Source: Corallococcus praedator (GTDB taxonomy: Bacteria > Myxococcota > Myxococcia > Myxococcales > Myxococcaceae). From it: a stretch of DNA of 52,428 bases. The translations under genes were made by a program, and so were the position numbers. How positions within the stretch are numbered: position 1 is the first letter of the stretch; each line of letters opens with the position of its first letter. Below the pieces are notes generated by a model that did not search any database, had not been told where the DNA came from, and saw only the letters and a program-made list of their open reading frames with translations. The stretch lies in NCBI RefSeq assembly GCF_003612125.1, contig NZ_RAWI01000020.1:1-52428 (forward strand), given 5' to 3'. Shown here one piece after another: positions 1 through 52,428 of this stretch.

Positions 1-1055
1 CCATCCCCCCGGATGACGCCAAACGGCTCCGTTCGGAACTGCGCCGCCTCCTGCCCCCCGAGGCCTTCGAGCGACAGCCCCTGCGCGGCGTCGTCGCGCT
101 CGGCCTCGTGCCCGTGATGGCTGCGATGGTCTGGCTCATCGGCAGCCAGCCCCTGCCCGACTGGGCATGTCTCCTCCTCGCGCTCGTGCTGGGGCAGATG
201 GTCACCGCCGTGGGCCTCGCCGCCCACGAAGCGCTGCACCACTCGGTGTTCCACAGCCGGACGATGGAGAGCGTGCTCGGCTGGGTGGGCTTCGCGCCCT
301 TCCTCGTTACACCCGGCAACTGGCGGGCCTGGCACGTCCAGGCGCACCACAGCGCCGCCAACGTCCACGTCCGCGACCCGGACATCCTCCCCCGGCAGAC
401 GGACTGGCGCACCCAGGGGTTCGCGAAGCTGTTCCACCTCATCTCCCCGGGGTCGGGGACCTGGCTCAGCTTCATCAGCTTCAGCGTCTTCTTCACCGCC
501 CAGGGGCAGGCCTTCCTCTGGTACCACAGCGGGCTGCCCGGGTTTCAACACGTGCACATGCACCGCGCCCGGGAACGGGTGCTCACGGTGCTGCTCGCCG
601 CCGGATGGGGCGCGCTGGGCTGGGTCCTGGGCCCCCGGGCCGCGCTCTACGCGCTGGTGCTTCCGCTGCTCATCGGCAACGTCACGCTGATGATCTACAT
701 CGCCACCAACCACTGGATGCAGCCGGCGTCGGAGGAGACCGACAACCCCTTCGTGAACACCGCCAGCGTGCGGACGCACCCGGTGATGGACTGGCTGCAC
801 TTCAACTTCAGCTACCACCAGGAACACCACATCTTCCCGGCCCAGAGCCCGAAGTACGCGCCCCTCCTGCGCCAGCACCTGCGAGCGCTCAACCCCCGCG
901 CGTCCATCGTCTATCCCCACCTGCACGCCCTGCGCATGCTGTACCGGCGCCCGGCGCTCTACTCCGCGGATGGACAGACGCTGGTGGGCCGGGATGGCAT
1001 GACCGCGGTGAGCACCACTGAATTGCGCCAGCAACTGGAAGCGCCCACCGCGTAG
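1..1055 (+). CDS. Membrane fatty acid desaturase (5' end outside window)
   Basis: Integral-membrane di-iron desaturase (PF00487-like) that would introduce a double bond into an acyl chain. The three histidine boxes are visible: HEALHH, HVQAHH (an HxxxHH box) and HQEHH near the C-terminus, separated by hydrophobic segments, the usual order for this family. The frame is open from base 3 to the left edge with no stop, so the gene probably starts outside the window; a GTG at 108 is the first possible internal start but would discard conserved-looking upstream codons. It is followed by a strong hairpin and a convergent gene. The substrate (fatty acid, sphingolipid or carotenoid-like) cannot be read from sequence. 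Confidence 0.85.
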   Translation, partial: IPPDDAKRLRSELRRLLPPEAFERQPLRGVVALGLVPVMAAMVWLIGSQPLPDWACLLLALVLGQMVTAVGLAAHEALHHSVFHSRTMESVLGWVGFAPFLVTPGNWRAWHVQAHHSAANVHVRDPDILPRQTDWRTQGFAKLFHLISPGSGTWLSFISFSVFFTAQGQAFLWYHSGLPGFQHVHMHRARERVLTVLLAAGWGALGWVLGPRAALYALVLPLLIGNVTLMIYIATNHWMQPASEETDNPFVNTASVRTHPVMDWLHFNFSYHQEHHIFPAQSPKYAPLLRQHLRALNPRASIVYPHLHALRMLYRRPALYSADGQTLVGRDGMTAVSTTELRQQLEAPTA

Positions 1056-1074
1056 GGCGGCGCCCGAAAAGACA

Positions 1075-1107
1075 CAGGGCCCGGAAACCAACCGGTTCCG
1101 GGCCCTG
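1075..1107. terminator. Hairpin between convergent genes
   Basis: The perfect 12-bp stem CAGGGCCCGGAA / TTCCGGGCCCTG has a short loop and lies between the desaturase stop and the stop of the convergent beta-helix gene. It has no clear T-run, so it probably acts as a bidirectional terminator. Confidence 0.7.
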
Positions 1108-1128
1108 CTCATCCCAACGAAGGCAGGG

Positions 1129-3636
1129 TTAGCGGCCCGGCCAGCTCAGCGCGCCCCGGCTCGTCACCGTGCCGGAGGGCACCCCGAGCACCTGCGCCAC
1201 GTCCGCGGGCAGCGGCTTGCCGCTGTTGTACGCGGGGCTGGTGGAGCGCACGACGTAGTTGCGCAGCGTCTGGTTCACGAAGAACGGGTCGCCGCCCGAC
1301 GCCAGGTCATGGCCGTTGTTCTCCCAGCCGCGAGCGGTGCGGACCGCGGCCAGCGACGTGTAGTTCACGCCGCCCGTGTCCACCCAGTTGATCAGCGACT
1401 TCGTGCTGCCGCCGGAGCGGTAGTAGCTGTTGTAGTCCAGCCCGGAGAAGAAGGTGTTCGGCCCGGTGTTGGTGAAGTTGCTGTCGGAGCGCGACGCCTT
1501 GAGGGTGGTGATGTTCCCGCCCGACAGGATGTTGTTGGACACGTCCACGTTCACCGTGTCCGGACCGATGTCCGAGCCCCGCTTGTCCTGCTCGTTGCGC
1601 GAGTCGTCGTAGATCCAGATGTTGATGGCCGCGTTGTTGATGAGGGTGTTGTTGTAGATCTTCGTGTTCGACGAGCACGCCTGGATGCCGGCGTAGGTGT
1701 TGTCGTAGATGAGGTTGGACGCGATGATGCCGGTGTCGGAGACCTCGTAGAAGATGCCAATCTTGTTGTTGCGGAAGATGTTGTAGACCATCACGCCATC
1801 GCGGCAGTCCTCGTCACACCAGAAGCCCGCGCCGTTCAGGTTGTTCTCGAAGACGTTGTTGCGCACCGTGAAGCCATTCATGTGGGCAATCTTCACGCCC
1901 GCCTGCGCGCACGAGCGCGAGCAGTTGGTGCCGAAGCGCTCCGTGTTGTTGGCGTTGATGACGCTGCCCTCCAGCAGCAGCCCATCGGTGACGAGCGTGG
2001 CGGAGTTGGTGGAGCCATTGGAGCCAATCGCGGTGAAGCCGTTGTTCGCGAACACCGACCCGCGCACCACGCCGCCCTGGGGCTTGATGCTGAGCGACCC
2101 GGCCGCCATCTGCGTGAAGACGCAGTTCTCCACCAGGGAGTTCGTCGCGCCGATGTAGAGCGCCGCGTTCGTGGTGTTGCTGTACTCGTTCGTCGCGTAG
2201 CGCCGGAAGCCCAGGCCCATCACCTTGTGGCCGGTGGTGCCCAGCACCATGGCGACGGGGCGCGCGGCCACCTCCACCGTGTGGCCCGTGGGGTTGGTCG
2301 CGATGTAGATGCGGCGGTGGGTCCAGTCGTAGAAGAAGTTGCCCGGCGTGGCCTCCGCCAGCGTCTTCACCTCGTGCACGTACGCCCCGTCGATGAAGAC
2401 CATCTGCGGGTCGCCCGCGGCGGGGTTCGCCGGATCGCCATACATGTCGTAGTGGCTGCACGGGCCCTGGTTCGTCGTGGGCTGGGCGTCATACTTGTAC
2501 GTGTAATAGCCGCCGTTGCAGAAGCTGGGCGTGCTCCAATCCATGAACCAGTGGCCGGCGCCGTCGGAGGTCCAGGCGGAAGCGGGCTTCAGGTCCGTGC
2601 CGTCGAACCAGGCCTGCTCGTGCGGATAGGCCTGGAAGGTGATGGGCTTGGTGTTGACCTTGTAGTTGCCCGCGCCGTTGTTGTACCAGTCGCGGTAGGT
2701 GCCGCCGCGCACCACGATGGTCCCACCGGTGGAGGGCACCAGCGCGATGGCGCGGTTGAGCGTGGCCACCGGGGCGGCCTGCGTTCCCGCGTTGCTGTCA
2801 TTGCCATTCGTCGCCAGGAAGATGGCGCCCGTGGGGATGGCGTAGTTGGTATCCGGAATCGTCTGGCCGGTGTTGTCCAGCCCGGGGATGCCGGGGTTGC
2901 CCGGCTCGTCCGGCAGCGCATAGGTCACCGTCAGCTTCGGCCGGTTGGCGGCGATGGCGGCCTCCGAGGAGTCCAGCTCCAGGCCGTCCATGTTGGTGTT
3001 CGCATCCAGCACGAAGCCGTTGTTGGTGCCGGCGCTCTGCACCCAGCCCTGCACGGCCGCGATCCCCGCCGCGTTGAGGTCCACGCCATAGGAGCCCGTC
3101 GCCCCTGGGATGAGCGTGGCGAAGGACGTGGCGCCCCGGTCCGAAGCGCCGCTGGCGCCAACGGTGGCCCAGGCGGTGGTGCTGGTCGCGTTGTTCCAGG
3201 TGGCCTGCGACTCCGTCCAGGCACGGCCGGCGGCGTAGACGAAGAAGCCCTCGCCCGTGGTGGAGTTCTTCACGTTGACTGTCAGCCGCACGGACTGCAC
3301 CGTCGCGTTCGCCGGAATGGCGCCCAGGTCGAAGCGCAGCAGGCTGTTGCTGACCTTCCCGGAGCTCGTCGGGTAGTCGCGATCCATCCGGAGGAGCGCG
3401 TCCGCGCCCAGGTTCACGGTGGGGGTGTTCTGCAGGAGCGTGACATCCGACGCGCCGGTGTACGCGGCCGTCGGAGCGACCTGCTCCTGGAAGGACACGG
3501 TGACGGGAGCGCCCAGCGCGCTGTCCACCGTGGACAGGGGCTCGGGAGGCGTCTCGCCTCCACAGGCCATGGCGAGCAGCGCGGGCAGCAGGACGAGCGC
3601 GTGGCGCCCGCCCGTACGGGGAACCGGGGGAATCAT
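1129..3636 (-). CDS. DNRLRE-domain / right-handed beta-helix lipoprotein
   Basis: An 835-aa exported protein. The N-terminus has a hydrophobic signal ending in the lipobox-like LAMAC, so a lipid anchor is predicted. Residues about 45-240 resemble a DNRLRE carbohydrate-binding or structural module (LLRFDLGAIPANATV, AWTESQATWNN). From about 270 a DUF1565/right-handed beta-helix region follows (FLATNGNDSNAGTQAAPVAT, then many NNxF/NxI repeats such as VRNNVFENN and IYNNTLINN). Such proteins are usually surface polysaccharide lyases or glycan-binding proteins; the catalytic residues cannot be assigned. It stands alone, divergent from the FAD oxidoreductase, with a weak purine-rich RBS (GGAAA) before ATG 3636. 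Confidence 0.8.
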   Translation of the reverse strand: MIPPVPRTGGRHALVLLPALLAMACGGETPPEPLSTVDSALGAPVTVSFQEQVAPTAAYTGASDVTLLQNTPTVNLGADALLRMDRDYPTSSGKVSNSLLRFDLGAIPANATVQSVRLTVNVKNSTTGEGFFVYAAGRAWTESQATWNNATSTTAWATVGASGASDRGATSFATLIPGATGSYGVDLNAAGIAAVQGWVQSAGTNNGFVLDANTNMDGLELDSSEAAIAANRPKLTVTYALPDEPGNPGIPGLDNTGQTIPDTNYAIPTGAIFLATNGNDSNAGTQAAPVATLNRAIALVPSTGGTIVVRGGTYRDWYNNGAGNYKVNTKPITFQAYPHEQAWFDGTDLKPASAWTSDGAGHWFMDWSTPSFCNGGYYTYKYDAQPTTNQGPCSHYDMYGDPANPAAGDPQMVFIDGAYVHEVKTLAEATPGNFFYDWTHRRIYIATNPTGHTVEVAARPVAMVLGTTGHKVMGLGFRRYATNEYSNTTNAALYIGATNSLVENCVFTQMAAGSLSIKPQGGVVRGSVFANNGFTAIGSNGSTNSATLVTDGLLLEGSVINANNTERFGTNCSRSCAQAGVKIAHMNGFTVRNNVFENNLNGAGFWCDEDCRDGVMVYNIFRNNKIGIFYEVSDTGIIASNLIYDNTYAGIQACSSNTKIYNNTLINNAAINIWIYDDSRNEQDKRGSDIGPDTVNVDVSNNILSGGNITTLKASRSDSNFTNTGPNTFFSGLDYNSYYRSGGSTKSLINWVDTGGVNYTSLAAVRTARGWENNGHDLASGGDPFFVNQTLRNYVVRSTSPAYNSGKPLPADVAQVLGVPSGTVTSRGALSWPGR

Positions 3637-3842
3637 CAGGGGGATTTCCGTTCGTGGGGCTTACCCGGGCCGAAACGACCCAGGACATGGAAAAGCACGG
3701 AATTCTCGCCAACCCCGATAATTTGTTGCGTCCCCGCCCGCACGCCGGGCAGCCGGCCGAGAGGGGCCCAGACCGTCCGGCCAGGGCTCACCCGTCACCG
3801 TAGAGTCCCCACCGTTCCAGCGAACGAAGGACGGAGGGGTGG

Positions 3843-5207
3843 ATGACCACGGAGCCGGTTTCCAGCGAGCGGGGGTTGGGGGAGGCAGCACTGCGCAATG
3901 CGCTGCACGCGGCCAGGGTGGAAGCCATCGCCAGGCAGTTGAAGCAGCGCAAGGGCACCGGGCCTGCGTCCTTCAAGAAGAAGTCACCGCCCCATCAGGT
4001 GCCCAAGCGGAACGACTCGCGGCGCGGCGATGAGAAGGTGGACCTGGGGGACCTGGATCAGATCCTCGAAATCGATCCGGTGGGGCTGACCTGCACGGCC
4101 GAGCCCGCGGTGACCTTCGACCAGGTGGTGCGAGCGACGCTGCCGCTGGGGCTTGTGCCCTTCATCGTGCCCGAGCACAAGACCATCACGCTCGGGGGCG
4201 CCATCGCTGGGTGCTCCATCGAGTCCATGTCCTTCCGCCAGGGCGGCTTCCACGACACCTGTCTGGAATACGAGGTCATCACCGCGAAGGGTGAAGTGCT
4301 GCATTGCTCACCCACGGAGCAGCCGCTGCTCTTCCAGATGCTCCACGGCTCGTTCGGGACGCTGGGCATCCTGTCGCGCATCCGCTTCAAGCTCGTCCGC
4401 GCGGCCCCCTACGTGCGCGTGACGTATGAGACCTACGACACGCTCGAAGCCTTCCAGCAGGCCATCTGGCGCCACTTCAGCGCGAAGGACACGGACTACC
4501 TGGATGGGCAGATCTTCTCCCCCACGAAACACGTGCTGTGCGTGGGGCACTTCGTGGAGAAGGCCCCGTACGTGAGCCGCTACGAATGGCTCACGGCGTA
4601 CTGTGAAACCATTCCTCGCCGGAAGGAGGACTACCTCACGACGTACGACTACCTCTTCCGCTACAACCGGGGCGTCACCCACGCGCGGCCGCAGAACCTG
4701 CTGGCCCGCGCGCTGTTCGGGAAGTTCATCCACTCGGACAGCGTGCTGCGGGCCGCCAATCACTTCCACAACCTCCTCCTGCCGGAGAAGGACCCGCCGG
4801 TCATCGTGGATGTGTTCGTCCCCTTCTCGCGCACGGCCGAGTTCATGGACTGGTATCACCGCGACATGCGCTACTACCCGGTGTGGTGCGTGCCCTTCCG
4901 GCGGGTGCATGACTATGAATGGCTGACACCTGCATGGTGGGCCGGGATGAGCGACCCGCTGTTCCTCGACCTCGCCGTGTACGGCCTCCCGCAGCCCCCC
5001 GGCCGCAACCTCTACAAGGAGTTCGAGGACGCGCTGCAACGGTTCAACGGGACCAAGACGCTCATCTCCTACAACTACTACGACGAGGAGACCTTCTGGA
5101 GCATCTGGAACCGGGACACCTATCAGACGGTGAAACAGCGCACCGACCCGGACAACCTCTTCCGGGACCTCTACACGAAGACGTGCAAGGCGGCGCTCGG
5201 GCTGTAG
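3843..5207 (+). CDS. FAD-binding oxidoreductase, DHCR24/diminuto-like
   Basis: A 454-aa flavoprotein of the PCMH-type FAD-binding family, with similarity in style to delta(24)-sterol reductase. The N-terminal FAD domain shows HQVP, the run VPEHKTITLGGAIAGCSIES and GGFHDTCLEYEVITAKGEV; the C-terminal part carries aromatic-rich motifs (YNYYDEETFW, DPDNLFRDLYTK) typical of the group. The ATG at 3843 follows GGAGGGG at good distance. No membrane segment is evident. It converges on the LysR gene with a 10-bp gap, so there is no operon. A role in sterol or isoprenoid double-bond reduction is possible but unproven; many myxobacterial members are simply annotated FAD-binding oxidoreductase. Confidence 0.82.
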   Translation: MTTEPVSSERGLGEAALRNALHAARVEAIARQLKQRKGTGPASFKKKSPPHQVPKRNDSRRGDEKVDLGDLDQILEIDPVGLTCTAEPAVTFDQVVRATLPLGLVPFIVPEHKTITLGGAIAGCSIESMSFRQGGFHDTCLEYEVITAKGEVLHCSPTEQPLLFQMLHGSFGTLGILSRIRFKLVRAAPYVRVTYETYDTLEAFQQAIWRHFSAKDTDYLDGQIFSPTKHVLCVGHFVEKAPYVSRYEWLTAYCETIPRRKEDYLTTYDYLFRYNRGVTHARPQNLLARALFGKFIHSDSVLRAANHFHNLLLPEKDPPVIVDVFVPFSRTAEFMDWYHRDMRYYPVWCVPFRRVHDYEWLTPAWWAGMSDPLFLDLAVYGLPQPPGRNLYKEFEDALQRFNGTKTLISYNYYDEETFWSIWNRDTYQTVKQRTDPDNLFRDLYTKTCKAALGL

Positions 5208-5217
5208 CGCAGGCCCG

Positions 5218-6117
5218 TCAGGCGGTGTCCGTCAGCACGGCGATCAACGCCCGCGAGGCCGCGGACAGGCTGCGGTGCGGCACGTAGATGACCGAGAACG
5301 GCCGCGAGCGCCCGCGCGACTTCGGCAGCACCTCCACCAGGGTGCCCCGGCGCAGGCGGTCGGCGGCGATGAAGTCATACGTCTGGCACAGCCCCATGCC
5401 CTGCTCGGCGAGCGACACCACGCCGAGCACGTCGTCCGCCACCCGCAGCGCCGTCTGGGGCGTCCAGTCCACGTCGCGGCCGTCCTCGCGGAGGATCCAC
5501 GGGGACACGCGGCCGGTGCTGGGCATGACGAAAGACAGACAGGCATGGCGCTCCAGGTCCGCCAGCGACCGGGGCGTGCCGGCCTCCTTCAGGTAGGCCT
5601 TCGAAGCGACCAGGCACATGGGCGCATCCTCCAGCTTCCGTGCCACCAGCCCGCTGTCGGGAAGCGCGCCCAGGCGGATGGCCAGGTCGAAGCCCTCCGC
5701 CACCAGGTCCACGTTGCGGTTGGAGATGCTCAGCTCCACCTGCACGCGCGGGTGCCGGCGCACGAAGGTCCGCAGCTTCGCCGGCAGGCGATAGTGCCCG
5801 TAGGTCGTGGGAACACTGAGGCGCACGCTGCCGGTGACTTCGCCGCCCTGCCCCTGGATGGCGCGCTCCGCCTCCGCCAGCAGACCGAAGGCGGTGCGCG
5901 ACTGTTCCAGGTACAGCCGCCCCGCGTCCGTCAGCCCCAGACTGCGGGTGGTCCGCCGCAGCAGCTGCGCCCCCAGCCGCTGCTCCAACCGAGCGAGCGC
6001 GCGGCTCACCACCGAGGGCGTCGTCCCCAGCGCGGTGGCGGCGGCCGTCAGCGAGCCGCGCTCCACCGCCGCGATGAAGGCCTCCACGTCGTTCAGGTGG
6101 TCGAAGCGCCGAGCCAT
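5218..6117 (-). CDS. LysR-family transcriptional regulator
   Basis: A 299-aa LTTR. The N-terminal winged HTH is clear (VEAFIAAVERGSLTAAATAL, then TPSVVSRALARLEQRLGAQL, residues about 10-60), followed by a substrate-binding domain with the usual VSVPTTYG/HPRVQVELSISNRNVDL pattern. It most resembles the LTTR subgroup with LEQRLGAQLLRRTTRSLGLT that often controls a divergent oxidoreductase gene. Here the divergent neighbour is the DJ-1/Hsp31-like gene at 6236, which is the most likely target; autoregulation is also expected. Confidence 0.92.
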   Translation of the reverse strand: MARRFDHLNDVEAFIAAVERGSLTAAATALGTTPSVVSRALARLEQRLGAQLLRRTTRSLGLTDAGRLYLEQSRTAFGLLAEAERAIQGQGGEVTGSVRLSVPTTYGHYRLPAKLRTFVRRHPRVQVELSISNRNVDLVAEGFDLAIRLGALPDSGLVARKLEDAPMCLVASKAYLKEAGTPRSLADLERHACLSFVMPSTGRVSPWILREDGRDVDWTPQTALRVADDVLGVVSLAEQGMGLCQTYDFIAADRLRRGTLVEVLPKSRGRSRPFSVIYVPHRSLSAASRALIAVLTDTA

Positions 6118-6235
6118 TCATGCCTCTGTAGCAAAAGTGCCATGCCCTCATGCCCGTTTATCACCGACGGCGGCGACAATAGTTTGGATGACGAGACCGG
6201 CCCCCGTGAGGGCCCTTCCCTCAGGAGTCCTGAAC
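6118..6235. promoter_or_regulatory. Divergent LysR / DJ-1-like promoter region
   Basis: A 118-bp gap between divergent starts. By family precedent the LysR regulator would bind here. I see no unambiguous T-N11-A palindrome. The strong AGGAG that sets the DJ-1-like start is at 6222-6226. Confidence 0.5.
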
Positions 6236-7006
6236 ATGTCCTCCCTCCTTGCCGCCTCCCTGCTGGGGATGGCCACCGCCGCCGCGCCGACCGTCAAGCC
6301 CACCGCGCCCTCCCTCGCGCCCGTCCTCATCGTGATGACCAGCCACGCCACCAAGGGCAGCACCGGCGAGCCCACCGGCTTCTACCTGGGCGAGGTCACC
6401 CATCCGCTGGCCGTGTTCCAGGCCGCTGGCATCCCGGTGGAGTTCGCGTCCATCCAGGGCGGTGAGCCGCCGGTGGATGGGCTGGATTTGAAGGACGCCA
6501 CCAACGCGCGCTACTGGAACGACCCCGCGTTCCGGCAGTCCCTGCGCACCACCCTCAAGCTGGACGACGTGAAGGTGGCCCGCTACTCCGCCGTCTTCTA
6601 CGCGGGCGGCCACGGCGCCGTCTGGGACTTCCCCGGCAGCCCGGCGGTGCAGCGGGTGACGCGCGAAGTCTACGAAGCCGGCCGGGTCGTCGCCGCCGTC
6701 TGCCACGGGCCCGCGGCGCTGGTGAACGTCAAGCTGAGCGACGGCAAGTACCTGGTCGCCGGCAAGCAGGTCAGCGCCTTCACCGACGACGAGGAGCGCG
6801 CCGTGAAGCTGGAGAAGGTGGTCCCCTTCCTCCTGGCCACCACGCTGAAGGAGCGCGGCGCGAAGCACCAGCCCGCCGCCAACTGGACGGCCAAGGTCGT
6901 GGTGGATGAGCGGCTCGTCACCGGACAGAACCCGCAGTCCGCCACCGGCACGGCCGAAGCGGTGCGGGACCTCATCCTGAGCAAGGTGGCGAAGCCCGCG
7001 CCCTGA
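6236..7006 (+). CDS. DJ-1/PfpI (Hsp31-like) family protein, possibly exported
   Basis: A 256-aa class I glutamine-amidotransferase-like protein. The nucleophile elbow AAVCHGPAAL gives Cys156-His157, and GGHGAVWDF (about 124-132) is the Hsp31-type signature; GEPTGFYLGEV carries the usual upstream acidic residue. Family members act as chaperones, glyoxalase/deglycase-type enzymes or isonitrile-hydratase-like proteins. The open frame extends upstream to 5807, but ATG 6236 follows AGGAG and begins with a short hydrophobic stretch (SSLLAASLLGMATAAAP), suggesting a signal peptide that lacks the usual basic residues. It is divergent from a LysR gene, the probable regulator, and its stop is 4 bp from the convergent WGR-LRR gene. 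Confidence 0.85.
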   Translation: MSSLLAASLLGMATAAAPTVKPTAPSLAPVLIVMTSHATKGSTGEPTGFYLGEVTHPLAVFQAAGIPVEFASIQGGEPPVDGLDLKDATNARYWNDPAFRQSLRTTLKLDDVKVARYSAVFYAGGHGAVWDFPGSPAVQRVTREVYEAGRVVAAVCHGPAALVNVKLSDGKYLVAGKQVSAFTDDEERAVKLEKVVPFLLATTLKERGAKHQPAANWTAKVVVDERLVTGQNPQSATGTAEAVRDLILSKVAKPAP

Positions 7007-7010
7007 GCAC

Positions 7011-8855
7011 TCAGGTGCCCCTGCGCGCATGGACCGAGAAGACGTCCCTCAGCCCGGCGATGAGCGCATTGCCGGGATGCTGCTCGCCCAGCGGCCCCAG
7101 CGCGTCCCCCAGGGCCAGGAAGAGCGCGCGGACATGGTGGGCGGAGGCGCCCGCCCAGTCCATGGCATGGGCGATGTCCTCACTCTGGACCCGGAACTTC
7201 TCCAGCGCCCCGTCATAGGGCGCCACCGTGGGGATGTTGAGGCGCAGGAGCAACCCCAGCAGCGCGATGATCTCCGTGAAGTCATAGCGGCCCGACTTCG
7301 CGTCATGGATGTGTTCGACGCGCACGTTCTCCCGCTTGAACCAGTAGTCGATGTACGCGGCCGCGTTCCTGGGGCTGGACGCCAGGTCCACCACGTCGAG
7401 CTGGGCGTGAAGCTCCGGATCCACCTGCGTGATGAGCGACCGGCGCACGGTGGCGGTCTTCAGGACGGCGCTGTCGAAGCGGCGTGTCGGCAGCGTGCGC
7501 AGCGGCGTGCCCTCGAACTTCAACACCTCCAGCTTCGGCAGCCGCGTGAGGACCTCCGGAAGCTCCCACATGAGCCGGACCTTGCTCCACGCCCCGAAGG
7601 CCCACCGGAGGTAGGCGTACGGGTTGTTGACGAGGTTCACCTCCCGCAGCTCCACGCATTCCGCGAGCGAGTCCGGGAGCCGCCAGAGGCAGTTGGTCTC
7701 CAGGTTCAACACCCGGAGCTTCTTCAACGCCCCCATGGATTCGGGCAGCGCCAACAGGCCATTGCTCCTCAGGTCCAGTTCGCGCAGCTCCGTGAGCAGC
7801 CCCAGCTCCTCGGGAAGCGTCCGCAGCTCATTGCTCCGAAGGCTGAGCTTCTCCAGGCGGCGGAACAGGAAGAGCTCCTCCGGCAGTGACTTGAGGCCCT
7901 TGCTGTCCAGCGACAGGCTCTTCACCTTGTCGGGCTCCGCCATCTTCCTGGAGACGAGTTTGCGGAACGCGGCCCGGACGCTGGTGAACTCAGGACGGGA
8001 GATGGGCTTGCCGGTGGCCAGCAGCTTCCGCGCCTTGTCGAGCAGGACGCGCTCGCCGGACACCACCGCCGGAAGGAAGACGCCCTTCACCTCATAGGGG
8101 TCCTGCGTGTCCTCCCCCCCGTTCGATACCGCGAACACCTTCGAGCCCTGCCCCTGGTAGCGGTGCGCATCCACGGGGCCCTCCACCCGCAGGGTGTAAT
8201 CCGAGGCGATGGTGCGGGCCACGAGGCCGCCTCCCACGGAGACGCTGCCGTGGTTGTAGACCGCCACGAAGTCCCCGGTCATGACGTCGCCCGTGACGCG
8301 CAGCCGCGAACCGCCGATGGCGATGCTCGTCGCGGTGAGGTTGCCGTTCACCTGGAGGAACGGTCCGAAGTCGTTCTCCCCGTTGAACACACAGCCCTCG
8401 ACGGTGAGGTTGCCTTGCACCAGGAGCCCGATGAAGGGCTCCGCGTCCGGGTCGTCCAGGGCGAAGATGCCGCGACGGAAGTCGAGCCACAGGTCATGGG
8501 GCACGACGACATCCCCGGTGAGCACGAGGACGCGGTCCTCATCCTGTTCGGAGTTGCCGGGCACCCGCACCGAGCCCTTCACCTGCTCCCAGGGGGTGGA
8601 CTCGAAGGCCAGGTCGCTGGACCAGGCGCCCTTGTCCACCCGGGCCGCGACCTGCTTGCGCGCGAAGGCCGCGGCCTCCTCGGCGGAGGCGAAGGTGCGC
8701 GACTCGCGCTTGCCCTCCGTGCCCTGCTTGCCGTGGTGCAGCTCCAGCCGCTCGCCGTGCTGCGCGTAGGCCCAGAAGACGCGGGCCTTGCCTTCCACGC
8801 CCACGAGTCGCATCGCTTCACGGGGCTGGGCCACGGGGAGTCGGGGAGTCTTCAT
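7011..8855 (-). CDS. WGR-domain, beta-solenoid-like and leucine-rich-repeat protein
   Basis: A 614-aa protein without signal peptide. Residues about 15-80 look like a WGR domain (KARVFWAYAQHGERLELHHG, GKRESRTFASAEEAAAFA). The middle (about 95-265) is beta-rich with repeated short strands (LLVQGNLTVEGCVFNGEND, VNGNLTATSIAIGGSRLRV), resembling a polymer-forming/solenoid fold. Residues about 315-440 contain at least five canonical LRRs with LxxLxLxxNxLxxLPE spacing. The remaining C-terminal region (about 490-614) is helical and of unknown role. WGR domains occur in PARPs and in stand-alone bacterial proteins where they may bind nucleic acid or proteins. No operon partner on this strand is close. 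Confidence 0.8.
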   Translation of the reverse strand: MKTPRLPVAQPREAMRLVGVEGKARVFWAYAQHGERLELHHGKQGTEGKRESRTFASAEEAAAFARKQVAARVDKGAWSSDLAFESTPWEQVKGSVRVPGNSEQDEDRVLVLTGDVVVPHDLWLDFRRGIFALDDPDAEPFIGLLVQGNLTVEGCVFNGENDFGPFLQVNGNLTATSIAIGGSRLRVTGDVMTGDFVAVYNHGSVSVGGGLVARTIASDYTLRVEGPVDAHRYQGQGSKVFAVSNGGEDTQDPYEVKGVFLPAVVSGERVLLDKARKLLATGKPISRPEFTSVRAAFRKLVSRKMAEPDKVKSLSLDSKGLKSLPEELFLFRRLEKLSLRSNELRTLPEELGLLTELRELDLRSNGLLALPESMGALKKLRVLNLETNCLWRLPDSLAECVELREVNLVNNPYAYLRWAFGAWSKVRLMWELPEVLTRLPKLEVLKFEGTPLRTLPTRRFDSAVLKTATVRRSLITQVDPELHAQLDVVDLASSPRNAAAYIDYWFKRENVRVEHIHDAKSGRYDFTEIIALLGLLLRLNIPTVAPYDGALEKFRVQSEDIAHAMDWAGASAHHVRALFLALGDALGPLGEQHPGNALIAGLRDVFSVHARRGT

Positions 8856-8899
8856 GGTCCCCGCCTTCTATCGCGAAGTCCCGGGTCCCGGGCACGTGC

Positions 8900-10033
8900 T
8901 CAGAACGCGGAGCAGGTGACGCCTTCGCAGTTGCCCGCGCCATTGCCTCGCGCGACGTTACCGCCCGCGTCGAAGGCGGTCGGCGCGTGGATGCCCCAGC
9001 CCACGTTGTTCACCGCGGTGTTGCCCACCAGGGTGGGCGTGCTGGGCTCCAGGACCCGGAGGCCGTCCCCGGCATTGCGCAGGAAGCGATTGCCGCGAAC
9101 GAGGCCCGTGAGCGGGTAGGGAACGAACTCCGGCAGGTCGGCCAGCGTCAGGCCGCCCGCGTTGTCCCAGAAGGTATTGCCCTCCAGGTAGACGGTCCGG
9201 CTTCCGGCGTGGAGCCCACTGCCATTGTTGACGACCCACGAGTTGCGCATCACGAACCGGAACGGCCCCCAGACCGGAGCTTCCGGAGGGGCCAGCGCGG
9301 TGTTGTTCGCGATCATCGTGTCCTCGAACCGCAGCTCCGAACAGAAGTCGAAGCCGCCGGCCGGGTCGAACGCCAGCGAGCCCACGGCGGTGTTCATCGC
9401 CAGGATGCTGGAGCGGATGCGGATGTTGCCATTGAAGCACTCGATGACGTTCTCATTCGAGTTGAAGGTCGACCCGAGCACATCCACGTCGTGGGCATCC
9501 ACGAACATCACGCGCCCGTTGCCGGTGAAGAGCGAGGAGTGGATGTTGAACTCACCGGTGGCAGCGTCGAACTCACTGCTCATCCCGGTGCTATTGCCGC
9601 GCAGGACGGAGTTCGTGATGAGGAAGCGCGCATAGCCGCCCCGATGGTAGATGGCCGTCCCATTCCCGACGAGTGACAGCTCGTGCAGCCGCACGTTGTT
9701 CGCGCCGCTGTCCAGCACGTAGCCCCAGCGGAACCCCCGGATGGTGCCGTTGCGGACCGTGCCGTTGGCTTCGACCACGATGCCTTGCGAGTCCCCCATC
9801 TCCGGGCCGGTGCGGCGCACGGTGTGCCCGCCCAGGTCCAGGACGACGCCTTCTCCGACGACCCGGAGCGCGGGGGCCTCCGTGCCCGGACACGAAAGGT
9901 CGCGCGTCAGCTTCGTGTGCTGGGTGAGGGTGTCTCCGCACTGGACCGCGGCGGCCCCCGCCTTCGCGTCGCCTCCCTCCCACAGCAACGACGCCAGGGC
10001 CACGACGCCCACCCACTCCCTCGCATGCGGCAT
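8900..10033 (-). CDS. Secreted right-handed beta-helix protein
   Basis: A 377-aa exported protein. The frame opens at 10084, but ATG 10033 has a GGGAGG five bases upstream and begins with a signal peptide (MPHAREWVGVVALASLLWEG, cleavage near DAKAG-AAA), so I choose it. The mature part is a parallel beta-helix with many N-G/N-N turns (VRNGTIRGFRWGY, ITNSVLRGNSTG, LVGNTAVNNVGWGI). A Cys pair at the N-terminus (VQCGDTL...LSCPG) and another at the C-terminus (GNCEGVTCSAF) may form disulphides. The function is probably surface glycan binding or cleavage; no catalytic site is recognisable. It lies 161 bp downstream of the annexin-like gene on the same strand. Confidence 0.8.
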   Translation of the reverse strand: MPHAREWVGVVALASLLWEGGDAKAGAAAVQCGDTLTQHTKLTRDLSCPGTEAPALRVVGEGVVLDLGGHTVRRTGPEMGDSQGIVVEANGTVRNGTIRGFRWGYVLDSGANNVRLHELSLVGNGTAIYHRGGYARFLITNSVLRGNSTGMSSEFDAATGEFNIHSSLFTGNGRVMFVDAHDVDVLGSTFNSNENVIECFNGNIRIRSSILAMNTAVGSLAFDPAGGFDFCSELRFEDTMIANNTALAPPEAPVWGPFRFVMRNSWVVNNGSGLHAGSRTVYLEGNTFWDNAGGLTLADLPEFVPYPLTGLVRGNRFLRNAGDGLRVLEPSTPTLVGNTAVNNVGWGIHAPTAFDAGGNVARGNGAGNCEGVTCSAF

Positions 10034-10194
10034 GCTGCCTCCCGGTCGGAGGCGTCCGGCCTCCGGCTGGAGGAGGCTAACCACCGGGCCCTGGACGGCT
10101 TACCCCCCGGAGGTGGCAGCCCGCTGCCCGAAGGCCGACAGCGGTGGAGTCCTCCGGTTCAGGGCCTGGGCAATCCTTTTCCCATGCCGTCCCG

Positions 10195-12459
10195 TCAGCT
10201 CACGAAGGAGCCGGGCTCCTTGCTGAAGCCCGCCTTCGCGTGGTGCCTCAACCGCTCCTTGCGCGAGGCCTGCTCGAGCGCGGCGATGACGGCCTTCTCG
10301 GCGTCCGGGCCCCACTCGTCCACCTTGGCGGGGTCGAGCCCCTTGGCCTTCACATACGCTTCCAGCGCGTCGGCGGCGACGGAGCCACCGCGGCCGGCGT
10401 TGACCTCCAGGTCGGCCAGGATTGCGTTGCCATACTCGCTGGTGACGACGTCCTTCAGCTGGAGCTTCGCCTTCACGGTTTCGCCGCTGGCGTCCTTGCC
10501 GGTCACCTTCACCGAGCGGTTGCGGGTCTCGGTGATCTTCCCCTCGTTCGCGTACTTGATCTGCGCCTGCTGCATCGCCGGGTCGGCGCCCGCGGCCATG
10601 AAGACGGCCGCCAGCTTCACATCGGTGCGGATGGCTTCGGCCGCCTCGACGCCCTTGAGCACCGTGCCATCCGCACGGGTGAGCACCACGCCCTTGGCGT
10701 CGACGTCGAGCCCGTACTTGCCGAAGCTCTTCTCGTATTGCGCCGGGTCGGTCTTCTTCAGGTCCCGCATGAACTCGGCCAGCGTGCCATTGCCGCTCTT
10801 GCCGAGCGTCCACTGGGTGAAGCCCCATGAGACGCGCCCGGTGTCCCAGGTGTTGACCTTGCTGAAGGTGCCCTCCAGTCCGGAGATGGACGCGAGGATC
10901 TTCTGCCGGTCCTCGCTGATGCCGCTCTTCTCAAGCTGGGTGTCGACCTGGGTGTGCGAGTCCCCCGCGACGGCGCCACCATCCACCGCCTTCCACAGGT
11001 TCGTGTAGGCGGTCTCGCGGCCATCGCGCATCCGCACGGTGGTTCCATCCACCGTGACATCCGACCGGGTCTGCGGCACGGCGACCATCGGCGTGTAGGC
11101 GTCGATGCGGGCGAGCAGGCCGTCCTTCACCGACGTCTGGTGGGCCTGGGCCTGCGTGAGCTTCGCCTTCGCCGCGTCGAGCGCGGCCTTCTGCTCGCGC
11201 TTGAGCGTCTCGGCGGCCTCCGGGTCCTTCGGAACCTTCGCCTTCGCCTGCTTCTTCTCCAGCGTGGCGACCTGTTCCCCCGCGTGCTTCACCGCCGCGG
11301 TGGCCTGGGTGAGTTCCGGATTCGCGCCGATGTGTTCCTTCAGCCACGCCTTGACCTTGGCGCCCGCGTCCGTGACCTTCTTCTCCGCGGCATCGAGCTT
11401 CGCCTGCGCGGCCGTCTTCGCCGCACCGGCGGGCGCCTTGTCGAAGGCCGCCTTCGCCTCGTTGCGCTCCTTCACCGCCTCCTTCAGCGGGTTGTAGATG
11501 GCCGCCTTCGGGGGCTTCCAGCTCGCGACGTTGATGGGGATGAGGTTGTTGAGCTCGACGGCATTCCCGCGCTGGACGGTGCCCTCATCCCTGGACGTGA
11601 CCTGGATGGCATCGAGGTTCTTCTGGATGTCGGAGGTGGAGACCGTTCCAGCGGCGGTGACCTTCGCGGCGGTCTTCACCGGCGCGGTGGTGGCCACCGG
11701 CACCTGGGGCTCGAAGGCCGCGAGCGCACGCTTCAGGTCCCCCGCTTCAAGCTCCAGGTTGAGCGCGTCCTGCAACGAAGTGCCGGTCAGCTTCTGGTAC
11801 TTCTCCGCGACCTTCGGCAGCAGGGCGGGGTCCAGGCCCTCCAGGGCCTCGAAGACAGCGGCCTCGTCGGTGCCCCAGATGTCATCCATCGCGGCCTTGA
11901 GCTTCGCCGCAGCCGCATCCACGGGGCTGGCGCTCGCCGTGCGCTTCGTGGCCGCCGAGGACAGCGGGTTGAAGGAGAAGGCCTGGTTCGTGGGAGGCCG
12001 CCCGCGAATCTGTTCCGCCAGACGCTTGAGGGTCGCGCCCTTCGCGCCGCCGGCAATGGCCTTGAAGAGGAAGGCGCGCTCGGCGCCCGCGTCGGCGCGG
12101 GGCGACGCGGTGGCGCTGACGCCTGCCTTTGACAGCAGGTTCGCCAGCTCCTTCTGTTGGGCGGGACTGAGGTCCGCGAGCGCCGTGGTCACCGCGTCGA
12201 CGTCCGCCGGAGGCATCCCTCCGGAAAGCGCCTGGAGCAATGCCTGACGCGTCATGCCCTCGGGAAGCGAGGCCACCCGCTGCTCCACCTTCTGTTGCGC
12301 CGGGGCCTTCGCGCCGGCCGCGACGGGAGCCGCCATGGAAGAGGCGGCGCGGGTAGGCGCTCGCGAAGAAACCGTCGTGGGAGGTGCCTGGGAAACAGGC
12401 GCCTCCGCCTGCGAGACTCGGGACGGTTTCGGGGCGAGGGATCGAGTGACCTTGACCAT
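10195..12459 (-). CDS. Annexin-like and lysozyme-like domain protein (754 aa)
   Basis: A large Ala/Lys-rich protein without signal peptide. Residues about 183-250 match the annexin repeat pattern: IWGTDEAAVFEALEGL, then a YQKLTGTSLQDALNLELEAG segment and LKRALAAFE. Residues about 320-460 are long charged helices (probable coiled coil). From about 520 there is a domain with SGLEGTFSKVNTWD and GRVSWGFTQWTL; Glu529 followed by a G-x-x-Q motif is reminiscent of lysozyme-like glycosidases, an inference from motif shape only. Its N-terminal 60 residues are low-complexity Pro/Ala/Ser. Absence of a signal peptide suggests release by a contractile system or lysis, or a cytoplasmic role. It is divergent from the LVIVD-repeat gene. 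Confidence 0.72.
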   Translation of the reverse strand: MVKVTRSLAPKPSRVSQAEAPVSQAPPTTVSSRAPTRAASSMAAPVAAGAKAPAQQKVEQRVASLPEGMTRQALLQALSGGMPPADVDAVTTALADLSPAQQKELANLLSKAGVSATASPRADAGAERAFLFKAIAGGAKGATLKRLAEQIRGRPPTNQAFSFNPLSSAATKRTASASPVDAAAAKLKAAMDDIWGTDEAAVFEALEGLDPALLPKVAEKYQKLTGTSLQDALNLELEAGDLKRALAAFEPQVPVATTAPVKTAAKVTAAGTVSTSDIQKNLDAIQVTSRDEGTVQRGNAVELNNLIPINVASWKPPKAAIYNPLKEAVKERNEAKAAFDKAPAGAAKTAAQAKLDAAEKKVTDAGAKVKAWLKEHIGANPELTQATAAVKHAGEQVATLEKKQAKAKVPKDPEAAETLKREQKAALDAAKAKLTQAQAHQTSVKDGLLARIDAYTPMVAVPQTRSDVTVDGTTVRMRDGRETAYTNLWKAVDGGAVAGDSHTQVDTQLEKSGISEDRQKILASISGLEGTFSKVNTWDTGRVSWGFTQWTLGKSGNGTLAEFMRDLKKTDPAQYEKSFGKYGLDVDAKGVVLTRADGTVLKGVEAAEAIRTDVKLAAVFMAAGADPAMQQAQIKYANEGKITETRNRSVKVTGKDASGETVKAKLQLKDVVTSEYGNAILADLEVNAGRGGSVAADALEAYVKAKGLDPAKVDEWGPDAEKAVIAALEQASRKERLRHHAKAGFSKEPGSFVS

Positions 12460-12628
12460 GAGACCTGCCAGCCTAACGCACCCTCAGTGAACGCCGTATC
12501 GGCCCCCGTCTCCGGCGGGTTTGAACCCAGAACTGCCTTGCCAGGAGGGTGAGGAGCCGGCCGGGCCGGATACGTTCACCAGGGGCGCCCCGCGAATCCC
12601 CGCGGGGCGCATTCCTCGCGAGGCCCCC
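12460..12628. promoter_or_regulatory. Divergent intergenic region with GC-rich hairpin
   Basis: A 169-bp gap between divergent genes. A perfect 10-bp inverted repeat, GCGCCCCGCG - AATCCC - CGCGGGGCGC, lies at 12585-12610, about 18 bp before the LVIVD-gene start, so it would fold in that mRNA leader. No T-run follows it. Confidence 0.45.
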
Positions 12629-14254
12629 ATGACATTCCCCCGCCGCGCCCTACAGTCCCTGCTGGTGGTCCTGTCGCTCCAGCTCCTCGCCGGGTGTGAG
12701 GACCCGCCCCCGCGCCCCTCCAGCGACGCGGGAGTCCCCGACGCCGGCCCCTATGTCTGGGATGGCACCTACACCGAGCTTGAAGAGCACGGCGACTGGA
12801 TTGACAAGGGGCCTTTCGCGCCGTGCGGCTTCGACGCTCAGGACGCGTCCACCACCGCCTGCGAGGAGCTGCCCCGCTTCGACGTGTCCCGGTGCGACCC
12901 GGCGGCCCTGGCCGCGCTCCCGCAAGAGGGCATCTACCAGGCCAACACCCGGGACGCGAAGCCCCTGGCGGATGGAGGAACCCTCATCTCCATTGGCTCC
13001 GTCGGCTTCCAGCTCCGGAGTGACGGGGGCCCGAACACGATGTACGACGAGCCGCTCCTCCAGCGCGACACACAGGGCGGCCGCTTCTCCGTTGTCGGGA
13101 AGAACACGCGCACGAGCCTCACCATCGCCATGGTGGGCTGCCAGACGCCGGCGCCAGACATCATCACGGGCTGCTTCGCCTCCTGCCGCCGGGGGAAGCT
13201 GACCCAGCAGGGCACCTTCGAGGCCCACCGTGTCGCCCGGTGGGCGGGCGAGCCCGAGTCCTCCGGCGGGTTGACGCTTCTCTCCGAGCGCCACGTGGCG
13301 CTGGGGCAGCCCGTGGATGTCTTCGTCACGAAGGGCCACGCCTACGTCGTCTCCCTGCCCCATGCGGGCCGGGATGGTGGACTCACCGTCTTCGACGTGA
13401 GCGACCCCAGCAACCCCCTCTTCAAGACCTCCATCAGCCTGCCGGAGGACAACTTCTGGAACGGTGTCTGGGCCCACCGCGACGCCCTCTACGTGGCCAG
13501 CAGCATCATGGGGACGCTCGTCTACGACATCTCCACCCCTGCGGAGCCCACGTTCGTGCGGAACCTGCCGACAGGGACCTTCGGCGCCCACACGGTGCTC
13601 GTCGATGGGGAGCGGCTCTACGCAATGGTCCCCAACACCGGCACCTTCGTCTACGACGTGTCCCAGCCGCTGAACCCCGTGCAGCGCGCCCGCATCACCG
13701 TCCCCGGGGACCCGGATTCTGGCGGCCCCCATGACACCTTCGCGTATGGGAACCGCCTGTACGTCAGCAATGCCTTCGGGCCCTACACCGTGCTGGACGT
13801 CACCGACCTGGACGACGTGCGCCCCCTGGGTCAGTACCCCCGCCCGGACCTCGCCTACTCGCACCACAGCGCGGTGGGGACCTTCGCGGGGCGCACGCTC
13901 GCGTTCGAAGGAGGAGAGTTCAACAGCTCCCACCTGCGGGTGCTCGACGTCACCGACCCCGCCCGCATCGTGAAGCTGGGCGAGTTCCGCATGCGCTCCA
14001 TCACCTCCATCCACAACCTCATCCTGCGCGGCACCCGGCTCTACGTGGCCTGGTATCACGAGGGCCTGCGCGTGCTGGACGTGTCCAACCCGACGAAGCC
14101 CACGCAGGTGGCGCACTACAACACCTTCCGCGAAAGCGACCCGTACCGGGGCGACAGCCTCTTCGAGGGTGTCTACGGCGTCCGCGTGCCCGGCGACGGC
14201 CACGTCTACAGCGTGGACTCCTCACGGGGGCTGCTCATCTTCAACGAGCTGTGA
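12629..14254 (+). CDS. LVIVD-repeat (beta-propeller) lipoprotein
   Basis: A 541-aa surface protein. ATG 12629 follows GAGG and starts a lipoprotein signal (LLVVLSLQLLAGCEDPP, lipobox LAGC); the frame extends upstream to 12521 but without RBS or signal logic. From about residue 200 at least six LVIVD-type blades are visible: LTVFDVSDPSNPLF, LVYDISTPAEPTF, FVYDVSQPLNPVQ, YTVLDVTDLDDV, LRVLDVTDPARI, LRVLDVSNPTKPTQ. LVIVD repeats (PF08309) form extracellular propellers of unknown binding function and are expanded in myxobacteria. The N-terminal 200 residues contain several Cys (CGFDAQDASTTACEELP, GCQTPAPDIITGCFASC) that could be disulphide bonded. It stands alone. Confidence 0.85.
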   Translation: MTFPRRALQSLLVVLSLQLLAGCEDPPPRPSSDAGVPDAGPYVWDGTYTELEEHGDWIDKGPFAPCGFDAQDASTTACEELPRFDVSRCDPAALAALPQEGIYQANTRDAKPLADGGTLISIGSVGFQLRSDGGPNTMYDEPLLQRDTQGGRFSVVGKNTRTSLTIAMVGCQTPAPDIITGCFASCRRGKLTQQGTFEAHRVARWAGEPESSGGLTLLSERHVALGQPVDVFVTKGHAYVVSLPHAGRDGGLTVFDVSDPSNPLFKTSISLPEDNFWNGVWAHRDALYVASSIMGTLVYDISTPAEPTFVRNLPTGTFGAHTVLVDGERLYAMVPNTGTFVYDVSQPLNPVQRARITVPGDPDSGGPHDTFAYGNRLYVSNAFGPYTVLDVTDLDDVRPLGQYPRPDLAYSHHSAVGTFAGRTLAFEGGEFNSSHLRVLDVTDPARIVKLGEFRMRSITSIHNLILRGTRLYVAWYHEGLRVLDVSNPTKPTQVAHYNTFRESDPYRGDSLFEGVYGVRVPGDGHVYSVDSSRGLLIFNEL

Positions 14255-14260
14255 CGGACG

Positions 14261-14626
14261 TCAGGGTCCCGAGGAGCGCCCGACAAGGGCCTTCGGTGCG
14301 CTCTCCCGGACCCGCTGCACCGTGGACTCCCATAGCAACCTGCGGGCCTCCACATCCTCATCGAACTCGCCCCGGCGGATCCGGGCCGCGAACTCACGCG
14401 TCAGGGCCTCCAGCGCCCCTTCGGTCTTGAGGAGGGCCGCCAGCGCCTGCTGCTCTTCCTGCTGGGGGCCTTCACCCTGCCGCAGTTGGCGCTCGGCGAT
14501 GCCCATGGCATTGGCGATCATCCGCGCGGCATAGACCTTGTCCCCGGGCAGCAGGGGCAGCAATTCCTTGCGCAGCACCTCACTGGCGATCGCCAGCAGC
14601 GCGGCACCGTCTGGCTGTTCACGCAT
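14261..14626 (-). CDS. DUF6285 family protein, LvaB-like partner of the kinase
   Basis: A 121-aa helical protein (LLAIASEVLRKELLPLLPGD, YAARMIANAMGIAERQL, LTREFAARIRRGEFDED) matching my recollection of DUF6285. Such small proteins sit beside APH-type kinases and ACAD10/11-like dehydrogenases; in the Pseudomonas levulinate (lva) operon the equivalent position is filled by LvaB, needed with LvaA for phosphorylation of 4-hydroxyacyl-CoA. Here its ATG overlaps the end of the kinase gene by 8 bp, strongly suggesting coupled translation and a complex. It is the last gene of the leftward operon 17653-14261. No catalytic motif of its own is visible. The LvaB equivalence rests on context. Confidence 0.75.
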   Translation of the reverse strand: MREQPDGAALLAIASEVLRKELLPLLPGDKVYAARMIANAMGIAERQLRQGEGPQQEEQQALAALLKTEGALEALTREFAARIRRGEFDEDVEARRLLWESTVQRVRESAPKALVGRSSGP

Positions 14627-15635
14627 GCCGGCCCCCGGTCATGTTCAGGATCTCCATTTCCAGCTCCGGTACGACATGCGCCGTCAGCGCCAGCTCCAGC
14701 GACGGTTCCTGTCCGGAGACATGGCGCTCCCCCTGCTGCAGGGCAATCACGGCCCACCGAACATGCGCGTGGACCTCCCAATAGAACACCGCCTCACGCG
14801 TCAGTTGCCGGCCACTCACGCGCGCATAGCCACGGAACAGCGCTTCGCGGGAGCCCATGCCCCCCGCTTCCTTGTCGAACTGGCCAAAACGCCAGCAGCG
14901 CGCACAGAACCACCCCAGGTCCTCCAGCGGATCCGACCAGGCCGCGAACTCCCAATCCAACACGGCCGTGAGCCCGACTTCGTCCACCAGGTAGTTCCCG
15001 GTGCGGAAATCACGATGCGTCAGCACCCGCTCCGGCGTCTCCGGTGCATGCCTTTCCAGCCAACGAAGCCCCCACTCCAGCGCCGGAAACGCCGTGTGGT
15101 GCCCATCCAGGAAGCGCCGGAAGTCCTCCACCCCCTGAAGCGCTGGCGACAGCGTCGGCACTCGCAGGAAGGAGAGCCCCTCCACCGGCGGGCGGATGGC
15201 ATGCAGTCGTGCCAGCTCCTCCCCCAGGCGCTCCACCAGCAGCTCCCGGTCCCCGCCCAGGTTCAGCTCCTTCATGAGCCGGTGCCCGGAGGCCGTCCCC
15301 CGGGCCCTGCGCATCACGAAGAACTCCCGGCCGAAAACGGAGGCGTCACCGGACCACAAGGGCTCCGGCACCGTCACGCCGGCCCGGAACGCCACCTGGA
15401 GCAGGGCGAACTCCTGTGCACGGCCGTGCGACACGGCGACGCCTGACGGCGCATCGGAGCGCAGCACACACTCCAGGATGCCGTCGTACCGGCCTCCCGT
15501 CACGGTGGCCGTCAGCGACCAGTTCTCCTGGATGGCACCTCCAGACAGCAGGTGCGCCTCATCAATCCGCACCGCGCTGGCCCCCGCCCTGCCCGCCAGG
15601 AATTGTTCCAGCGCCCGCTTCTGTTCTTCGCGCAT
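14619..15635 (-). CDS. APH-type phosphotransferase (LvaA/ACAD10-11 kinase-like)
   Basis: A 338-aa kinase of the aminoglycoside phosphotransferase fold. The catalytic Brenner motif LTHRDFRTGNYLVDE gives His207, Asp209 and Asn214; the metal-binding Asp227 lies in VLDWEFAAWSDPLEDLGWF. Within an operon with an acyl-CoA dehydrogenase homologue and DUF6285, the best match is the kinase that phosphorylates the 4-hydroxyl of 4-hydroxyacyl-CoAs (LvaA in Pseudomonas, the kinase domain of ACAD10/11 in animals) rather than an antibiotic resistance enzyme. It starts 3 bp after the dehydrogenase stop and overlaps DUF6285 by 8 bp. Confidence 0.85.
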   Translation of the reverse strand: MREEQKRALEQFLAGRAGASAVRIDEAHLLSGGAIQENWSLTATVTGGRYDGILECVLRSDAPSGVAVSHGRAQEFALLQVAFRAGVTVPEPLWSGDASVFGREFFVMRRARGTASGHRLMKELNLGGDRELLVERLGEELARLHAIRPPVEGLSFLRVPTLSPALQGVEDFRRFLDGHHTAFPALEWGLRWLERHAPETPERVLTHRDFRTGNYLVDEVGLTAVLDWEFAAWSDPLEDLGWFCARCWRFGQFDKEAGGMGSREALFRGYARVSGRQLTREAVFYWEVHAHVRWAVIALQQGERHVSGQEPSLELALTAHVVPELEMEILNMTGGRHA

Positions 15636-15638
15636 GGC

Positions 15639-16862
<1,224 letters not shown>

Positions 16863-16879
16863 CAGGAACTCCAGGAGGA

Positions 16880-17653
16880 CTACAGGGTCGAGCAGAGATG
16901 GGCGCCGTCCACTTCGAGCACGCTGCCGCTCATGTAGCTGCCGGCCTCCGAGGCCAGGAGCAGCAGCGGGCCATCCAGCTCCCGCATGTGGCCGAGCCGT
17001 CGGAAGGGAATGCGCGCCACCAGCTTCTGGCCGGCCTCCCTGGCGAAGAACTCGCGGTTGAAATCCGTTTCGATGTAGCCCGGCGCGAGGGCGTTCACGC
17101 GAATCTTGTGACGCGCCAGTTCGAACGCCATCGCCTTGGTGAGGTGGATCAACCCAGCCTTGGAAGCGCAGTAGGGAGACACCGCGCCCCCCACCCGCAG
17201 CCCCAGGATGGAGGCGATATTGATGATGCTTCCAGGCGTGCCCCGCTCCACCAGACGGCGGGCCACGGCGCGGGCCACCAGGTAGGCACCCTTGAGGTTG
17301 GTGTCGACCACGGAATCCCACTCGGCCTCCTCCACCTCCAGGAAGAAGTGCTCGCCAGACACCCCGGCGTTGTTCACCAACACGTCCAGCACGCCCCCGG
17401 TGAGCGCTTCCGCCTCCGCCACCGCCGCCTGCACGGACTCCGAGCGGGTCACATCCAGCGCCACGGCATGGGCCCGGACCCCAGAAGCCCGCAGCCGCGA
17501 GACCTCGGCGGCCAGCATGTCGACACGGCGGGCGGCCAGCACGACCTCCGCCCCCACGCGCGCCAGCACGCCGGCGAAGTGCAACCCCAACCCTCCAGAG
17601 GCGCCCGTGATCAGGGCGCGACGGCCCTCCAACTGAAAAGGGGAAGCACTCAT
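16880..17653 (-). CDS. Short-chain dehydrogenase/reductase (LvaD position)
   Basis: A 257-aa classical SDR. Cofactor motif ALITGASGGLGLHFA, NNAG, and the catalytic Ser-Tyr-Lys set (NIASILGL, YCASKAGLIHLTKA) are intact; C-terminal VNALAPGYIETDF is typical. The frame is open far upstream, over the divergent hydratase gene, but ATG 17653 has GGAG and begins the usual fold. It is first in the leftward operon, 17 bp before the dehydrogenase. In lva-type pathways the SDR interconverts 4-oxo- and 4-hydroxyacyl-CoA; that role fits but a general 3-hydroxyacyl-CoA dehydrogenase role is also possible. Confidence 0.86.
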   Translation of the reverse strand: MSASPFQLEGRRALITGASGGLGLHFAGVLARVGAEVVLAARRVDMLAAEVSRLRASGVRAHAVALDVTRSESVQAAVAEAEALTGGVLDVLVNNAGVSGEHFFLEVEEAEWDSVVDTNLKGAYLVARAVARRLVERGTPGSIINIASILGLRVGGAVSPYCASKAGLIHLTKAMAFELARHKIRVNALAPGYIETDFNREFFAREAGQKLVARIPFRRLGHMRELDGPLLLLASEAGSYMSGSVLEVDGAHLCSTL

Positions 17654-17719
17654 GGAAGGTCTCCAATGGGATGACGCAAAAGGTCGAAAAGCCAAACAGC
17701 GCCGACCCTGCTTCTTGCT

Positions 17720-17736
17720 GTTGACGGTCCGCCAAC
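17720..17736. promoter_or_regulatory. 17-bp palindrome, candidate TetR operator
   Basis: GTTGACGGTCCGCCAAC is palindromic except for one mismatched arm pair (A/C). It lies in the 105-bp gap between the leftward SDR operon and the rightward hydratase operon, 22 bp before the hydratase ATG, and contains TTGACG, which could serve as a -35 box. The TetR gene is second in the rightward operon, so it is the natural ligand. Binding is inferred. Confidence 0.55.
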
Positions 17737-17758
17737 AAGCTACCATCATGAATCCACC

Positions 17759-18601
17759 ATGAGCTATCAGCACATCCGGTTTTCGGTCGCGGACCGGGTC
17801 GCCACCCTGGAGTTGCATCGTCCTGAAGCGCGCAATGGCTTCACCGTGACCATGGCGGACGAACTTGCCCAGGCACTGTCCGACGCGGATGCGAATGAAG
17901 GCGTGCGAGTGGTCATCCTCTCCGCTGCCGGGAAGGATTTCTGCGTGGGCGCGGACCTGAGCGGCAGCTCGCTCGAAGTGACGAACACCCGCATTCCCGA
18001 GGGCGCCTGGGTGGAGCCGGCGACGCGGGTGACCCGCCGGATGTTCGCGCTGCGCAAACCCATCATCGCCGCCATCCAGGGCGCGGCGGTGGGCGTCGGC
18101 TCGACGATGATCCTCCCCGCGGACTTCCGCCTCGCCTCGAAGAACAGCCGCTTCGGCTTCGTCTTCAGCCGGCGGGGCATCTATCCGGAGGCGGGCTCCA
18201 GCTGGTTCCTGCCGCGCATCGTCGGCATGGGACGCGCGCTCGACTGGATGGTGAGCGGACGGTTGATCAACGCGGAGGAGGCGCTCGGCGCGGGGCTGGT
18301 CCGCTCCCTCCATGAACCCGAAGCGCTGCTCGACGCGGCCCTGTCGCTCGCCCATGAGTTGGTGGAGACCACCGCGCCCGTCTCCGTGGCCGTCATCCGT
18401 CAGGCGCTCTACCGGATGAGCGCCCTGCCCTCGCCCGAACCCGCGTTCGAACTCGACAGCCAGCTCATCGCGAGCCTGGGAGACAGCGCGGACGCCCTGG
18501 AGGGCATAATGGCCTTCATGCAAAAGCGACCCGCGAAGTTCTCCCGGACGGTGGAGCAGGACCTGCCGGCGTTCCTGCCGTGGCGGGAGCACACCTCATG
18601 A
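17759..18601 (+). CDS. Enoyl-CoA hydratase/isomerase (crotonase family)
   Basis: A 280-aa crotonase. Oxyanion-hole segments are present (VILSAAGKDFCVGADLSG; AAIQGAAVGVGSTMILPADF; GIYPEAGSSWFLPRIVGMG). Of the two usual catalytic glutamates only the second is evident (Glu in YPEAGSSW); the first position reads Thr/Met in VGSTMIL, as in a subgroup of proteins annotated crotonase/enoyl-CoA hydratase, so the reaction may differ from simple hydration. It is first gene of the rightward operon; its stop overlaps the TetR start as ATGA. Confidence 0.87.
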   Translation: MSYQHIRFSVADRVATLELHRPEARNGFTVTMADELAQALSDADANEGVRVVILSAAGKDFCVGADLSGSSLEVTNTRIPEGAWVEPATRVTRRMFALRKPIIAAIQGAAVGVGSTMILPADFRLASKNSRFGFVFSRRGIYPEAGSSWFLPRIVGMGRALDWMVSGRLINAEEALGAGLVRSLHEPEALLDAALSLAHELVETTAPVSVAVIRQALYRMSALPSPEPAFELDSQLIASLGDSADALEGIMAFMQKRPAKFSRTVEQDLPAFLPWREHTS

Positions 18602-19269
18602 GCCCGGCCCTCTCGCCCCGCTGGAAGCGCCTGGAACCGGACGAACGCCGGGAGCAGATCCTCGAGTGCGCCGCGCGGCTCTTCGGTGAGCGCCCGTACG
18701 CGGAGGTCTCCACCACCGACATCGCCAAGGAGGCGGGTGTCGCCCGGGGACTGCTCAACCACTACTTCGGGCAGAAGCGGGACCTCTATCTGAAGGTCGT
18801 GAAGAGGATGCTGCTCATGCCCGGCCTGGAAGCGAGCGTGACCATGACCGGAACCCTGCGGGAGCGGGTGGAGAAGAGCGTCGAGTGGTACCTCGATACG
18901 GTGGCCACCCACGGCAAGACGTACGTGGCCGTCACCGGCATGGGAGGCATTGGGGCGGACCCGGAGGTCGAGCGCATCATCTCCGAGGCGGACGACGTGG
19001 CCGCGGCGAGGACGCTGGAGTTCCTGGGCCTCAAGATCGAGGTCGGCAGCGACGCGCGGCACCGCGCGATGATGCGCTCCTACGGCGGTCTGGTGAAGGC
19101 CACCATCCGCGAGTGGATTCGCGGCGGAACCCTCTCCCGGGAGGACGCGCACCTGCTCCTGAGTGAAGCGCTCATCGTCATCGTGCGCGACGTCTTCCCG
19201 CAGCTGGCCCAGCAGGCGGCGCCCGCGCGCGGCGAGGCCCGGGCGCCGAAGTCGGGGCCCAAGCGGTGA
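18598..19269 (+). CDS. TetR/AcrR-family regulator of the catabolic locus
   Basis: A 223-aa repressor. N-terminal HTH: RREQILECAARLFGERPYAE, then TTDIAKEAGVARGLLNHYFG and QKRDLYLKVVKRM, a canonical TetR pattern; the C-terminal ligand domain is helical. ATG 18598 overlaps the hydratase stop (ATGA), which fixes the start. Because it is embedded in the rightward operon it should autoregulate, and the palindrome at 17720 between the two divergent operons is a likely operator. Relatives in beta-oxidation clusters respond to acyl-CoAs. Confidence 0.9.
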   Translation: MSPALSPRWKRLEPDERREQILECAARLFGERPYAEVSTTDIAKEAGVARGLLNHYFGQKRDLYLKVVKRMLLMPGLEASVTMTGTLRERVEKSVEWYLDTVATHGKTYVAVTGMGGIGADPEVERIISEADDVAAARTLEFLGLKIEVGSDARHRAMMRSYGGLVKATIREWIRGGTLSREDAHLLLSEALIVIVRDVFPQLAQQAAPARGEARAPKSGPKR

Positions 19270-20108
19270 CGGCCCCAACGCAGCCACCGGGGCCGCTCGC
19301 GGGACGCACGCTGTTGATGTCCGGAGGCAGCCGGGGCATCGGGCTGGCCATCGGGGTCGCGGCGGGACGGCTGGGGGCGAACGTCGCGCTCCTGGCGAAG
19401 ACAGACACCCCGGACCCCAGGCTGCCCGGGACGGTGCACACAGCCGCCGCGGAGATCACCGCCGCGGGAGGGCAGGCGCTCGCCGTGGTGGGGGACGTGC
19501 GCGACGAGGCGGACGTGCAGCGGGCGGTGGATGAGACCGTGGCGCGCTTTGGCGGCATCGACTTCTGTCTCAACAACGCCAGCGCCCTGGCGCCGCTGAA
19601 GACAGAGGAGCTGTCCGTCAAGCGCTTCGACCTGATGCAGCAGATCCAGCTTCGGGGCACGTTCCTCCTGACGCGCACGGCCCTCCCGCACCTGCGGCGC
19701 TCCCCCCACGCGCACATCCTTTCGCTCTCCCCGCCCATCAACCTGGCGCCGCACTGGATGGGCCTGCACCCGGCGTACACGCTCGCCAAGTATGGGATGA
19801 CGCTGCTCACGCTCGGCTGGGCGGCGGAGCTGGCCGAGGCTGGCATTGGCGCGAACGCGCTCTGGCCCCGGACGCTCATCGCCACCGCCGCCGTGAAGAA
19901 CCTGCTCGGGGGCGACACCTCCATGCAGCGGGCCCGCGCGCCGGAGATCATGGCGGACGCGGCCGTGGCGCTCCTCCAGCGCCCGCCGCGCGCATGCACC
20001 GGCCAGACCTTCATCGATGAGGACGTGCTGCGCGCTGAAGGTGTCACCGACTTCAGTCGTTACGGGGGCGGCCCCGACGTCGCGCTCGACCTCTACGTCG
20101 ATCCCTGA
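19266..20108 (+). CDS. Short-chain dehydrogenase/reductase
   Basis: A 280-aa SDR with the cofactor motif LMSGGSRGIGLAIGVAAGRL, LNNASALAPLKTEEL and a YTLAK catalytic Tyr-Lys pair; the general pattern (KTDTPDPRLPGTVHTAAAEI, WPRTLIATAAVKNLLGG) is that of the HSDL2-like/citronellol-catabolism SDR group. The GTG start at 19266 overlaps the TetR stop (GTGA). It would oxidise or reduce a hydroxyl/keto group on an acyl or isoprenoid intermediate. The HSDL2-like group recurs in branched or isoprenoid acid catabolism, which fits the rubber-degradation reading, but specificity is not visible. Confidence 0.87.
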   Translation: MTAPTQPPGPLAGRTLLMSGGSRGIGLAIGVAAGRLGANVALLAKTDTPDPRLPGTVHTAAAEITAAGGQALAVVGDVRDEADVQRAVDETVARFGGIDFCLNNASALAPLKTEELSVKRFDLMQQIQLRGTFLLTRTALPHLRRSPHAHILSLSPPINLAPHWMGLHPAYTLAKYGMTLLTLGWAAELAEAGIGANALWPRTLIATAAVKNLLGGDTSMQRARAPEIMADAAVALLQRPPRACTGQTFIDEDVLRAEGVTDFSRYGGGPDVALDLYVDP

Positions 20109-20162
20109 AGAAGAGGAACGAAGCAGCCCATTTTGTGTCTTTGAAACCGGAGGCGGTTGCCC

Positions 20163-22001
20163 ATGGATCCGTCGCGCGCAGACATGGAAGCGCAGTGCCA
20201 ATCCCTGGCGGACAAGCTCACGCTGCCGCTCCTCCTCAAACGCAACGCCGAGGAATACGCGAGCGCCCCCGCCCTCACCTCCGGGGACACGACCCTCACC
20301 TGGGCGCGGTTGCGTGAACGGACCGCCGCGCTCACCCGGGGCCTGGACGCGCTGGGACTGAAGCGGGGCGAGCGGATGATGATCATGATGTCCGCCCGGC
20401 CGGAGCATTGGATTGTCGACTTCGCCGCCGTCCACCTCTCCGCCATTCCCTGTACCGCGTATCAGACCCTGAGCACCGAACAGGTGGGCTACGTCGCGCG
20501 GCACAGCGGGGCCACGGTGGTGGTGCTGGAGGGCAAGGACGAGGTCGCCCGGTGGTGGCCCGTGCTCGAAACGCTCGGGGCCCTCAAGCGCATCATCGTC
20601 GTCGACCCGGCGGCCATCCCGGCGGGAGATGCGCGGTTCATCTCCTTCGAACAGGTGGAGGCCCAGGGGAGCGAAGCGCACCAGGCGGCGCCCCGCGTCT
20701 TCGAGGAGCGCTGGAGCGCCATCCGGCCCGAGGATCCGATCGCCATGATGTACACCTCGGGCACCACCGGCGACCCCAAGGGCGTGGTGCTGAGCCACCG
20801 CAATGCCTTCTATGAGGCCATCGCCGTGGACGCCGCCATCCCCGTCCAGATGCGTGTGCCGTCCATCGCCTACCTCCCGCTGGCGCATGTGGCGGAGCGC
20901 GAGCTGGGCCTCTACCGGGCCCTCTACAAGGCGCTGCACGTGCACATCTGTACGGACCCCACGGGCGTGGTGCCGCTCTTGGCCAAGGCGCGCGCCCCGG
21001 CGTTCTTCGGCGTGCCGCGCCTCTGGGAGAAGCTCGCCGGGGGCCTGAAGGTGAAGCTGGGCGCGCTTGAACCCGCCCGGCGCGACCCCATCCTCGCCGC
21101 CCATGCCCTGGCGCTGGAGGCGTTCCAACTCCAGGGCGCCGGACGCGCCGTGCCCCCGGAGCTCCAGCGGCAGGTGGCGGAGGCCGACGCGCGGGTGCTC
21201 GAACCCCTGCGCAAGACGCTGGGCCTGGACGCGCTCCAATGGGCCAGCAGCGGCTCGGCGCCCATCCCCGTGGAGATCCTCGAGTACCTGGGCGGCTTCG
21301 GCATCCGGGTGCTGGAGGTCTGGGGCATGAGCGAGACCACGGGCTGCGCGACCATCAACACCCCCACCGACTTCCGGATTGGCGCCGTGGGCCGGCCCCT
21401 CCCCGGGCTGGAACTGCGACTGGCCGGGGATGGGGAGATCTTCGTCCGGGGCCCCATCGTGTTCTCCGGCTACCTCGCGGAGGACGGCCGGGTCGTCAGC
21501 GCGCTGGACGCGGACGGCTGGCTCGCCACCGGAGACATCGGCACGCTCGACGCGGACGGGTTCCTCACCATCACCGACCGCAAGAAGGAGCTGCTCATCA
21601 CGTCGAGCGGGAAGAACATCGCCCCCTCCAAGATTGAAGGCATGCTGCGCGCGCACCCGCTCGTGGGTCAGGCGATCGCCATTGGCGATACCCGGCCCTA
21701 CGTGACGGCGCTCGTCGCCCTGGACCCGGAGGCCGCGCCCCTCTGGGCGAAGTCCCAGGGCCTCACGTCGGTGTCGCTCGCCGACCTCGCGCGCGAGCCG
21801 GCGGTCCGGACCGAACTGGAAGCGCTCGTCGGCGCGGCCAACGCCCGGCTGTCCCGCGCGGAGCAGATCAAGAGCTTCGACGTGGTCCCCGACACGTGGT
21901 CGCCCGTGACGGGCGAGCTCACCGTCACCCTCAAGCTCAAGCGTCGCGTGCTCCTCGCGCAGTACGCCGAGCGCATCGCCGCGCTCTACGCGAACGCCTG
22001 A
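20163..22001 (+). CDS. Long-chain acyl-CoA synthetase (AMP-forming)
   Basis: A 612-aa adenylate-forming ligase that activates a carboxylic acid to its CoA thioester. The P-loop MMYTSGTTGDPKGVVLSHRN starts near residue 194; VWGMSETTG, WLATGDIG and FLTITDRKKELLITSSGKNI are the other core motifs. An in-frame TTG lies at 20157, but GGAGG at 20149-20153 is optimally spaced for ATG 20163. It would feed the dehydrogenases and FadB-like enzymes downstream with CoA esters. In the lva comparison it takes the LvaE role; in the rubber hypothesis it would activate the acid made by the aldehyde dehydrogenase at the operon end. Confidence 0.9.
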   Translation: MDPSRADMEAQCQSLADKLTLPLLLKRNAEEYASAPALTSGDTTLTWARLRERTAALTRGLDALGLKRGERMMIMMSARPEHWIVDFAAVHLSAIPCTAYQTLSTEQVGYVARHSGATVVVLEGKDEVARWWPVLETLGALKRIIVVDPAAIPAGDARFISFEQVEAQGSEAHQAAPRVFEERWSAIRPEDPIAMMYTSGTTGDPKGVVLSHRNAFYEAIAVDAAIPVQMRVPSIAYLPLAHVAERELGLYRALYKALHVHICTDPTGVVPLLAKARAPAFFGVPRLWEKLAGGLKVKLGALEPARRDPILAAHALALEAFQLQGAGRAVPPELQRQVAEADARVLEPLRKTLGLDALQWASSGSAPIPVEILEYLGGFGIRVLEVWGMSETTGCATINTPTDFRIGAVGRPLPGLELRLAGDGEIFVRGPIVFSGYLAEDGRVVSALDADGWLATGDIGTLDADGFLTITDRKKELLITSSGKNIAPSKIEGMLRAHPLVGQAIAIGDTRPYVTALVALDPEAAPLWAKSQGLTSVSLADLAREPAVRTELEALVGAANARLSRAEQIKSFDVVPDTWSPVTGELTVTLKLKRRVLLAQYAERIAALYANA

Positions 22002-22027
22002 CACCCCACCTCCCCCGAAGGGCCCCC

Positions 22028-23167
22028 ATGCATGTGAGAACACCGGAGCAAGCTGCCTTCGCTGACGCCATCGATGCGTTCTGTCGCGCCAGGACCGGGA
22101 CGCGCGCGCAGCGGGACGCCCTCACCCAGAACGGCACGGAGGCCCACAGCCCCAGCCTCTATGCCCAGATGGCGGAGCTCGGCTGGCTCGGCGTGGGGCT
22201 TTCCCCGGAGCACGGCGGCTCCGGCGGCGGCATGTCCGACATCTGCCTGTTCGCCGAGCGGACCGCCTACGGGCTCGCCCCCGTGGGGGGCTACATCACC
22301 ACCGCGGTCGCCGCGGGCCCCTACGCGAAGTTCGGCACCGAGGCCCAGCGCGAGACGATCCTCGGAGGCATCGCCCGGGGCCGCGTGGAGGCCATCTCCA
22401 TCTCCGAACCCGGGGCCGGTTCGGACGCCGCCGCCATCACCTGCCGCGCGACCCGCGTCCACGGCGGCTTCATCGTCAACGGACAGAAGACCTGGTGCTC
22501 CAACGCGCACTTCGCGGACCACTTGCTGCTGGTGGCGCGCACGAACGCGCAGAGCTCGCGGCACGAAGGGCTCACCATGTTCTGCGTCCCCGCGGGCACG
22601 CCGGGGATGGAGATTCGCGGCATCCCCACGATGGGCGGCAAGGAGGTTAACGACGTCTTCTTCACCGACTGCTTCGTGCCGGAGAACGCCGTCGTCGGCA
22701 TCGTGGACCGGGCGTGGCCGCAGTTGATGTCGGGCCTCAACAGCGAGCGGCTCATCCTCGCCGCGTCCATGCTCGGCCGGGGCCGGCGCGCGTTCGACGA
22801 CGCGCTCACCTACGTGAAGGAGCGCCAGCAGTTCGGCAGGCCCGTCGGTTCGTTCCAGGCGCTCAAGCACCGGATCGCGGACCTCGCCACCGAACTGGAT
22901 TGCTGTGAGCTGCTCGTCTACCGCGTGGCCGCCATGGCGGACGCGGCGCCGGAGCGGACCCTCCCCCGCGAGGCCTCCATGGCGAAGCTCAAGACGACGG
23001 AGACGGCCAAGCGCGTGGCGCTGGAGGGCATGCAGATGATGGGCGGCTACGGCTACGCGACCGAATACGACATGGAGTCGCACCTGCGCGCCACGGTCAT
23101 CTCCACCGTCTACGGCGGCACGAGCGAGATCCAGCGCGACATCATCGGCAAGACGTTCGGACTCTAG
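22028..23167 (+). CDS. Acyl-CoA dehydrogenase
   Basis: A 379-aa FAD enzyme for alpha,beta-desaturation of acyl-CoA. Motifs: AISISEPGAGSDAAAITCRA, TWCSNAHFADHLLLVARTN, RQQFGRPVGSFQALKHRIAD, GGYGYATEYDMESHLRA and the C-terminal YGGTSEIQRDIIGK, the standard acyl-CoA dehydrogenase end. ATG 22028 is chosen; the longer frame from 21896 overlaps the ligase. It is separated by 26 bp from the ligase and 28 bp from the next dehydrogenase. Confidence 0.9.
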   Translation: MHVRTPEQAAFADAIDAFCRARTGTRAQRDALTQNGTEAHSPSLYAQMAELGWLGVGLSPEHGGSGGGMSDICLFAERTAYGLAPVGGYITTAVAAGPYAKFGTEAQRETILGGIARGRVEAISISEPGAGSDAAAITCRATRVHGGFIVNGQKTWCSNAHFADHLLLVARTNAQSSRHEGLTMFCVPAGTPGMEIRGIPTMGGKEVNDVFFTDCFVPENAVVGIVDRAWPQLMSGLNSERLILAASMLGRGRRAFDDALTYVKERQQFGRPVGSFQALKHRIADLATELDCCELLVYRVAAMADAAPERTLPREASMAKLKTTETAKRVALEGMQMMGGYGYATEYDMESHLRATVISTVYGGTSEIQRDIIGKTFGL

Positions 23168-23195
23168 GGCGGAACATGAGCGCAAGGAGACAGAC

Positions 23196-24344
23196 ATGAC
23201 GACGCGTCCCCGGTGGAGCTCGGACGAACTCGAACAGGTGCGCGGGCTGGCGGCCACCTACTTCACGAAGGAGGTCATCCCCAACGTGCCCAAGCACGTG
23301 GCCCAGGGGTATCCGGACAAGGCGCTCTACCGCAGGGCCGGGGAGCTGGGCCTGTTGTGCATGTCCATCCCGGAGGCCTACGGCGGCGGCGGCGGCACGT
23401 TCGCGCACGAGGCCGTCCTCATCGAGGAGCAGGTGCGCGCCGGGGACCCGTCCATGGGCTTCGCGGTGCACTGCACCATCGTCGCGCACTACCTGCTCGC
23501 CTACGCGTCGGAGGCCCAGAAGCAGAAGTGGCTGCCCCGGCTGGCGAGCGGTGAGTGGGTGGGCGCCATCGCCATGACCGAGCCGGGGACGGGCTCCGAC
23601 CTCCAGGCCATCACCACCCGCGCGGTGCGTGAGGGCGACTTCTACCGGGTGAGCGGCTCGAAGACGTTCATCTCCAACGGCCACGTGTGCGACTTCATCA
23701 TCATCGTCGTCAGGACCGGCGACGAGAAGGGCCATGCGGGCATCTCCCTGCTGTGCGCGGAGGTCTCCGACACGACGCCCGGCTTTGAACGCGGCCGCAT
23801 CCTCGACAAGCTGGGGGGCAAGGGACAGGACACCACCGAGCTGTTCTTCGACGACCTGAAGGTCCCCGCCGTCAACCTGCTGGGCGGCGAGGAGGGCAAG
23901 GGCTTCGGGCAGTTGATGAGCCAGCTTCCCCAGGAGCGGCTGAGCACGGCCCTCATCGCGATGGCCAGCCTGGAGCGTGCGGTGGAGGTGACGGTCGAGT
24001 ACACCAAGCAGCGTCACGCCTTCGGCAAGCCGCTCTTCGCCCTGCAGAACACGCGCTTCGAGCTGGCGGAGTGCGCGACCCTGCGGCGCGTCTGTCGCAC
24101 CTTCATCGACGACTGCATCACCTCCCACCTGGAGGGCAGGCTCGACGTGACGACGGCCGCCATGGCGAAATACTGGGTGACGGACCAGGCCTGCATCGTC
24201 GCGGACCGTTGTCTTCAGCTGTTTGGAGGGTACGGTTACATGAAGGAGTACCCCATCGCCCACCTGTTCGCGGACACCCGCGTGTTGCGGATCCTCGCGG
24301 GCGCGAACGAGGTCATGAAAGAACTCGTCGCACGTTCCCTGTAG
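23196..24344 (+). CDS. Acyl-CoA dehydrogenase (second copy, divergent)
   Basis: A 382-aa acyl-CoA dehydrogenase not closely similar to the preceding one. Motifs: [80 protein letters not shown]. The C-terminus reads [16 protein letters not shown] where most relatives have EGTNEIMR, so the active-site end differs in detail. It follows AAGGAG. Two dehydrogenases in one operon suggest different chain lengths or branching, as would be needed for methyl-branched acyl-CoAs. Confidence 0.9.
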
Positions 24345-24376
24345 CCCCATCCCCCGTCTCCCAAGGAGGCTCCCAA

Positions 24377-25588
24377 GTGAGCCAGGAAGCTTTCATCTTC
24401 GACGCCGTCCGTACCCCTCGCGGCAAGGGCAAGAAGGGCGCGCTGCACGGCACCAAGCCGGTGTCGCTGCTCATCGGGCTGGTGGACGCCCTCAAGCAGC
24501 GCAACCCCACCCTGGACCCCCAGCGCATCGACGACGTGGTGCTGGGCGTCGTCTCCCCCGTGGGAGACCAGGGCGCGGACATCGCGCGGACCCTGGTACT
24601 GGCGGCGGGCCTGCCGGAGACCACCGGCGGCGTGCAGCTCAACCGCTTCTGTGCCTCCGGCCTCACCGCGGTGAACCTGGCCGCGCAGCAGGTGCGCTCC
24701 GGCTGGGAGCACCTGGTCATCGCGGGCGGCGTGGAGAGCATGTCGCGCGTGCCCATGGGCTCCGACGGCGGCGCCTGGGCCCTGGACCCCGCCACCAACT
24801 ACGACACCTACTTCGTGCCGCAGGGCATCTCCGCGGACCTCATCGCGACGATGGAGGGCTTCACCCGCGAGCACGTGGACGCCTACGCCGCGCGCTCCCA
24901 GGTGCTGGCGGCCCAGGCCTGGGCGGGCGGCTACTTCAAGAAGTCCGTCGTCCCGGTGCGGGACCAGAACGGCCTCACCGTGCTGGACCGTGACGAACAC
25001 ATGCGCCCGGACTCCACCGTGGCCTCGCTGGGGCAGCTCAACCCGTCCTTCAGCGTGATGGGCGAGGCCGGCGGCTTCGACGCGGTGGCGCTGCAGAAGT
25101 ACCACTCCGTGGAGCGGATCCACCACGTGCACACGCCGGGCAACTCCTCCGGCATCGTGGATGGCGCGGCGCTGGTGCTGGTGGGCTCGGAGAAGGTCGG
25201 CAAGGCGCTGGGCCTCACGCCCCGCGCGCGCATCGCCGCCGTGGCCACGTCCGGTTCGGACCCCACCATCATGCTCACCGGCCCCATCCCGGCCACGAAG
25301 AAGCTGTTGGACATCGCCGGGCTCACGGTGAAGGACATCGACCTCTTCGAGCTGAACGAGGCCTTCGCCTCCGTGGTCCTCAAGTACCAGAAGGACCTGG
25401 GCATCCCGGACGAGAAGCTCAACGTCAACGGCGGCTCCATCGCCATGGGCCACCCGCTGGGTGCCACCGGCGCGATGATCCTCGGAATCGTGGTGGATGA
25501 GCTGGAGCGGCGCAAGGCGCGCCGCGCGGTCGTCACCCTGTGCGTCGGCGGCGGCATGGGTGTGGCCACCCTCGTCGAGCGCGTCTGA
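24377..25588 (+). CDS. Acetyl-CoA acyltransferase (thiolase, FadA-like)
   Basis: A 403-aa thiolase catalysing the final cleavage of 3-ketoacyl-CoA. Catalytic Cys92 is in [29 protein letters not shown] holds the His and [15 protein letters not shown] the second Cys. GTG 24377 is preceded by AAGGAGG at 24363-24369, and begins [17 protein letters not shown], the standard N-terminus; the open frame back to 24071 lies inside the dehydrogenase gene. It is followed 38 bp later by its usual partner, the FadB/FadJ-like multifunctional protein. Confidence 0.92.
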
Positions 25589-25626
25589 ACCTCCCCCCTT
25601 CCTTTCGACAACATTCGAGCAAACCC

Positions 25627-27804
25627 ATGAGCGAACAGAACACCCTGCGCTGGGACAAGGACGCCGACGGCATCGTCGTCTTGACGTTGGATGACCCGAG
25701 CCAGTCCGCCAACACCATGAACGCCGCGTATGTGAAGTCCATGCGCGCGGCGGTGGACCGGCTGGTCCAGGAGAAGGACAGCATCACCGGCGTCGTCCTC
25801 ACCTCCGCGAAGAAGACCTTCTTCGCGGGCGGGGACCTGAACGACCTGCGCCGCGTGAAGAAGGACGAGGCGAAGCAGGTCTTTGAACTCTGCGAGGAGA
25901 TCAAGGCGCAGCTGCGCACGCTGGAGACCTTCGGCAGGCCCGTGGTCGCGGCCCTCAACGGCGCGGCGTTGGGAGGCGGGCTGGAGATCGCCCTCGCCTG
26001 TCACCGGCGCATCCTCGCGGACGTCAAGGGCGCGCAGGTGGGCCTGCCGGAGGTGACGCTCGGGCTCTTGCCCGGCGGCGGCGGCGTGGTGCGCGTGGTG
26101 CGCATGCTGGGCATCGTGGACGGCCTGATGAAGGTGCTGCTCCAGGGCCAGCGCCTCCGCCCGCAGGAAGCGAAGGAGGTGGGGCTGGTGCACGAGCTGG
26201 TGGACTCCGTGGACGCGCTCCTGCCCGCGGCCAAGGCCTGGGTGAAGGCGAACCCGAAGGCGCAGCAGCCGTGGGACCAGAAGGGCTACAAGATTCCGGG
26301 CGGCACCCCGTCCACCCCGGCCCTCGCGGCGAACCTGCCCGCGTTCCCCGCCAACCTGCGCAAGCAGCTCAAGGGCGCGAACATGCCGGCGCCCCGCGCC
26401 ATCATGGCGGTGGCCGTCGAAAGCACGCAGGTGGACATCGACACCGCGTTCACCATCGAGTCGCGCTACTTCACCGAGCTGGCCGTGGGCCAGGTCGCGA
26501 AGAACATGATGCAGGCGTTCTTCTTCGACATGCAGCACATCAACTCCGGCGGGGGCCGTCCCAAGGGCTTCCCCCAGCACACCGCGAAGAAGGTCGGCGT
26601 GCTCGGCGCCGGCATGATGGGCGCGGGCATCGCGTACGTCTGCGCCAAGGCCGGCATCGACGTGGTGCTCAAGGACGTGAGCCTCGAGTCCGCGGAGAAG
26701 GGCAAGCAGTACTCCGCGAAGCTCGTGGAGAAGGCCGTCCAGAAGGGCTCCTCCACGAAGGAGAAGGGCGAAGCGCTCCTCGCGCGCATCACCCCCGCCA
26801 CGGACCCCGCCGCGCTCGCGGGCTGCGACCTGGTCATCGAGGCCGTCTTCGAGGACGTGAAGCTCAAGCACAAGGTCTTCCAGGAGATTCAAGGCGTGGT
26901 GGCCCCGGACGCGCTGCTGGCGTCCAACACCTCCACCCTGCCCATCACCCTGCTCGCCGAAGGCGTGACGCGGCCGCCCGACTTCGTGGGCATGCACTTC
27001 TTCTCCCCCGTGGACAAGATGCCGCTCTTGGAGCTCATCGCGGGCAAGCAGACGAGCGACGCCGCGCTCGCGAAGGCCATCGACATCGCGGTGCAGATTG
27101 GCAAGACGCCCATCGTCGTCAACGACAGCCGGGGCTTCTTCACCAGCCGCGTGATTGGCACGTTCCTCAACGAGGCCATCGCCATGGTGGGCGAAGGCAT
27201 CTCCCCCGCGTCCATCGAACAGGCGGGCCTCCAGGCCGGCTACCCCGCGGCCCCGCTCCAGCTGGTGGACGAGTTGACGCTCACCCTGCCCCGGAAGATC
27301 CGCCTGGAGACCCAGGCCGCCGTCGTGGCCGAAGGCAAGACGTGGGACGTCCACGGCAGCTACGCGGTGATGGACGCGATGATCGACCAGCACGGGCGCA
27401 GGGGCCGCTCCACCGGTGGCGGCTTCTACGACTACGCGGACGGCAAGCGCACGGGCCTGTGGCCCGGCCTCACCCAGCACTACACGAAGCCCGGCCACAC
27501 CATCCCCTTCGAGGACATGAAGGAGCGGATGCTGTTCGCGGAGGCCATCGACACGGTGCGCTGCTTCGACGAGGGCGTCCTGCGCTCCGCCGCCGACGCG
27601 AACGTGGGCTCCATCCTCGGCATCGGCTTCCCGGCCTGGACGGGCGGCGTGGTGCAGTACATCAACGGCTATGAGGGCCCCACCGGCACGGGGCCGCGCG
27701 GCTTCGTCACCCGCGCGCGTCAGCTCGCGGAGCGCTACGGGAAGCACTTCCTGCCGCCCGCGTCCCTCGTCGAGAAGGCCGAGAAGGGCCAATGCCTTCC
27801 GTAG
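25627..27804 (+). CDS. FadB/FadJ-like multifunctional beta-oxidation protein
   Basis: A 725-aa fusion: N-terminal enoyl-CoA hydratase (about 10-200; FFAGGDLNDLRR, ALNGAALGGGLEIALACHRR, GLPEVTLGLLPGGGGVVR, with both usual catalytic Glu positions), then a 3-hydroxyacyl-CoA dehydrogenase with the Rossmann motif KVGVLGAGMMGAGIAYVCAK near residue 323 and its C-terminal helical domains. It hydrates enoyl-CoA and oxidises 3-hydroxyacyl-CoA, working with the thiolase upstream. ATG 25627 is chosen; the frame from 25540 overlaps the thiolase. Its end overlaps the aldehyde dehydrogenase start by 13 bp. Confidence 0.92.
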   Translation: MSEQNTLRWDKDADGIVVLTLDDPSQSANTMNAAYVKSMRAAVDRLVQEKDSITGVVLTSAKKTFFAGGDLNDLRRVKKDEAKQVFELCEEIKAQLRTLETFGRPVVAALNGAALGGGLEIALACHRRILADVKGAQVGLPEVTLGLLPGGGGVVRVVRMLGIVDGLMKVLLQGQRLRPQEAKEVGLVHELVDSVDALLPAAKAWVKANPKAQQPWDQKGYKIPGGTPSTPALAANLPAFPANLRKQLKGANMPAPRAIMAVAVESTQVDIDTAFTIESRYFTELAVGQVAKNMMQAFFFDMQHINSGGGRPKGFPQHTAKKVGVLGAGMMGAGIAYVCAKAGIDVVLKDVSLESAEKGKQYSAKLVEKAVQKGSSTKEKGEALLARITPATDPAALAGCDLVIEAVFEDVKLKHKVFQEIQGVVAPDALLASNTSTLPITLLAEGVTRPPDFVGMHFFSPVDKMPLLELIAGKQTSDAALAKAIDIAVQIGKTPIVVNDSRGFFTSRVIGTFLNEAIAMVGEGISPASIEQAGLQAGYPAAPLQLVDELTLTLPRKIRLETQAAVVAEGKTWDVHGSYAVMDAMIDQHGRRGRSTGGGFYDYADGKRTGLWPGLTQHYTKPGHTIPFEDMKERMLFAEAIDTVRCFDEGVLRSAADANVGSILGIGFPAWTGGVVQYINGYEGPTGTGPRGFVTRARQLAERYGKHFLPPASLVEKAEKGQCLP

Positions 27805-29210
27805 CCACCGCCTCCGACAGGGGCAGTCCCCAGGCAGGGACTTCGCTCGACGCGAAGGCGCTCGTCGAGCGTCAGCGCACGTACTTCGAGACCCGCGTCA
27901 CGCTCCCGCTGGAATGGCGGCGGGAGCAGTTGCGGGCGCTGGAGCGGGCGGCGCGTCAGCACGAGACCCAGATTCTCGATGCCCTCCGTGCGGACCTGTC
28001 CAAGAGCGCGGAGGAGGCCTACCTCACCGAGGTCGGGAGCATCTACGGGGAGCTCAAGAACGCGCTCAAGCACGTGAAGGCGTGGATGGAGCCCCGGCGG
28101 GGCTCCGCGCCCCTGGTCATCCAGCCGGCGCGGGCCTACCAGTACGCGGATCCGCTGGGCGTCACGCTCATCATCGCGCCCTGGAACTACCCCTACCAGT
28201 TGTCCATCGCACCGCTCATCGGGGCGCTCGCCGCGGGCTGCACCGCCGTGTTGAAGCCCAGTGAGCACGCCCCCGAGACCTCCCGCGTGCTCGCGCGGAT
28301 GCTGACCCAGGCGTTTCCGCCGGAAGTCGTATCGGTGGTGGAGGGGGCGGCGGAGGCGAGCCGCCTGCTCCTGGAGGAGCGCTGGGACCTCATCTTCTTC
28401 ACCGGTGGCACCGGCGTGGGACGCATCGTGGCCCAGGCCGCGGCGAAGCACCTCACGCCCACGGTGCTCGAGCTGGGAGGCAAGAGCCCCTGCATCATCG
28501 ACCGGAGCGCGGACCTGGAGGTCACCGCGCGCCGCATCGCCTGGGGCAAGTTCGTCAACGCCGGGCAGACCTGCATCGCGCCGGACTACGTGCTCATCCC
28601 CCCGGACCTCAAGGGCCGCTTCACCGACCTGGTGCAGAAGGCCGTCAAGAGCTTCTACGGCGCGGACGCCCGGGAGAGCAGCGACTACGGCCGCATCATC
28701 AATGCCCGGCACTTCGAGCGCGTCAGCGCGCTCGCGGCCGACGGGCAGGTCGCCTTTGGCGGCGAGCGCGACGCGGCCAGCCGCTTCTTCGCGCCCACCG
28801 TCATCACCGATGCCCCGCTGTCGAGCCCGCTGATGCAGGAGGAGATCTTCGGTCCCCTCCTCCCGCTCGTCGACTGCGCGAGCATCGACGAGGCCATCCG
28901 CTTCGTGCGCGCCCGTCCGAAGCCGCTCGCCCTCTACAGCTTCGCGAAGGACGCGGCGGTGAACGAGCGCGTCCTCGCGGAGACCTCCAGTGGCGGCGCG
29001 GTCGCCAATGACGTGTGCGTCCACTTCGCCGCGGAAGGATTGCCGTTTGGCGGCGTGGGGGACTCCGGAACCGGCGGCTACCACGGCCGGGCCAGCTTCG
29101 ACGCCTTCAGCCACAAGAAGAGCGTGGTGAAGCGGCCCTTCGCGCTCGACATGAAGCTGCGCTACCCGCCCTACGCCGGGAAGCTCGGCCTGTTCCAGCG
29201 CTTCCTGTAA
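27792..29210 (+). CDS. Aldehyde dehydrogenase, ALDH3/fatty-aldehyde type
   Basis: A 472-aa NAD(P)-dependent aldehyde dehydrogenase. IIAPWNYPYQLSIAPLIGAL, FFTGGTGVGRIVAQAAAKHL, catalytic Glu227 in VLELGGKSPCI and catalytic Cys261 in NAGQTCIAPDYVL are the ALDH3 (class 3, about 450-490 aa) pattern; the C-terminus (HKKSVVKRPF, LRYPPYAGKLG) is also typical. It oxidises long or medium aldehydes to acids. Being the last gene of a beta-oxidation operon and overlapping FadB, it most likely supplies the acid that the CoA ligase activates. A keto-aldehyde from isoprene cleavage is one candidate substrate. Confidence 0.9.
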   Translation: MPSVATASDRGSPQAGTSLDAKALVERQRTYFETRVTLPLEWRREQLRALERAARQHETQILDALRADLSKSAEEAYLTEVGSIYGELKNALKHVKAWMEPRRGSAPLVIQPARAYQYADPLGVTLIIAPWNYPYQLSIAPLIGALAAGCTAVLKPSEHAPETSRVLARMLTQAFPPEVVSVVEGAAEASRLLLEERWDLIFFTGGTGVGRIVAQAAAKHLTPTVLELGGKSPCIIDRSADLEVTARRIAWGKFVNAGQTCIAPDYVLIPPDLKGRFTDLVQKAVKSFYGADARESSDYGRIINARHFERVSALAADGQVAFGGERDAASRFFAPTVITDAPLSSPLMQEEIFGPLLPLVDCASIDEAIRFVRARPKPLALYSFAKDAAVNERVLAETSSGGAVANDVCVHFAAEGLPFGGVGDSGTGGYHGRASFDAFSHKKSVVKRPFALDMKLRYPPYAGKLGLFQRFL

Positions 29211-29219
29211 GACGAACGA

Positions 29220-29264
29220 GGCAGGTGGCGCCGGGTTCCATCCCCGGCGCCACCTGCCTTTTTT
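29220..29264 (+). terminator. Strong intrinsic terminator
   Basis: The 16-bp perfect stem GGCAGGTGGCGCCGGG / CCCGGCGCCACCTGCC has a 7-base loop and is followed by six T (29259-29264). It ends the rightward catabolic operon, 9 bp after the aldehyde dehydrogenase stop, just before the convergent dihaem gene. Confidence 0.95.
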
Positions 29265-29278
29265 GCGTCGCTGGGGGG

Positions 29279-31300
29279 CTACAGCGTCTTCATGTATTCG
29301 ATGACGGCCCAGCGCTCGCTGTCGGTGAGCGACTGGGTGAAGTCATGGCCCTCGTTGCCCAGTCCGTAGAGGTGCGAATTGAAGATCATTCGCGAACGGA
29401 TCTGCTTCTGGGTGATGGGCGGCGGCGACTGGTAGGCCAGTGAGTTGTAGTTGGCGACCAGGTTCGCGATGTTCGCGAAGAGGATGTCGGGCGTCGCCAT
29501 CTCCTGGCTGCACGGGATGAACGGGTCGCGGGCCGGGACATCGCCGCAGGCCAGCGCCGTCACCTTCCAGCCCAGTTTCGCGAAGTCATAGGCCGAGTAG
29601 CTCATGTCGTAGCCCGCGTTGCTGCCCAGCGCGTTGGCGGCGGTCTGCTTGCGCTTCCACACCTTGGGGCGGTCCGACGGCTTCAGCACGTCCCAGAGGG
29701 TGGGCACGCTGCCGTTGTGGAAGAACGGGGCGGAGGCCCAGGCGCCGTAGAGCGGGGGCGCGATGTAGCCAAACGGCTTGAGCCAGATGTTCGGCCCCAC
29801 GGGGGAGTACACCGGCCCCTGGCCGTTGTCGTAGGCGCTGCGCGGCACGCGGCGCAGCGCGCTCATGATGATGTCGTCGTAGTAGGGGCCGTGGTTGGGC
29901 GCCTGGTCGTTGTAGGCGAGGAAGGATGTGTTCCAGGCCCTGCGCTTGCGCTCGTCCGCCATCAACTCCTTGCGCGCCGGGTCCGTCCGGATGGTTTCAA
30001 TGGGCGTGACGACGCCCGCGACGCCCTTGAGGCGCGGGTCCGGCAGGTAGGCCGGGTTCGCCGCGTACCGGGGCGAGTAGACGCCGTGGCAGCTGGCACA
30101 GGAGCCGTTGCCCGCGGCCTTGGGGATGTTGGCATTGGCACCATTCGCCCAGAGGTCGCGCTCGTGGAAGAGCACCGCGCCCTGCTCCGCGAGCGCGGTG
30201 TTGATGGTCGTGGGATAGAGTGGCGGAGAGAGCGAGACGAAGAAGTTGTCATTGTCCTCGAACTCGGCGGTCAGCCCCCGCCGCTGCGCGGGCGACAGCC
30301 CCAGGTTCGCGACACCGAAGGCCATCTCCGAGCGGACGTTGTCCGACGTGAGGGCCCCGTCCCAGAACTGCCGCGTCTTGTAGGCGCGCTGCCACCAGTT
30401 GGGCGCGCGGGACATGCCGCCCGCGTGGGTCGGGAAGTATTCCAGCAGGCTGGGCGCCAGCGAGAGCGCGTCCATGTCGAAGAGCGCGGGCAGCAGGTCC
30501 ACGATGCCAATGGCGTCGCTCGAACCCCGGCCCACGCTCCAGGGCACGGGCGCGAGCTGGAGCACGTTGCCCACGCCCGTGGAGCGGAAGAGGTCGGATT
30601 GGATCAACCCGGAGTCGGAGGCGTCGCTGGAGCGGCCCCACGTGAAGCCGGCTTCCTGTTCCGTCCCCAGCCGCGAGTCATGGCACCCCGAGCAGCTGGA
30701 GCCGATGTTGCCCGTGTAGCGCCCGTTCGCGTCCTTCTCCTGCACGAGCCCCAGGGGCAACTGGCCGCTGCCGCCCTGCGTGAGGTTGGGGTTCTCCCAC
30801 GGCAGCGGGTAGGGATTGCGAAAGGGGGCCTTCGCGAGCCCGTAGCGATTGATGATCTGCTCGTCGAAGTCACTGGGGCGGATGAGGTATCCCCAGAGCA
30901 TGTACATGTTGTAGTAGGCCAGCGAATTGCTGAACGGCTGGAAGTAGCCCTTCGTCGAGATGTTCGAACGCCCCCGGGCGACGCTCGCGCGGAACTCGCC
31001 GCAGGTCTGTGGGTTCGGGGCCAGGTTCGACACGAACGGCGCGGGCGGCGTGTGCAGGTCCACCCAGAAGGCATTGAACTGCACCGCCGCCCCCGGCTTG
31101 TTGACGCCCGGCACCACCAGCGTGCGCGGGTCCACCGGCAGCGGCGTGGCGTCCGGCTTGCCATTGCAGGCCGCCGAAAACGGCGAGCGCAGGGCCGTCG
31201 TCTCCAGCAACGGCAGGGGGTCTGCGCTCGCCCCGGAAACCACCAGGGTGAGCATCAGGGAACTCGATAACGCCCACTCACGGCTCCATCTCAGTCTCAT
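29279..31300 (-). CDS. roxA: Dihaem c-type oxygenase, RoxA/RoxB (rubber oxygenase)-like
   Basis: A 673-aa exported dihaem cytochrome c protein. The Sec signal (MRLRWSREWALSSSLMLTLV, cleavage near SGASA) and two CxxCH sites, CSGCH at 203-207 and CASCH at 401-405, roughly 200 residues apart, plus the total length near 680, match RoxA/RoxB, secreted enzymes that cleave poly(cis-1,4-isoprene) to ODTD or longer oligoisoprenoids. RoxA homologues are known from Corallococcus, Myxococcus fulvus and Haliangium. ATG 31300 has GGAGG upstream and is preferred to ATG 31315. The alternative is another MauG/peroxidase-like dihaem protein, but those are much shorter. It converges on the beta-oxidation operon across a terminator. 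RoxA versus RoxB cannot be decided here. Confidence 0.72.
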   Translation of the reverse strand: MRLRWSREWALSSSLMLTLVVSGASADPLPLLETTALRSPFSAACNGKPDATPLPVDPRTLVVPGVNKPGAAVQFNAFWVDLHTPPAPFVSNLAPNPQTCGEFRASVARGRSNISTKGYFQPFSNSLAYYNMYMLWGYLIRPSDFDEQIINRYGLAKAPFRNPYPLPWENPNLTQGGSGQLPLGLVQEKDANGRYTGNIGSSCSGCHDSRLGTEQEAGFTWGRSSDASDSGLIQSDLFRSTGVGNVLQLAPVPWSVGRGSSDAIGIVDLLPALFDMDALSLAPSLLEYFPTHAGGMSRAPNWWQRAYKTRQFWDGALTSDNVRSEMAFGVANLGLSPAQRRGLTAEFEDNDNFFVSLSPPLYPTTINTALAEQGAVLFHERDLWANGANANIPKAAGNGSCASCHGVYSPRYAANPAYLPDPRLKGVAGVVTPIETIRTDPARKELMADERKRRAWNTSFLAYNDQAPNHGPYYDDIIMSALRRVPRSAYDNGQGPVYSPVGPNIWLKPFGYIAPPLYGAWASAPFFHNGSVPTLWDVLKPSDRPKVWKRKQTAANALGSNAGYDMSYSAYDFAKLGWKVTALACGDVPARDPFIPCSQEMATPDILFANIANLVANYNSLAYQSPPPITQKQIRSRMIFNSHLYGLGNEGHDFTQSLTDSERWAVIEYMKTL

Positions 31301-31332
31301 TGGCGAGGCCTCCATCGCTTATTGGCACAGTG

Positions 31333-31345
31333 ACAACAGCGTTGT
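31333..31345. promoter_or_regulatory. Small inverted repeat upstream of the dihaem gene
   Basis: ACAAC-AGC-GTTGT, a 5-bp perfect dyad, lies 33 bp upstream of the RoxA-like start at 31300. It could be an operator; chance occurrence is not excluded. Confidence 0.25.
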
Positions 31346-31516
31346 GTTTAGGCCCCGGGCTGAACCCTCACAATACGCAGTGCGTCACCGGGGCCCGGCG
31401 CGCGGCCGATTTTCTTGCGGAAGACAGGACCAGGATTTCGCCGTCCCTCCGTATCGAGCCTGGACGACCAACGTCGTCCCTGGCCGTGCGCGGCCCGAAC
31501 GAGGGGGAAGTCCTTC

Positions 31517-34500
31517 ATGCTGGAGTTTCGAGAAACGTCGTTGAGGGGAGAGGTGCGTCCAAACCAGACTCCCGTACGCGCGGGCAACTGGCGTCCACGC
31601 TGGCTTCAGGGTGTGGTGGCCGCGTTGGGACTGTGGGGATGCGGCGAGGCCGTTCCCCCGGACGCCAGCCCCACCGCAGCCCACGGCGCCGCCCGCGCCC
31701 AGGAGCAGGGCCTGGCGTGCTCCGCCGACGACATCGCCACCGGCGACTGGGCGTGCACCGGCAACTTCACCTACAGCCTGGAGTGCTACGCGCGGACGAC
31801 ATCCGCGGCATGTGGCCAGGACACCACCCCCAAGACGTGTACGTCCTATGGCACGTGCCAGCACGAGGACTTCGGCATCACGCGGGTGACGCACGAAGAG
31901 GTGATGCCCTTCGATGGGCGCCCGGGCGTCACGTGCGACAGCCTGGCGCAGAACCACTTGAGGATGTACGTGCCCCTCGCGCAGCGGGCGGGCATCACCT
32001 GGCTCTGGTACATCGGGAACATGCCAGGCGGTGAGGAGTCCGTGCGGGGCGGCACGACCGCCTCCCGGAAGGCCGCCGCGAGCGTGGGCCCGGAGGCCTG
32101 CTTCATCACCTTCTCCCACTATCCGGTCATCTCGACGGGCACGGGCCCCCAGTGCGGCACCGTGGAGACGGCGTGCACGGCGGCGTGCGTGAATCCCCAG
32201 ACGTGCCAGGTGAACGGCGCCTGGGTCACCGACGCGCAGCTGTGCGGAACGATGGTGGGCGCGTGCGGCCCCGGCAGCGGGGCGCCCCTCTACAACGCCT
32301 GCCGTGCCGCCAGCCACGGCACCGCGCCGGACGCCGACTGTGGCGCGGGCTTCGTGGACGGACAGGCCGCCGGAAGCTCCACGCTTTCGCAGGTCCAGGC
32401 CCAGGCCACGGCGCAATGGGCCGCCTCCGGGAGCCTGGGCGCGCCCGTCTATGATGCGCCCATCACCTGCTCGGAGTGCAGCAGCGCCTTCTCCCTGACC
32501 CGGCAGGAGGTGGACCGGCGCGTGTACGCGACGGTGGCCATGTACCAGAAGGCGCCCCGGCTGCACCTGCTGGCGGGCGCGGCGTACTTCCTCGCCCGCG
32601 ACAACCCGTCGCTGACGCAGGCCGAGCTGACGGCGGGCATCAACACCCTCTCCACCGCGCTCGACGCCTACCCGTTCGACCCCGCGAAGGACGGCAGCGG
32701 CCCGATGATGCGGGTGATGCTGCGCATGCTCGCCCGCGCCGAGCCGGCCATGTCCACCACGACGGCGCCCGGCCGGGCGCTGCGTGCCCACGCGCGCGCC
32801 CTGCTGGCCAGCATGCACAACGGCCTGGACCTGGAGCGCGGCCTCGCCAACGCCCACTCCCAGGTGGAGCGCTACGCGGAGGCCGAGGCCTTCACCCAGG
32901 AGACCTGGGGCAAGCTGTTCGACCTGGCGCAGGGCAACGCCGCGCTGGCGGCGGCCGTGAATGGCGGCGGCATCGGGGGCGCGATGGGCGTCCACACCAC
33001 CCAGCACGCCGCGCAGATGCTGGCCGTGCATCCCCTGGGGCCCCTCGCGGGCTTCATCCTCCCCCGCCTCGCGGCGGACGGGAGCCTGTCCACCACGCCC
33101 GAGGACGCACGGGCCTTCATGGTCACCGCGAGCACCCAGGGCCTGGATGCCGTGCAGCAATACTCCAACATGCTCCACGCCCTGAACACGGCGGAGCAGG
33201 CGTACCGGGCCGCCCTCGCGCTGAAGAAGCCCGCCACCGCGCTGACCCTGACCGGCGGCACCGGGGAGGAGGCCGTGATGGCGACGGCCACGGCGACGCC
33301 GGAGGAGACCGCGCTGAGGACGGCCATCGACGCGGCGAAGGCGCACGGCACGCAACTGAAGGATCAGCTCAACGGCGTGCGTGAAGGCGTCACGGGCGGA
33401 CTCGGGCTGGTCGCGGACCTCTTCCGGAGGGACGGCGCGGTGGACTTCGCCAACGACCTGGTGAAGTTCAGCAAGGCGTTGAACACCACCCTGGAGGCGG
33501 TGTCGAAGTACGCGGAGAGCTCCATCAAGATCGCGGAGAAGGTCAGCGGCATCCTCGACCTGGGCGCCAAGGGCTTCGAGATCGTCAGTGGCGCGGTGTT
33601 CACCGGACAGATCGTCAGCGCCGTCTTCCAGCTCTTCTCGCTGCTGCGTAAGCCGGAGGAGCCGCCCATCGAGCAGACCATCCTCCTGGAGGTCCGCAAG
33701 CTGCATCAACTGGTGGAACAGCTGCAGGGCCGGATGGTCAGCCGCTTCGACCGGGTGGACCGCAAGCTCAATGACATCCACCGCGACATGCACGACCGTT
33801 TCGCGCTGGTGGACTGGAACCTGGGCCGGGTGAACCAGAACGTGCAGGAGGTCCAGCAGTCGCTGCACTCGCTGCAGGCGGGGCTGAACCGCGTGGACCA
33901 GAGCATGTATGAATACTTCAACGACTCGAAGAACGACGCGTTCGAGCTGGCGGCCTGGTCCTACCTGGGCTGGAACTCACGCCACCCCACCCCCATGCGC
34001 TACGAAGAGGAGTTCGTTCCCGCGGAGAACCAGTTCTCCAAGTGGGGCGCGGTGGACGCGCGCTTCTCCACCATCCTCGCGGGCATCGACGGCCGGGGCG
34101 CCAACCCGGACGTCAGCCCCGCGGACGAGCTGTCCTCGCACCAGCTCACCTACAACATCAACTACCTGCGCGAGTTCCCCCTCCAACTGGGCCTGGGCAT
34201 GCTGCACGCCGAGCGCATCTCCAGCCCGAAGGACTGGATGGCCGGCTCGGAGGCCTATGCGCAGCTCTTCGAGGAGCAGCCACTGCTGGGCGGCGCCATG
34301 CTCACTACGCGCCACAACAACCTCATCACCGCGGGCACGCAGCTGGACACGGCGCTGCGCAACATTGGCAAGCCGCTGTTCGCCGGACTCCACGCGCGCT
34401 ACCAGGCAGACTGGAGCGTGCTGAAGACGCTCATCGAGAACGCGGAGAACACCTGGCGCAACGACCCCACCCGGGGAATGCACGGCATCGACCTGTGGGG

Positions 34501-35518
34501 CGCTCCGGAGCAGGAGCCGGCGACGCATGTGCTGAAGCAGGGGGACAAGGCCATCGTGCCGTGCGCGGGTGGCACGTGGGGCGACTACAACGGGGACGGG
34601 GCGCCGGATGAGCTGTTCGTGAATCCCGCCCGCTGGAACCATGACGTGCTGCGCCCGCTGCTCATCGCGGACAACATGAACGTGGACGGCGCCTCCATCG
34701 ACCTGTGCGGCGAGGGCAGCTGGCAGCTCTACTCCGAGGTCTTCACGGGCTTCGGCGGCTACTACGAGCGCAAGTACCGCCTGCAGTCCAACGTCTACGT
34801 CCGCTACACGTATTGGGACACCGCCACGAGCACGGTGAAGTCCGAACGGGTGTTCGGTCACGTCTTCACCGGTGGCCAGGACTTCGTCGTCCTGGTGCGC
34901 GGAGTGGACCGGCCCACGTACAACCCGAACGCGACGCAGAACCCCCACGAGGCGATGGTGAAGCGCTGGGGCTGGGTGCAGGGCAACGTCGCGTCGTCCG
35001 ACTACGTCATGGCCAACACGTTCCGCGCCACCCTGCGCACCCGGATGGTGGAGGTGCTCAAGGACCAGCAGCGTCAGTTCTACGGCTCCATCGCCACGCG
35101 GATGAACCAGGGCGGTGATGCCCTCCAGCTCCAGTCCAAGCGCATGACGGGCACGCGGCTCTTGTGGCAGGCCTACGTGGCGCTGGCGCTGCCGCTGTCG
35201 CTGGACCACGACGAGAACCTGCGCGGGCTGTTGTACGGCGAGGACGGGGTGATGTCCGGCCACGACACCCTCCAGGACGTGGAGGTGACGCCGGTGATGA
35301 ACGACGTGATGGACATGTACGCGCTGTTCAGCGCCGCCACCGCGCCGCCGACCCACAACATCCTGGCGGACCTGCACCCGGCGGTGACGTCGCGCGCCGA
35401 CCGGTTGAAGGCCACCATCGACGCCTCGCTGGATGCCCAGGCCACCGCCGGTGGCCCCGAGGCGAGCACCTGGGTGGAGCCCACCCTGCTGCGCCTGCGG
35501 CTCAGCGTTCCGCACTGA
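31517..35518 (+). CDS. Very large lipoprotein of unknown function (1333 aa)
   Basis: I do not recognise this family. ATG 31517 follows GAGGGGGAAG; the N-terminus has basic residues, a hydrophobic run and a lipobox (LQGVVAALGLWGC, Cys42), so a lipid anchor is likely. Residues about 60-310 are Cys-rich (DWACTGNFTYSLECYA, CGTVETACTAACVNPQTCQV). The middle is helical and Ala-rich; near 690-710 a hydrophobic stretch (SGAVFTGQIVSAVFQLFSLL) precedes a clear coiled coil at about 717-800 (VRKLHQLVEQLQGRMVSRFD, FALVDWNLGRVNQNVQEVQQ). DYNGDGAPDELF near 1022 resembles a Ca-binding loop. A hydrophobic helix next to long coiled coils is seen in alpha-helical pore-forming toxins, a speculative comparison. 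Confidence 0.8.
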   Translation: MLEFRETSLRGEVRPNQTPVRAGNWRPRWLQGVVAALGLWGCGEAVPPDASPTAAHGAARAQEQGLACSADDIATGDWACTGNFTYSLECYARTTSAACGQDTTPKTCTSYGTCQHEDFGITRVTHEEVMPFDGRPGVTCDSLAQNHLRMYVPLAQRAGITWLWYIGNMPGGEESVRGGTTASRKAAASVGPEACFITFSHYPVISTGTGPQCGTVETACTAACVNPQTCQVNGAWVTDAQLCGTMVGACGPGSGAPLYNACRAASHGTAPDADCGAGFVDGQAAGSSTLSQVQAQATAQWAASGSLGAPVYDAPITCSECSSAFSLTRQEVDRRVYATVAMYQKAPRLHLLAGAAYFLARDNPSLTQAELTAGINTLSTALDAYPFDPAKDGSGPMMRVMLRMLARAEPAMSTTTAPGRALRAHARALLASMHNGLDLERGLANAHSQVERYAEAEAFTQETWGKLFDLAQGNAALAAAVNGGGIGGAMGVHTTQHAAQMLAVHPLGPLAGFILPRLAADGSLSTTPEDARAFMVTASTQGLDAVQQYSNMLHALNTAEQAYRAALALKKPATALTLTGGTGEEAVMATATATPEETALRTAIDAAKAHGTQLKDQLNGVREGVTGGLGLVADLFRRDGAVDFANDLVKFSKALNTTLEAVSKYAESSIKIAEKVSGILDLGAKGFEIVSGAVFTGQIVSAVFQLFSLLRKPEEPPIEQTILLEVRKLHQLVEQLQGRMVSRFDRVDRKLNDIHRDMHDRFALVDWNLGRVNQNVQEVQQSLHSLQAGLNRVDQSMYEYFNDSKNDAFELAAWSYLGWNSRHPTPMRYEEEFVPAENQFSKWGAVDARFSTILAGIDGRGANPDVSPADELSSHQLTYNINYLREFPLQLGLGMLHAERISSPKDWMAGSEAYAQLFEEQPLLGGAMLTTRHNNLITAGTQLDTALRNIGKPLFAGLHARYQADWSVLKTLIENAENTWRNDPTRGMHGIDLWGAPEQEPATHVLKQGDKAIVPCAGGTWGDYNGDGAPDELFVNPARWNHDVLRPLLIADNMNVDGASIDLCGEGSWQLYSEVFTGFGGYYERKYRLQSNVYVRYTYWDTATSTVKSERVFGHVFTGGQDFVVLVRGVDRPTYNPNATQNPHEAMVKRWGWVQGNVASSDYVMANTFRATLRTRMVEVLKDQQRQFYGSIATRMNQGGDALQLQSKRMTGTRLLWQAYVALALPLSLDHDENLRGLLYGEDGVMSGHDTLQDVEVTPVMNDVMDMYALFSAATAPPTHNILADLHPAVTSRADRLKATIDASLDAQATAGGPEASTWVEPTLLRLRLSVPH

Positions 35519-35530
35519 GTGACGGCCCCT

Positions 35531-35560
35531 GGGCCGCGGGGGACAGCCTCCCCGCGGCCC
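35531..35560. terminator. Hairpin between convergent genes
   Basis: The 11-bp perfect stem GGGCCGCGGGG / CCCCGCGGCCC with an 8-base loop lies between the stops of the 1333-aa lipoprotein gene and the convergent lipoprotein gene. There is no T-run. Confidence 0.7.
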
Positions 35561-35567
35561 TCGGGCT

Positions 35568-36893
35568 TCAGCGGGGCGCGACGATGTAGCGCCCGAGCTT
35601 GGAGACAAACCCGCTGACGGTGTTCACCTCCGTGTCCACCACGGCCCCGGCGACCGCCTGGGCCGGTGCGTCCTCGGCCTTCCAGTACAGCGTGAGCGAG
35701 GACTCCGCGCCTCCCTCCGGAAGGAGCCTGGGGTCGTACGCCAGGGTCAGCCGCACCGGCTGCTTGAACACTCCAGACGCGGGCTCGAAGGCGTAGTTGT
35801 GCGCGAACATGAAGGGGTTCCACTGCGCCGGGACGACCATGCCGCTGCGCCAGGTCCCCGGCTCGACCTGAACCTCCTGCGTCAGCGCGCCGGCGGGAAG
35901 CTCCCACCGCACCCACCCCTCGTACATGCTCACGGTCCTCGCGGTGGGCGTGAACCGGAAGGCGTCCCCGCACTGGTTCGGCCTCAGCTCACCGCCCGCG
36001 ATGCACGCGGCCAGCGTGTCGCTGCCCGCAAGTCCATCCAGGATGCGCCGGTACTGGTACACCGACGTAGCGAGCGGCACGCCCGCGTGAAGCGCCACGG
36101 TGCCTCCGTCCGCCGACCACAGCGTGTCCACCTTCCGCAGTCCCTCCGCCAGCTGCGCGTAGTCCAGCCCGTTGCGCTGGCAGAGCTCCCAGGCGGTGGG
36201 GGCGAACTGCTGATTGATGTCATCGCAGAGACTGCTCGCCTGTCCGCCCACCCGGTACGAGATGGCCCGCACGAGCCACTCATGGGACAGCTCATGTCGA
36301 AGGAAGAGCACGATGTGCGAATACTCGTGCGCCACCAGCACCTGGTTCGCCCGCGCCAGGGCGTTCTCGACCGTCAAGGGCCGCGCTACCTCTGGCGGCT
36401 TCGCCCGTGAGGCCTCCAGCTCCCAGAGGCAGACATTCGAACCCGGTCCCGGTTCGAGCCCGGTCTGGTTCATGAATGAGCTGCCAGACACAGCCCCTTT
36501 CGGACCACAGAGGCTGTCGCCCGCCAGGTGGATGTCCACCGGCAGCATCCGCGGCGCGACGTCCACCCCCACCACCGCGATCAGGTCTTCCTTCACCGCC
36601 AGGACCCCCGCGTAGCGTGCGAAGACGTATGTCTCCTCGATGGGACAGGGCTCCTCGCAGACGATGCGGAAGGTGTCACCCTGCCGCTGGTAGGCGCGGT
36701 ACTCGCGCCCTCCGAGCATCACCTGCGTCCGGGGAATCGCGACGACTTCGGGTGGAGGCAGGCCCGCGTCCGGCCGGGAGGTGCCCGTATCGGAAGGGCC
36801 GCCCGGCCCCGGCTCCGGGTCGTCACCACAGGCGGACATGAACACCAGAAGAAGACCGAGCAGGGCGCACCGCGACGCTTGGGAAGAGGGCAT
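35568..36893 (-). CDS. Lipoprotein with tandem HExxH motifs, putative metalloprotein
   Basis: A 441-aa lipoprotein. The frame opens at 36947, but ATG 36893 has GGGAG and begins a signal (LLGLLLVFMSACGDD, lipobox MSAC, Cys22) followed by a Pro/Gly linker. Residues 189-204 carry two HExxH motifs 11 apart, HEYSH then HELSH, within a helix typical of zinc peptidases; which of them, if either, binds metal is unclear. Several Cys (FRIVCEEPCPIEE, SLCDDINQQ, CIAGGELRPNQCGDAF) may form disulphides. The C-terminal 130 residues are beta-rich (VRLTLAYDPRLLPEGG, SGFVSKLGRYIVAPR), like a ZU5-type module. No family match is claimed. Confidence 0.75.
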   Translation of the reverse strand: MPSSQASRCALLGLLLVFMSACGDDPEPGPGGPSDTGTSRPDAGLPPPEVVAIPRTQVMLGGREYRAYQRQGDTFRIVCEEPCPIEETYVFARYAGVLAVKEDLIAVVGVDVAPRMLPVDIHLAGDSLCGPKGAVSGSSFMNQTGLEPGPGSNVCLWELEASRAKPPEVARPLTVENALARANQVLVAHEYSHIVLFLRHELSHEWLVRAISYRVGGQASSLCDDINQQFAPTAWELCQRNGLDYAQLAEGLRKVDTLWSADGGTVALHAGVPLATSVYQYRRILDGLAGSDTLAACIAGGELRPNQCGDAFRFTPTARTVSMYEGWVRWELPAGALTQEVQVEPGTWRSGMVVPAQWNPFMFAHNYAFEPASGVFKQPVRLTLAYDPRLLPEGGAESSLTLYWKAEDAPAQAVAGAVVDTEVNTVSGFVSKLGRYIVAPR

Positions 36894-37035
36894 GGCGCTC
36901 CCGGTAGACCACGCCTCGCGATACCTCGCGTGCGTCCCATGTCGCATCCGTTGGCCACGGACTTCCCGGATTCAAATGGCCGAAGCGTGGGCATAGACTA
37001 GGAAAGCAGGACATCCCCCACCTCCAGGAACATCC

Positions 37036-39021
37036 TTGAGCACCTCCCCCCGCTTCCGTTTCCCTCCGGGCCGCCTCCTTCCGCGGCTGCTGGCCCTGCT
37101 GACGGCCCTGCCGCTCACCGCCAGCGCCGCGTCGCTCTACGTCAGCCCGAGCGGCTCCGATTCAAACGCCGGCACCAGCGCCTCCGCCCCGCTGAAGACG
37201 CTCCAGGCGGCCCTGGACAAGGCGACCGCGGGCACGACCATCCAGCTCGCCGCGGGCATCTACCGCGAGCGGCCGGTGACGAAGCGGGCCGGCACAGCGA
37301 GCGCGCCCATCACCCTCAAGGGGCCGGAGACCGGCAAGGCGCGCTCGGGGCGCTACAAGGCGGTGCTGTTCGGCACCGGGCGCATCTTCAACATCGACCA
37401 CAGCCACTATGTGCTGGAGGGCTTCACGATTGATGGGCAGGAGAAGCTCATCAACGCGACCTGGCCCACGGCCCTGTCGAGCGTGCGGAGCTTCAAGGAC
37501 GCGAACCAGGGGCTCATCGCCGACGGGCGGCTCATCTACATCGGCTCGTCGGAGACGTCGCGCGACATCACGGGCGTGGTGATCCGCGACATGTTCCTCA
37601 ACGGCGCCGGTGGCGAGTGCATCCGCATGCGCAGCAACGCCCACCACAACGAGGTCGCCAACTCGGTCATCCAGTGGTGCGGGATGTACGGCAAGGGCGA
37701 TGACGTGGACGGCTACAAGTACCACAACGGCGAGGGCGTCTACATTGGCACCAGCCCCAAGTCGATCGACCAGCCGATGTATGCCAATGACCCCAGCTCG
37801 TTCAACGACATCCACGACAACACCGTCCACACGTTCGGGTCGGAGTGCCTCAACGTGAAGGAGAACGCGCACGACAACACGTTCTCGCGCAATGACTGCC
37901 GCAACAACGACGAGCCGCTGGAGTTCCTGGGCAGCCTCATCGAGCTGCGGGGCCACGACAACGTGCTGGACTCCAACGTCATCACCGGCAGCCGCAGCTA
38001 CGCGCTCAAGCTCAAGTCCGACTCCGGCGCCTATGACAAGGGCGGCAACTCCGCCAGGAACAACACCTTCCGCCAGGCGACGGGCGCCTTCATCCGCAAC
38101 GACAACAGCGCGCCGCAGGACACCTTCTGCGGCAACACGTTTGATTCGTCGGCGACGCCGGTGACGGGCAGCAGTCCGGTGGGCACGCCCACCGCGCCGT
38201 GCACCGGCGGTCAGGACACGACCCCGCCCACCGCGCCCACGGGACTGACCGCGACCGCGGCGTCCAGCAGCGTGGTGGACCTCACCTGGGGCGCGAGCAC
38301 GGACAACGTCGGCGTGACGTCCTACCAGGTGTCGCGTGGAAGCACGTCCGTCTGCACGGTGTCGGCGCGCGCGTGCAGTGACACGGGCCTGAGCCCGTCG
38401 ACGACGTACAGCTACACCGTCCGGGCCTACGACGCGGCCGGCAACGCCTCCTCCGCGAGCAACACGGTGAGCGTGACGACGCCGCAGGCGGCCGGGACGA
38501 CGCTGCTGTCGGACGGCTTCGAGTCGTCCACCAGCTTCCCGTCAGGCGGCTGGACGAACACCAGCGGCAACGGGAGCTGGGCCCTGGTCACGGACGGGAC
38601 GAAGGCCGCGAAGCAGCAGTCCTCCAGCTCCGCGACCTACATCGTCACGGCGGGCCAGGCCTCGTGGGCGAACTACACCTATTCGGCCCGGGTGAAGACG
38701 GGCGCGACGGGCATCCGCAACGGGCTCGTCGCCCGGTACGTGGATGGGAACAACTACTACTTCTTCATCCTCCACAACGGGAACCTGGTGCTGAACAAGA
38801 AGGTGGCCGGCACCACCCAGACCGTGCAGTCGGTGCCGTTCGCCGCCAGCACGTCGACGTTCTACACGCTGACGCTGGTCGTCCAGGGCACGTCCCTCCA
38901 GGGCTACGTGGATGGCGTCCTGCGCGTGCAGGGGACGGACACGGGCCTGGGTTCAGGCAAGGTGGGCTTCTACGCGACCGGCGTCGCGACCTACGACGAC
39001 GTGCGCGTCACCACGCCGTAG
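37036..39021 (+). CDS. Secreted beta-helix / Fn3 / concanavalin-like protein
   Basis: A 661-aa exported protein, probably a polysaccharide-active enzyme. TTG 37036 follows AGGAA and begins a signal peptide (LLPRLLALLTALPLTASA); no better ATG is available. Residues 33-370: DUF1565/right-handed beta-helix (LYVSPSGSDSNAGTSASAPL; VVIRDMFLNGAGGECIRMRS; ENAHDNTFSRNDCRNNDEPL). Residues about 395-480: fibronectin type III (PTGLTATAASSSVVDLTWGA, TYSYTVRAYDAAGNASSASN). Residues about 485-661: LamG/concanavalin-like jelly roll (DGFESSTSFPSGGW, GLVARYVDGNNYYFFILHNG, GKVGFYATGVATYDDVRV). This architecture is common in pectate-lyase-like or chondroitinase-like secreted proteins; the catalytic site is not assigned. 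Confidence 0.85.
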   Translation: MSTSPRFRFPPGRLLPRLLALLTALPLTASAASLYVSPSGSDSNAGTSASAPLKTLQAALDKATAGTTIQLAAGIYRERPVTKRAGTASAPITLKGPETGKARSGRYKAVLFGTGRIFNIDHSHYVLEGFTIDGQEKLINATWPTALSSVRSFKDANQGLIADGRLIYIGSSETSRDITGVVIRDMFLNGAGGECIRMRSNAHHNEVANSVIQWCGMYGKGDDVDGYKYHNGEGVYIGTSPKSIDQPMYANDPSSFNDIHDNTVHTFGSECLNVKENAHDNTFSRNDCRNNDEPLEFLGSLIELRGHDNVLDSNVITGSRSYALKLKSDSGAYDKGGNSARNNTFRQATGAFIRNDNSAPQDTFCGNTFDSSATPVTGSSPVGTPTAPCTGGQDTTPPTAPTGLTATAASSSVVDLTWGASTDNVGVTSYQVSRGSTSVCTVSARACSDTGLSPSTTYSYTVRAYDAAGNASSASNTVSVTTPQAAGTTLLSDGFESSTSFPSGGWTNTSGNGSWALVTDGTKAAKQQSSSSATYIVTAGQASWANYTYSARVKTGATGIRNGLVARYVDGNNYYFFILHNGNLVLNKKVAGTTQTVQSVPFAASTSTFYTLTLVVQGTSLQGYVDGVLRVQGTDTGLGSGKVGFYATGVATYDDVRVTTP

Positions 39022-39122
39022 GCCCCATCCAAGACTTCGCATTCCGGGGGTGAGGAGAAATAACGGGCACCTCCGTTCCGGGGGGCAGCGGCGAATCAAC
39101 GCCGTCATCCCCTGGAGCCCCC

Positions 39123-40217
39123 GTGAAGACGTCCTCGACCTCCCTCGCCCTGGCCCTTGTCGGCGCCAGCTGGCTCATCGGCCCCGCCACCGCCCATGCG
39201 GCACCGCCCGCGTCCTCCGGCCCGCGTGAAATCGCGCGGGTCACCGGGGCAGCCCCCGGCAACCACGTCCTCTTCCTGGAGAACGACCAGGGCGAGGTCG
39301 ACGTGGCCGTCGCGGCGATCTATCCGCAGCGGCCCCTCATCGCCCCCCGCTTCCTCAAGTCCCACTCGGCGGCGGAGGTGTTCCTGGCGGTGGCTCCCGC
39401 CAACCAGGAGCTGCCTGCGGCCCTCGCACGCCACGCACGCCTCGCGGTGGACCGGGGCACGCGCGAGCAGCTCCAGCGGGAGAACGCGGACGCGCTCGCG
39501 AGCGTGACTTCGGACGTCGCGTCCGGCGGCCAATCCCTCACCGCCAGTTGCTCGGAGTCCTTCCGCGACTGGGTCAGCAACGTCTATGGCGACGCCACGT
39601 GCGGCGACCCGAGCCAGGAGGCCATCTACACCGCCCACCCGAGCGATACGTACTGCACCAGCGGCTGCGACTACACGCTCGGTGCCCAGGACAAGGGGAC
39701 GTGTCAGCCCAAGCTGCGCTCCTGCGACATCGTCCGGGGGACGGCGAGCGTGGTCCGCCTCCGCACCACGAACTGGTGGAACGGACCCAACTTCAATCAC
39801 CCGGGACACTTCGCCCACTTCGGCGTCGCCAACTGCACGGGCAACGGGCCCGTGGACTTCAACTACAAGCGGGGCGCGGCCAGCACCTCCACCCTCCAGG
39901 TGCCGGTCAACGGCATGCTCCACGTCAAGCTGGGGTCGGAGATCGTCCCCGGCAATGCCGCCAACTTCGTGAGCTATGGCCAGTGGAAGACGGGCAAGCC
40001 CGCGAGCGGCGCGACGTACGTGAGCAACAGCATGTCGGTGGAGGCCAACGGCGGCACCGATGACCGGGTGATTGCCTGCGGCGACATCTACCTCGACTAC
40101 ACGATGGCGGACATCTCGTCGCCCACCTGCCACGGCTCCGACATCTCGCTGTGCAGTGGCGGCAACTGCACCAGCTCCTGCTTCTACTGCTCCGGAGGAA
40201 GCTGCCCCATCAACTGA
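39123..40217 (+). CDS. Secreted Cys-rich protein of unknown function
   Basis: A 364-aa exported protein with a clear signal peptide (MKTSSTSLALALVGASWLIG, cleavage near AHA-APP). GTG 39123 follows GGAG. The mature N-terminal third is a basic, mixed alpha/beta segment (VLFLENDQGEVDVAVAAIYP); the rest is Cys-rich, with CSESFRDW, CGDPSQEAIY, YCTSGCDYTLG, CQPKLRSCDIV, and ends in a dense cluster CSGGNCTSSCFYC...SCPIN, implying several disulphides. I do not recognise the family. It sits between the beta-helix and LysM genes on the same strand, with gaps of 101 and 187 bp, so a shared operon is not certain. Confidence 0.75.
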   Translation: MKTSSTSLALALVGASWLIGPATAHAAPPASSGPREIARVTGAAPGNHVLFLENDQGEVDVAVAAIYPQRPLIAPRFLKSHSAAEVFLAVAPANQELPAALARHARLAVDRGTREQLQRENADALASVTSDVASGGQSLTASCSESFRDWVSNVYGDATCGDPSQEAIYTAHPSDTYCTSGCDYTLGAQDKGTCQPKLRSCDIVRGTASVVRLRTTNWWNGPNFNHPGHFAHFGVANCTGNGPVDFNYKRGAASTSTLQVPVNGMLHVKLGSEIVPGNAANFVSYGQWKTGKPASGATYVSNSMSVEANGGTDDRVIACGDIYLDYTMADISSPTCHGSDISLCSGGNCTSSCFYCSGGSCPIN

Positions 40218-40404
40218 AAGGCAGCCCCGCGCGCGCCGTCGCGAAGCCCAGCGACGGCCGCGCATCGGCGCCGCGACTGACATTTTCGGACGACAGCGGA
40301 TCCACGCCGGAACGCCCTCAACGGAAGACAAGCGGATTCCTAGAACCTGGGAAAGTCACGCAACTCCGTAAAGGTCGTTTCGACAATCGGTCCAGGAGAT
40401 CCGC

Positions 40405-41070
40405 ATGTCCAACTACCGCATTCGTCAGGGTGACACCCTCTCGGCCCTCGCCGCTCGCTTCAAGACCAGCGTTTCCGCACTGGCACGCACCAACAAGATC
40501 GCCAATCCGAACCTCATCTACGCGGGCGCGTCCCTGCGCGTCCCCGGCCACAGCGGGAGCGACAGCTTCCAGCCGGCCAAGGGCGGCGGCACGAAGAAGC
40601 CCGGCGGCGCCGGTCGTCCCAGCGGATCGACGGGCGGCGGCAAGGTGGACTCGAGCGCTGGCGCCGGAAACTCGGGCGGCGCGACGCCCGCGATGCGCAA
40701 GCTGGCGGCGGCGGGCCGCGCGGCCGCGATGGGCATGGGCGGGTACAACAGCCAGGGCCTGTGCGCCACGGGCGTGAGCCGGGCCATCCAGAATGCCTTT
40801 GGCGTCAAGGTCTGGGGCAACGGCAACCAGATCGACAACAACCTGCCGCGCGACAAGTTCAAGCAGGTCAACATGTCGCTCGCGGAGGCGCTGAAGACCC
40901 CGGGCCTCGTGCTCACCTGGGAGAAGACGTCATCGCGTCTGGGCAGCATCTACGGCCACACGGCCATCACCACCGGCGACGGCCGTTCGTCCGTCAGCGA
41001 CTTCATCGAGCGCAACACGCTGGGCGCCGGTGGCCGCTCCGGGTTGAAGATCTTCCGGCCCATCGTGTAG
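40405..41070 (+). CDS. LysM-domain protein with CHAP/NlpC-like Cys-His domain
   Basis: A 221-aa protein with one N-terminal LysM repeat (residues 4-46, YRIRQGDTLSALAARFKTSV ... IYAGASLRVP) binding peptidoglycan or chitin-like glycans, a Gly/Lys/Ser linker, and a C-terminal domain with GLCATGVSRAIQNAF (Cys120) and SIYGHTAITTGDG (His185), the Cys/His arrangement of CHAP or NlpC/P60-type amidohydrolases. It has no signal peptide: the LysM starts at residue 4. That is unusual for a wall enzyme and suggests delivery by another route or an intracellular role. A bidirectional hairpin follows. Confidence 0.82.
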   Translation: MSNYRIRQGDTLSALAARFKTSVSALARTNKIANPNLIYAGASLRVPGHSGSDSFQPAKGGGTKKPGGAGRPSGSTGGGKVDSSAGAGNSGGATPAMRKLAAAGRAAAMGMGGYNSQGLCATGVSRAIQNAFGVKVWGNGNQIDNNLPRDKFKQVNMSLAEALKTPGLVLTWEKTSSRLGSIYGHTAITTGDGRSSVSDFIERNTLGAGGRSGLKIFRPIV

Positions 41071-41078
41071 CGCTTCCC

Positions 41079-41101
41079 CGCCCGGGAGACATTCCCGGGC
41101 G
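41079..41101. terminator. Hairpin between convergent genes
   Basis: The 9-bp perfect stem CGCCCGGGA / TCCCGGGCG with loop GACAT lies 8 bp after the LysM gene stop and 1 bp before the convergent gene stop. Confidence 0.7.
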
Positions 41102-41102
41102 T

Positions 41103-41525
41103 CTACCCCGGCGAGGTGCCTTCCGTCGTGGAGCACCCGCCCTGCTCGCCGTGGGCCGCCGCCCCATAGCGTCGCGTCGGAACGGGCGGGCTGCCGCTGA
41201 GCCAGTCCCAGGACTCGCCGGTCCAGCACTGCTCGCCCCACCCCAGGTGCGCCGCGGCCTCACGCGCCCGCTCCCCGTGGGTGACGAGCGCCCATCCCAT
41301 CCGGGACTGCTTGCTCTCCCCGCTCCTGAACTTCAGGAGCCGGTGCCGGCCCCGGGCCTCGTCGTGGTCCGCCTCCCAGAGCGCCTGGTTCTTGAAGCCC
41401 TCCCCCTGGGCGTCCACGCCGTTGTACTCACACCAGGCGACCACGTCCTTGGCCCGGACCAGCCTTGAGCCCTTCGAGAGTTCCGTGACTGCGGCCACGA
41501 GGAGATCGGAGGTCAGCACACGCAT
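41103..41525 (-). CDS. Small hypothetical protein
   Basis: A 140-aa protein I do not recognise. The frame opens at 41606, but ATG 41525 has GGAG upstream and begins a well-formed helical segment (MRVLTSDLLVAAVTELSKGS, then LVRAKDVVAWCEYNGVDAQG). The run FKNQALWEADHDEARGRHRL and LLKFRSGE suggests a small nucleic-acid-binding or nuclease-like fold, but there is no definite motif. The C-terminus is low complexity. It stands alone, 135 bp from the end of the flavoenzyme gene on the same strand, so it may be the last gene of the RiPP-like operon. Confidence 0.6.
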   Translation of the reverse strand: MRVLTSDLLVAAVTELSKGSRLVRAKDVVAWCEYNGVDAQGEGFKNQALWEADHDEARGRHRLLKFRSGESKQSRMGWALVTHGERAREAAAHLGWGEQCWTGESWDWLSGSPPVPTRRYGAAAHGEQGGCSTTEGTSPG

Positions 41526-41660
41526 GGAGGAGGCTCCGGGGCTGGGGTCAGCGACGGTGCTCAACCTACAGGGTGGGGTGTGGCCGAGAGGCCATGGGGC
41601 CTCCACGTGATTGTCATGGTTCTGTCATGGCGCCCGGACGTGGGCAGGCAGGCGTGCGCG

Positions 41661-43112
41661 TCACGCCCATGCCTTGCGGACCTCCGCGTAGTAGTTGCGG
41701 AAGAACGGCACCATCGCCGCGCGGTTGCCGTCCACGATGGCCAGCAGCTCCGGCGGCAGGACGAACTCCTCCTCCCCCAGCTCGTCGTAGAGCGAGTCCA
41801 GCATCTGCTGGTAGAACCGGGGGAAGGAGCGGTGCCAGCCGACCTTCGGCAGGCGGATGCCGTGCTCCCAGCCCATGGCCAGGTAGTGCTTGAGCGCCTC
41901 CGCTCGCGCCTCCGCCAGCGTGTAGAGGGAGATGGGTTTGCGCTCCGGCGGGAAGTCCTCGTTGACGAGCCCGGACTCCCCGCGCATCCGCCGCGCCAGG
42001 TGCTGGCCGAGCAGGGGCGACTGGAACAGGCCGTCCCGGTAGGTGCCGGTGAGCAGCCACAGGCCGTCCACGGACGTCGGGCCCATCAGGGGACAGGTGT
42101 CCACGGTGACGGGCCTGTTGCCCGCCTGCCAGCCGACGAGCTGCGCGGCGCAGAGGTCCTGGTCGATCTGCTCCAGGACGCACTCCAGCAGGAAGAACAT
42201 GTCGGCCGGCGTGGTGCGCAGCATCGGCCGCGCCATCAGGATGTTCGTCGCGCCGAAGTAGAGCTGGTTGCCCGCGCGGGGCATGCCGTGCAGGCCGCAG
42301 GCGAACGCGCGGTTCGGCGTCCGCACCACGTGCTTGAGCTGGGTCTTCGGCACCTGGAGCAGCAGCGACGTCCCTCCCCCGCTGAAGATGCGCGGGATGC
42401 GGCGCGCCAGCTCCGGAAGCTCGTCGAGGACCGCCTGCGTCCCGACGCCCATGGCGAGCACCACCTGGGGGGCCGCGAGCGTCCGGCCGTCCTCGAGCCG
42501 GACGCCGGTGACACGCCCCGCGCTCACGTCGAGCGCCTTGACCGCCCCGTCGATGAGCGAAACCCTGGAGGACTGTTCGAGGACCCGCGTGAGCCCCCGC
42601 AGCAGGCGGCTTGCGTCCACCGAGCCCTCGCGCGGCAGGAACAAGGCCCGCTTCGGCCGGCAGTCCTCCGCGGGGTACAGGCCGGGAACCTGGTTCGGAT
42701 CCAGCTCCTCGAAGGGCTCGCCCTCCGCCGTCGCCGCCTGCTGGATGGCGGCGTAGTTCTCATCCTCGATGGTTCCCGACTTCGCGTTGCTGAACACGAT
42801 GGTGCCGGCGTCGAGCCGCACCTGCTCCTCCGGGGGCAGCTCGCTGTTCAAGCCCTCCAGCCACGCGGGCCAGAGGCGGGCGGCGAGCACCCCCTGGGCA
42901 TGCCGCGCCCGGCCCGGCGCGGTGCGCAGCAATGGGGCCGTCACCTCGCCGTAGCAGCCCAGCATCGCGCCCGCGGCGCCGGACGCGCCACCGGGTCGGC
43001 CCGCGGGTCCCACCACCGCGATTCGCAGGTTGGAATCCTGGAGCGACAGGGCACGCGCGGTCGCCAGACCCAACGCGCCATTTCCCGCCACCACGACGTC
43101 ATAGGTGCTCAT
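41661..43112 (-). CDS. FAD-dependent oxidoreductase (DAO/ThiO-like) in RiPP-like locus
   Basis: A 483-aa flavoenzyme of the D-amino-acid/glycine oxidase (DAO) family. The N-terminal dinucleotide motif VVVAGNGALGLATARALSLQ (GxGxxG), GGASGAAGAMLGCYGEV, and the C-terminal GLWLLTGTYRDGLFQSPLLG are typical. The frame extends to 43301, but ATG 43112 has GAGGG upstream and starts exactly at the Rossmann strand. It is downstream of the 50-codon precursor-like gene and the two HExxH hydroxylase homologues on the same strand, after a hairpin. A role in oxidising the modified peptide, an amino-acid building block, or an unrelated amine is possible; which one is not shown. Confidence 0.85.
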   Translation of the reverse strand: MSTYDVVVAGNGALGLATARALSLQDSNLRIAVVGPAGRPGGASGAAGAMLGCYGEVTAPLLRTAPGRARHAQGVLAARLWPAWLEGLNSELPPEEQVRLDAGTIVFSNAKSGTIEDENYAAIQQAATAEGEPFEELDPNQVPGLYPAEDCRPKRALFLPREGSVDASRLLRGLTRVLEQSSRVSLIDGAVKALDVSAGRVTGVRLEDGRTLAAPQVVLAMGVGTQAVLDELPELARRIPRIFSGGGTSLLLQVPKTQLKHVVRTPNRAFACGLHGMPRAGNQLYFGATNILMARPMLRTTPADMFFLLECVLEQIDQDLCAAQLVGWQAGNRPVTVDTCPLMGPTSVDGLWLLTGTYRDGLFQSPLLGQHLARRMRGESGLVNEDFPPERKPISLYTLAEARAEALKHYLAMGWEHGIRLPKVGWHRSFPRFYQQMLDSLYDELGEEEFVLPPELLAIVDGNRAAMVPFFRNYYAEVRKAWA

Positions 43113-43179
43113 TCGTTGGATGCCCTCGGCGGGTCTGGGAGGTCCACACGGCGTTGACGTCCGGTCATCCGGTCCTGGG

Positions 43180-43217
43180 GCCCGCCGCGCCCGCATGCGA
43201 GCGCGGACACGGCGGGC
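43180..43217 (-). terminator. GC-rich hairpin between precursor and flavoenzyme genes
   Basis: The perfect 8-bp outer stem GCCCGCCG / CGGCGGGC encloses a further GC-rich inner pairing. It lies 23 bp after the precursor stop and 67 bp before the flavoenzyme start, with no T-run. It looks like an attenuator or mRNA-protecting hairpin that would let the precursor be made in excess, a common arrangement in RiPP operons. Confidence 0.5.
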
Positions 43218-43239
43218 GGATCCTCGGACCGACCTTGAA

Positions 43240-43392
43240 TCAGTCTTCCTTCTTCGCCGTGTCGGAGACGATGTACGGCGGCCACCACTGGCGCTCCGCA
43301 CTCGACCCGCACGTCACGGTCGGCTCCTGCAGCTGCTCCTTCTTGGCCAGGAGGTCCTTCACGGTCTCAAGCCACTGCGATCCGTTGTTCAT
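43240..43392 (-). CDS. 50-aa RiPP precursor-like peptide
   Basis: A 50-codon gene with an excellent RBS (AAGGAG, 8 bases before ATG 43392) whose ATG overlaps the TGA of the upstream hydroxylase gene (ATGA). Residues 1-24 form a charged amphipathic helix (QWLETVKDLLAKKEQLQEP), as expected for a leader. The rest has a distinct composition: one Cys (C28) in TVTCGSS, then AERQWWPPYIVSD with a Trp-Trp-Pro-Pro-Tyr block at 36-40, and a charged tail TAKKED. Position and coupling to two PqqD-fused HExxH enzymes make it the likely substrate. I know no named family with this WWPPY core. The product structure and cleavage site are unknown. Confidence 0.78.
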   Translation of the reverse strand: MNNGSQWLETVKDLLAKKEQLQEPTVTCGSSAERQWWPPYIVSDTAKKED

Positions 43393-44843
43393 GCGATTTC
43401 TCCTTGCTGCCGGGTTGGCTCTACGAGGGTGCTGCGTACAAGCGTCTCCAGTCCCGTGCGCAGCTGGCGGCGTGCTTCATCGGGGGCAACACGCCCCCCG
43501 ATCGCCTCCAGATACGCCCGCTCCATCTCAGCGAACGTCCGGCCATCGCTGAGTTCGAAGATCAGCCACGCATTCAGATCGAGCCAATGCAGCTTTGGCG
43601 CGTCCGGCGAGAAGACCATCAGGCACTCGCCCCGGGTCGAGGGGCGGGCCCGCAGACCGCGAACCTTCTGGTAGGCCGCCTTCTCGGGGGCGCTCGCGCG
43701 CCCTCCGGCCGCCTTGCTGAACACCTCGCGGTCGACGGGTGCCAGGGAGTCACTCAGCCACCGGACGAAGTCCCGCCCTTGAGGCGTCAGCAGATGCGAC
43801 CATTCCGTCTGGAGCTGTTCGCCCAGGTAGCGCGCCCGGTCCACCGAGCGTCCGAAGCGCGAGCCGCCGTCGTTGTTCACCACCGACATCGCATGCGGAC
43901 GCGTGGCGTAGGCGGACGGGTCCCCGAAGCGCTCGATGAGCGAACGGTCCGCCGACAGCGCGGCGGCCTTGAAGAGCGCCAGATGGACATACACATGGTA
44001 GGCGAACACCGTGCGGACGATGGACCAGCGCACGTCCCGCCAGGGCACCTGGATGGTCTCCTCGGGCTTCGCCGCGATCGACACCGAGCGGGTGGCGTCG
44101 AAGAGCTTCATGTGAAGCCCTTCGTGCAGAAGGCACCCGGCGACATCCCAGGGGTTCCCCAGGTCCTTCAGCGACAGGAAGATGGTGGAGGGCGTCAGGT
44201 CCCCGCCGGCGGCGGACAGGACGGTGCCACCTTCGAGCCGGGCGCTGAGCAGCGCGATGGCCTCGATGTGCGTCAGCGCGCTCGCCCCTGAATGCGGCAG
44301 CAGCTGGGAGAGCAGCGCGATGGAGTCGTTGATCTTCCCCTGGGCGGACGCATCCGGGCTCAGCAGCTTCCCGCCGCTCTTGGGGTTCGTCAGGAAGATG
44401 CCGTCGAACGCCGCATGCAGCGCCTTGGAATAGGCATCCCCGCGTTGGGCCACGTCCCACAGCCACTTCGGGGTCTCCGTGCCCACGCGAAAGCGCGACG
44501 GCATGCGCGACTCGCACAGTCCCAGGGGAAGCGCCTCCAGCGCTCCGGGCAACATCTCCTCCAGGGGATGGGGTGACGCCAGCCGGCCCGCCTCCAGGTC
44601 GGAGAAGGCCTGCTCCAGCGTCAGCCGGACCAGCGGGTCGAAGAAGATGCGACGTGCATCGACATCGTTGAGCGCCTCCACGGCGGTCACCGCGTGAGAC
44701 AGGGAGGGCAGCCGCTCGGCGAACAGCTCCAGGCCGAAGCGATAGCGGGTCAGGACCTTCGCGAGGATGCGCGGCGAGTCTCCGAAGGAGGGATGCCCGG
44801 TCAGGGCCCGGTCCGCCGCGTGGATGACGTCCGAAGCGCCCAT
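43389..44843 (-). CDS. HExxH-type (2-oxoglutarate) peptide beta-hydroxylase homologue, copy 2
   Basis: A 484-aa protein of the family now called aKG-HExxH-type peptide beta-hydroxylase (formerly TIGR04267 HExxH RiPP modification protein). The signature NPWDVAGCLLHEGLHMKLFD gives HEGLH at 240-244; further shared blocks are FAYHVYVHLALFKAA and PHAMSVVNNDGGSRF. The C-terminal 80 residues look like a PqqD-type leader-binding domain (GECLMVFSPDAPKLHWLDLN, AWLIFELSDGRTFAEMERAY). It starts at ATG 44843, which shares its A with the TGA of copy 1 (TGATG); GTG 44846 is an alternative. It is followed by the coupled precursor gene. Catalysis is inferred from the family. Confidence 0.82.
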   Translation of the reverse strand: MGASDVIHAADRALTGHPSFGDSPRILAKVLTRYRFGLELFAERLPSLSHAVTAVEALNDVDARRIFFDPLVRLTLEQAFSDLEAGRLASPHPLEEMLPGALEALPLGLCESRMPSRFRVGTETPKWLWDVAQRGDAYSKALHAAFDGIFLTNPKSGGKLLSPDASAQGKINDSIALLSQLLPHSGASALTHIEAIALLSARLEGGTVLSAAGGDLTPSTIFLSLKDLGNPWDVAGCLLHEGLHMKLFDATRSVSIAAKPEETIQVPWRDVRWSIVRTVFAYHVYVHLALFKAAALSADRSLIERFGDPSAYATRPHAMSVVNNDGGSRFGRSVDRARYLGEQLQTEWSHLLTPQGRDFVRWLSDSLAPVDREVFSKAAGGRASAPEKAAYQKVRGLRARPSTRGECLMVFSPDAPKLHWLDLNAWLIFELSDGRTFAEMERAYLEAIGGRVAPDEARRQLRTGLETLVRSTLVEPTRQQGEIA

Positions 44844-46345
44844 CACGACACCCGCCCTTCGGTGACCGGTTCAATCATTCCACTCGACACGAGTCCCTCG
44901 AGGGTCGGCGCGAGCTGGGCCCAGGCGCGCTCGGCCCCGAGTCCCAGCGACGCGGTATAGGAGGACAGCATCTCTTCCTCGGTCTTGCCGTCGCACAGCT
45001 CGAAGGCCAGCCAGGCCGGAAGGTTCAGCGTGACGATCTTCCGCGAGCCCGGATCCAGGGCGAACAGCACCTCCGAGGACGGCGAGCGGCGCAGGGAGAG
45101 GTCCCGGCCCTGCCGATAGCGCACCGGCGAGGGGGCCCGGCCCTGGGTGAGCACCGGTGGCCTCGCGACAGGCCCCATCGGTCCGCCGGGCCGGTCGCTG
45201 CCCAGGGCCTCCAGGGGACGGATCGCCTCCCAGAGCCAGGCGATCATCTCCCGCCCGTACGGCGTCACCCGCGACGCCAGTGGGCCTTCCAGTTGGGTGT
45301 GCAGGAAGTCGAGCCGCTCCTCCGCCCGGGAGAAGGGCTTCTGGGTGTCGTTGTTCACCACCGACATCGCGTGGGCCGGCGCGCTGTAGTCCCGAGGCGC
45401 ACCGAACTCCGCGTGGCAGCCAGGCCCGAGGTGCTCCACGGCGGCTCGGAACACCTGCATGTGCGCATACGCGTGGTAGGCGAAGATGCTGTTCGACAGT
45501 GAGGTCTTCCTGCCCCAGGCCAGCTCGACAGGGCCGTCATCCGTCACGATGGCGCCCGTGCGAATCAGGTCGGAGAGCTTGAGGTGGATGGCCTCATGCA
45601 GGATGTGACCCGCCGTATCCCAGGGGTTCTCCAGCTCGTGCGGGTCGATGAAGATCATGCACGGGGTGCCGTCGCCCCCGGAGCCCGTCAACATCCGGCC
45701 TCGCGGCCCCCGGATGTTCGCGATGGCGATGGAGTGCAGGTGTCGGAAGATGCTGGCCGTCATCTCCGGCACCAGCCGCTGGATCAGCACGCAAGCGCGC
45801 TCCAGTCCCGCGACCATGGACAGCGTGGGGCGGATGATGTCGACGCTGCTTTCGGCGCCCGGCATGAACCCGGTGCGGATGCTCTCGCGCAGCCTGTCGC
45901 GCAGGGGCGTCGCCTCCTCCGGGAGATCCCACACCCAGACCTTGCCCCCGGGGCCCACGGCCAGGTCGCGTCCCATCGCGGAGCGAGAGAGGCACCGGCC
46001 CGGCGTTCGCGCGACACATGCGAGGGCTTCCCCCAGCAACCCGGGCAGCTCCTCGCCCGCGGCCCCATCCGGTCCTGACGTCTCCAGTCGGCTGATGGCG
46101 GCCTCCAGCGCCGCGCGCACGAGCAGATCACCCAACACGGCTTCCGCCGTCGTGGCGTCCAAGGCCTCGATGCGACCCGCGACGTCACGCAGACGCGCGT
46201 CCCGCCGGGCCAGGACCTCCAGCGCGAACCGGTAGCGCTCGCTGACGCGCAGCACGATCCGCGACGAGTTTCCGAACTGCTCGTGATGCTGAAGTCGGCC
46301 GTCGGTGAGCCGGATCACATCCGTTCGTTGCACGCTGTTCTCCAT
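44843..46345 (-). CDS. HExxH-type (2-oxoglutarate) peptide beta-hydroxylase homologue, copy 1
   Basis: A 500-aa paralogue of the next gene, first in the leftward RiPP-like operon. Signature NPWDTAGHILHEAIHLKLSD contains HEAIH (250-254 in this numbering); FAYHAYAHMQVFRAA and AHAMSVVNNDTQKPF match copy 2. The C-terminal domain (EVLFALDPGSRKIVTLNLPA, WLAFELCDGKTEEEMLSSYT) is a good PqqD-like match. ATG 46345 aligns with the start of copy 2; ATG 46375 would add 10 residues and neither has a strong RBS. Two divergent paralogues (different active-site neighbours) suggest two modification events or a catalytic/helper pair on the same leader. Confidence 0.8.
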   Translation of the reverse strand: MENSVQRTDVIRLTDGRLQHHEQFGNSSRIVLRVSERYRFALEVLARRDARLRDVAGRIEALDATTAEAVLGDLLVRAALEAAISRLETSGPDGAAGEELPGLLGEALACVARTPGRCLSRSAMGRDLAVGPGGKVWVWDLPEEATPLRDRLRESIRTGFMPGAESSVDIIRPTLSMVAGLERACVLIQRLVPEMTASIFRHLHSIAIANIRGPRGRMLTGSGGDGTPCMIFIDPHELENPWDTAGHILHEAIHLKLSDLIRTGAIVTDDGPVELAWGRKTSLSNSIFAYHAYAHMQVFRAAVEHLGPGCHAEFGAPRDYSAPAHAMSVVNNDTQKPFSRAEERLDFLHTQLEGPLASRVTPYGREMIAWLWEAIRPLEALGSDRPGGPMGPVARPPVLTQGRAPSPVRYRQGRDLSLRRSPSSEVLFALDPGSRKIVTLNLPAWLAFELCDGKTEEEMLSSYTASLGLGAERAWAQLAPTLEGLVSSGMIEPVTEGRVS

Positions 46346-46701
46346 TCGAATGGCAGCCACACCGACACCCGCCATCCCGGTATATCCAGCATTTCAGTTG
46401 AAATGGTGCCAGTCCGTCCCGCATGCCACAAGCCCCCGGGACCTGACTTCTTTCCAGGGTCGAATCCCGAACGCATTCGACAGACGCGGCAGGGCAGCCC
46501 CATCCCCTTCCCTCTGAACAGGGCCACGGTGGGAGCCTATTCTTCAGCGTGAAGCACTCATGACGCGCACGGACCTGGGCGTATAAATCCAGCTGTCATT
46601 GAATCGCTCACCAGAAGCGGTCCTGTCTCGCGGAAAAAATCCCAGGAGAAGGGAACGCATCTGTCTGGGGTTGGAGCACACCGCGGGATAAGGTGCCCGC
46701 C
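46346..46701. other. Intergenic region upstream of the RiPP-like operon
   Basis: A 356-bp gap between divergent genes. It should contain the promoters of the HExxH operon (leftward) and of the YhhN gene (rightward). I see no convincing -35/-10 pair, no second precursor-like ORF with an RBS, and no RNA gene. AT-richer patches occur at 46379-46400 and 46580-46600. Confidence 0.4.
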
Positions 46702-47403
46702 ATGGGTCGGGAGCTGACAGGTGGAACGAAAATCCTCGCGGGCGTAGGCCTCGCGGGCGCGGTGGGCTTCCTGCTGGCGCTGGACCTGGAGCGTCGGGAC
46801 ATCCGCGTGGCCACCAAGGCGCTGCCGATGCTCTGCCTGCTCCTGTGGCTGTGGCAGCCCCGGGGGCGCTACGCACGGTGGATCTTCGCGGGACTGGCCC
46901 TGTCGCTGCTGGGAGACGTGCTGTTGGATGTGGGGCCCGAGCTGTTCCTGCCGGGCCTGGGGGCCTTCCTGCTGGCCCATGTCAGCTATGCGGCCGGATA
47001 CCTCACCGTGACGCGGACGCTCCACCTGCGCAGGGCCATCCCCTTCGGGGTCCTGGCGGTAGGCGCCAGCGTGGCCCTGGGGCCCGGGCTGGGGAGCATG
47101 ACGCTGCCTGTGATGGCCTATGTCGCCGTCATCTGCACGATGGGCTGGCGGGCCTGGGCGCTGCTGGGCAGTCCGGGGCTCGCGCGGCGCGAGCAGTGGC
47201 TGGCGTTCACGGGCGCGCTGCTGTTCGCCGCCAGTGACGGCCTGCTGTCCATCAAGCTGTTCGTGCGGCCCCTGCCCGGCGCGGGCTACGCCATCATGCT
47301 GCTGTACTGGGCCGCGCAGCTCTGCATCGCCCTCTCCGCGCGGGGCCCGGGCACCCTGAAAGCGGGCCACGTGCACGCCTCAACGCCCTCTGGCGTCCTC
47401 TGA
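46702..47403 (+). CDS. YhhN-family membrane protein (lysoplasmalogenase-like)
   Basis: A 233-aa polytopic protein with about 7-8 hydrophobic segments (GVGLAGAVGFLLALDLE, LPMLCLLLWLW, FAGLALSLLGDVLLDVG, LGAFLLAHVSYAAGYLTV, VMAYVAVICTMGWRAWALL, ALLFAASDGLLSIKLF, YAIMLLYWAAQLCIAL). GDVLLD, AHVSY and SDGLLS are the conserved YhhN motifs; the family includes lysoplasmalogenase TMEM86B, which cleaves the vinyl-ether bond of lysoplasmalogens. Myxococcus makes ether lipids that act in development, so a plasmalogen-related role is plausible but not shown. GTG 46693 is an alternative; AAGG suits ATG 46702. It is not in an operon with its neighbours. Confidence 0.85.
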   Translation: MGRELTGGTKILAGVGLAGAVGFLLALDLERRDIRVATKALPMLCLLLWLWQPRGRYARWIFAGLALSLLGDVLLDVGPELFLPGLGAFLLAHVSYAAGYLTVTRTLHLRRAIPFGVLAVGASVALGPGLGSMTLPVMAYVAVICTMGWRAWALLGSPGLARREQWLAFTGALLFAASDGLLSIKLFVRPLPGAGYAIMLLYWAAQLCIALSARGPGTLKAGHVHASTPSGVL

Positions 47404-47552
47404 CGCGGACTGACATCTCCGTGCAGGTGATACCTCAAGGGTTTTCCAAGTATCAGCGGTATCCCAGAAAGCATGGACGGATTCGCGGGGCCTGCCCTTG
47501 CGTTGTCACACCGGGAGTGCGTTACGCTTTCGAGGACACGGGGGGATGCCAC

Positions 47553-48095
47553 ATGAGTGAAGAGATTGTGTATCGGCATACGATCGAGGGACTCTTTCGT
47601 TCCATTGGCAGACGTCTCACGCCAGAGCTCCAGGACAAGTTGCGAGACGCCGGGCTGGACCTCGACCTGAAGCTTCCCCGGAACACGCCCCGGACGGTCT
47701 TCGCTGAAGCCCTGCGGATCACCGCTTCGCATCTGCATCCCGACGCCGAGGTGTCCGAGGGCTACCGGAGGCTCGGCATCGGCATCATCCAGGGGATGGA
47801 GCAGACGATGCTGGGCAAGGCGCTCGTGTCGATGTGGCCCATCTTCGGCCCGGAGCGGGTCGTCGTCCGGATCCAGGAGAGCTTCGCCACCGTGAACAAC
47901 TATCAGAAGTCCGAACTCGACACGCAGGGCCCCGCGCACCACGTCATCCGGGTGAGCGAGTGCAACGGGAACCCCGGCTACCTGCAGGGCATCATCGAAG
48001 CGAGCCTGACGAAGGCCGGGGCCCGGAACCTGCGGGTCGAACCGTTCGACTTCGACGGCCACGCCTGCTCCTACCGCGTCCGCTGGGAGCCCTGA
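47553..48095 (+). CDS. DUF2378 family protein (myxobacterial TIGR02265)
   Basis: A 180-aa cytoplasmic protein of the DUF2378/TIGR02265 family, a paralogous set largely confined to myxobacteria. Typical features: IYRHTIEGLFRSI-type start (here VYRHTIEGLFRSIGRRL), EALRITASHLHPDAEVSEGY, RRLGIGIIQGMEQTMLGKAL, and the C-terminal beta region with GNPGYLQGIIEASLTKAGA and CSYRVRWEP. The function is unknown; the fold resembles heme-NO-binding/V4R-like sensors. The frame opens at 47421, but ATG 47553 after GGGGGAT starts the family N-terminus. It is a useful taxonomic marker for the window. Confidence 0.85.
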   Translation: MSEEIVYRHTIEGLFRSIGRRLTPELQDKLRDAGLDLDLKLPRNTPRTVFAEALRITASHLHPDAEVSEGYRRLGIGIIQGMEQTMLGKALVSMWPIFGPERVVVRIQESFATVNNYQKSELDTQGPAHHVIRVSECNGNPGYLQGIIEASLTKAGARNLRVEPFDFDGHACSYRVRWEP

Positions 48096-48172
48096 ATCAC
48101 CGCCCCTTCAGCGGGGGCTTTGCCCGTCCGCAGCGCTGGGGTAGGAGTCCTGGCGCAGGTCAGCGCGATGCG

Positions 48173-48580
48173 ATGGGTGCCCGCATGGAGACGAAGCCAG
48201 ACACACGAACGGACCGGCGCCCCGACGCCATCCACCAGGGGGACCTCTTCTGGATGGAGTCGGATGAGTCGCGGGGGTCGATTCCGCCCATCCCCCACCC
48301 CCATGTGGTGCTCCAGGAGGATGTCTTCAACCGCTCCCGCATCCACACCGTGATTGTCTGTGCATTGACGTCGAACCTGAAGCGGGCGAACGAACCCGGC
48401 AACGTGCTGCTCGACGTGGGCGAAGGCAACCTGCCCAGGCAGAGCGTCCTCGTGGTGTCGCAGGTGTCCTCGGTCGAGAAGTCCCGGTTGGGCGAATACA
48501 TCGGGTCGCTGTCCGGGGAACGGGTGCAACAGGTCCTGGCGGGAATGAAATTCCAGCAGGCCTCTTTCTTCGACCGCTAG
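48173..48580 (+). CDS. PemK/MazF-like toxin, no adjacent antitoxin
   Basis: A 135-aa protein with the MazF/PemK fold signature: IHQGDLFWMESDE, IPHPHVVLQEDVFNRSRIHT, VIVCALTSNLKRANEPGNVL, LPRQSVLVVSQVSSVEKSRL, GEYIGSLSGERVQQVLAGM. These are mRNA-cleaving endoribonucleases. ATG 48173 is chosen (ATG 48185 possible; AGGT upstream is weak). No small antitoxin gene precedes or follows: upstream is DUF2378, downstream the NRPS. Solitary MazF is known in Myxococcus xanthus, where the regulator MrpC has been reported as its antitoxin during development; orthology to that gene is not established here. Confidence 0.82.
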   Translation: MGARMETKPDTRTDRRPDAIHQGDLFWMESDESRGSIPPIPHPHVVLQEDVFNRSRIHTVIVCALTSNLKRANEPGNVLLDVGEGNLPRQSVLVVSQVSSVEKSRLGEYIGSLSGERVQQVLAGMKFQQASFFDR

Positions 48581-48785
48581 CCGCGGCGGGCCCCCACTTC
48601 ATCCACCGAAGCCCATACGTGAAAACTTCTCGCATGGGTGAATGCGGTGTTGGACGGACAAACGGACTCAGGCACGACGCGGAGTGATTCCCCGGTCGGC
48701 AGGCGGAGCACGGCCCGTATGACAGGCCCCCCGCTGAACGGCCCTTCACGGTTCCGCAGCCATTTCTGTGTATTCACGTTTGGTT

Positions 48786-48804
48786 CGCAACGTTTAGTGT
48801 TGCG
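48786..48804. promoter_or_regulatory. Inverted repeat at the NRPS start
   Basis: CGCAAC-GTTTAGT-GTTGCG, a perfect 6-bp dyad with a 7-base spacer, ends 3 bp before the ATG at 48808 and occupies the RBS region, where no good Shine-Dalgarno sequence is seen. It could be an operator or a translation-controlling hairpin. Confidence 0.35.
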
Positions 48805-48807
48805 GGC

Positions 48808-51800
48808 ATGCGTACCCCCACGTCGATCAGCGGCCATCTGGAGTTGCATGCCGCTGCGCAGCCCCATCGGCTCGCCTACCGCTACCTGACGACCGGCGAC
48901 TCCGACGGGCCGGTGGAGACGCTGACGTGGGCGGAGCTGGACCGCCGGGTGCGCGCGGTGGCGGCGGCCCTGCAACGCGCCGGGGCCACGGGAGAACGGG
49001 CGCTGCTGCTGTACCCGCCGGGGCTCGACTTCGTGGTGGCGTTCCTGGGGTGCCTCGCCTCGGGCGTGATTGCCGCCCCTGCCTACCCTCCGGATCCAGG
49101 TCGTCTGGAGCGGACGCTGGGCCGGCTCCGCGCCATCGCTCGGGACTGTGACGCGCGGCTGGTGCTCACCACTGCGGCCATCGCGGGGATGGCCGAGGCG
49201 CTGCATCCCATGGCGCCGGAGCTGGGAGAGCTCCAGTGGGTGGCGTCGGATGCGGTGCCCGACGACGAGGCGGACGCCTGGCGACGTCCGGCGCTCGCGA
49301 CCTCGGGCGTCGCGTTCCTGCAGTACACGTCGGGGTCTACCGGGACGCCGAAGGGCGTCGTCATCACCCACGACAACCTCCTGCACAACGAGCGGATGCT
49401 CAAGCAGGGCTTCGGCCACTCCATCGAGGGGAGCAGCGGCGTCGGTTGGCTGCCGCTCTACCACGACATGGGACTCATCGGGAACGTGCTGCAGCCGCTC
49501 TACATCGGCATGCCGTGCACGCTGATGTCTCCGCTGGCCTTCCTGCAGCGCCCGTCGCGCTGGCTGCGCGCCATCTCCACCTTCCGGGGGACGACGAGCG
49601 GCGGGCCGAACTTCGCCTACGACCTGTGCGTGCGAAAGGTCACGGAGGCGGAGCGCGCCGGGCTGGACCTGTCGAGCTGGGACGTGGCCTTCAACGGGGC
49701 GGAGCCGGTGCGCACGGCGACGCTCGAGCGCTTCGCGGCGGCCTTCGCGGCGCATGGCTTCCGCAGGGAGGTCTTCTACCCGTGCTACGGGCTCGCCGAG
49801 TCCACGCTGTTCGTGACCGGGCCGGTGAAGGCCGCGGCGCCCCCCGTCGTCGTCTCGCTCGACGTGCCGGCACTGGAGCAGGGGCGCGTGGTGCCCCTGG
49901 CGGAGGAGTCGCACGGCGCGCGCACGCTGGTGGGCTGCGGGCACGCCTGGCTGGAGCAGCGGGTGGCCATCGTCGACCCGGTGAGCGGACGGCGTGCGGG
50001 CGATGACTCGGTGGGGGAGATCTGGGTCTCCGGGCCGAGCGTGGCGCGGGGCTACTGGAACAACCCGGAGGCGACCGCGAAGACGTTCGAGGCGCGGATC
50101 GCGGACACGGGTGAGGGGCCCTTCCTGCGGACGGGCGACCTGGGCTTCCAGCACGGGGGCGCGCTGTTCGTCACGGGGCGGCTCAAGGACCTGATCATCG
50201 TGCGTGGGCGCAACCTGTACCCGCAGGATGTGGAGCTGACCGCCGAGCAGGCCCACACGGCGGTGCGGCAGGGGTGTGCCGCGGCGTTCGGGCTGGAGGT
50301 GGCGGGCGAGGAGCAGCTCGTCGTCGTCGCGGAGGTGGACGAGCGCGCTGGCACGCCAGCGGCCGAGGTCGCGGCGGCGATCCGGGAGGCGGTGGCGGCG
50401 GAGCACGGGGTCGTCGTGCACGCGGTGGCGCTCCTGCAATCGCGGACGCTGCCGAAGACGACGAGCGGCAAGGTGCAGCGCCACGCGTGCCGCAACGCCT
50501 TCGTGGAAGGAACGCTCTCGCTCGTGTCGGAGGTGGCGTTCGCCCCGGCGAGGGTCGAGCCGTCACCGGAGGACGCGGCGGCGCAGGGACTGGAAGCCTG
50601 GCTGTTCGCGAGGATCGCCGCGCTCACCGGCACGCCCGTGGGGGCGATTGATCCGGGGCAGCCGTTCGCCCACTACGGGATGGACTCCAAGGACCTCGTG
50701 GGCCTGTCTGGAGACCTGGAGACCCGTCTGGACCGGCCGGTCTCCCCCGCCCTGATGTATGAGCAGCCGAGCCTCACCGCGCTGCTGCGGCACCTGGAGG
50801 GGAGCACGGAGCAGGGGCAGCCGGTGCCCATCTCCCGCTCGGAGCAGTTGGAGACGGAGCCGGGTCCCCTGTCGGCGGGCGGGGCGCGACTGCTCGTGCT
50901 CGACCGGCTGGCGCCCGGCAGCGCGCTGTACAACATCCACGCCGGGCTCTCCATGAAGGGCGCCCTCGACGCGGGCGCGCTGCGCAGGAGCCTGAACGCG
51001 CTCGTCACGCGCCACCCGATGCTGCGGGCCACCTTCCCCGAGTCGGAAGGCCGGCCGGGACTCGTCATCTCCGGCCCTGCCCTCCTGGCGCTGCCCGTCG
51101 TTGATCTGCGCGACCTCCCCCTGGAGAAGCGGCAGGCGGAGCTGGCCCGGCTCTCGGAGGAGCACGCCACGGCGCCCTTCGATCTCACCCGGGGGCCACT
51201 GGTGCGGCTCACCCTGGTGGCGCTCGGGGACGCGGAGCACGTGCTCCTGCTCACGCAGCACCACATCATCACCGACGCGTGGTCCATTGGTGTCTTCGCC
51301 CGCGAGCTGGCCGAGCTGTACGAGGGCTTCCGCACAGGCTCACCCCGGACGCTCGCGGAGCTTCCGGTGCGCTACGCCGACTACGTCCGCTGGCAGGACG
51401 CGTGGCTCCAGGGAGAGGACGCCCGACGTTCGGTGGCGTGGTGGAAGCAGAAGCTCGCGGGGCTGCCCCGGCTGGACCTCCCGACGCCCCGGACACCTGG
51501 CCGTGGAACGACCCATGCGGGTGACGCGTACGCCTTCGCGCTGCCGGCGGGGCTCACGTCGGCATTGAAGGACCTGGCGCGCCGCGAGTCCTGCACGCTG
51601 TACGTCGCGCTCCTGACGGCCTGGGCCACGCTGCTGCATCGCTACTCCCACCAGCAGGCGGACTTCGGGATTGGCACCGTCACCGCGGGGCGCGATCGGC
51701 GCGAGCTGCGCGATGTGGTGGGCTTCTTCGTGAACACGCTCGTCCTGCGCTGCGACCTGTCCGGCGACCCGGAGGGCGGCGTGCTGATGCGCAGGCTTCG

Positions 51801-52428
51801 CGGCGTCGTCGAAGGCGCGCTCCGTCATCAGGAGGTGCCCTTCGATCAGGTGGTGAGCGCCGTCGGGGCGCCCCGGGGACAGGACCTCAACCCGCTCTTC
51901 CGCGCGGGCTTCGTGCTGGAGAACGTGCCCTTTCCCGAGCTGGCCCTCCCGGGACTCACGTGGACGCCCGTGCTCCAGCGGCCGGATGGCGGAGTGCCGG
52001 GCACGGCGAAGTTCGACCTCGGCCTCTCGATGGTGGAGACGAACGGAGGACTCTCCGCGGCCATCGAGTACGCGACCGACCTGTTCGATGCGGCGACGAT
52101 CGAACGGATGGCGGGGCACTTCCAGCGGCTGGTGGAGGGGCTCGTGGAGGCACCGCGGCGGCGGGTGTCGGAGCTGTCGCTCCTGACCGCCGGGGAGCGA
52201 CACCGGCTGCTGAGCGAGTGGAACGAGACGGCGGCGGAGCAGCCCAGGGACGTCTGCCTCCACGAGCTGTTCGAGGCTCAGGCCCGGACGGCGCCCGGGG
52301 CCCTGGCGGTGAGCTTCGGGGCGCAGCGACTCACCTATGGCGAACTCAACCGTCGAGCGAATCAGCTCGCGCACCACCTGCGGGGGCTGGGGGTGGGCCC
52401 GGAGGTGCGGGTCGGGCTGTGCATGGAG
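48808..52428 (+). CDS. NRPS loading and first modules: FAAL-ACP-C-A (3' end outside window)
   Basis: This frame is open from ATG 48808 to the right edge (1207 codons, no stop). Order: fatty acyl-AMP ligase, residues about 1-580 (FLQYTSGSTGTPKGVVITHD; WLPLYHDMGLIGNVLQPLYI; GRNLYPQDVE, the FAAL-specific tail); an acyl carrier protein with HYGMDSKDL, phosphopantetheine Ser627; a condensation domain with HHIITDAWS (His818-His819, Asp823); and the start of an adenylation domain (LTYGELNRRANQLAHHL) at about 1150. It should load a fatty acid and join it to the first amino acid of a lipopeptide. The amino acid code lies outside the window. Confidence 0.9.
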   Translation, partial: MRTPTSISGHLELHAAAQPHRLAYRYLTTGDSDGPVETLTWAELDRRVRAVAAALQRAGATGERALLLYPPGLDFVVAFLGCLASGVIAAPAYPPDPGRLERTLGRLRAIARDCDARLVLTTAAIAGMAEALHPMAPELGELQWVASDAVPDDEADAWRRPALATSGVAFLQYTSGSTGTPKGVVITHDNLLHNERMLKQGFGHSIEGSSGVGWLPLYHDMGLIGNVLQPLYIGMPCTLMSPLAFLQRPSRWLRAISTFRGTTSGGPNFAYDLCVRKVTEAERAGLDLSSWDVAFNGAEPVRTATLERFAAAFAAHGFRREVFYPCYGLAESTLFVTGPVKAAAPPVVVSLDVPALEQGRVVPLAEESHGARTLVGCGHAWLEQRVAIVDPVSGRRAGDDSVGEIWVSGPSVARGYWNNPEATAKTFEARIADTGEGPFLRTGDLGFQHGGALFVTGRLKDLIIVRGRNLYPQDVELTAEQAHTAVRQGCAAAFGLEVAGEEQLVVVAEVDERAGTPAAEVAAAIREAVAAEHGVVVHAVALLQSRTLPKTTSGKVQRHACRNAFVEGTLSLVSEVAFAPARVEPSPEDAAAQGLEAWLFARIAALTGTPVGAIDPGQPFAHYGMDSKDLVGLSGDLETRLDRPVSPALMYEQPSLTALLRHLEGSTEQGQPVPISRSEQLETEPGPLSAGGARLLVLDRLAPGSALYNIHAGLSMKGALDAGALRRSLNALVTRHPMLRATFPESEGRPGLVISGPALLALPVVDLRDLPLEKRQAELARLSEEHATAPFDLTRGPLVRLTLVALGDAEHVLLLTQHHIITDAWSIGVFARELAELYEGFRTGSPRTLAELPVRYADYVRWQDAWLQGEDARRSVAWWKQKLAGLPRLDLPTPRTPGRGTTHAGDAYAFALPAGLTSALKDLARRESCTLYVALLTAWATLLHRYSHQQADFGIGTVTAGRDRRELRDVVGFFVNTLVLRCDLSGDPEGGVLMRRLRGVVEGALRHQEVPFDQVVSAVGAPRGQDLNPLFRAGFVLENVPFPELALPGLTWTPVLQRPDGGVPGTAKFDLGLSMVETNGGLSAAIEYATDLFDAATIERMAGHFQRLVEGLVEAPRRRVSELSLLTAGERHRLLSEWNETAAEQPRDVCLHELFEAQARTAPGALAVSFGAQRLTYGELNRRANQLAHHLRGLGVGPEVRVGLCME

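What the first reader, a model, noticed from the sequence alone, without database searches (positions are those of the whole stretch)
41661..46345. Compact RiPP-like locus: two HExxH hydroxylase homologues, a coupled precursor and a flavoenzyme
Four leftward genes are tightly packed: HExxH copy 1 (TGATG overlap) copy 2 (ATGA overlap) 50-codon peptide, then a hairpin and a DAO-family oxidase. Each HExxH protein ends in a PqqD-like domain, the usual leader-recognition element of RiPP enzymes. There is no radical SAM protein, lanthipeptide synthetase, YcaO or ATP-grasp gene, so the chemistry would be hydroxylation plus flavin oxidation only. This combination is not one I know as a named RiPP class.
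Basis: partly seen in the sequence, partly recalled or inferred. Interest (0 to 1): 0.87.

Follow-up and report, generated by a model that had tools for sequence, protein, structure and literature searches.

The report
Candidate formimidoylated-peptide (RiPP) gene cassette
A compact, mobile set of four genes shared by some soil-dwelling myxobacteria and Lysobacter looks like the recipe for a small ribosomally made peptide that two iron enzymes oxidise and that a flavin enzyme, related to antibiotic-capping enzymes, would cap with a formimidoyl group taken from glycine, a modification I did not find reported for such peptides.

Summary
The minus strand of 41661-46345 carries two αKG-HExxH hydroxylase homologues, a 50-codon peptide and a flavoprotein, tightly packed. 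Both HExxH proteins match TIGR04267 above cut-off. Their predicted structures match the ChlB HExxH oxygenase, and each ends in an RRE (leader-binding) fold. The peptide is a real gene. All 15 myxobacterial genomes with the HExxH pair have it, as do six Lysobacter-group loci and a simpler myxobacterial variant; its core VTxGSxxERxW[W/L]PP is invariant.

The "DAO-family oxidase" is better described as a full-length relative (E 1e-91) of N-formimidoyl fortimicin A synthase / BD-12 Orf1. Every catalytic residue checked is conserved (NOS-bridge Cys, His/Tyr dyad, both glycine-binding Arg); the aminoglycoside-binding residues are replaced by a clade-specific set. This flavoenzyme clade occurs only beside the HExxH pair: the same 15 of 195 Myxococcota and 6 of 297 genomes of the Lysobacter family.

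Best reading: a RiPP pathway, undescribed as far as I can find, in which RRE-guided HExxH enzymes oxidise the core and the flavoenzyme transfers a glycine-derived formimidoyl (or iminoacetyl) group to a peptide amine, probably the N-terminus after leader removal. Linkage, folds and residues are shown; chemistry, acceptor and function are inferred.

The parts
44843..46345 (-). HExxH1: 500-aa αKG-HExxH peptide hydroxylase homologue with C-terminal RRE
   Evidence: TIGR04267 1.5e-20; predicted structure (pLDDT 85) matches ChlB HExxH domain 8s5f Z 22.8 and SjiH 22ob Z 22.4
45584..45598 (-). HEAIH metal motif of HExxH1 (residues 250-254); H295 also invariant
   Evidence: invariant in 21 homologues
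44858..45139 (-). C-terminal RRE / PqqD-like domain of HExxH1 (about residues 403-496)
   Evidence: PF05402 17.5 bits, sub-cut-off; TbiB1-leader complex Z 10.7, PqqD Z 8.6, PbtF RRE Z 7.6
43389..44843 (-). HExxH2: 484-aa paralogue (about 35% identical to HExxH1) with C-terminal RRE
   Evidence: TIGR04267 5.1e-19; 22ob Z 24.1 and 8s5f Z 23.8
44112..44126 (-). HEGLH metal motif of HExxH2 (residues 240-244); H287 also invariant
43404..43685 (-). C-terminal RRE domain of HExxH2 (about residues 387-480)
   Evidence: TbiB1 Z 10.8, lasso B1 6jx3 Z 9.9; a separate gene in Lysobacter and in one other myxobacterial genus
43240..43392 (-). Precursor peptide gene, 50 aa: MNNGSQWLETVKDLLAKKEQLQEPTVTCGSSAERQWWPPYIVSDTAKKED
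   Evidence: conserved in 15 myxobacterial loci, 6 Lysobacter-group loci and 3 DAO-less loci
43273..43317 (-). Invariant core codons 26-40 (VTCGSSAERQWWPPY)
   Evidence: VTxGSxxERxW[WL]PP invariant across two phyla; versus four Myxococcus-group loci: 3-4 synonymous and 0 amino-acid changes in the core, 3-6 synonymous and 5-7 amino-acid changes in the leader
43180..43217 (-). GC-rich hairpin between precursor and flavoenzyme genes, no T run
   Evidence: stem present in all 13 myxobacterial loci aligned, two pairs with changes on both sides; not called a terminator
41661..43112 (-). FAD enzyme of the N-formimidoyl fortimicin A synthase / Orf1 family, 483 aa
   Evidence: PDB 8gri/7xqa E about 1e-91 over residues 4-482; ThiO model 98 bits, below its 250.8 cut-off
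42297..42299 (-). Cys272 of the flavoenzyme = Orf1 Cys281 (NOS-bridge cysteine)

Best explanation
The four genes are a self-contained RiPP biosynthetic cassette. The 50-aa precursor has an amphipathic leader (about residues 1-25) that is held by the RRE domains of the two HExxH proteins, and a 15-residue core, VTCGSSAERQWWPPY. HExxH1 and HExxH2 are Fe(II)/α-ketoglutarate oxygenases that hydroxylate core residues at the β-carbon; [quoted passage not shown] The flavoenzyme oxidises free glycine on FAD, passes the product as an N-O-S adduct to Cys272, and transfers a formimidoyl group (or iminoacetyl group) to an amine of the peptide. No lysine in the mature region is common to all precursors, and known acceptors include the α-amine of a glycyl group, so the likeliest acceptor is the N-terminal α-amine exposed when the leader is removed, possibly at the invariant Gly29. 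Shown: gene linkage, co-occurrence, conservation, fold and residue identity. Inferred: leader binding, hydroxylation sites, formimidoyl transfer, acceptor and bioactivity.
For: HExxH identity: TIGR04267 above cut-off, ChlB/SjiH fold, metal motif invariant in both paralogues. RRE: fold matches to TbiB1-leader, PqqD, PbtF and ThcOx and a separate RRE gene in other genomes. Precursor: invariant core and SD/ATGA coupling. Unit: HExxH pair and >80% identical flavoenzyme found in exactly the same 15 of 195 Myxococcota, with the peptide in the same 15 of the 96 family genomes searched; HExxH pair and flavoenzyme in the same 6 of 297 genomes sampled from the Lysobacter family, with the peptide at all six; several different flanking contexts; one genome keeps a scar fusing HExxH1 codon 56 to flavoenzyme codon 414. 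Flavoenzyme: full-length 8gri/7xqa match; C281, H284, Y294, T298, F316, R342, R368 and E426 all conserved while acceptor residues E312, R306, T423, E434 and M438 are replaced by a clade-specific set; clade monophyletic, support 1.0.
Against: No product, transcript or activity is known. No transporter or protease is conserved in the cassette, so export and leader removal must be supplied elsewhere or by HExxH cleavage. The DAO-less variant shows that the HExxH/peptide part can exist without the flavoenzyme. The acceptor is deduced by exclusion: myxobacterial precursors do have lysines in the leader and tail. The catalytic-residue match predicts glycine chemistry, not that a peptide is the acceptor.
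Confidence: 0.55

Rival explanations
1. A RiPP cassette as above, but the flavoenzyme acts on the peptide as an oxidase or uses another donor (for example oxidising an N-terminal or side-chain amine) rather than transferring a formimidoyl group.
For: Same superfamily as ThiO, D-amino acid dehydrogenase and sarcosine oxidase; the acceptor pocket residues differ from Orf1.
Against: Nearest solved relatives are all N-formimidoyl synthases at full length, 311 versus about 50 bits for ThiO-type glycine oxidase. Glycine-binding R342/R368, H284/Y294 and the NOS cysteine are invariant, as is the extra C-terminal region that ThiO lacks.
Confidence: 0.22
2. A RiPP cassette in which one HExxH protein is an oxidative backbone cleaver like PflC/PosC, releasing the core, and hydroxylation is secondary.
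For: No protease gene; PflC/PosC cleave at residues with a small side chain, Ala or Gly (PMC12636437) and Gly29 is invariant; two diverged paralogues (about 35% identical) suggest two jobs.
Against: No ARMD-like motif and no NHLP leader; oxidative cleavage at Gly29 would leave a glyoxylyl rather than an amine at the new N-terminus, which conflicts with N-terminal formimidoylation at that site. This is a variant of the best explanation rather than a full competitor.
Confidence: 0.15
3. The peptide is not a secreted RiPP but a carrier or leader from which a small modified molecule is excised, or an intracellular regulator.
For: No conserved transporter; the core is almost invariant across phyla, more so than a typical diversifying antibiotic.
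Against: Leader/core layout and RRE-bearing enzymes are the usual RiPP set; a tail of variable length follows the core.
Confidence: 0.08

Closest known systems
pfl/pos clusters of Pseudomonas (PflC/PosC, HEXXH enzymes; PMC12636437)
   Same: A RiPP precursor modified by an αKG-HExxH enzyme; no dedicated protease in the cluster.
   Different: They have an MNIO-nitroreductase fusion, GNAT, transporters, an NHLP leader and a Gln/ARMD core; here there are two HExxH enzymes with built-in RREs, a short leader, a VTxGSxxERxWWPP core and a formimidoyl-synthase homologue.
Biphenomycin (BipH/BpmH) and nitrilobacillin (PesO) clusters (PMC12707348, PMC12257519, PMC13060819)
   Same: An αKG-HExxH hydroxylase tailors a RiPP core.
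   Different: Those pathways are built on MNIO and B12-radical SAM or asparagine synthetase-like enzymes; none was found in the genes scanned here.
ChlB fused radical SAM/αKG-HExxH proteins (structure 8s5f)
   Same: Same HExxH oxygenase fold (Z 22.8 and 23.8).
   Different: No radical SAM domain and no cyclophane step; instead a C-terminal RRE.
N-formimidoyl fortimicin A synthase and Orf1 of BD-12 biosynthesis (PDB 7xqa, 8gri; PMC10156733)
   Same: Full-length homology; glycine-oxidising residues and the NOS-bridge cysteine conserved.
   Different: Aminoglycoside-binding residues replaced; sits in a RiPP cassette, not an aminoglycoside or streptothricin cluster.
Tandem HExxH + C39-ABC transporter loci in other myxobacteria (L114, L115)
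   Same: Two adjacent HExxH genes; at L114 small peptides with Cys-Gly-Ser motifs.
   Different: Double-glycine leaders, peptidase-containing transporter, no RRE end seen in the sequence comparison and no formimidoyl-synthase homologue.

Membership tests
αKG-HExxH peptide β-hydroxylase (TIGR04267) | Profile match above curated cut-off | tested here: met
   73.9 and 68.9 bits, cut-off 40
αKG-HExxH peptide β-hydroxylase (TIGR04267) | HExxH metal motif and ChlB-type fold | tested here: met
   Motif invariant in 21 rows; 8s5f Z 22.8 and 23.8
αKG-HExxH peptide β-hydroxylase (TIGR04267) | Fe(II)/αKG-dependent hydroxylation of a peptide | not testable with these tools
   Needs co-expression and mass spectrometry
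RiPP pathway | Small conserved precursor gene coupled to modifying enzymes | tested here: met
   Present at all 21 full loci; core invariant; ATGA coupling in the window
RiPP pathway | RRE (PqqD-like) domain by structure | tested here: met
   TbiB1-leader Z 10.7/10.8, PqqD Z 8.6/7.8
RiPP pathway | Pfam PqqD gathering score (not required of an RRE) | tested here: not met
   17.5 bits against 23.4 for copy 1, no hit for copy 2; divergent RREs often escape this model (general knowledge)
RiPP pathway | Mature, leader-processed product | not testable with these tools
   No metabolomics available
N-formimidoyl fortimicin A synthase / Orf1 | Full-length homology including the extra C-terminal domain | tested here: met
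   Residues 4-482 align to 32-511 of 8gri/7xqa, E about 1e-91
N-formimidoyl fortimicin A synthase / Orf1 | NOS-bridge Cys281 and glycine-site H284, Y294, R342, R368 | tested here: met
   All conserved in the window protein and its orthologues
N-formimidoyl fortimicin A synthase / Orf1 | Aminoglycoside-type acceptor site (E312, R306, T423, E434, M438) | tested here: not met
   A, M, M, G, S in the window protein; so not filed as an aminoglycoside N-formimidoyl synthase
N-formimidoyl fortimicin A synthase / Orf1 | Formimidoyl transfer from glycine | not testable with these tools
   Needs an enzyme assay with labelled glycine
Glycine oxidase ThiO (TIGR02352) | Equivalog score cut-off | tested here: not met
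   98.1 bits against 250.8
Known HExxH RiPP classes (biphenomycin, nitrilobacillin, pfl/pos, ChlB cyclophanes) | Partner class enzyme: MNIO, radical SAM or asparagine synthetase-like | tested here: not met
   Absent from the cassette and from the flanking genes scanned; the conserved unit is four genes, plus a separate RRE and a methyltransferase in Lysobacter

The most novel reading that the evidence does not exclude
A new RiPP class defined by αKG-HExxH enzymes and a dedicated N-formimidoyl synthase: ribosomal peptides capped at the N-terminal amine with a glycine-derived formimidoyl (amidine) group, spread as a mobile cassette between Myxococcota and Lysobacter.
Probability: 0.4. Interest if true: 0.87.

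Novelty: new variant of a known kind. Interest (0 to 1): 0.78.

Why it matters
If true, it adds a post-translational modification (N-formimidoylation or N-iminoacetylation) that I did not find reported for RiPPs, and moves an enzyme family known from aminoglycoside-type antibiotics into ribosomal peptides, where the substrate is genetically encoded and easy to vary. The minimal four-gene cassette makes the question directly testable in E. coli, and Lysobacter enzymogenes ATCC 29487, a named strain, carries it.

Tried and rejected
(1) The flavoenzyme as an ordinary glycine or D-amino acid oxidase: ThiO scores far below its cut-off and the N-formimidoyl synthases match full length. (2) Tail lysines as the formimidoyl acceptor: suggested by myxobacterial tails (KKED) and their absence in the DAO-less variant, but the Lysobacter-group loci have the flavoenzyme and none of the tails read there carries a lysine. 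(3) Cys28 as the key residue: replaced by Thr in Lysobacter and Gln in the DAO-less variant. (4) Part of the neighbouring NRPS cluster (window 48808-52425): the flanks change between genomes while the four genes stay. (5) Anti-phage defence: no PADLOC hit. (6) The hairpin as a terminator: no T run, not called; the stem is conserved, but most pairs do not vary and only two show changes on both sides, so a transcript-shaping role is only weakly supported. (7) A weak peptide hit in G061 (L050) lies in a long unrelated reading frame and was discarded. (8) Literature: searches for formimidoyl with ribosomally synthesized peptides, for formimidoyl fortimicin, and for HExxH with myxobacteria or Lysobacter found no description of this cluster, but only open-licence PubMed Central papers were searched. 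The SjiH structure paper (22ob) was not found. (9) A sequence search of PDB with HExxH1 alone found nothing and with the alignment only a weak ChlB hit; the fold comparison was needed.
Full report
What is there. The minus strand of 41661-46345 carries four genes: HExxH1 (44843-46345, 500 aa), HExxH2 (43389-44843, overlapping by TGATG), a 50-codon peptide gene (43240-43392, overlapping by ATGA, with AAGGAG upstream) and a flavoprotein (41661-43112, 483 aa) after a GC-rich hairpin.

The HExxH proteins. Both exceed the TIGR04267 cut-off and are the only TIGR04267 matches in the genome. AlphaFold models made from window proteins and fetched homologues (pLDDT 85 and 83) match the HExxH domain of ChlB, an αKG-dependent oxygenase (8s5f, Z 22.8 and 23.8), and SjiH (22ob, Z 22.4 and 24.1), far above the unrelated zincins at about Z 5. 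HExxH, K246, D249, R252, H283 and H287 (HExxH2 numbering) are invariant in 21 sequences of both paralogues. Each protein ends in a domain that matches lasso RREs bound to leader (TbiB1, Z 10.7 and 10.8), PqqD (Z 8.6 and 7.8), PbtF RRE and ThcOx. Pfam sees it only weakly. In Lysobacter the HExxH2 protein stops early and the RRE is a separate 95-aa gene; in a third myxobacterial lineage (G031-G033, L047-L049) it is a separate 100-aa gene. This natural split supports a leader-binding module.

The precursor. The peptide reads MNNGSQWLETVKDLLAKKEQLQEP-TVTCGSSAERQWWPPY-IVSDTAKKED. It is present at every locus with the HExxH pair and flavoenzyme. Across Myxococcota, Lysobacter and the DAO-less lineage the invariant residues are VT-GS--ER-W-PP in the core, with only scattered positions elsewhere (M1, N3, L8, L14). 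Between the window and four Myxococcus-group loci the core has 3-4 synonymous and no amino-acid changes, while the leader has 3-6 synonymous and 5-7 amino-acid changes. This is the pattern of a selected coding sequence.

The flavoenzyme. Pfam DAO is only the superfamily. The best solved relatives are all N-formimidoyl fortimicin A synthase / Orf1 (8gri, 7xqa; E about 1e-91 over the whole length, about 310 bits), against 50 bits for the next family, glycine oxidase. Orf1 oxidises free glycine on FAD and passes the product, through an N-O-S adduct on Cys281, to the amine of an acceptor bound 13.5 Å away, giving a formimidoyl or iminoacetyl group (PMC10156733). By alignment the window enzyme keeps C281, H284, Y294, T298, F316, R342, R368 and E426 (window C272, H275, Y285, T289, F307, R333, R359, E416), while acceptor-site residues E312, R306, T423, E434 and M438 are A, M, M, G and S. 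In about 50 aligned family members the catalytic set is nearly constant and the acceptor set varies by clade; the Myxococcota and Lysobacter enzymes of this cassette share one acceptor set and form one clade with support 1.0. One caution: one of the two collection-scan patterns contained that cysteine, so its constancy there is partly by construction; the phylum search by whole protein gave the same residues.

The unit. Searching 195 Myxococcota genomes, the HExxH pair and a >80% identical flavoenzyme are in the same 15 genomes, and the peptide (E<1e-16) is in the same 15 of the 96 family genomes searched. In 297 genomes sampled from the Lysobacter family, the same six have both, all adjacent to the peptide, a separate RRE and an added SAM methyltransferase. 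Gene flanks differ: the Corallococcus-type site, at least two sites in the Myxococcus genus, Archangium and Lysobacter. One genome (G079) retains a scar in which codon 56 of HExxH1 is followed at once by codon 414 of the flavoenzyme, as if the cassette had been lost in one deletion. More distant flavoenzymes (36-52%) occur without HExxH genes nearby, among them beside NRPS/PKS genes in other Corallococcus, Archangium and Myxococcus-group genomes. The simple Fisher value for the 15/195 overlap is 1e-22, but the genomes are related, so the different contexts and the second phylum carry more weight.

How it most likely works. Shown: linkage, fold, residues, conservation. Inferred: the RREs hold the leader; the HExxH enzymes hydroxylate core residues, as known family members do on His, Asp, Phe, Gln and Pro (PMC12636437, PMC13060819), or one of them cuts the backbone as PflC does; the flavoenzyme adds a glycine-derived formimidoyl group to the peptide. 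The acceptor is narrowed by comparison: the Lysobacter precursors have no lysine in the core or tail, and no lysine of the mature region is shared by all flavoenzyme-linked precursors. That leaves the N-terminal α-amine made by leader removal. BD-12 is N-formimidoylated on a glycyl amine (PMC10156733), and Gly29 is invariant in the core, so a formimidoyl-Gly29 N-terminus is a concrete prediction. It is an inference.

Novelty. HExxH hydroxylases and RREs are known in RiPPs; N-formimidoyl synthases are known in aminoglycoside-type antibiotics. I found no report that joins them (open-licence papers only). I rate it a new variant of a known kind, and a candidate new RiPP class if the chemistry is confirmed.

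Noticed in passing
L114 (8102-12524) and L115 (4645-12058): Another tandem-HExxH system in myxobacteria with a C39-peptidase ABC transporter and HlyD-like protein; at L114 there are two double-glycine-leader peptides (…VIGGL…TCGSTYISCGSTYTAPEQP…). Probably a separate, more conventional exported RiPP family.
   Followed up: partly
L047, L048, L049 (about 9.6-11.8 kb): DAO-less variant: single HExxH protein, separate 100-aa RRE and a 46-aa precursor with Cys replaced by Gln and no tail. A natural comparison for assigning which step the flavoenzyme does.
   Followed up: partly
L106-L112: N-formimidoyl-synthase homologues (50-52%) beside NRPS/PKS genes in Corallococcus, Archangium and Myxococcus-group genomes, suggesting amidine-capped non-ribosomal products.
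   Followed up: partly
L122, L123, L140, L213-L215: Lysobacter-group version carries an additional SAM methyltransferase between precursor and flavoenzyme (for example L123 11477-12370).
   Followed up: partly
L113 10012-10309: Deletion scar joining the start of HExxH1 directly to the end of the flavoenzyme gene: a lost cassette.
   Followed up: yes
   Followed up: no
window 48808-52425: NRPS gene (adenylation, carrier and condensation domains) running to the contig end, next to a YhhN and a DUF2378 gene; apparently unrelated to the cassette.
   Followed up: no

What the first reader, a model, noticed from the sequence alone, without database searches (positions are those of the whole stretch)
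43240..43392. Uncatalogued 50-aa precursor peptide with a WWPPY core
The ORF is short enough to be missed by gene callers but has AAGGAG eight bases upstream, an ATGA coupling, a leader-like amphipathic helix and a compositionally distinct second half with a single Cys and the block RQWWPPYIVSD. Hydroxylatable residues in the core include Asp44, Gln35, Glu33 and the two prolines.
Basis: partly seen in the sequence, partly recalled or inferred. Interest (0 to 1): 0.82.

Follow-up and report, generated by a model that had tools for sequence, protein, structure and literature searches.

The report
Myxobacterial modified-peptide precursor gene cassette
A tiny, strongly conserved myxobacterial gene encodes a peptide that is probably decorated by two hydroxylase-like enzymes and by a third enzyme of a kind so far known from making small antibiotics, which would be a new combination for ribosomally made peptides.

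Summary
The minus-strand ORF 43392-43240 encodes the stated 50-aa peptide, with AAGGAG 7 nt before the ATG and an ATGA overlap with the upstream gene. It is a real gene: 15 of 145 order genomes encode it at 60-100% identity, and genus g6 holds three divergent relatives. dN/dS is 0.13-0.28 across genera.

The RiPP-precursor reading is largely supported. The gene sits in a four-gene cassette, HExxH-2 / HExxH-1 / peptide / flavoenzyme, found in all 14 other full-length loci. Both HExxH proteins pass the TIGR04267 cut-off (aKG-HExxH peptide beta-hydroxylase) and carry a C-terminal PqqD-like (RRE) segment; in g6 that domain is a separate 100-aa ORF beside a 46-aa peptide.

The new point is the flavoenzyme. 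Its closest solved relative is N-formimidoyl fortimicin A synthase (39% identity, full length). All eight glycine-site residues, the NOS-forming cysteine and its partner glutamate are kept; the acceptor pocket has changed. I propose a RiPP that is beta-hydroxylated and N-formimidoylated or N-iminoacetylated.

No modification, product or function was observed.

The parts
43240..43392 (-). 50-aa precursor peptide gene. Proposed leader 1-24 (conserved L8, L14, P24); conserved core 25-39 (VTxGSxxERxWxPP); variable tail 40-50
   Evidence: translation; 15 of 145 order genomes at full length; alignment A1; dN/dS
43400..43405 (-). AAGGAG ribosome-binding site of the peptide gene, inside the end of HExxH-1
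   Evidence: sequence; the same motif in 14 of 14 other full-length loci
43389..44846 (-). HExxH-1, 485 aa, aKG-HExxH-type peptide beta-hydroxylase; HEGLH motif; TGA overlaps the peptide's ATG
   Evidence: TIGR04267 68.9 bits against cut-off 40; Foldseek to ChlH 8s5f E 1.1e-8 and SjiH 22ob E 8.5e-6
43392..43676 (-). C-terminal PqqD-like RRE segment of HExxH-1
   Evidence: AF2 secondary structure b-b-b-b-a-a-a-b; the homologous stand-alone ORF in g6 has TbiB1, PqqD and lasso B1 RREs as its top 5 folds; Pfam PqqD E 0.17, below the gathering score
44843..46375 (-). HExxH-2, 510 aa, paralogue of HExxH-1 (about 34% identical); HEAIH motif; start codon not fixed
   Evidence: TIGR04267 73.8 bits against cut-off 40; present in 14 of 14 other full-length loci
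44846..45130 (-). C-terminal PqqD-like RRE segment of HExxH-2
   Evidence: Pfam PqqD E 0.00055, 20.7 bits against gathering 23.4; alignment A5
41661..43112 (-). FAD-dependent N-formimidoyl/iminoacetyl synthase homologue, 483 aa (PF01266 DAO fold), 127 nt after the peptide gene
   Evidence: phmmer E 9.8e-92 to N-formimidoyl fortimicin A synthase 8gri over 4-482; catalytic residues mapped; in 14 of 14 other full-length loci

Best explanation
The ORF encodes the precursor peptide of a RiPP pathway confined, as far as searched, to one myxobacterial family.

Inferred mechanism: the N-terminal 20-odd residues (leader) dock on the PqqD-like RRE domains at the C-termini of HExxH-1 and HExxH-2. These Fe(II)/2-oxoglutarate enzymes then beta-hydroxylate residues of the conserved core TVTCGSSAERQWWPP. 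P38 and P39 are my first choice for HExxH-1; E33, R34 and W36 are next. HExxH-2 would act on a residue special to the four-gene form.

The downstream flavoenzyme oxidises free glycine, carries the product as an N-O-S adduct on Cys272, and transfers it as an N-formimidoyl or N-iminoacetyl group to an amine. The amine is most likely on this peptide: the alpha-amine exposed by leader removal, or a lysine. Leader removal would rely on a protease encoded elsewhere.

Shown: the gene is real, the genes are coupled and kept together, and the families, RRE-like fold (predicted) and catalytic residues are as described. Inferred: substrate identity, sites, order of steps and product.
For: Full-length peptide in 15 of 145 order genomes; 18 of 195 phylum genomes with the g6 relatives. 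tblastn of 20 fetched loci: all 14 other-genome full-length loci hold HExxH-2, HExxH-1, peptide and flavoenzyme, while the three g6 loci hold HExxH and peptide only. ATGA overlap and AAGGAG in 14 of 14. Purifying selection. Both HExxH proteins pass the TIGR04267 cut-off; the own genome has only these two. H241, E242, H245 are invariant in 25 of 25 rows. ChlH and SjiH are the top folds. RRE fold; RRE as a separate ORF beside the peptide in g6. Flavoenzyme: 184 identities in 475 aligned positions to Orf1; glycine site 8 of 8, C281 and E426 kept, and invariant in 15 of 15 cassette copies. In G120 a remnant puts HExxH-2 residues 38-66 next to flavoenzyme residues 414-483, so the middle of the cassette, peptide included, is gone there.
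Against: No modification, transcript or product has been observed. No protease or transporter gene lies in the cassette. Homologous flavoenzymes (50-52%) occur without this peptide in 7 genomes, in loci some of which hold long NRPS-like ORFs, so the family does not need a peptide acceptor. No lysine in the core or tail is positionally invariant. PqqD matches stay below Pfam's gathering score. HExxH chemistry is not predictable from sequence: PMC13060819 (passages seen) says so, and PMC12636437 reports backbone cleavage as well (abstract seen).
Confidence: 0.57

Rival explanations
1. The peptide is the substrate of the two HExxH enzymes only. The flavoenzyme acts as an amino-acid oxidase on a free small molecule, for example an amino acid released from the peptide, as in scaffold-peptide pathways of the mycofactocin or PQQ kind (analogy recalled).
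For: The g6 form works without the flavoenzyme. The flavoenzyme belongs to the DAO family. The peptide is strongly conserved, as redox-cofactor scaffolds are (recalled).
Against: The residues that set N-formimidoyl synthases apart (C281, E426, tunnel A278, A280 and H419, the C-terminal domain) are kept, and the ThiO model is missed by a wide margin (98.1 against 250.8 bits).
Confidence: 0.25
2. One HExxH enzyme cuts the peptide backbone oxidatively rather than only hydroxylating it, as PflC and PosC do, so that the variable tail is removed and a C-terminal amide is left near the WPP block.
For: The tail 40-50 is variable and absent in g6. There is no protease gene in the cassette. Precedent: PMC12636437 (abstract, introduction and one results section seen).
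Against: There is no Gln run or ARMD motif in the peptide; PflC and PosC recognise a C-terminal ARMD (abstract).
Confidence: 0.2
3. The ORF is not a precursor but a small regulatory or structural protein, or a translational coupling element between HExxH-1 and the flavoenzyme.
For: It is short, has unusually few synonymous changes within the genus, and overlaps HExxH-1.
Against: dN/dS is 0.13-0.28. There is no RNA structure (z 0.07) and no Rfam match. The downstream gene starts 127 nt later. RRE-bearing modifying enzymes sit next to it in both forms.
Confidence: 0.07

Closest known systems
aKG-HExxH peptide beta-hydroxylases (TIGR04267): ChlH domain, PesO, PflC/PosC, BpmH
   Same: Same curated family above cut-off, same fold, precursor gene next door.
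   Different: Two tandem paralogues, each with its own C-terminal RRE-like segment, and no radical SAM or MNIO partner in the cassette. [quoted passage not shown]).
N-formimidoyl fortimicin A synthase family (Orf1 of BD-12, Fsm14)
   Same: Full-length homologue including the extra C-terminal domain; glycine site, NOS cysteine and Glu426 equivalents kept.
   Different: Acceptor pocket changed: 2 of 11 listed residues kept (counting position 312 as changed because 8gri carries Ala there where the paper names Glu). It lies in a peptide cassette rather than an aminoglycoside or streptothricin cluster.
PqqD / RRE (RiPP recognition element) domains, for example TbiB1, PqqD, lasso B1
   Same: Fold: top five Foldseek matches of the stand-alone g6 ORF are all RREs.
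   Different: Sequence score below Pfam's gathering cut-off.

Membership tests
aKG-HExxH peptide beta-hydroxylase (TIGR04267) | score over the curated cut-off of 40 bits | tested here: met
   68.9 and 73.8 bits
aKG-HExxH peptide beta-hydroxylase (TIGR04267) | HExxH motif intact | tested here: met
   H241, E242, H245 identical in 25 of 25 rows of A4
aKG-HExxH peptide beta-hydroxylase (TIGR04267) | ChlH-type fold | tested here: met
   Foldseek 8s5f E 1.1e-8, TM to target 0.61, rmsd 6.1 A, model pLDDT 81
aKG-HExxH peptide beta-hydroxylase (TIGR04267) | Fe(II)/2-oxoglutarate-dependent hydroxylation of a peptide | not testable with these tools
   needs enzyme assay
RiPP biosynthetic cluster | conserved small precursor gene beside modifying enzymes | tested here: met
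   14 of 14 other full-length loci; 3 g6 loci
RiPP biosynthetic cluster | RRE on a modifying enzyme | tested here: met
   predicted-fold match; sequence match below cut-off
RiPP biosynthetic cluster | modified peptide product | not testable with these tools
   no mass spectrometry
RiPP biosynthetic cluster | dedicated protease or transporter in the cluster (common, not required) | tested here: not met
   none among the four cassette genes; the PflA cluster also lacks a protease
N-formimidoyl fortimicin A synthase | full-length homology including the about 100-residue C-terminal domain | tested here: met
   aligned 4-482 to 32-511, E 9.8e-92
N-formimidoyl fortimicin A synthase | glycine site (A54 G55 A56 M57 H284 Y294 R342 R368), NOS cysteine C281, E426 | tested here: met
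   10 of 10 kept; residue list from PMC10156733 sections 7 and 9
N-formimidoyl fortimicin A synthase | streptothricin acceptor pocket | tested here: not met
   2 of 11 residues kept; points to another acceptor
N-formimidoyl fortimicin A synthase | glycine-dependent formimidoyl transfer | not testable with these tools
   needs enzyme assay
ThiO glycine oxidase (TIGR02352) | score over curated cut-off | tested here: not met
   98.1 bits against 250.8
PqqD (PF05402) | score over gathering cut-off 23.4 | tested here: not met
   12.7 to 20.7 bits for four pieces

The most novel reading that the evidence does not exclude
This is the first RiPP family whose precursor is capped with a glycine-derived N-formimidoyl or N-iminoacetyl group by an NOS-bridge flavoenzyme, on top of beta-hydroxylation by two RRE-guided aKG-HExxH enzymes. 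The simpler g6 form (HExxH, separate RRE, 46-aa peptide) would then be a relative of the form before the flavoenzyme and the second hydroxylase joined.
Probability: 0.42. Interest if true: 0.87.

Novelty: new variant of a known kind. Interest (0 to 1): 0.72.

Why it matters
If right, it moves an unusual reaction (FAD-dependent glycine oxidation, protein-ligand N-O-S adduct, N-formimidoylation), known from aminoglycoside- and streptothricin-type antibiotics, into ribosomal peptide chemistry, with a genetically coded acceptor. It also gives aKG-HExxH enzymes a compact system of four genes, with a natural comparison in genus g6 that lacks the flavoenzyme and one hydroxylase, for asking which residues each enzyme reads. 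The peptide's strong conservation across genera suggests a fixed role for the producer rather than an arms-race weapon (inference).

Tried and rejected
Chance ORF: rejected by homologues and dN/dS.

Hits dropped as chance: G102 (E 4.6e-4, 0.0078) lies in a 162-aa ORF of other composition with no HExxH or flavoenzyme match in its fetched locus L048. G084 and G093 (E 0.02 and 0.04) have no cassette match in L049 and L050. All weaker rows (E 0.05 to 1) were not followed.

RNA element behind the low synonymous divergence: fold z-score 0.07 and no Rfam match; rejected.

Simple glycine oxidase (ThiO): rejected on score and residues.

Peptide on plasmids: no match in 72,556 records. Flavoenzyme on plasmids: 17 records, all below 60% identity; four of the 17 neighbourhoods read (Streptomyces finlayi, Agrobacterium tumefaciens, Pseudomonas cerasi, S. 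avidinii), none annotated with an HExxH gene.

Empty site: three congeners without the cassette keep the CHAP-domain flank gene, but the exact junction was not resolved.

Literature: searches listed no paper that by its title or abstract start concerns this peptide or an N-formimidoylated RiPP. Only open-access papers are held, so this is weak. The search for SjiH gave only unrelated text matches.

Full report
What is there. The ORF lies on the minus strand, 43392 to 43240, and encodes MNNGSQWLETVKDLLAKKEQLQEPTVTCGSSAERQWWPPYIVSDTAKKED. AAGGAG stands 7 nt before the ATG, and the ATG overlaps the stop of the 485-aa gene upstream as ATGA.

Is it real. In 145 genomes of the order, 15 (own included) encode the full peptide at 60-100% identity. 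A profile of 11 rows finds 18 credible genomes of 195 in the phylum; a 19th (G102) I dropped as chance. All 18 lie in one family. A scan of the public species-genome collection with the same alignment returned 7 loci, titled Corallococcus terminator, a Myxococcaceae MAG, 'Comamonas sp. KCTC 72670', Myxococcus vastator, M. xanthus AM003, Myxococcus sp. CA023 and Archangium lansinium. The C. terminator contig has the same length (104,813) as the contig of G071 that bears the cassette, and G071 is in the window's genus, so the window is most likely Corallococcus (inference). dN/dS against six loci of genus g19 is 0.13-0.28. Within the window's genus, three relatives each differ from it by one synonymous base in 153, against medians of 9-16 differences per 153 nt in the neighbouring genes.

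Neighbours. tblastn of the window's genes against 20 fetched loci shows HExxH-2, HExxH-1, peptide and flavoenzyme together in all 14 other-genome full-length loci. The other window ORFs tested match only in the three congeners L035-L037, apart from one ORF antisense to the flavoenzyme gene. The ATGA overlap and the AAGGAG are in 14 of 14. Both HExxH proteins pass the TIGR04267 cut-off, and the own genome holds no other members. TIGR04267 occurs in 33 of 195 phylum genomes at E up to 0.001, 30 of them over the cut-off, so it is also found without this peptide.

Recognition domain. The C-terminal 95 or so residues of both HExxH proteins have PqqD as best Pfam match, below the gathering score (E 0.17 and 0.00055). 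In genus g6 the HExxH ORF ends at 413 aa, and a separate 100-aa ORF with the same domain follows, overlapping a 46-aa peptide as ATGA (read for L045; the 100-aa ORF is also listed for L046 and L047). The AlphaFold2 model of that ORF (pLDDT 88) has TbiB1, PqqD and lasso B1 recognition domains as its top five Foldseek hits (E 0.0015-0.0094). The HExxH-1 model (pLDDT 81) finds ChlH and SjiH first.

Flavoenzyme. The gene 127 nt downstream scores poorly against ThiO (98.1 bits, cut-off 250.8). It aligns full length to N-formimidoyl fortimicin A synthase, PDB 8gri (E 9.8e-92). Using the residues named in PMC10156733 (sections 7 and 9 and the first two text parts read), I mapped 184 identities in 475 positions. 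All eight glycine-site residues, C281, E426 and three of four tunnel residues are kept. Of eleven acceptor-pocket residues only F279 and W435 are kept: position 312 reads Ala in 8gri, which I take to be the E312A variant described in the paper, so I count it as changed. The 15 cassette copies are uniform at all catalytic positions. Seven further genomes hold 50-52% relatives with nearly the same catalytic residues (position 54 is Ser in two of seven) but other pocket residues, and some of their loci hold long NRPS-like ORFs (judged from the start of the translations, not scanned for domains).

Two forms. The four-gene form has Cys28, Trp37 and a charged tail; the g6 form has Gln, Leu and no tail, one HExxH beside the peptide and no flavoenzyme in the genome at E up to 1e-20. 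K12 and K18 are present in the eight four-gene rows of A1 and replaced in the g6 rows. The invariant core VTxGSxxERxWxPP is what the HExxH-1-like enzyme would see in both. A remnant in G120 puts HExxH-2 residues 38-66 next to flavoenzyme residues 414-483, consistent with loss of everything between, peptide included.

Mechanism. Leader docking, hydroxylation of the shared core (Pro has precedent in PesO, PMC13060819, abstract and passages seen), and formimidoyl or iminoacetyl transfer to a peptide amine are inferred. None was observed. The acceptor could be another molecule; I put about 0.5 on the peptide as acceptor and about 0.9 on the peptide being the HExxH substrate.

Novelty. No paper in the searches listed under Tried and rejected is seen there to describe this peptide or an N-formimidoylated RiPP; most subscription papers are not held. 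I rate it a new variant of a known kind.

Noticed in passing
L133 9812-10109 (genome G120): Scar of a lost cassette: HExxH-2 residues 38-66 lie directly next to flavoenzyme residues 414-483, in different frames.
   Followed up: partly
L096 4602-7871 and 8806-9024; L091 4093-7008: Two other genomes (G099, G062) hold tandem HExxH genes (about 25-30% identical to these) with an upstream small ORF bearing a GG-type leader and a Cys-containing core (for example ...VIGGLVSNVGVGTCGSTYISCGSTY...).
   Followed up: partly
L126-L132: Seven myxobacterial genomes carry a 50-52% N-formimidoyl-synthase relative in other contexts, some beside long NRPS-like ORFs; L126 also holds two ORFs with a radical-SAM-like CxxxCxxC motif near the start and a weak HExxH match.
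   Followed up: partly
L136 4952-7446 (Pseudomonas cerasi plasmid p58T2): A relative of the flavoenzyme (33% over residues 5-373) sits next to a 2-oxoglutarate/iron oxygenase gene and near a peptide deformylase gene.
   Followed up: no
window 43240-43392: Synonymous divergence of the peptide gene within the genus is far below that of its neighbours (1 against medians of 9-16 differences per 153 nt); no RNA structure explains it.
   Followed up: partly
   Followed up: no
window 48808-52428 and 47421-48580: NRPS gene (AMP-binding, carrier, condensation) running off the window, plus DUF2378 and PemK-like ORFs, outside the conserved cassette.
   Followed up: no
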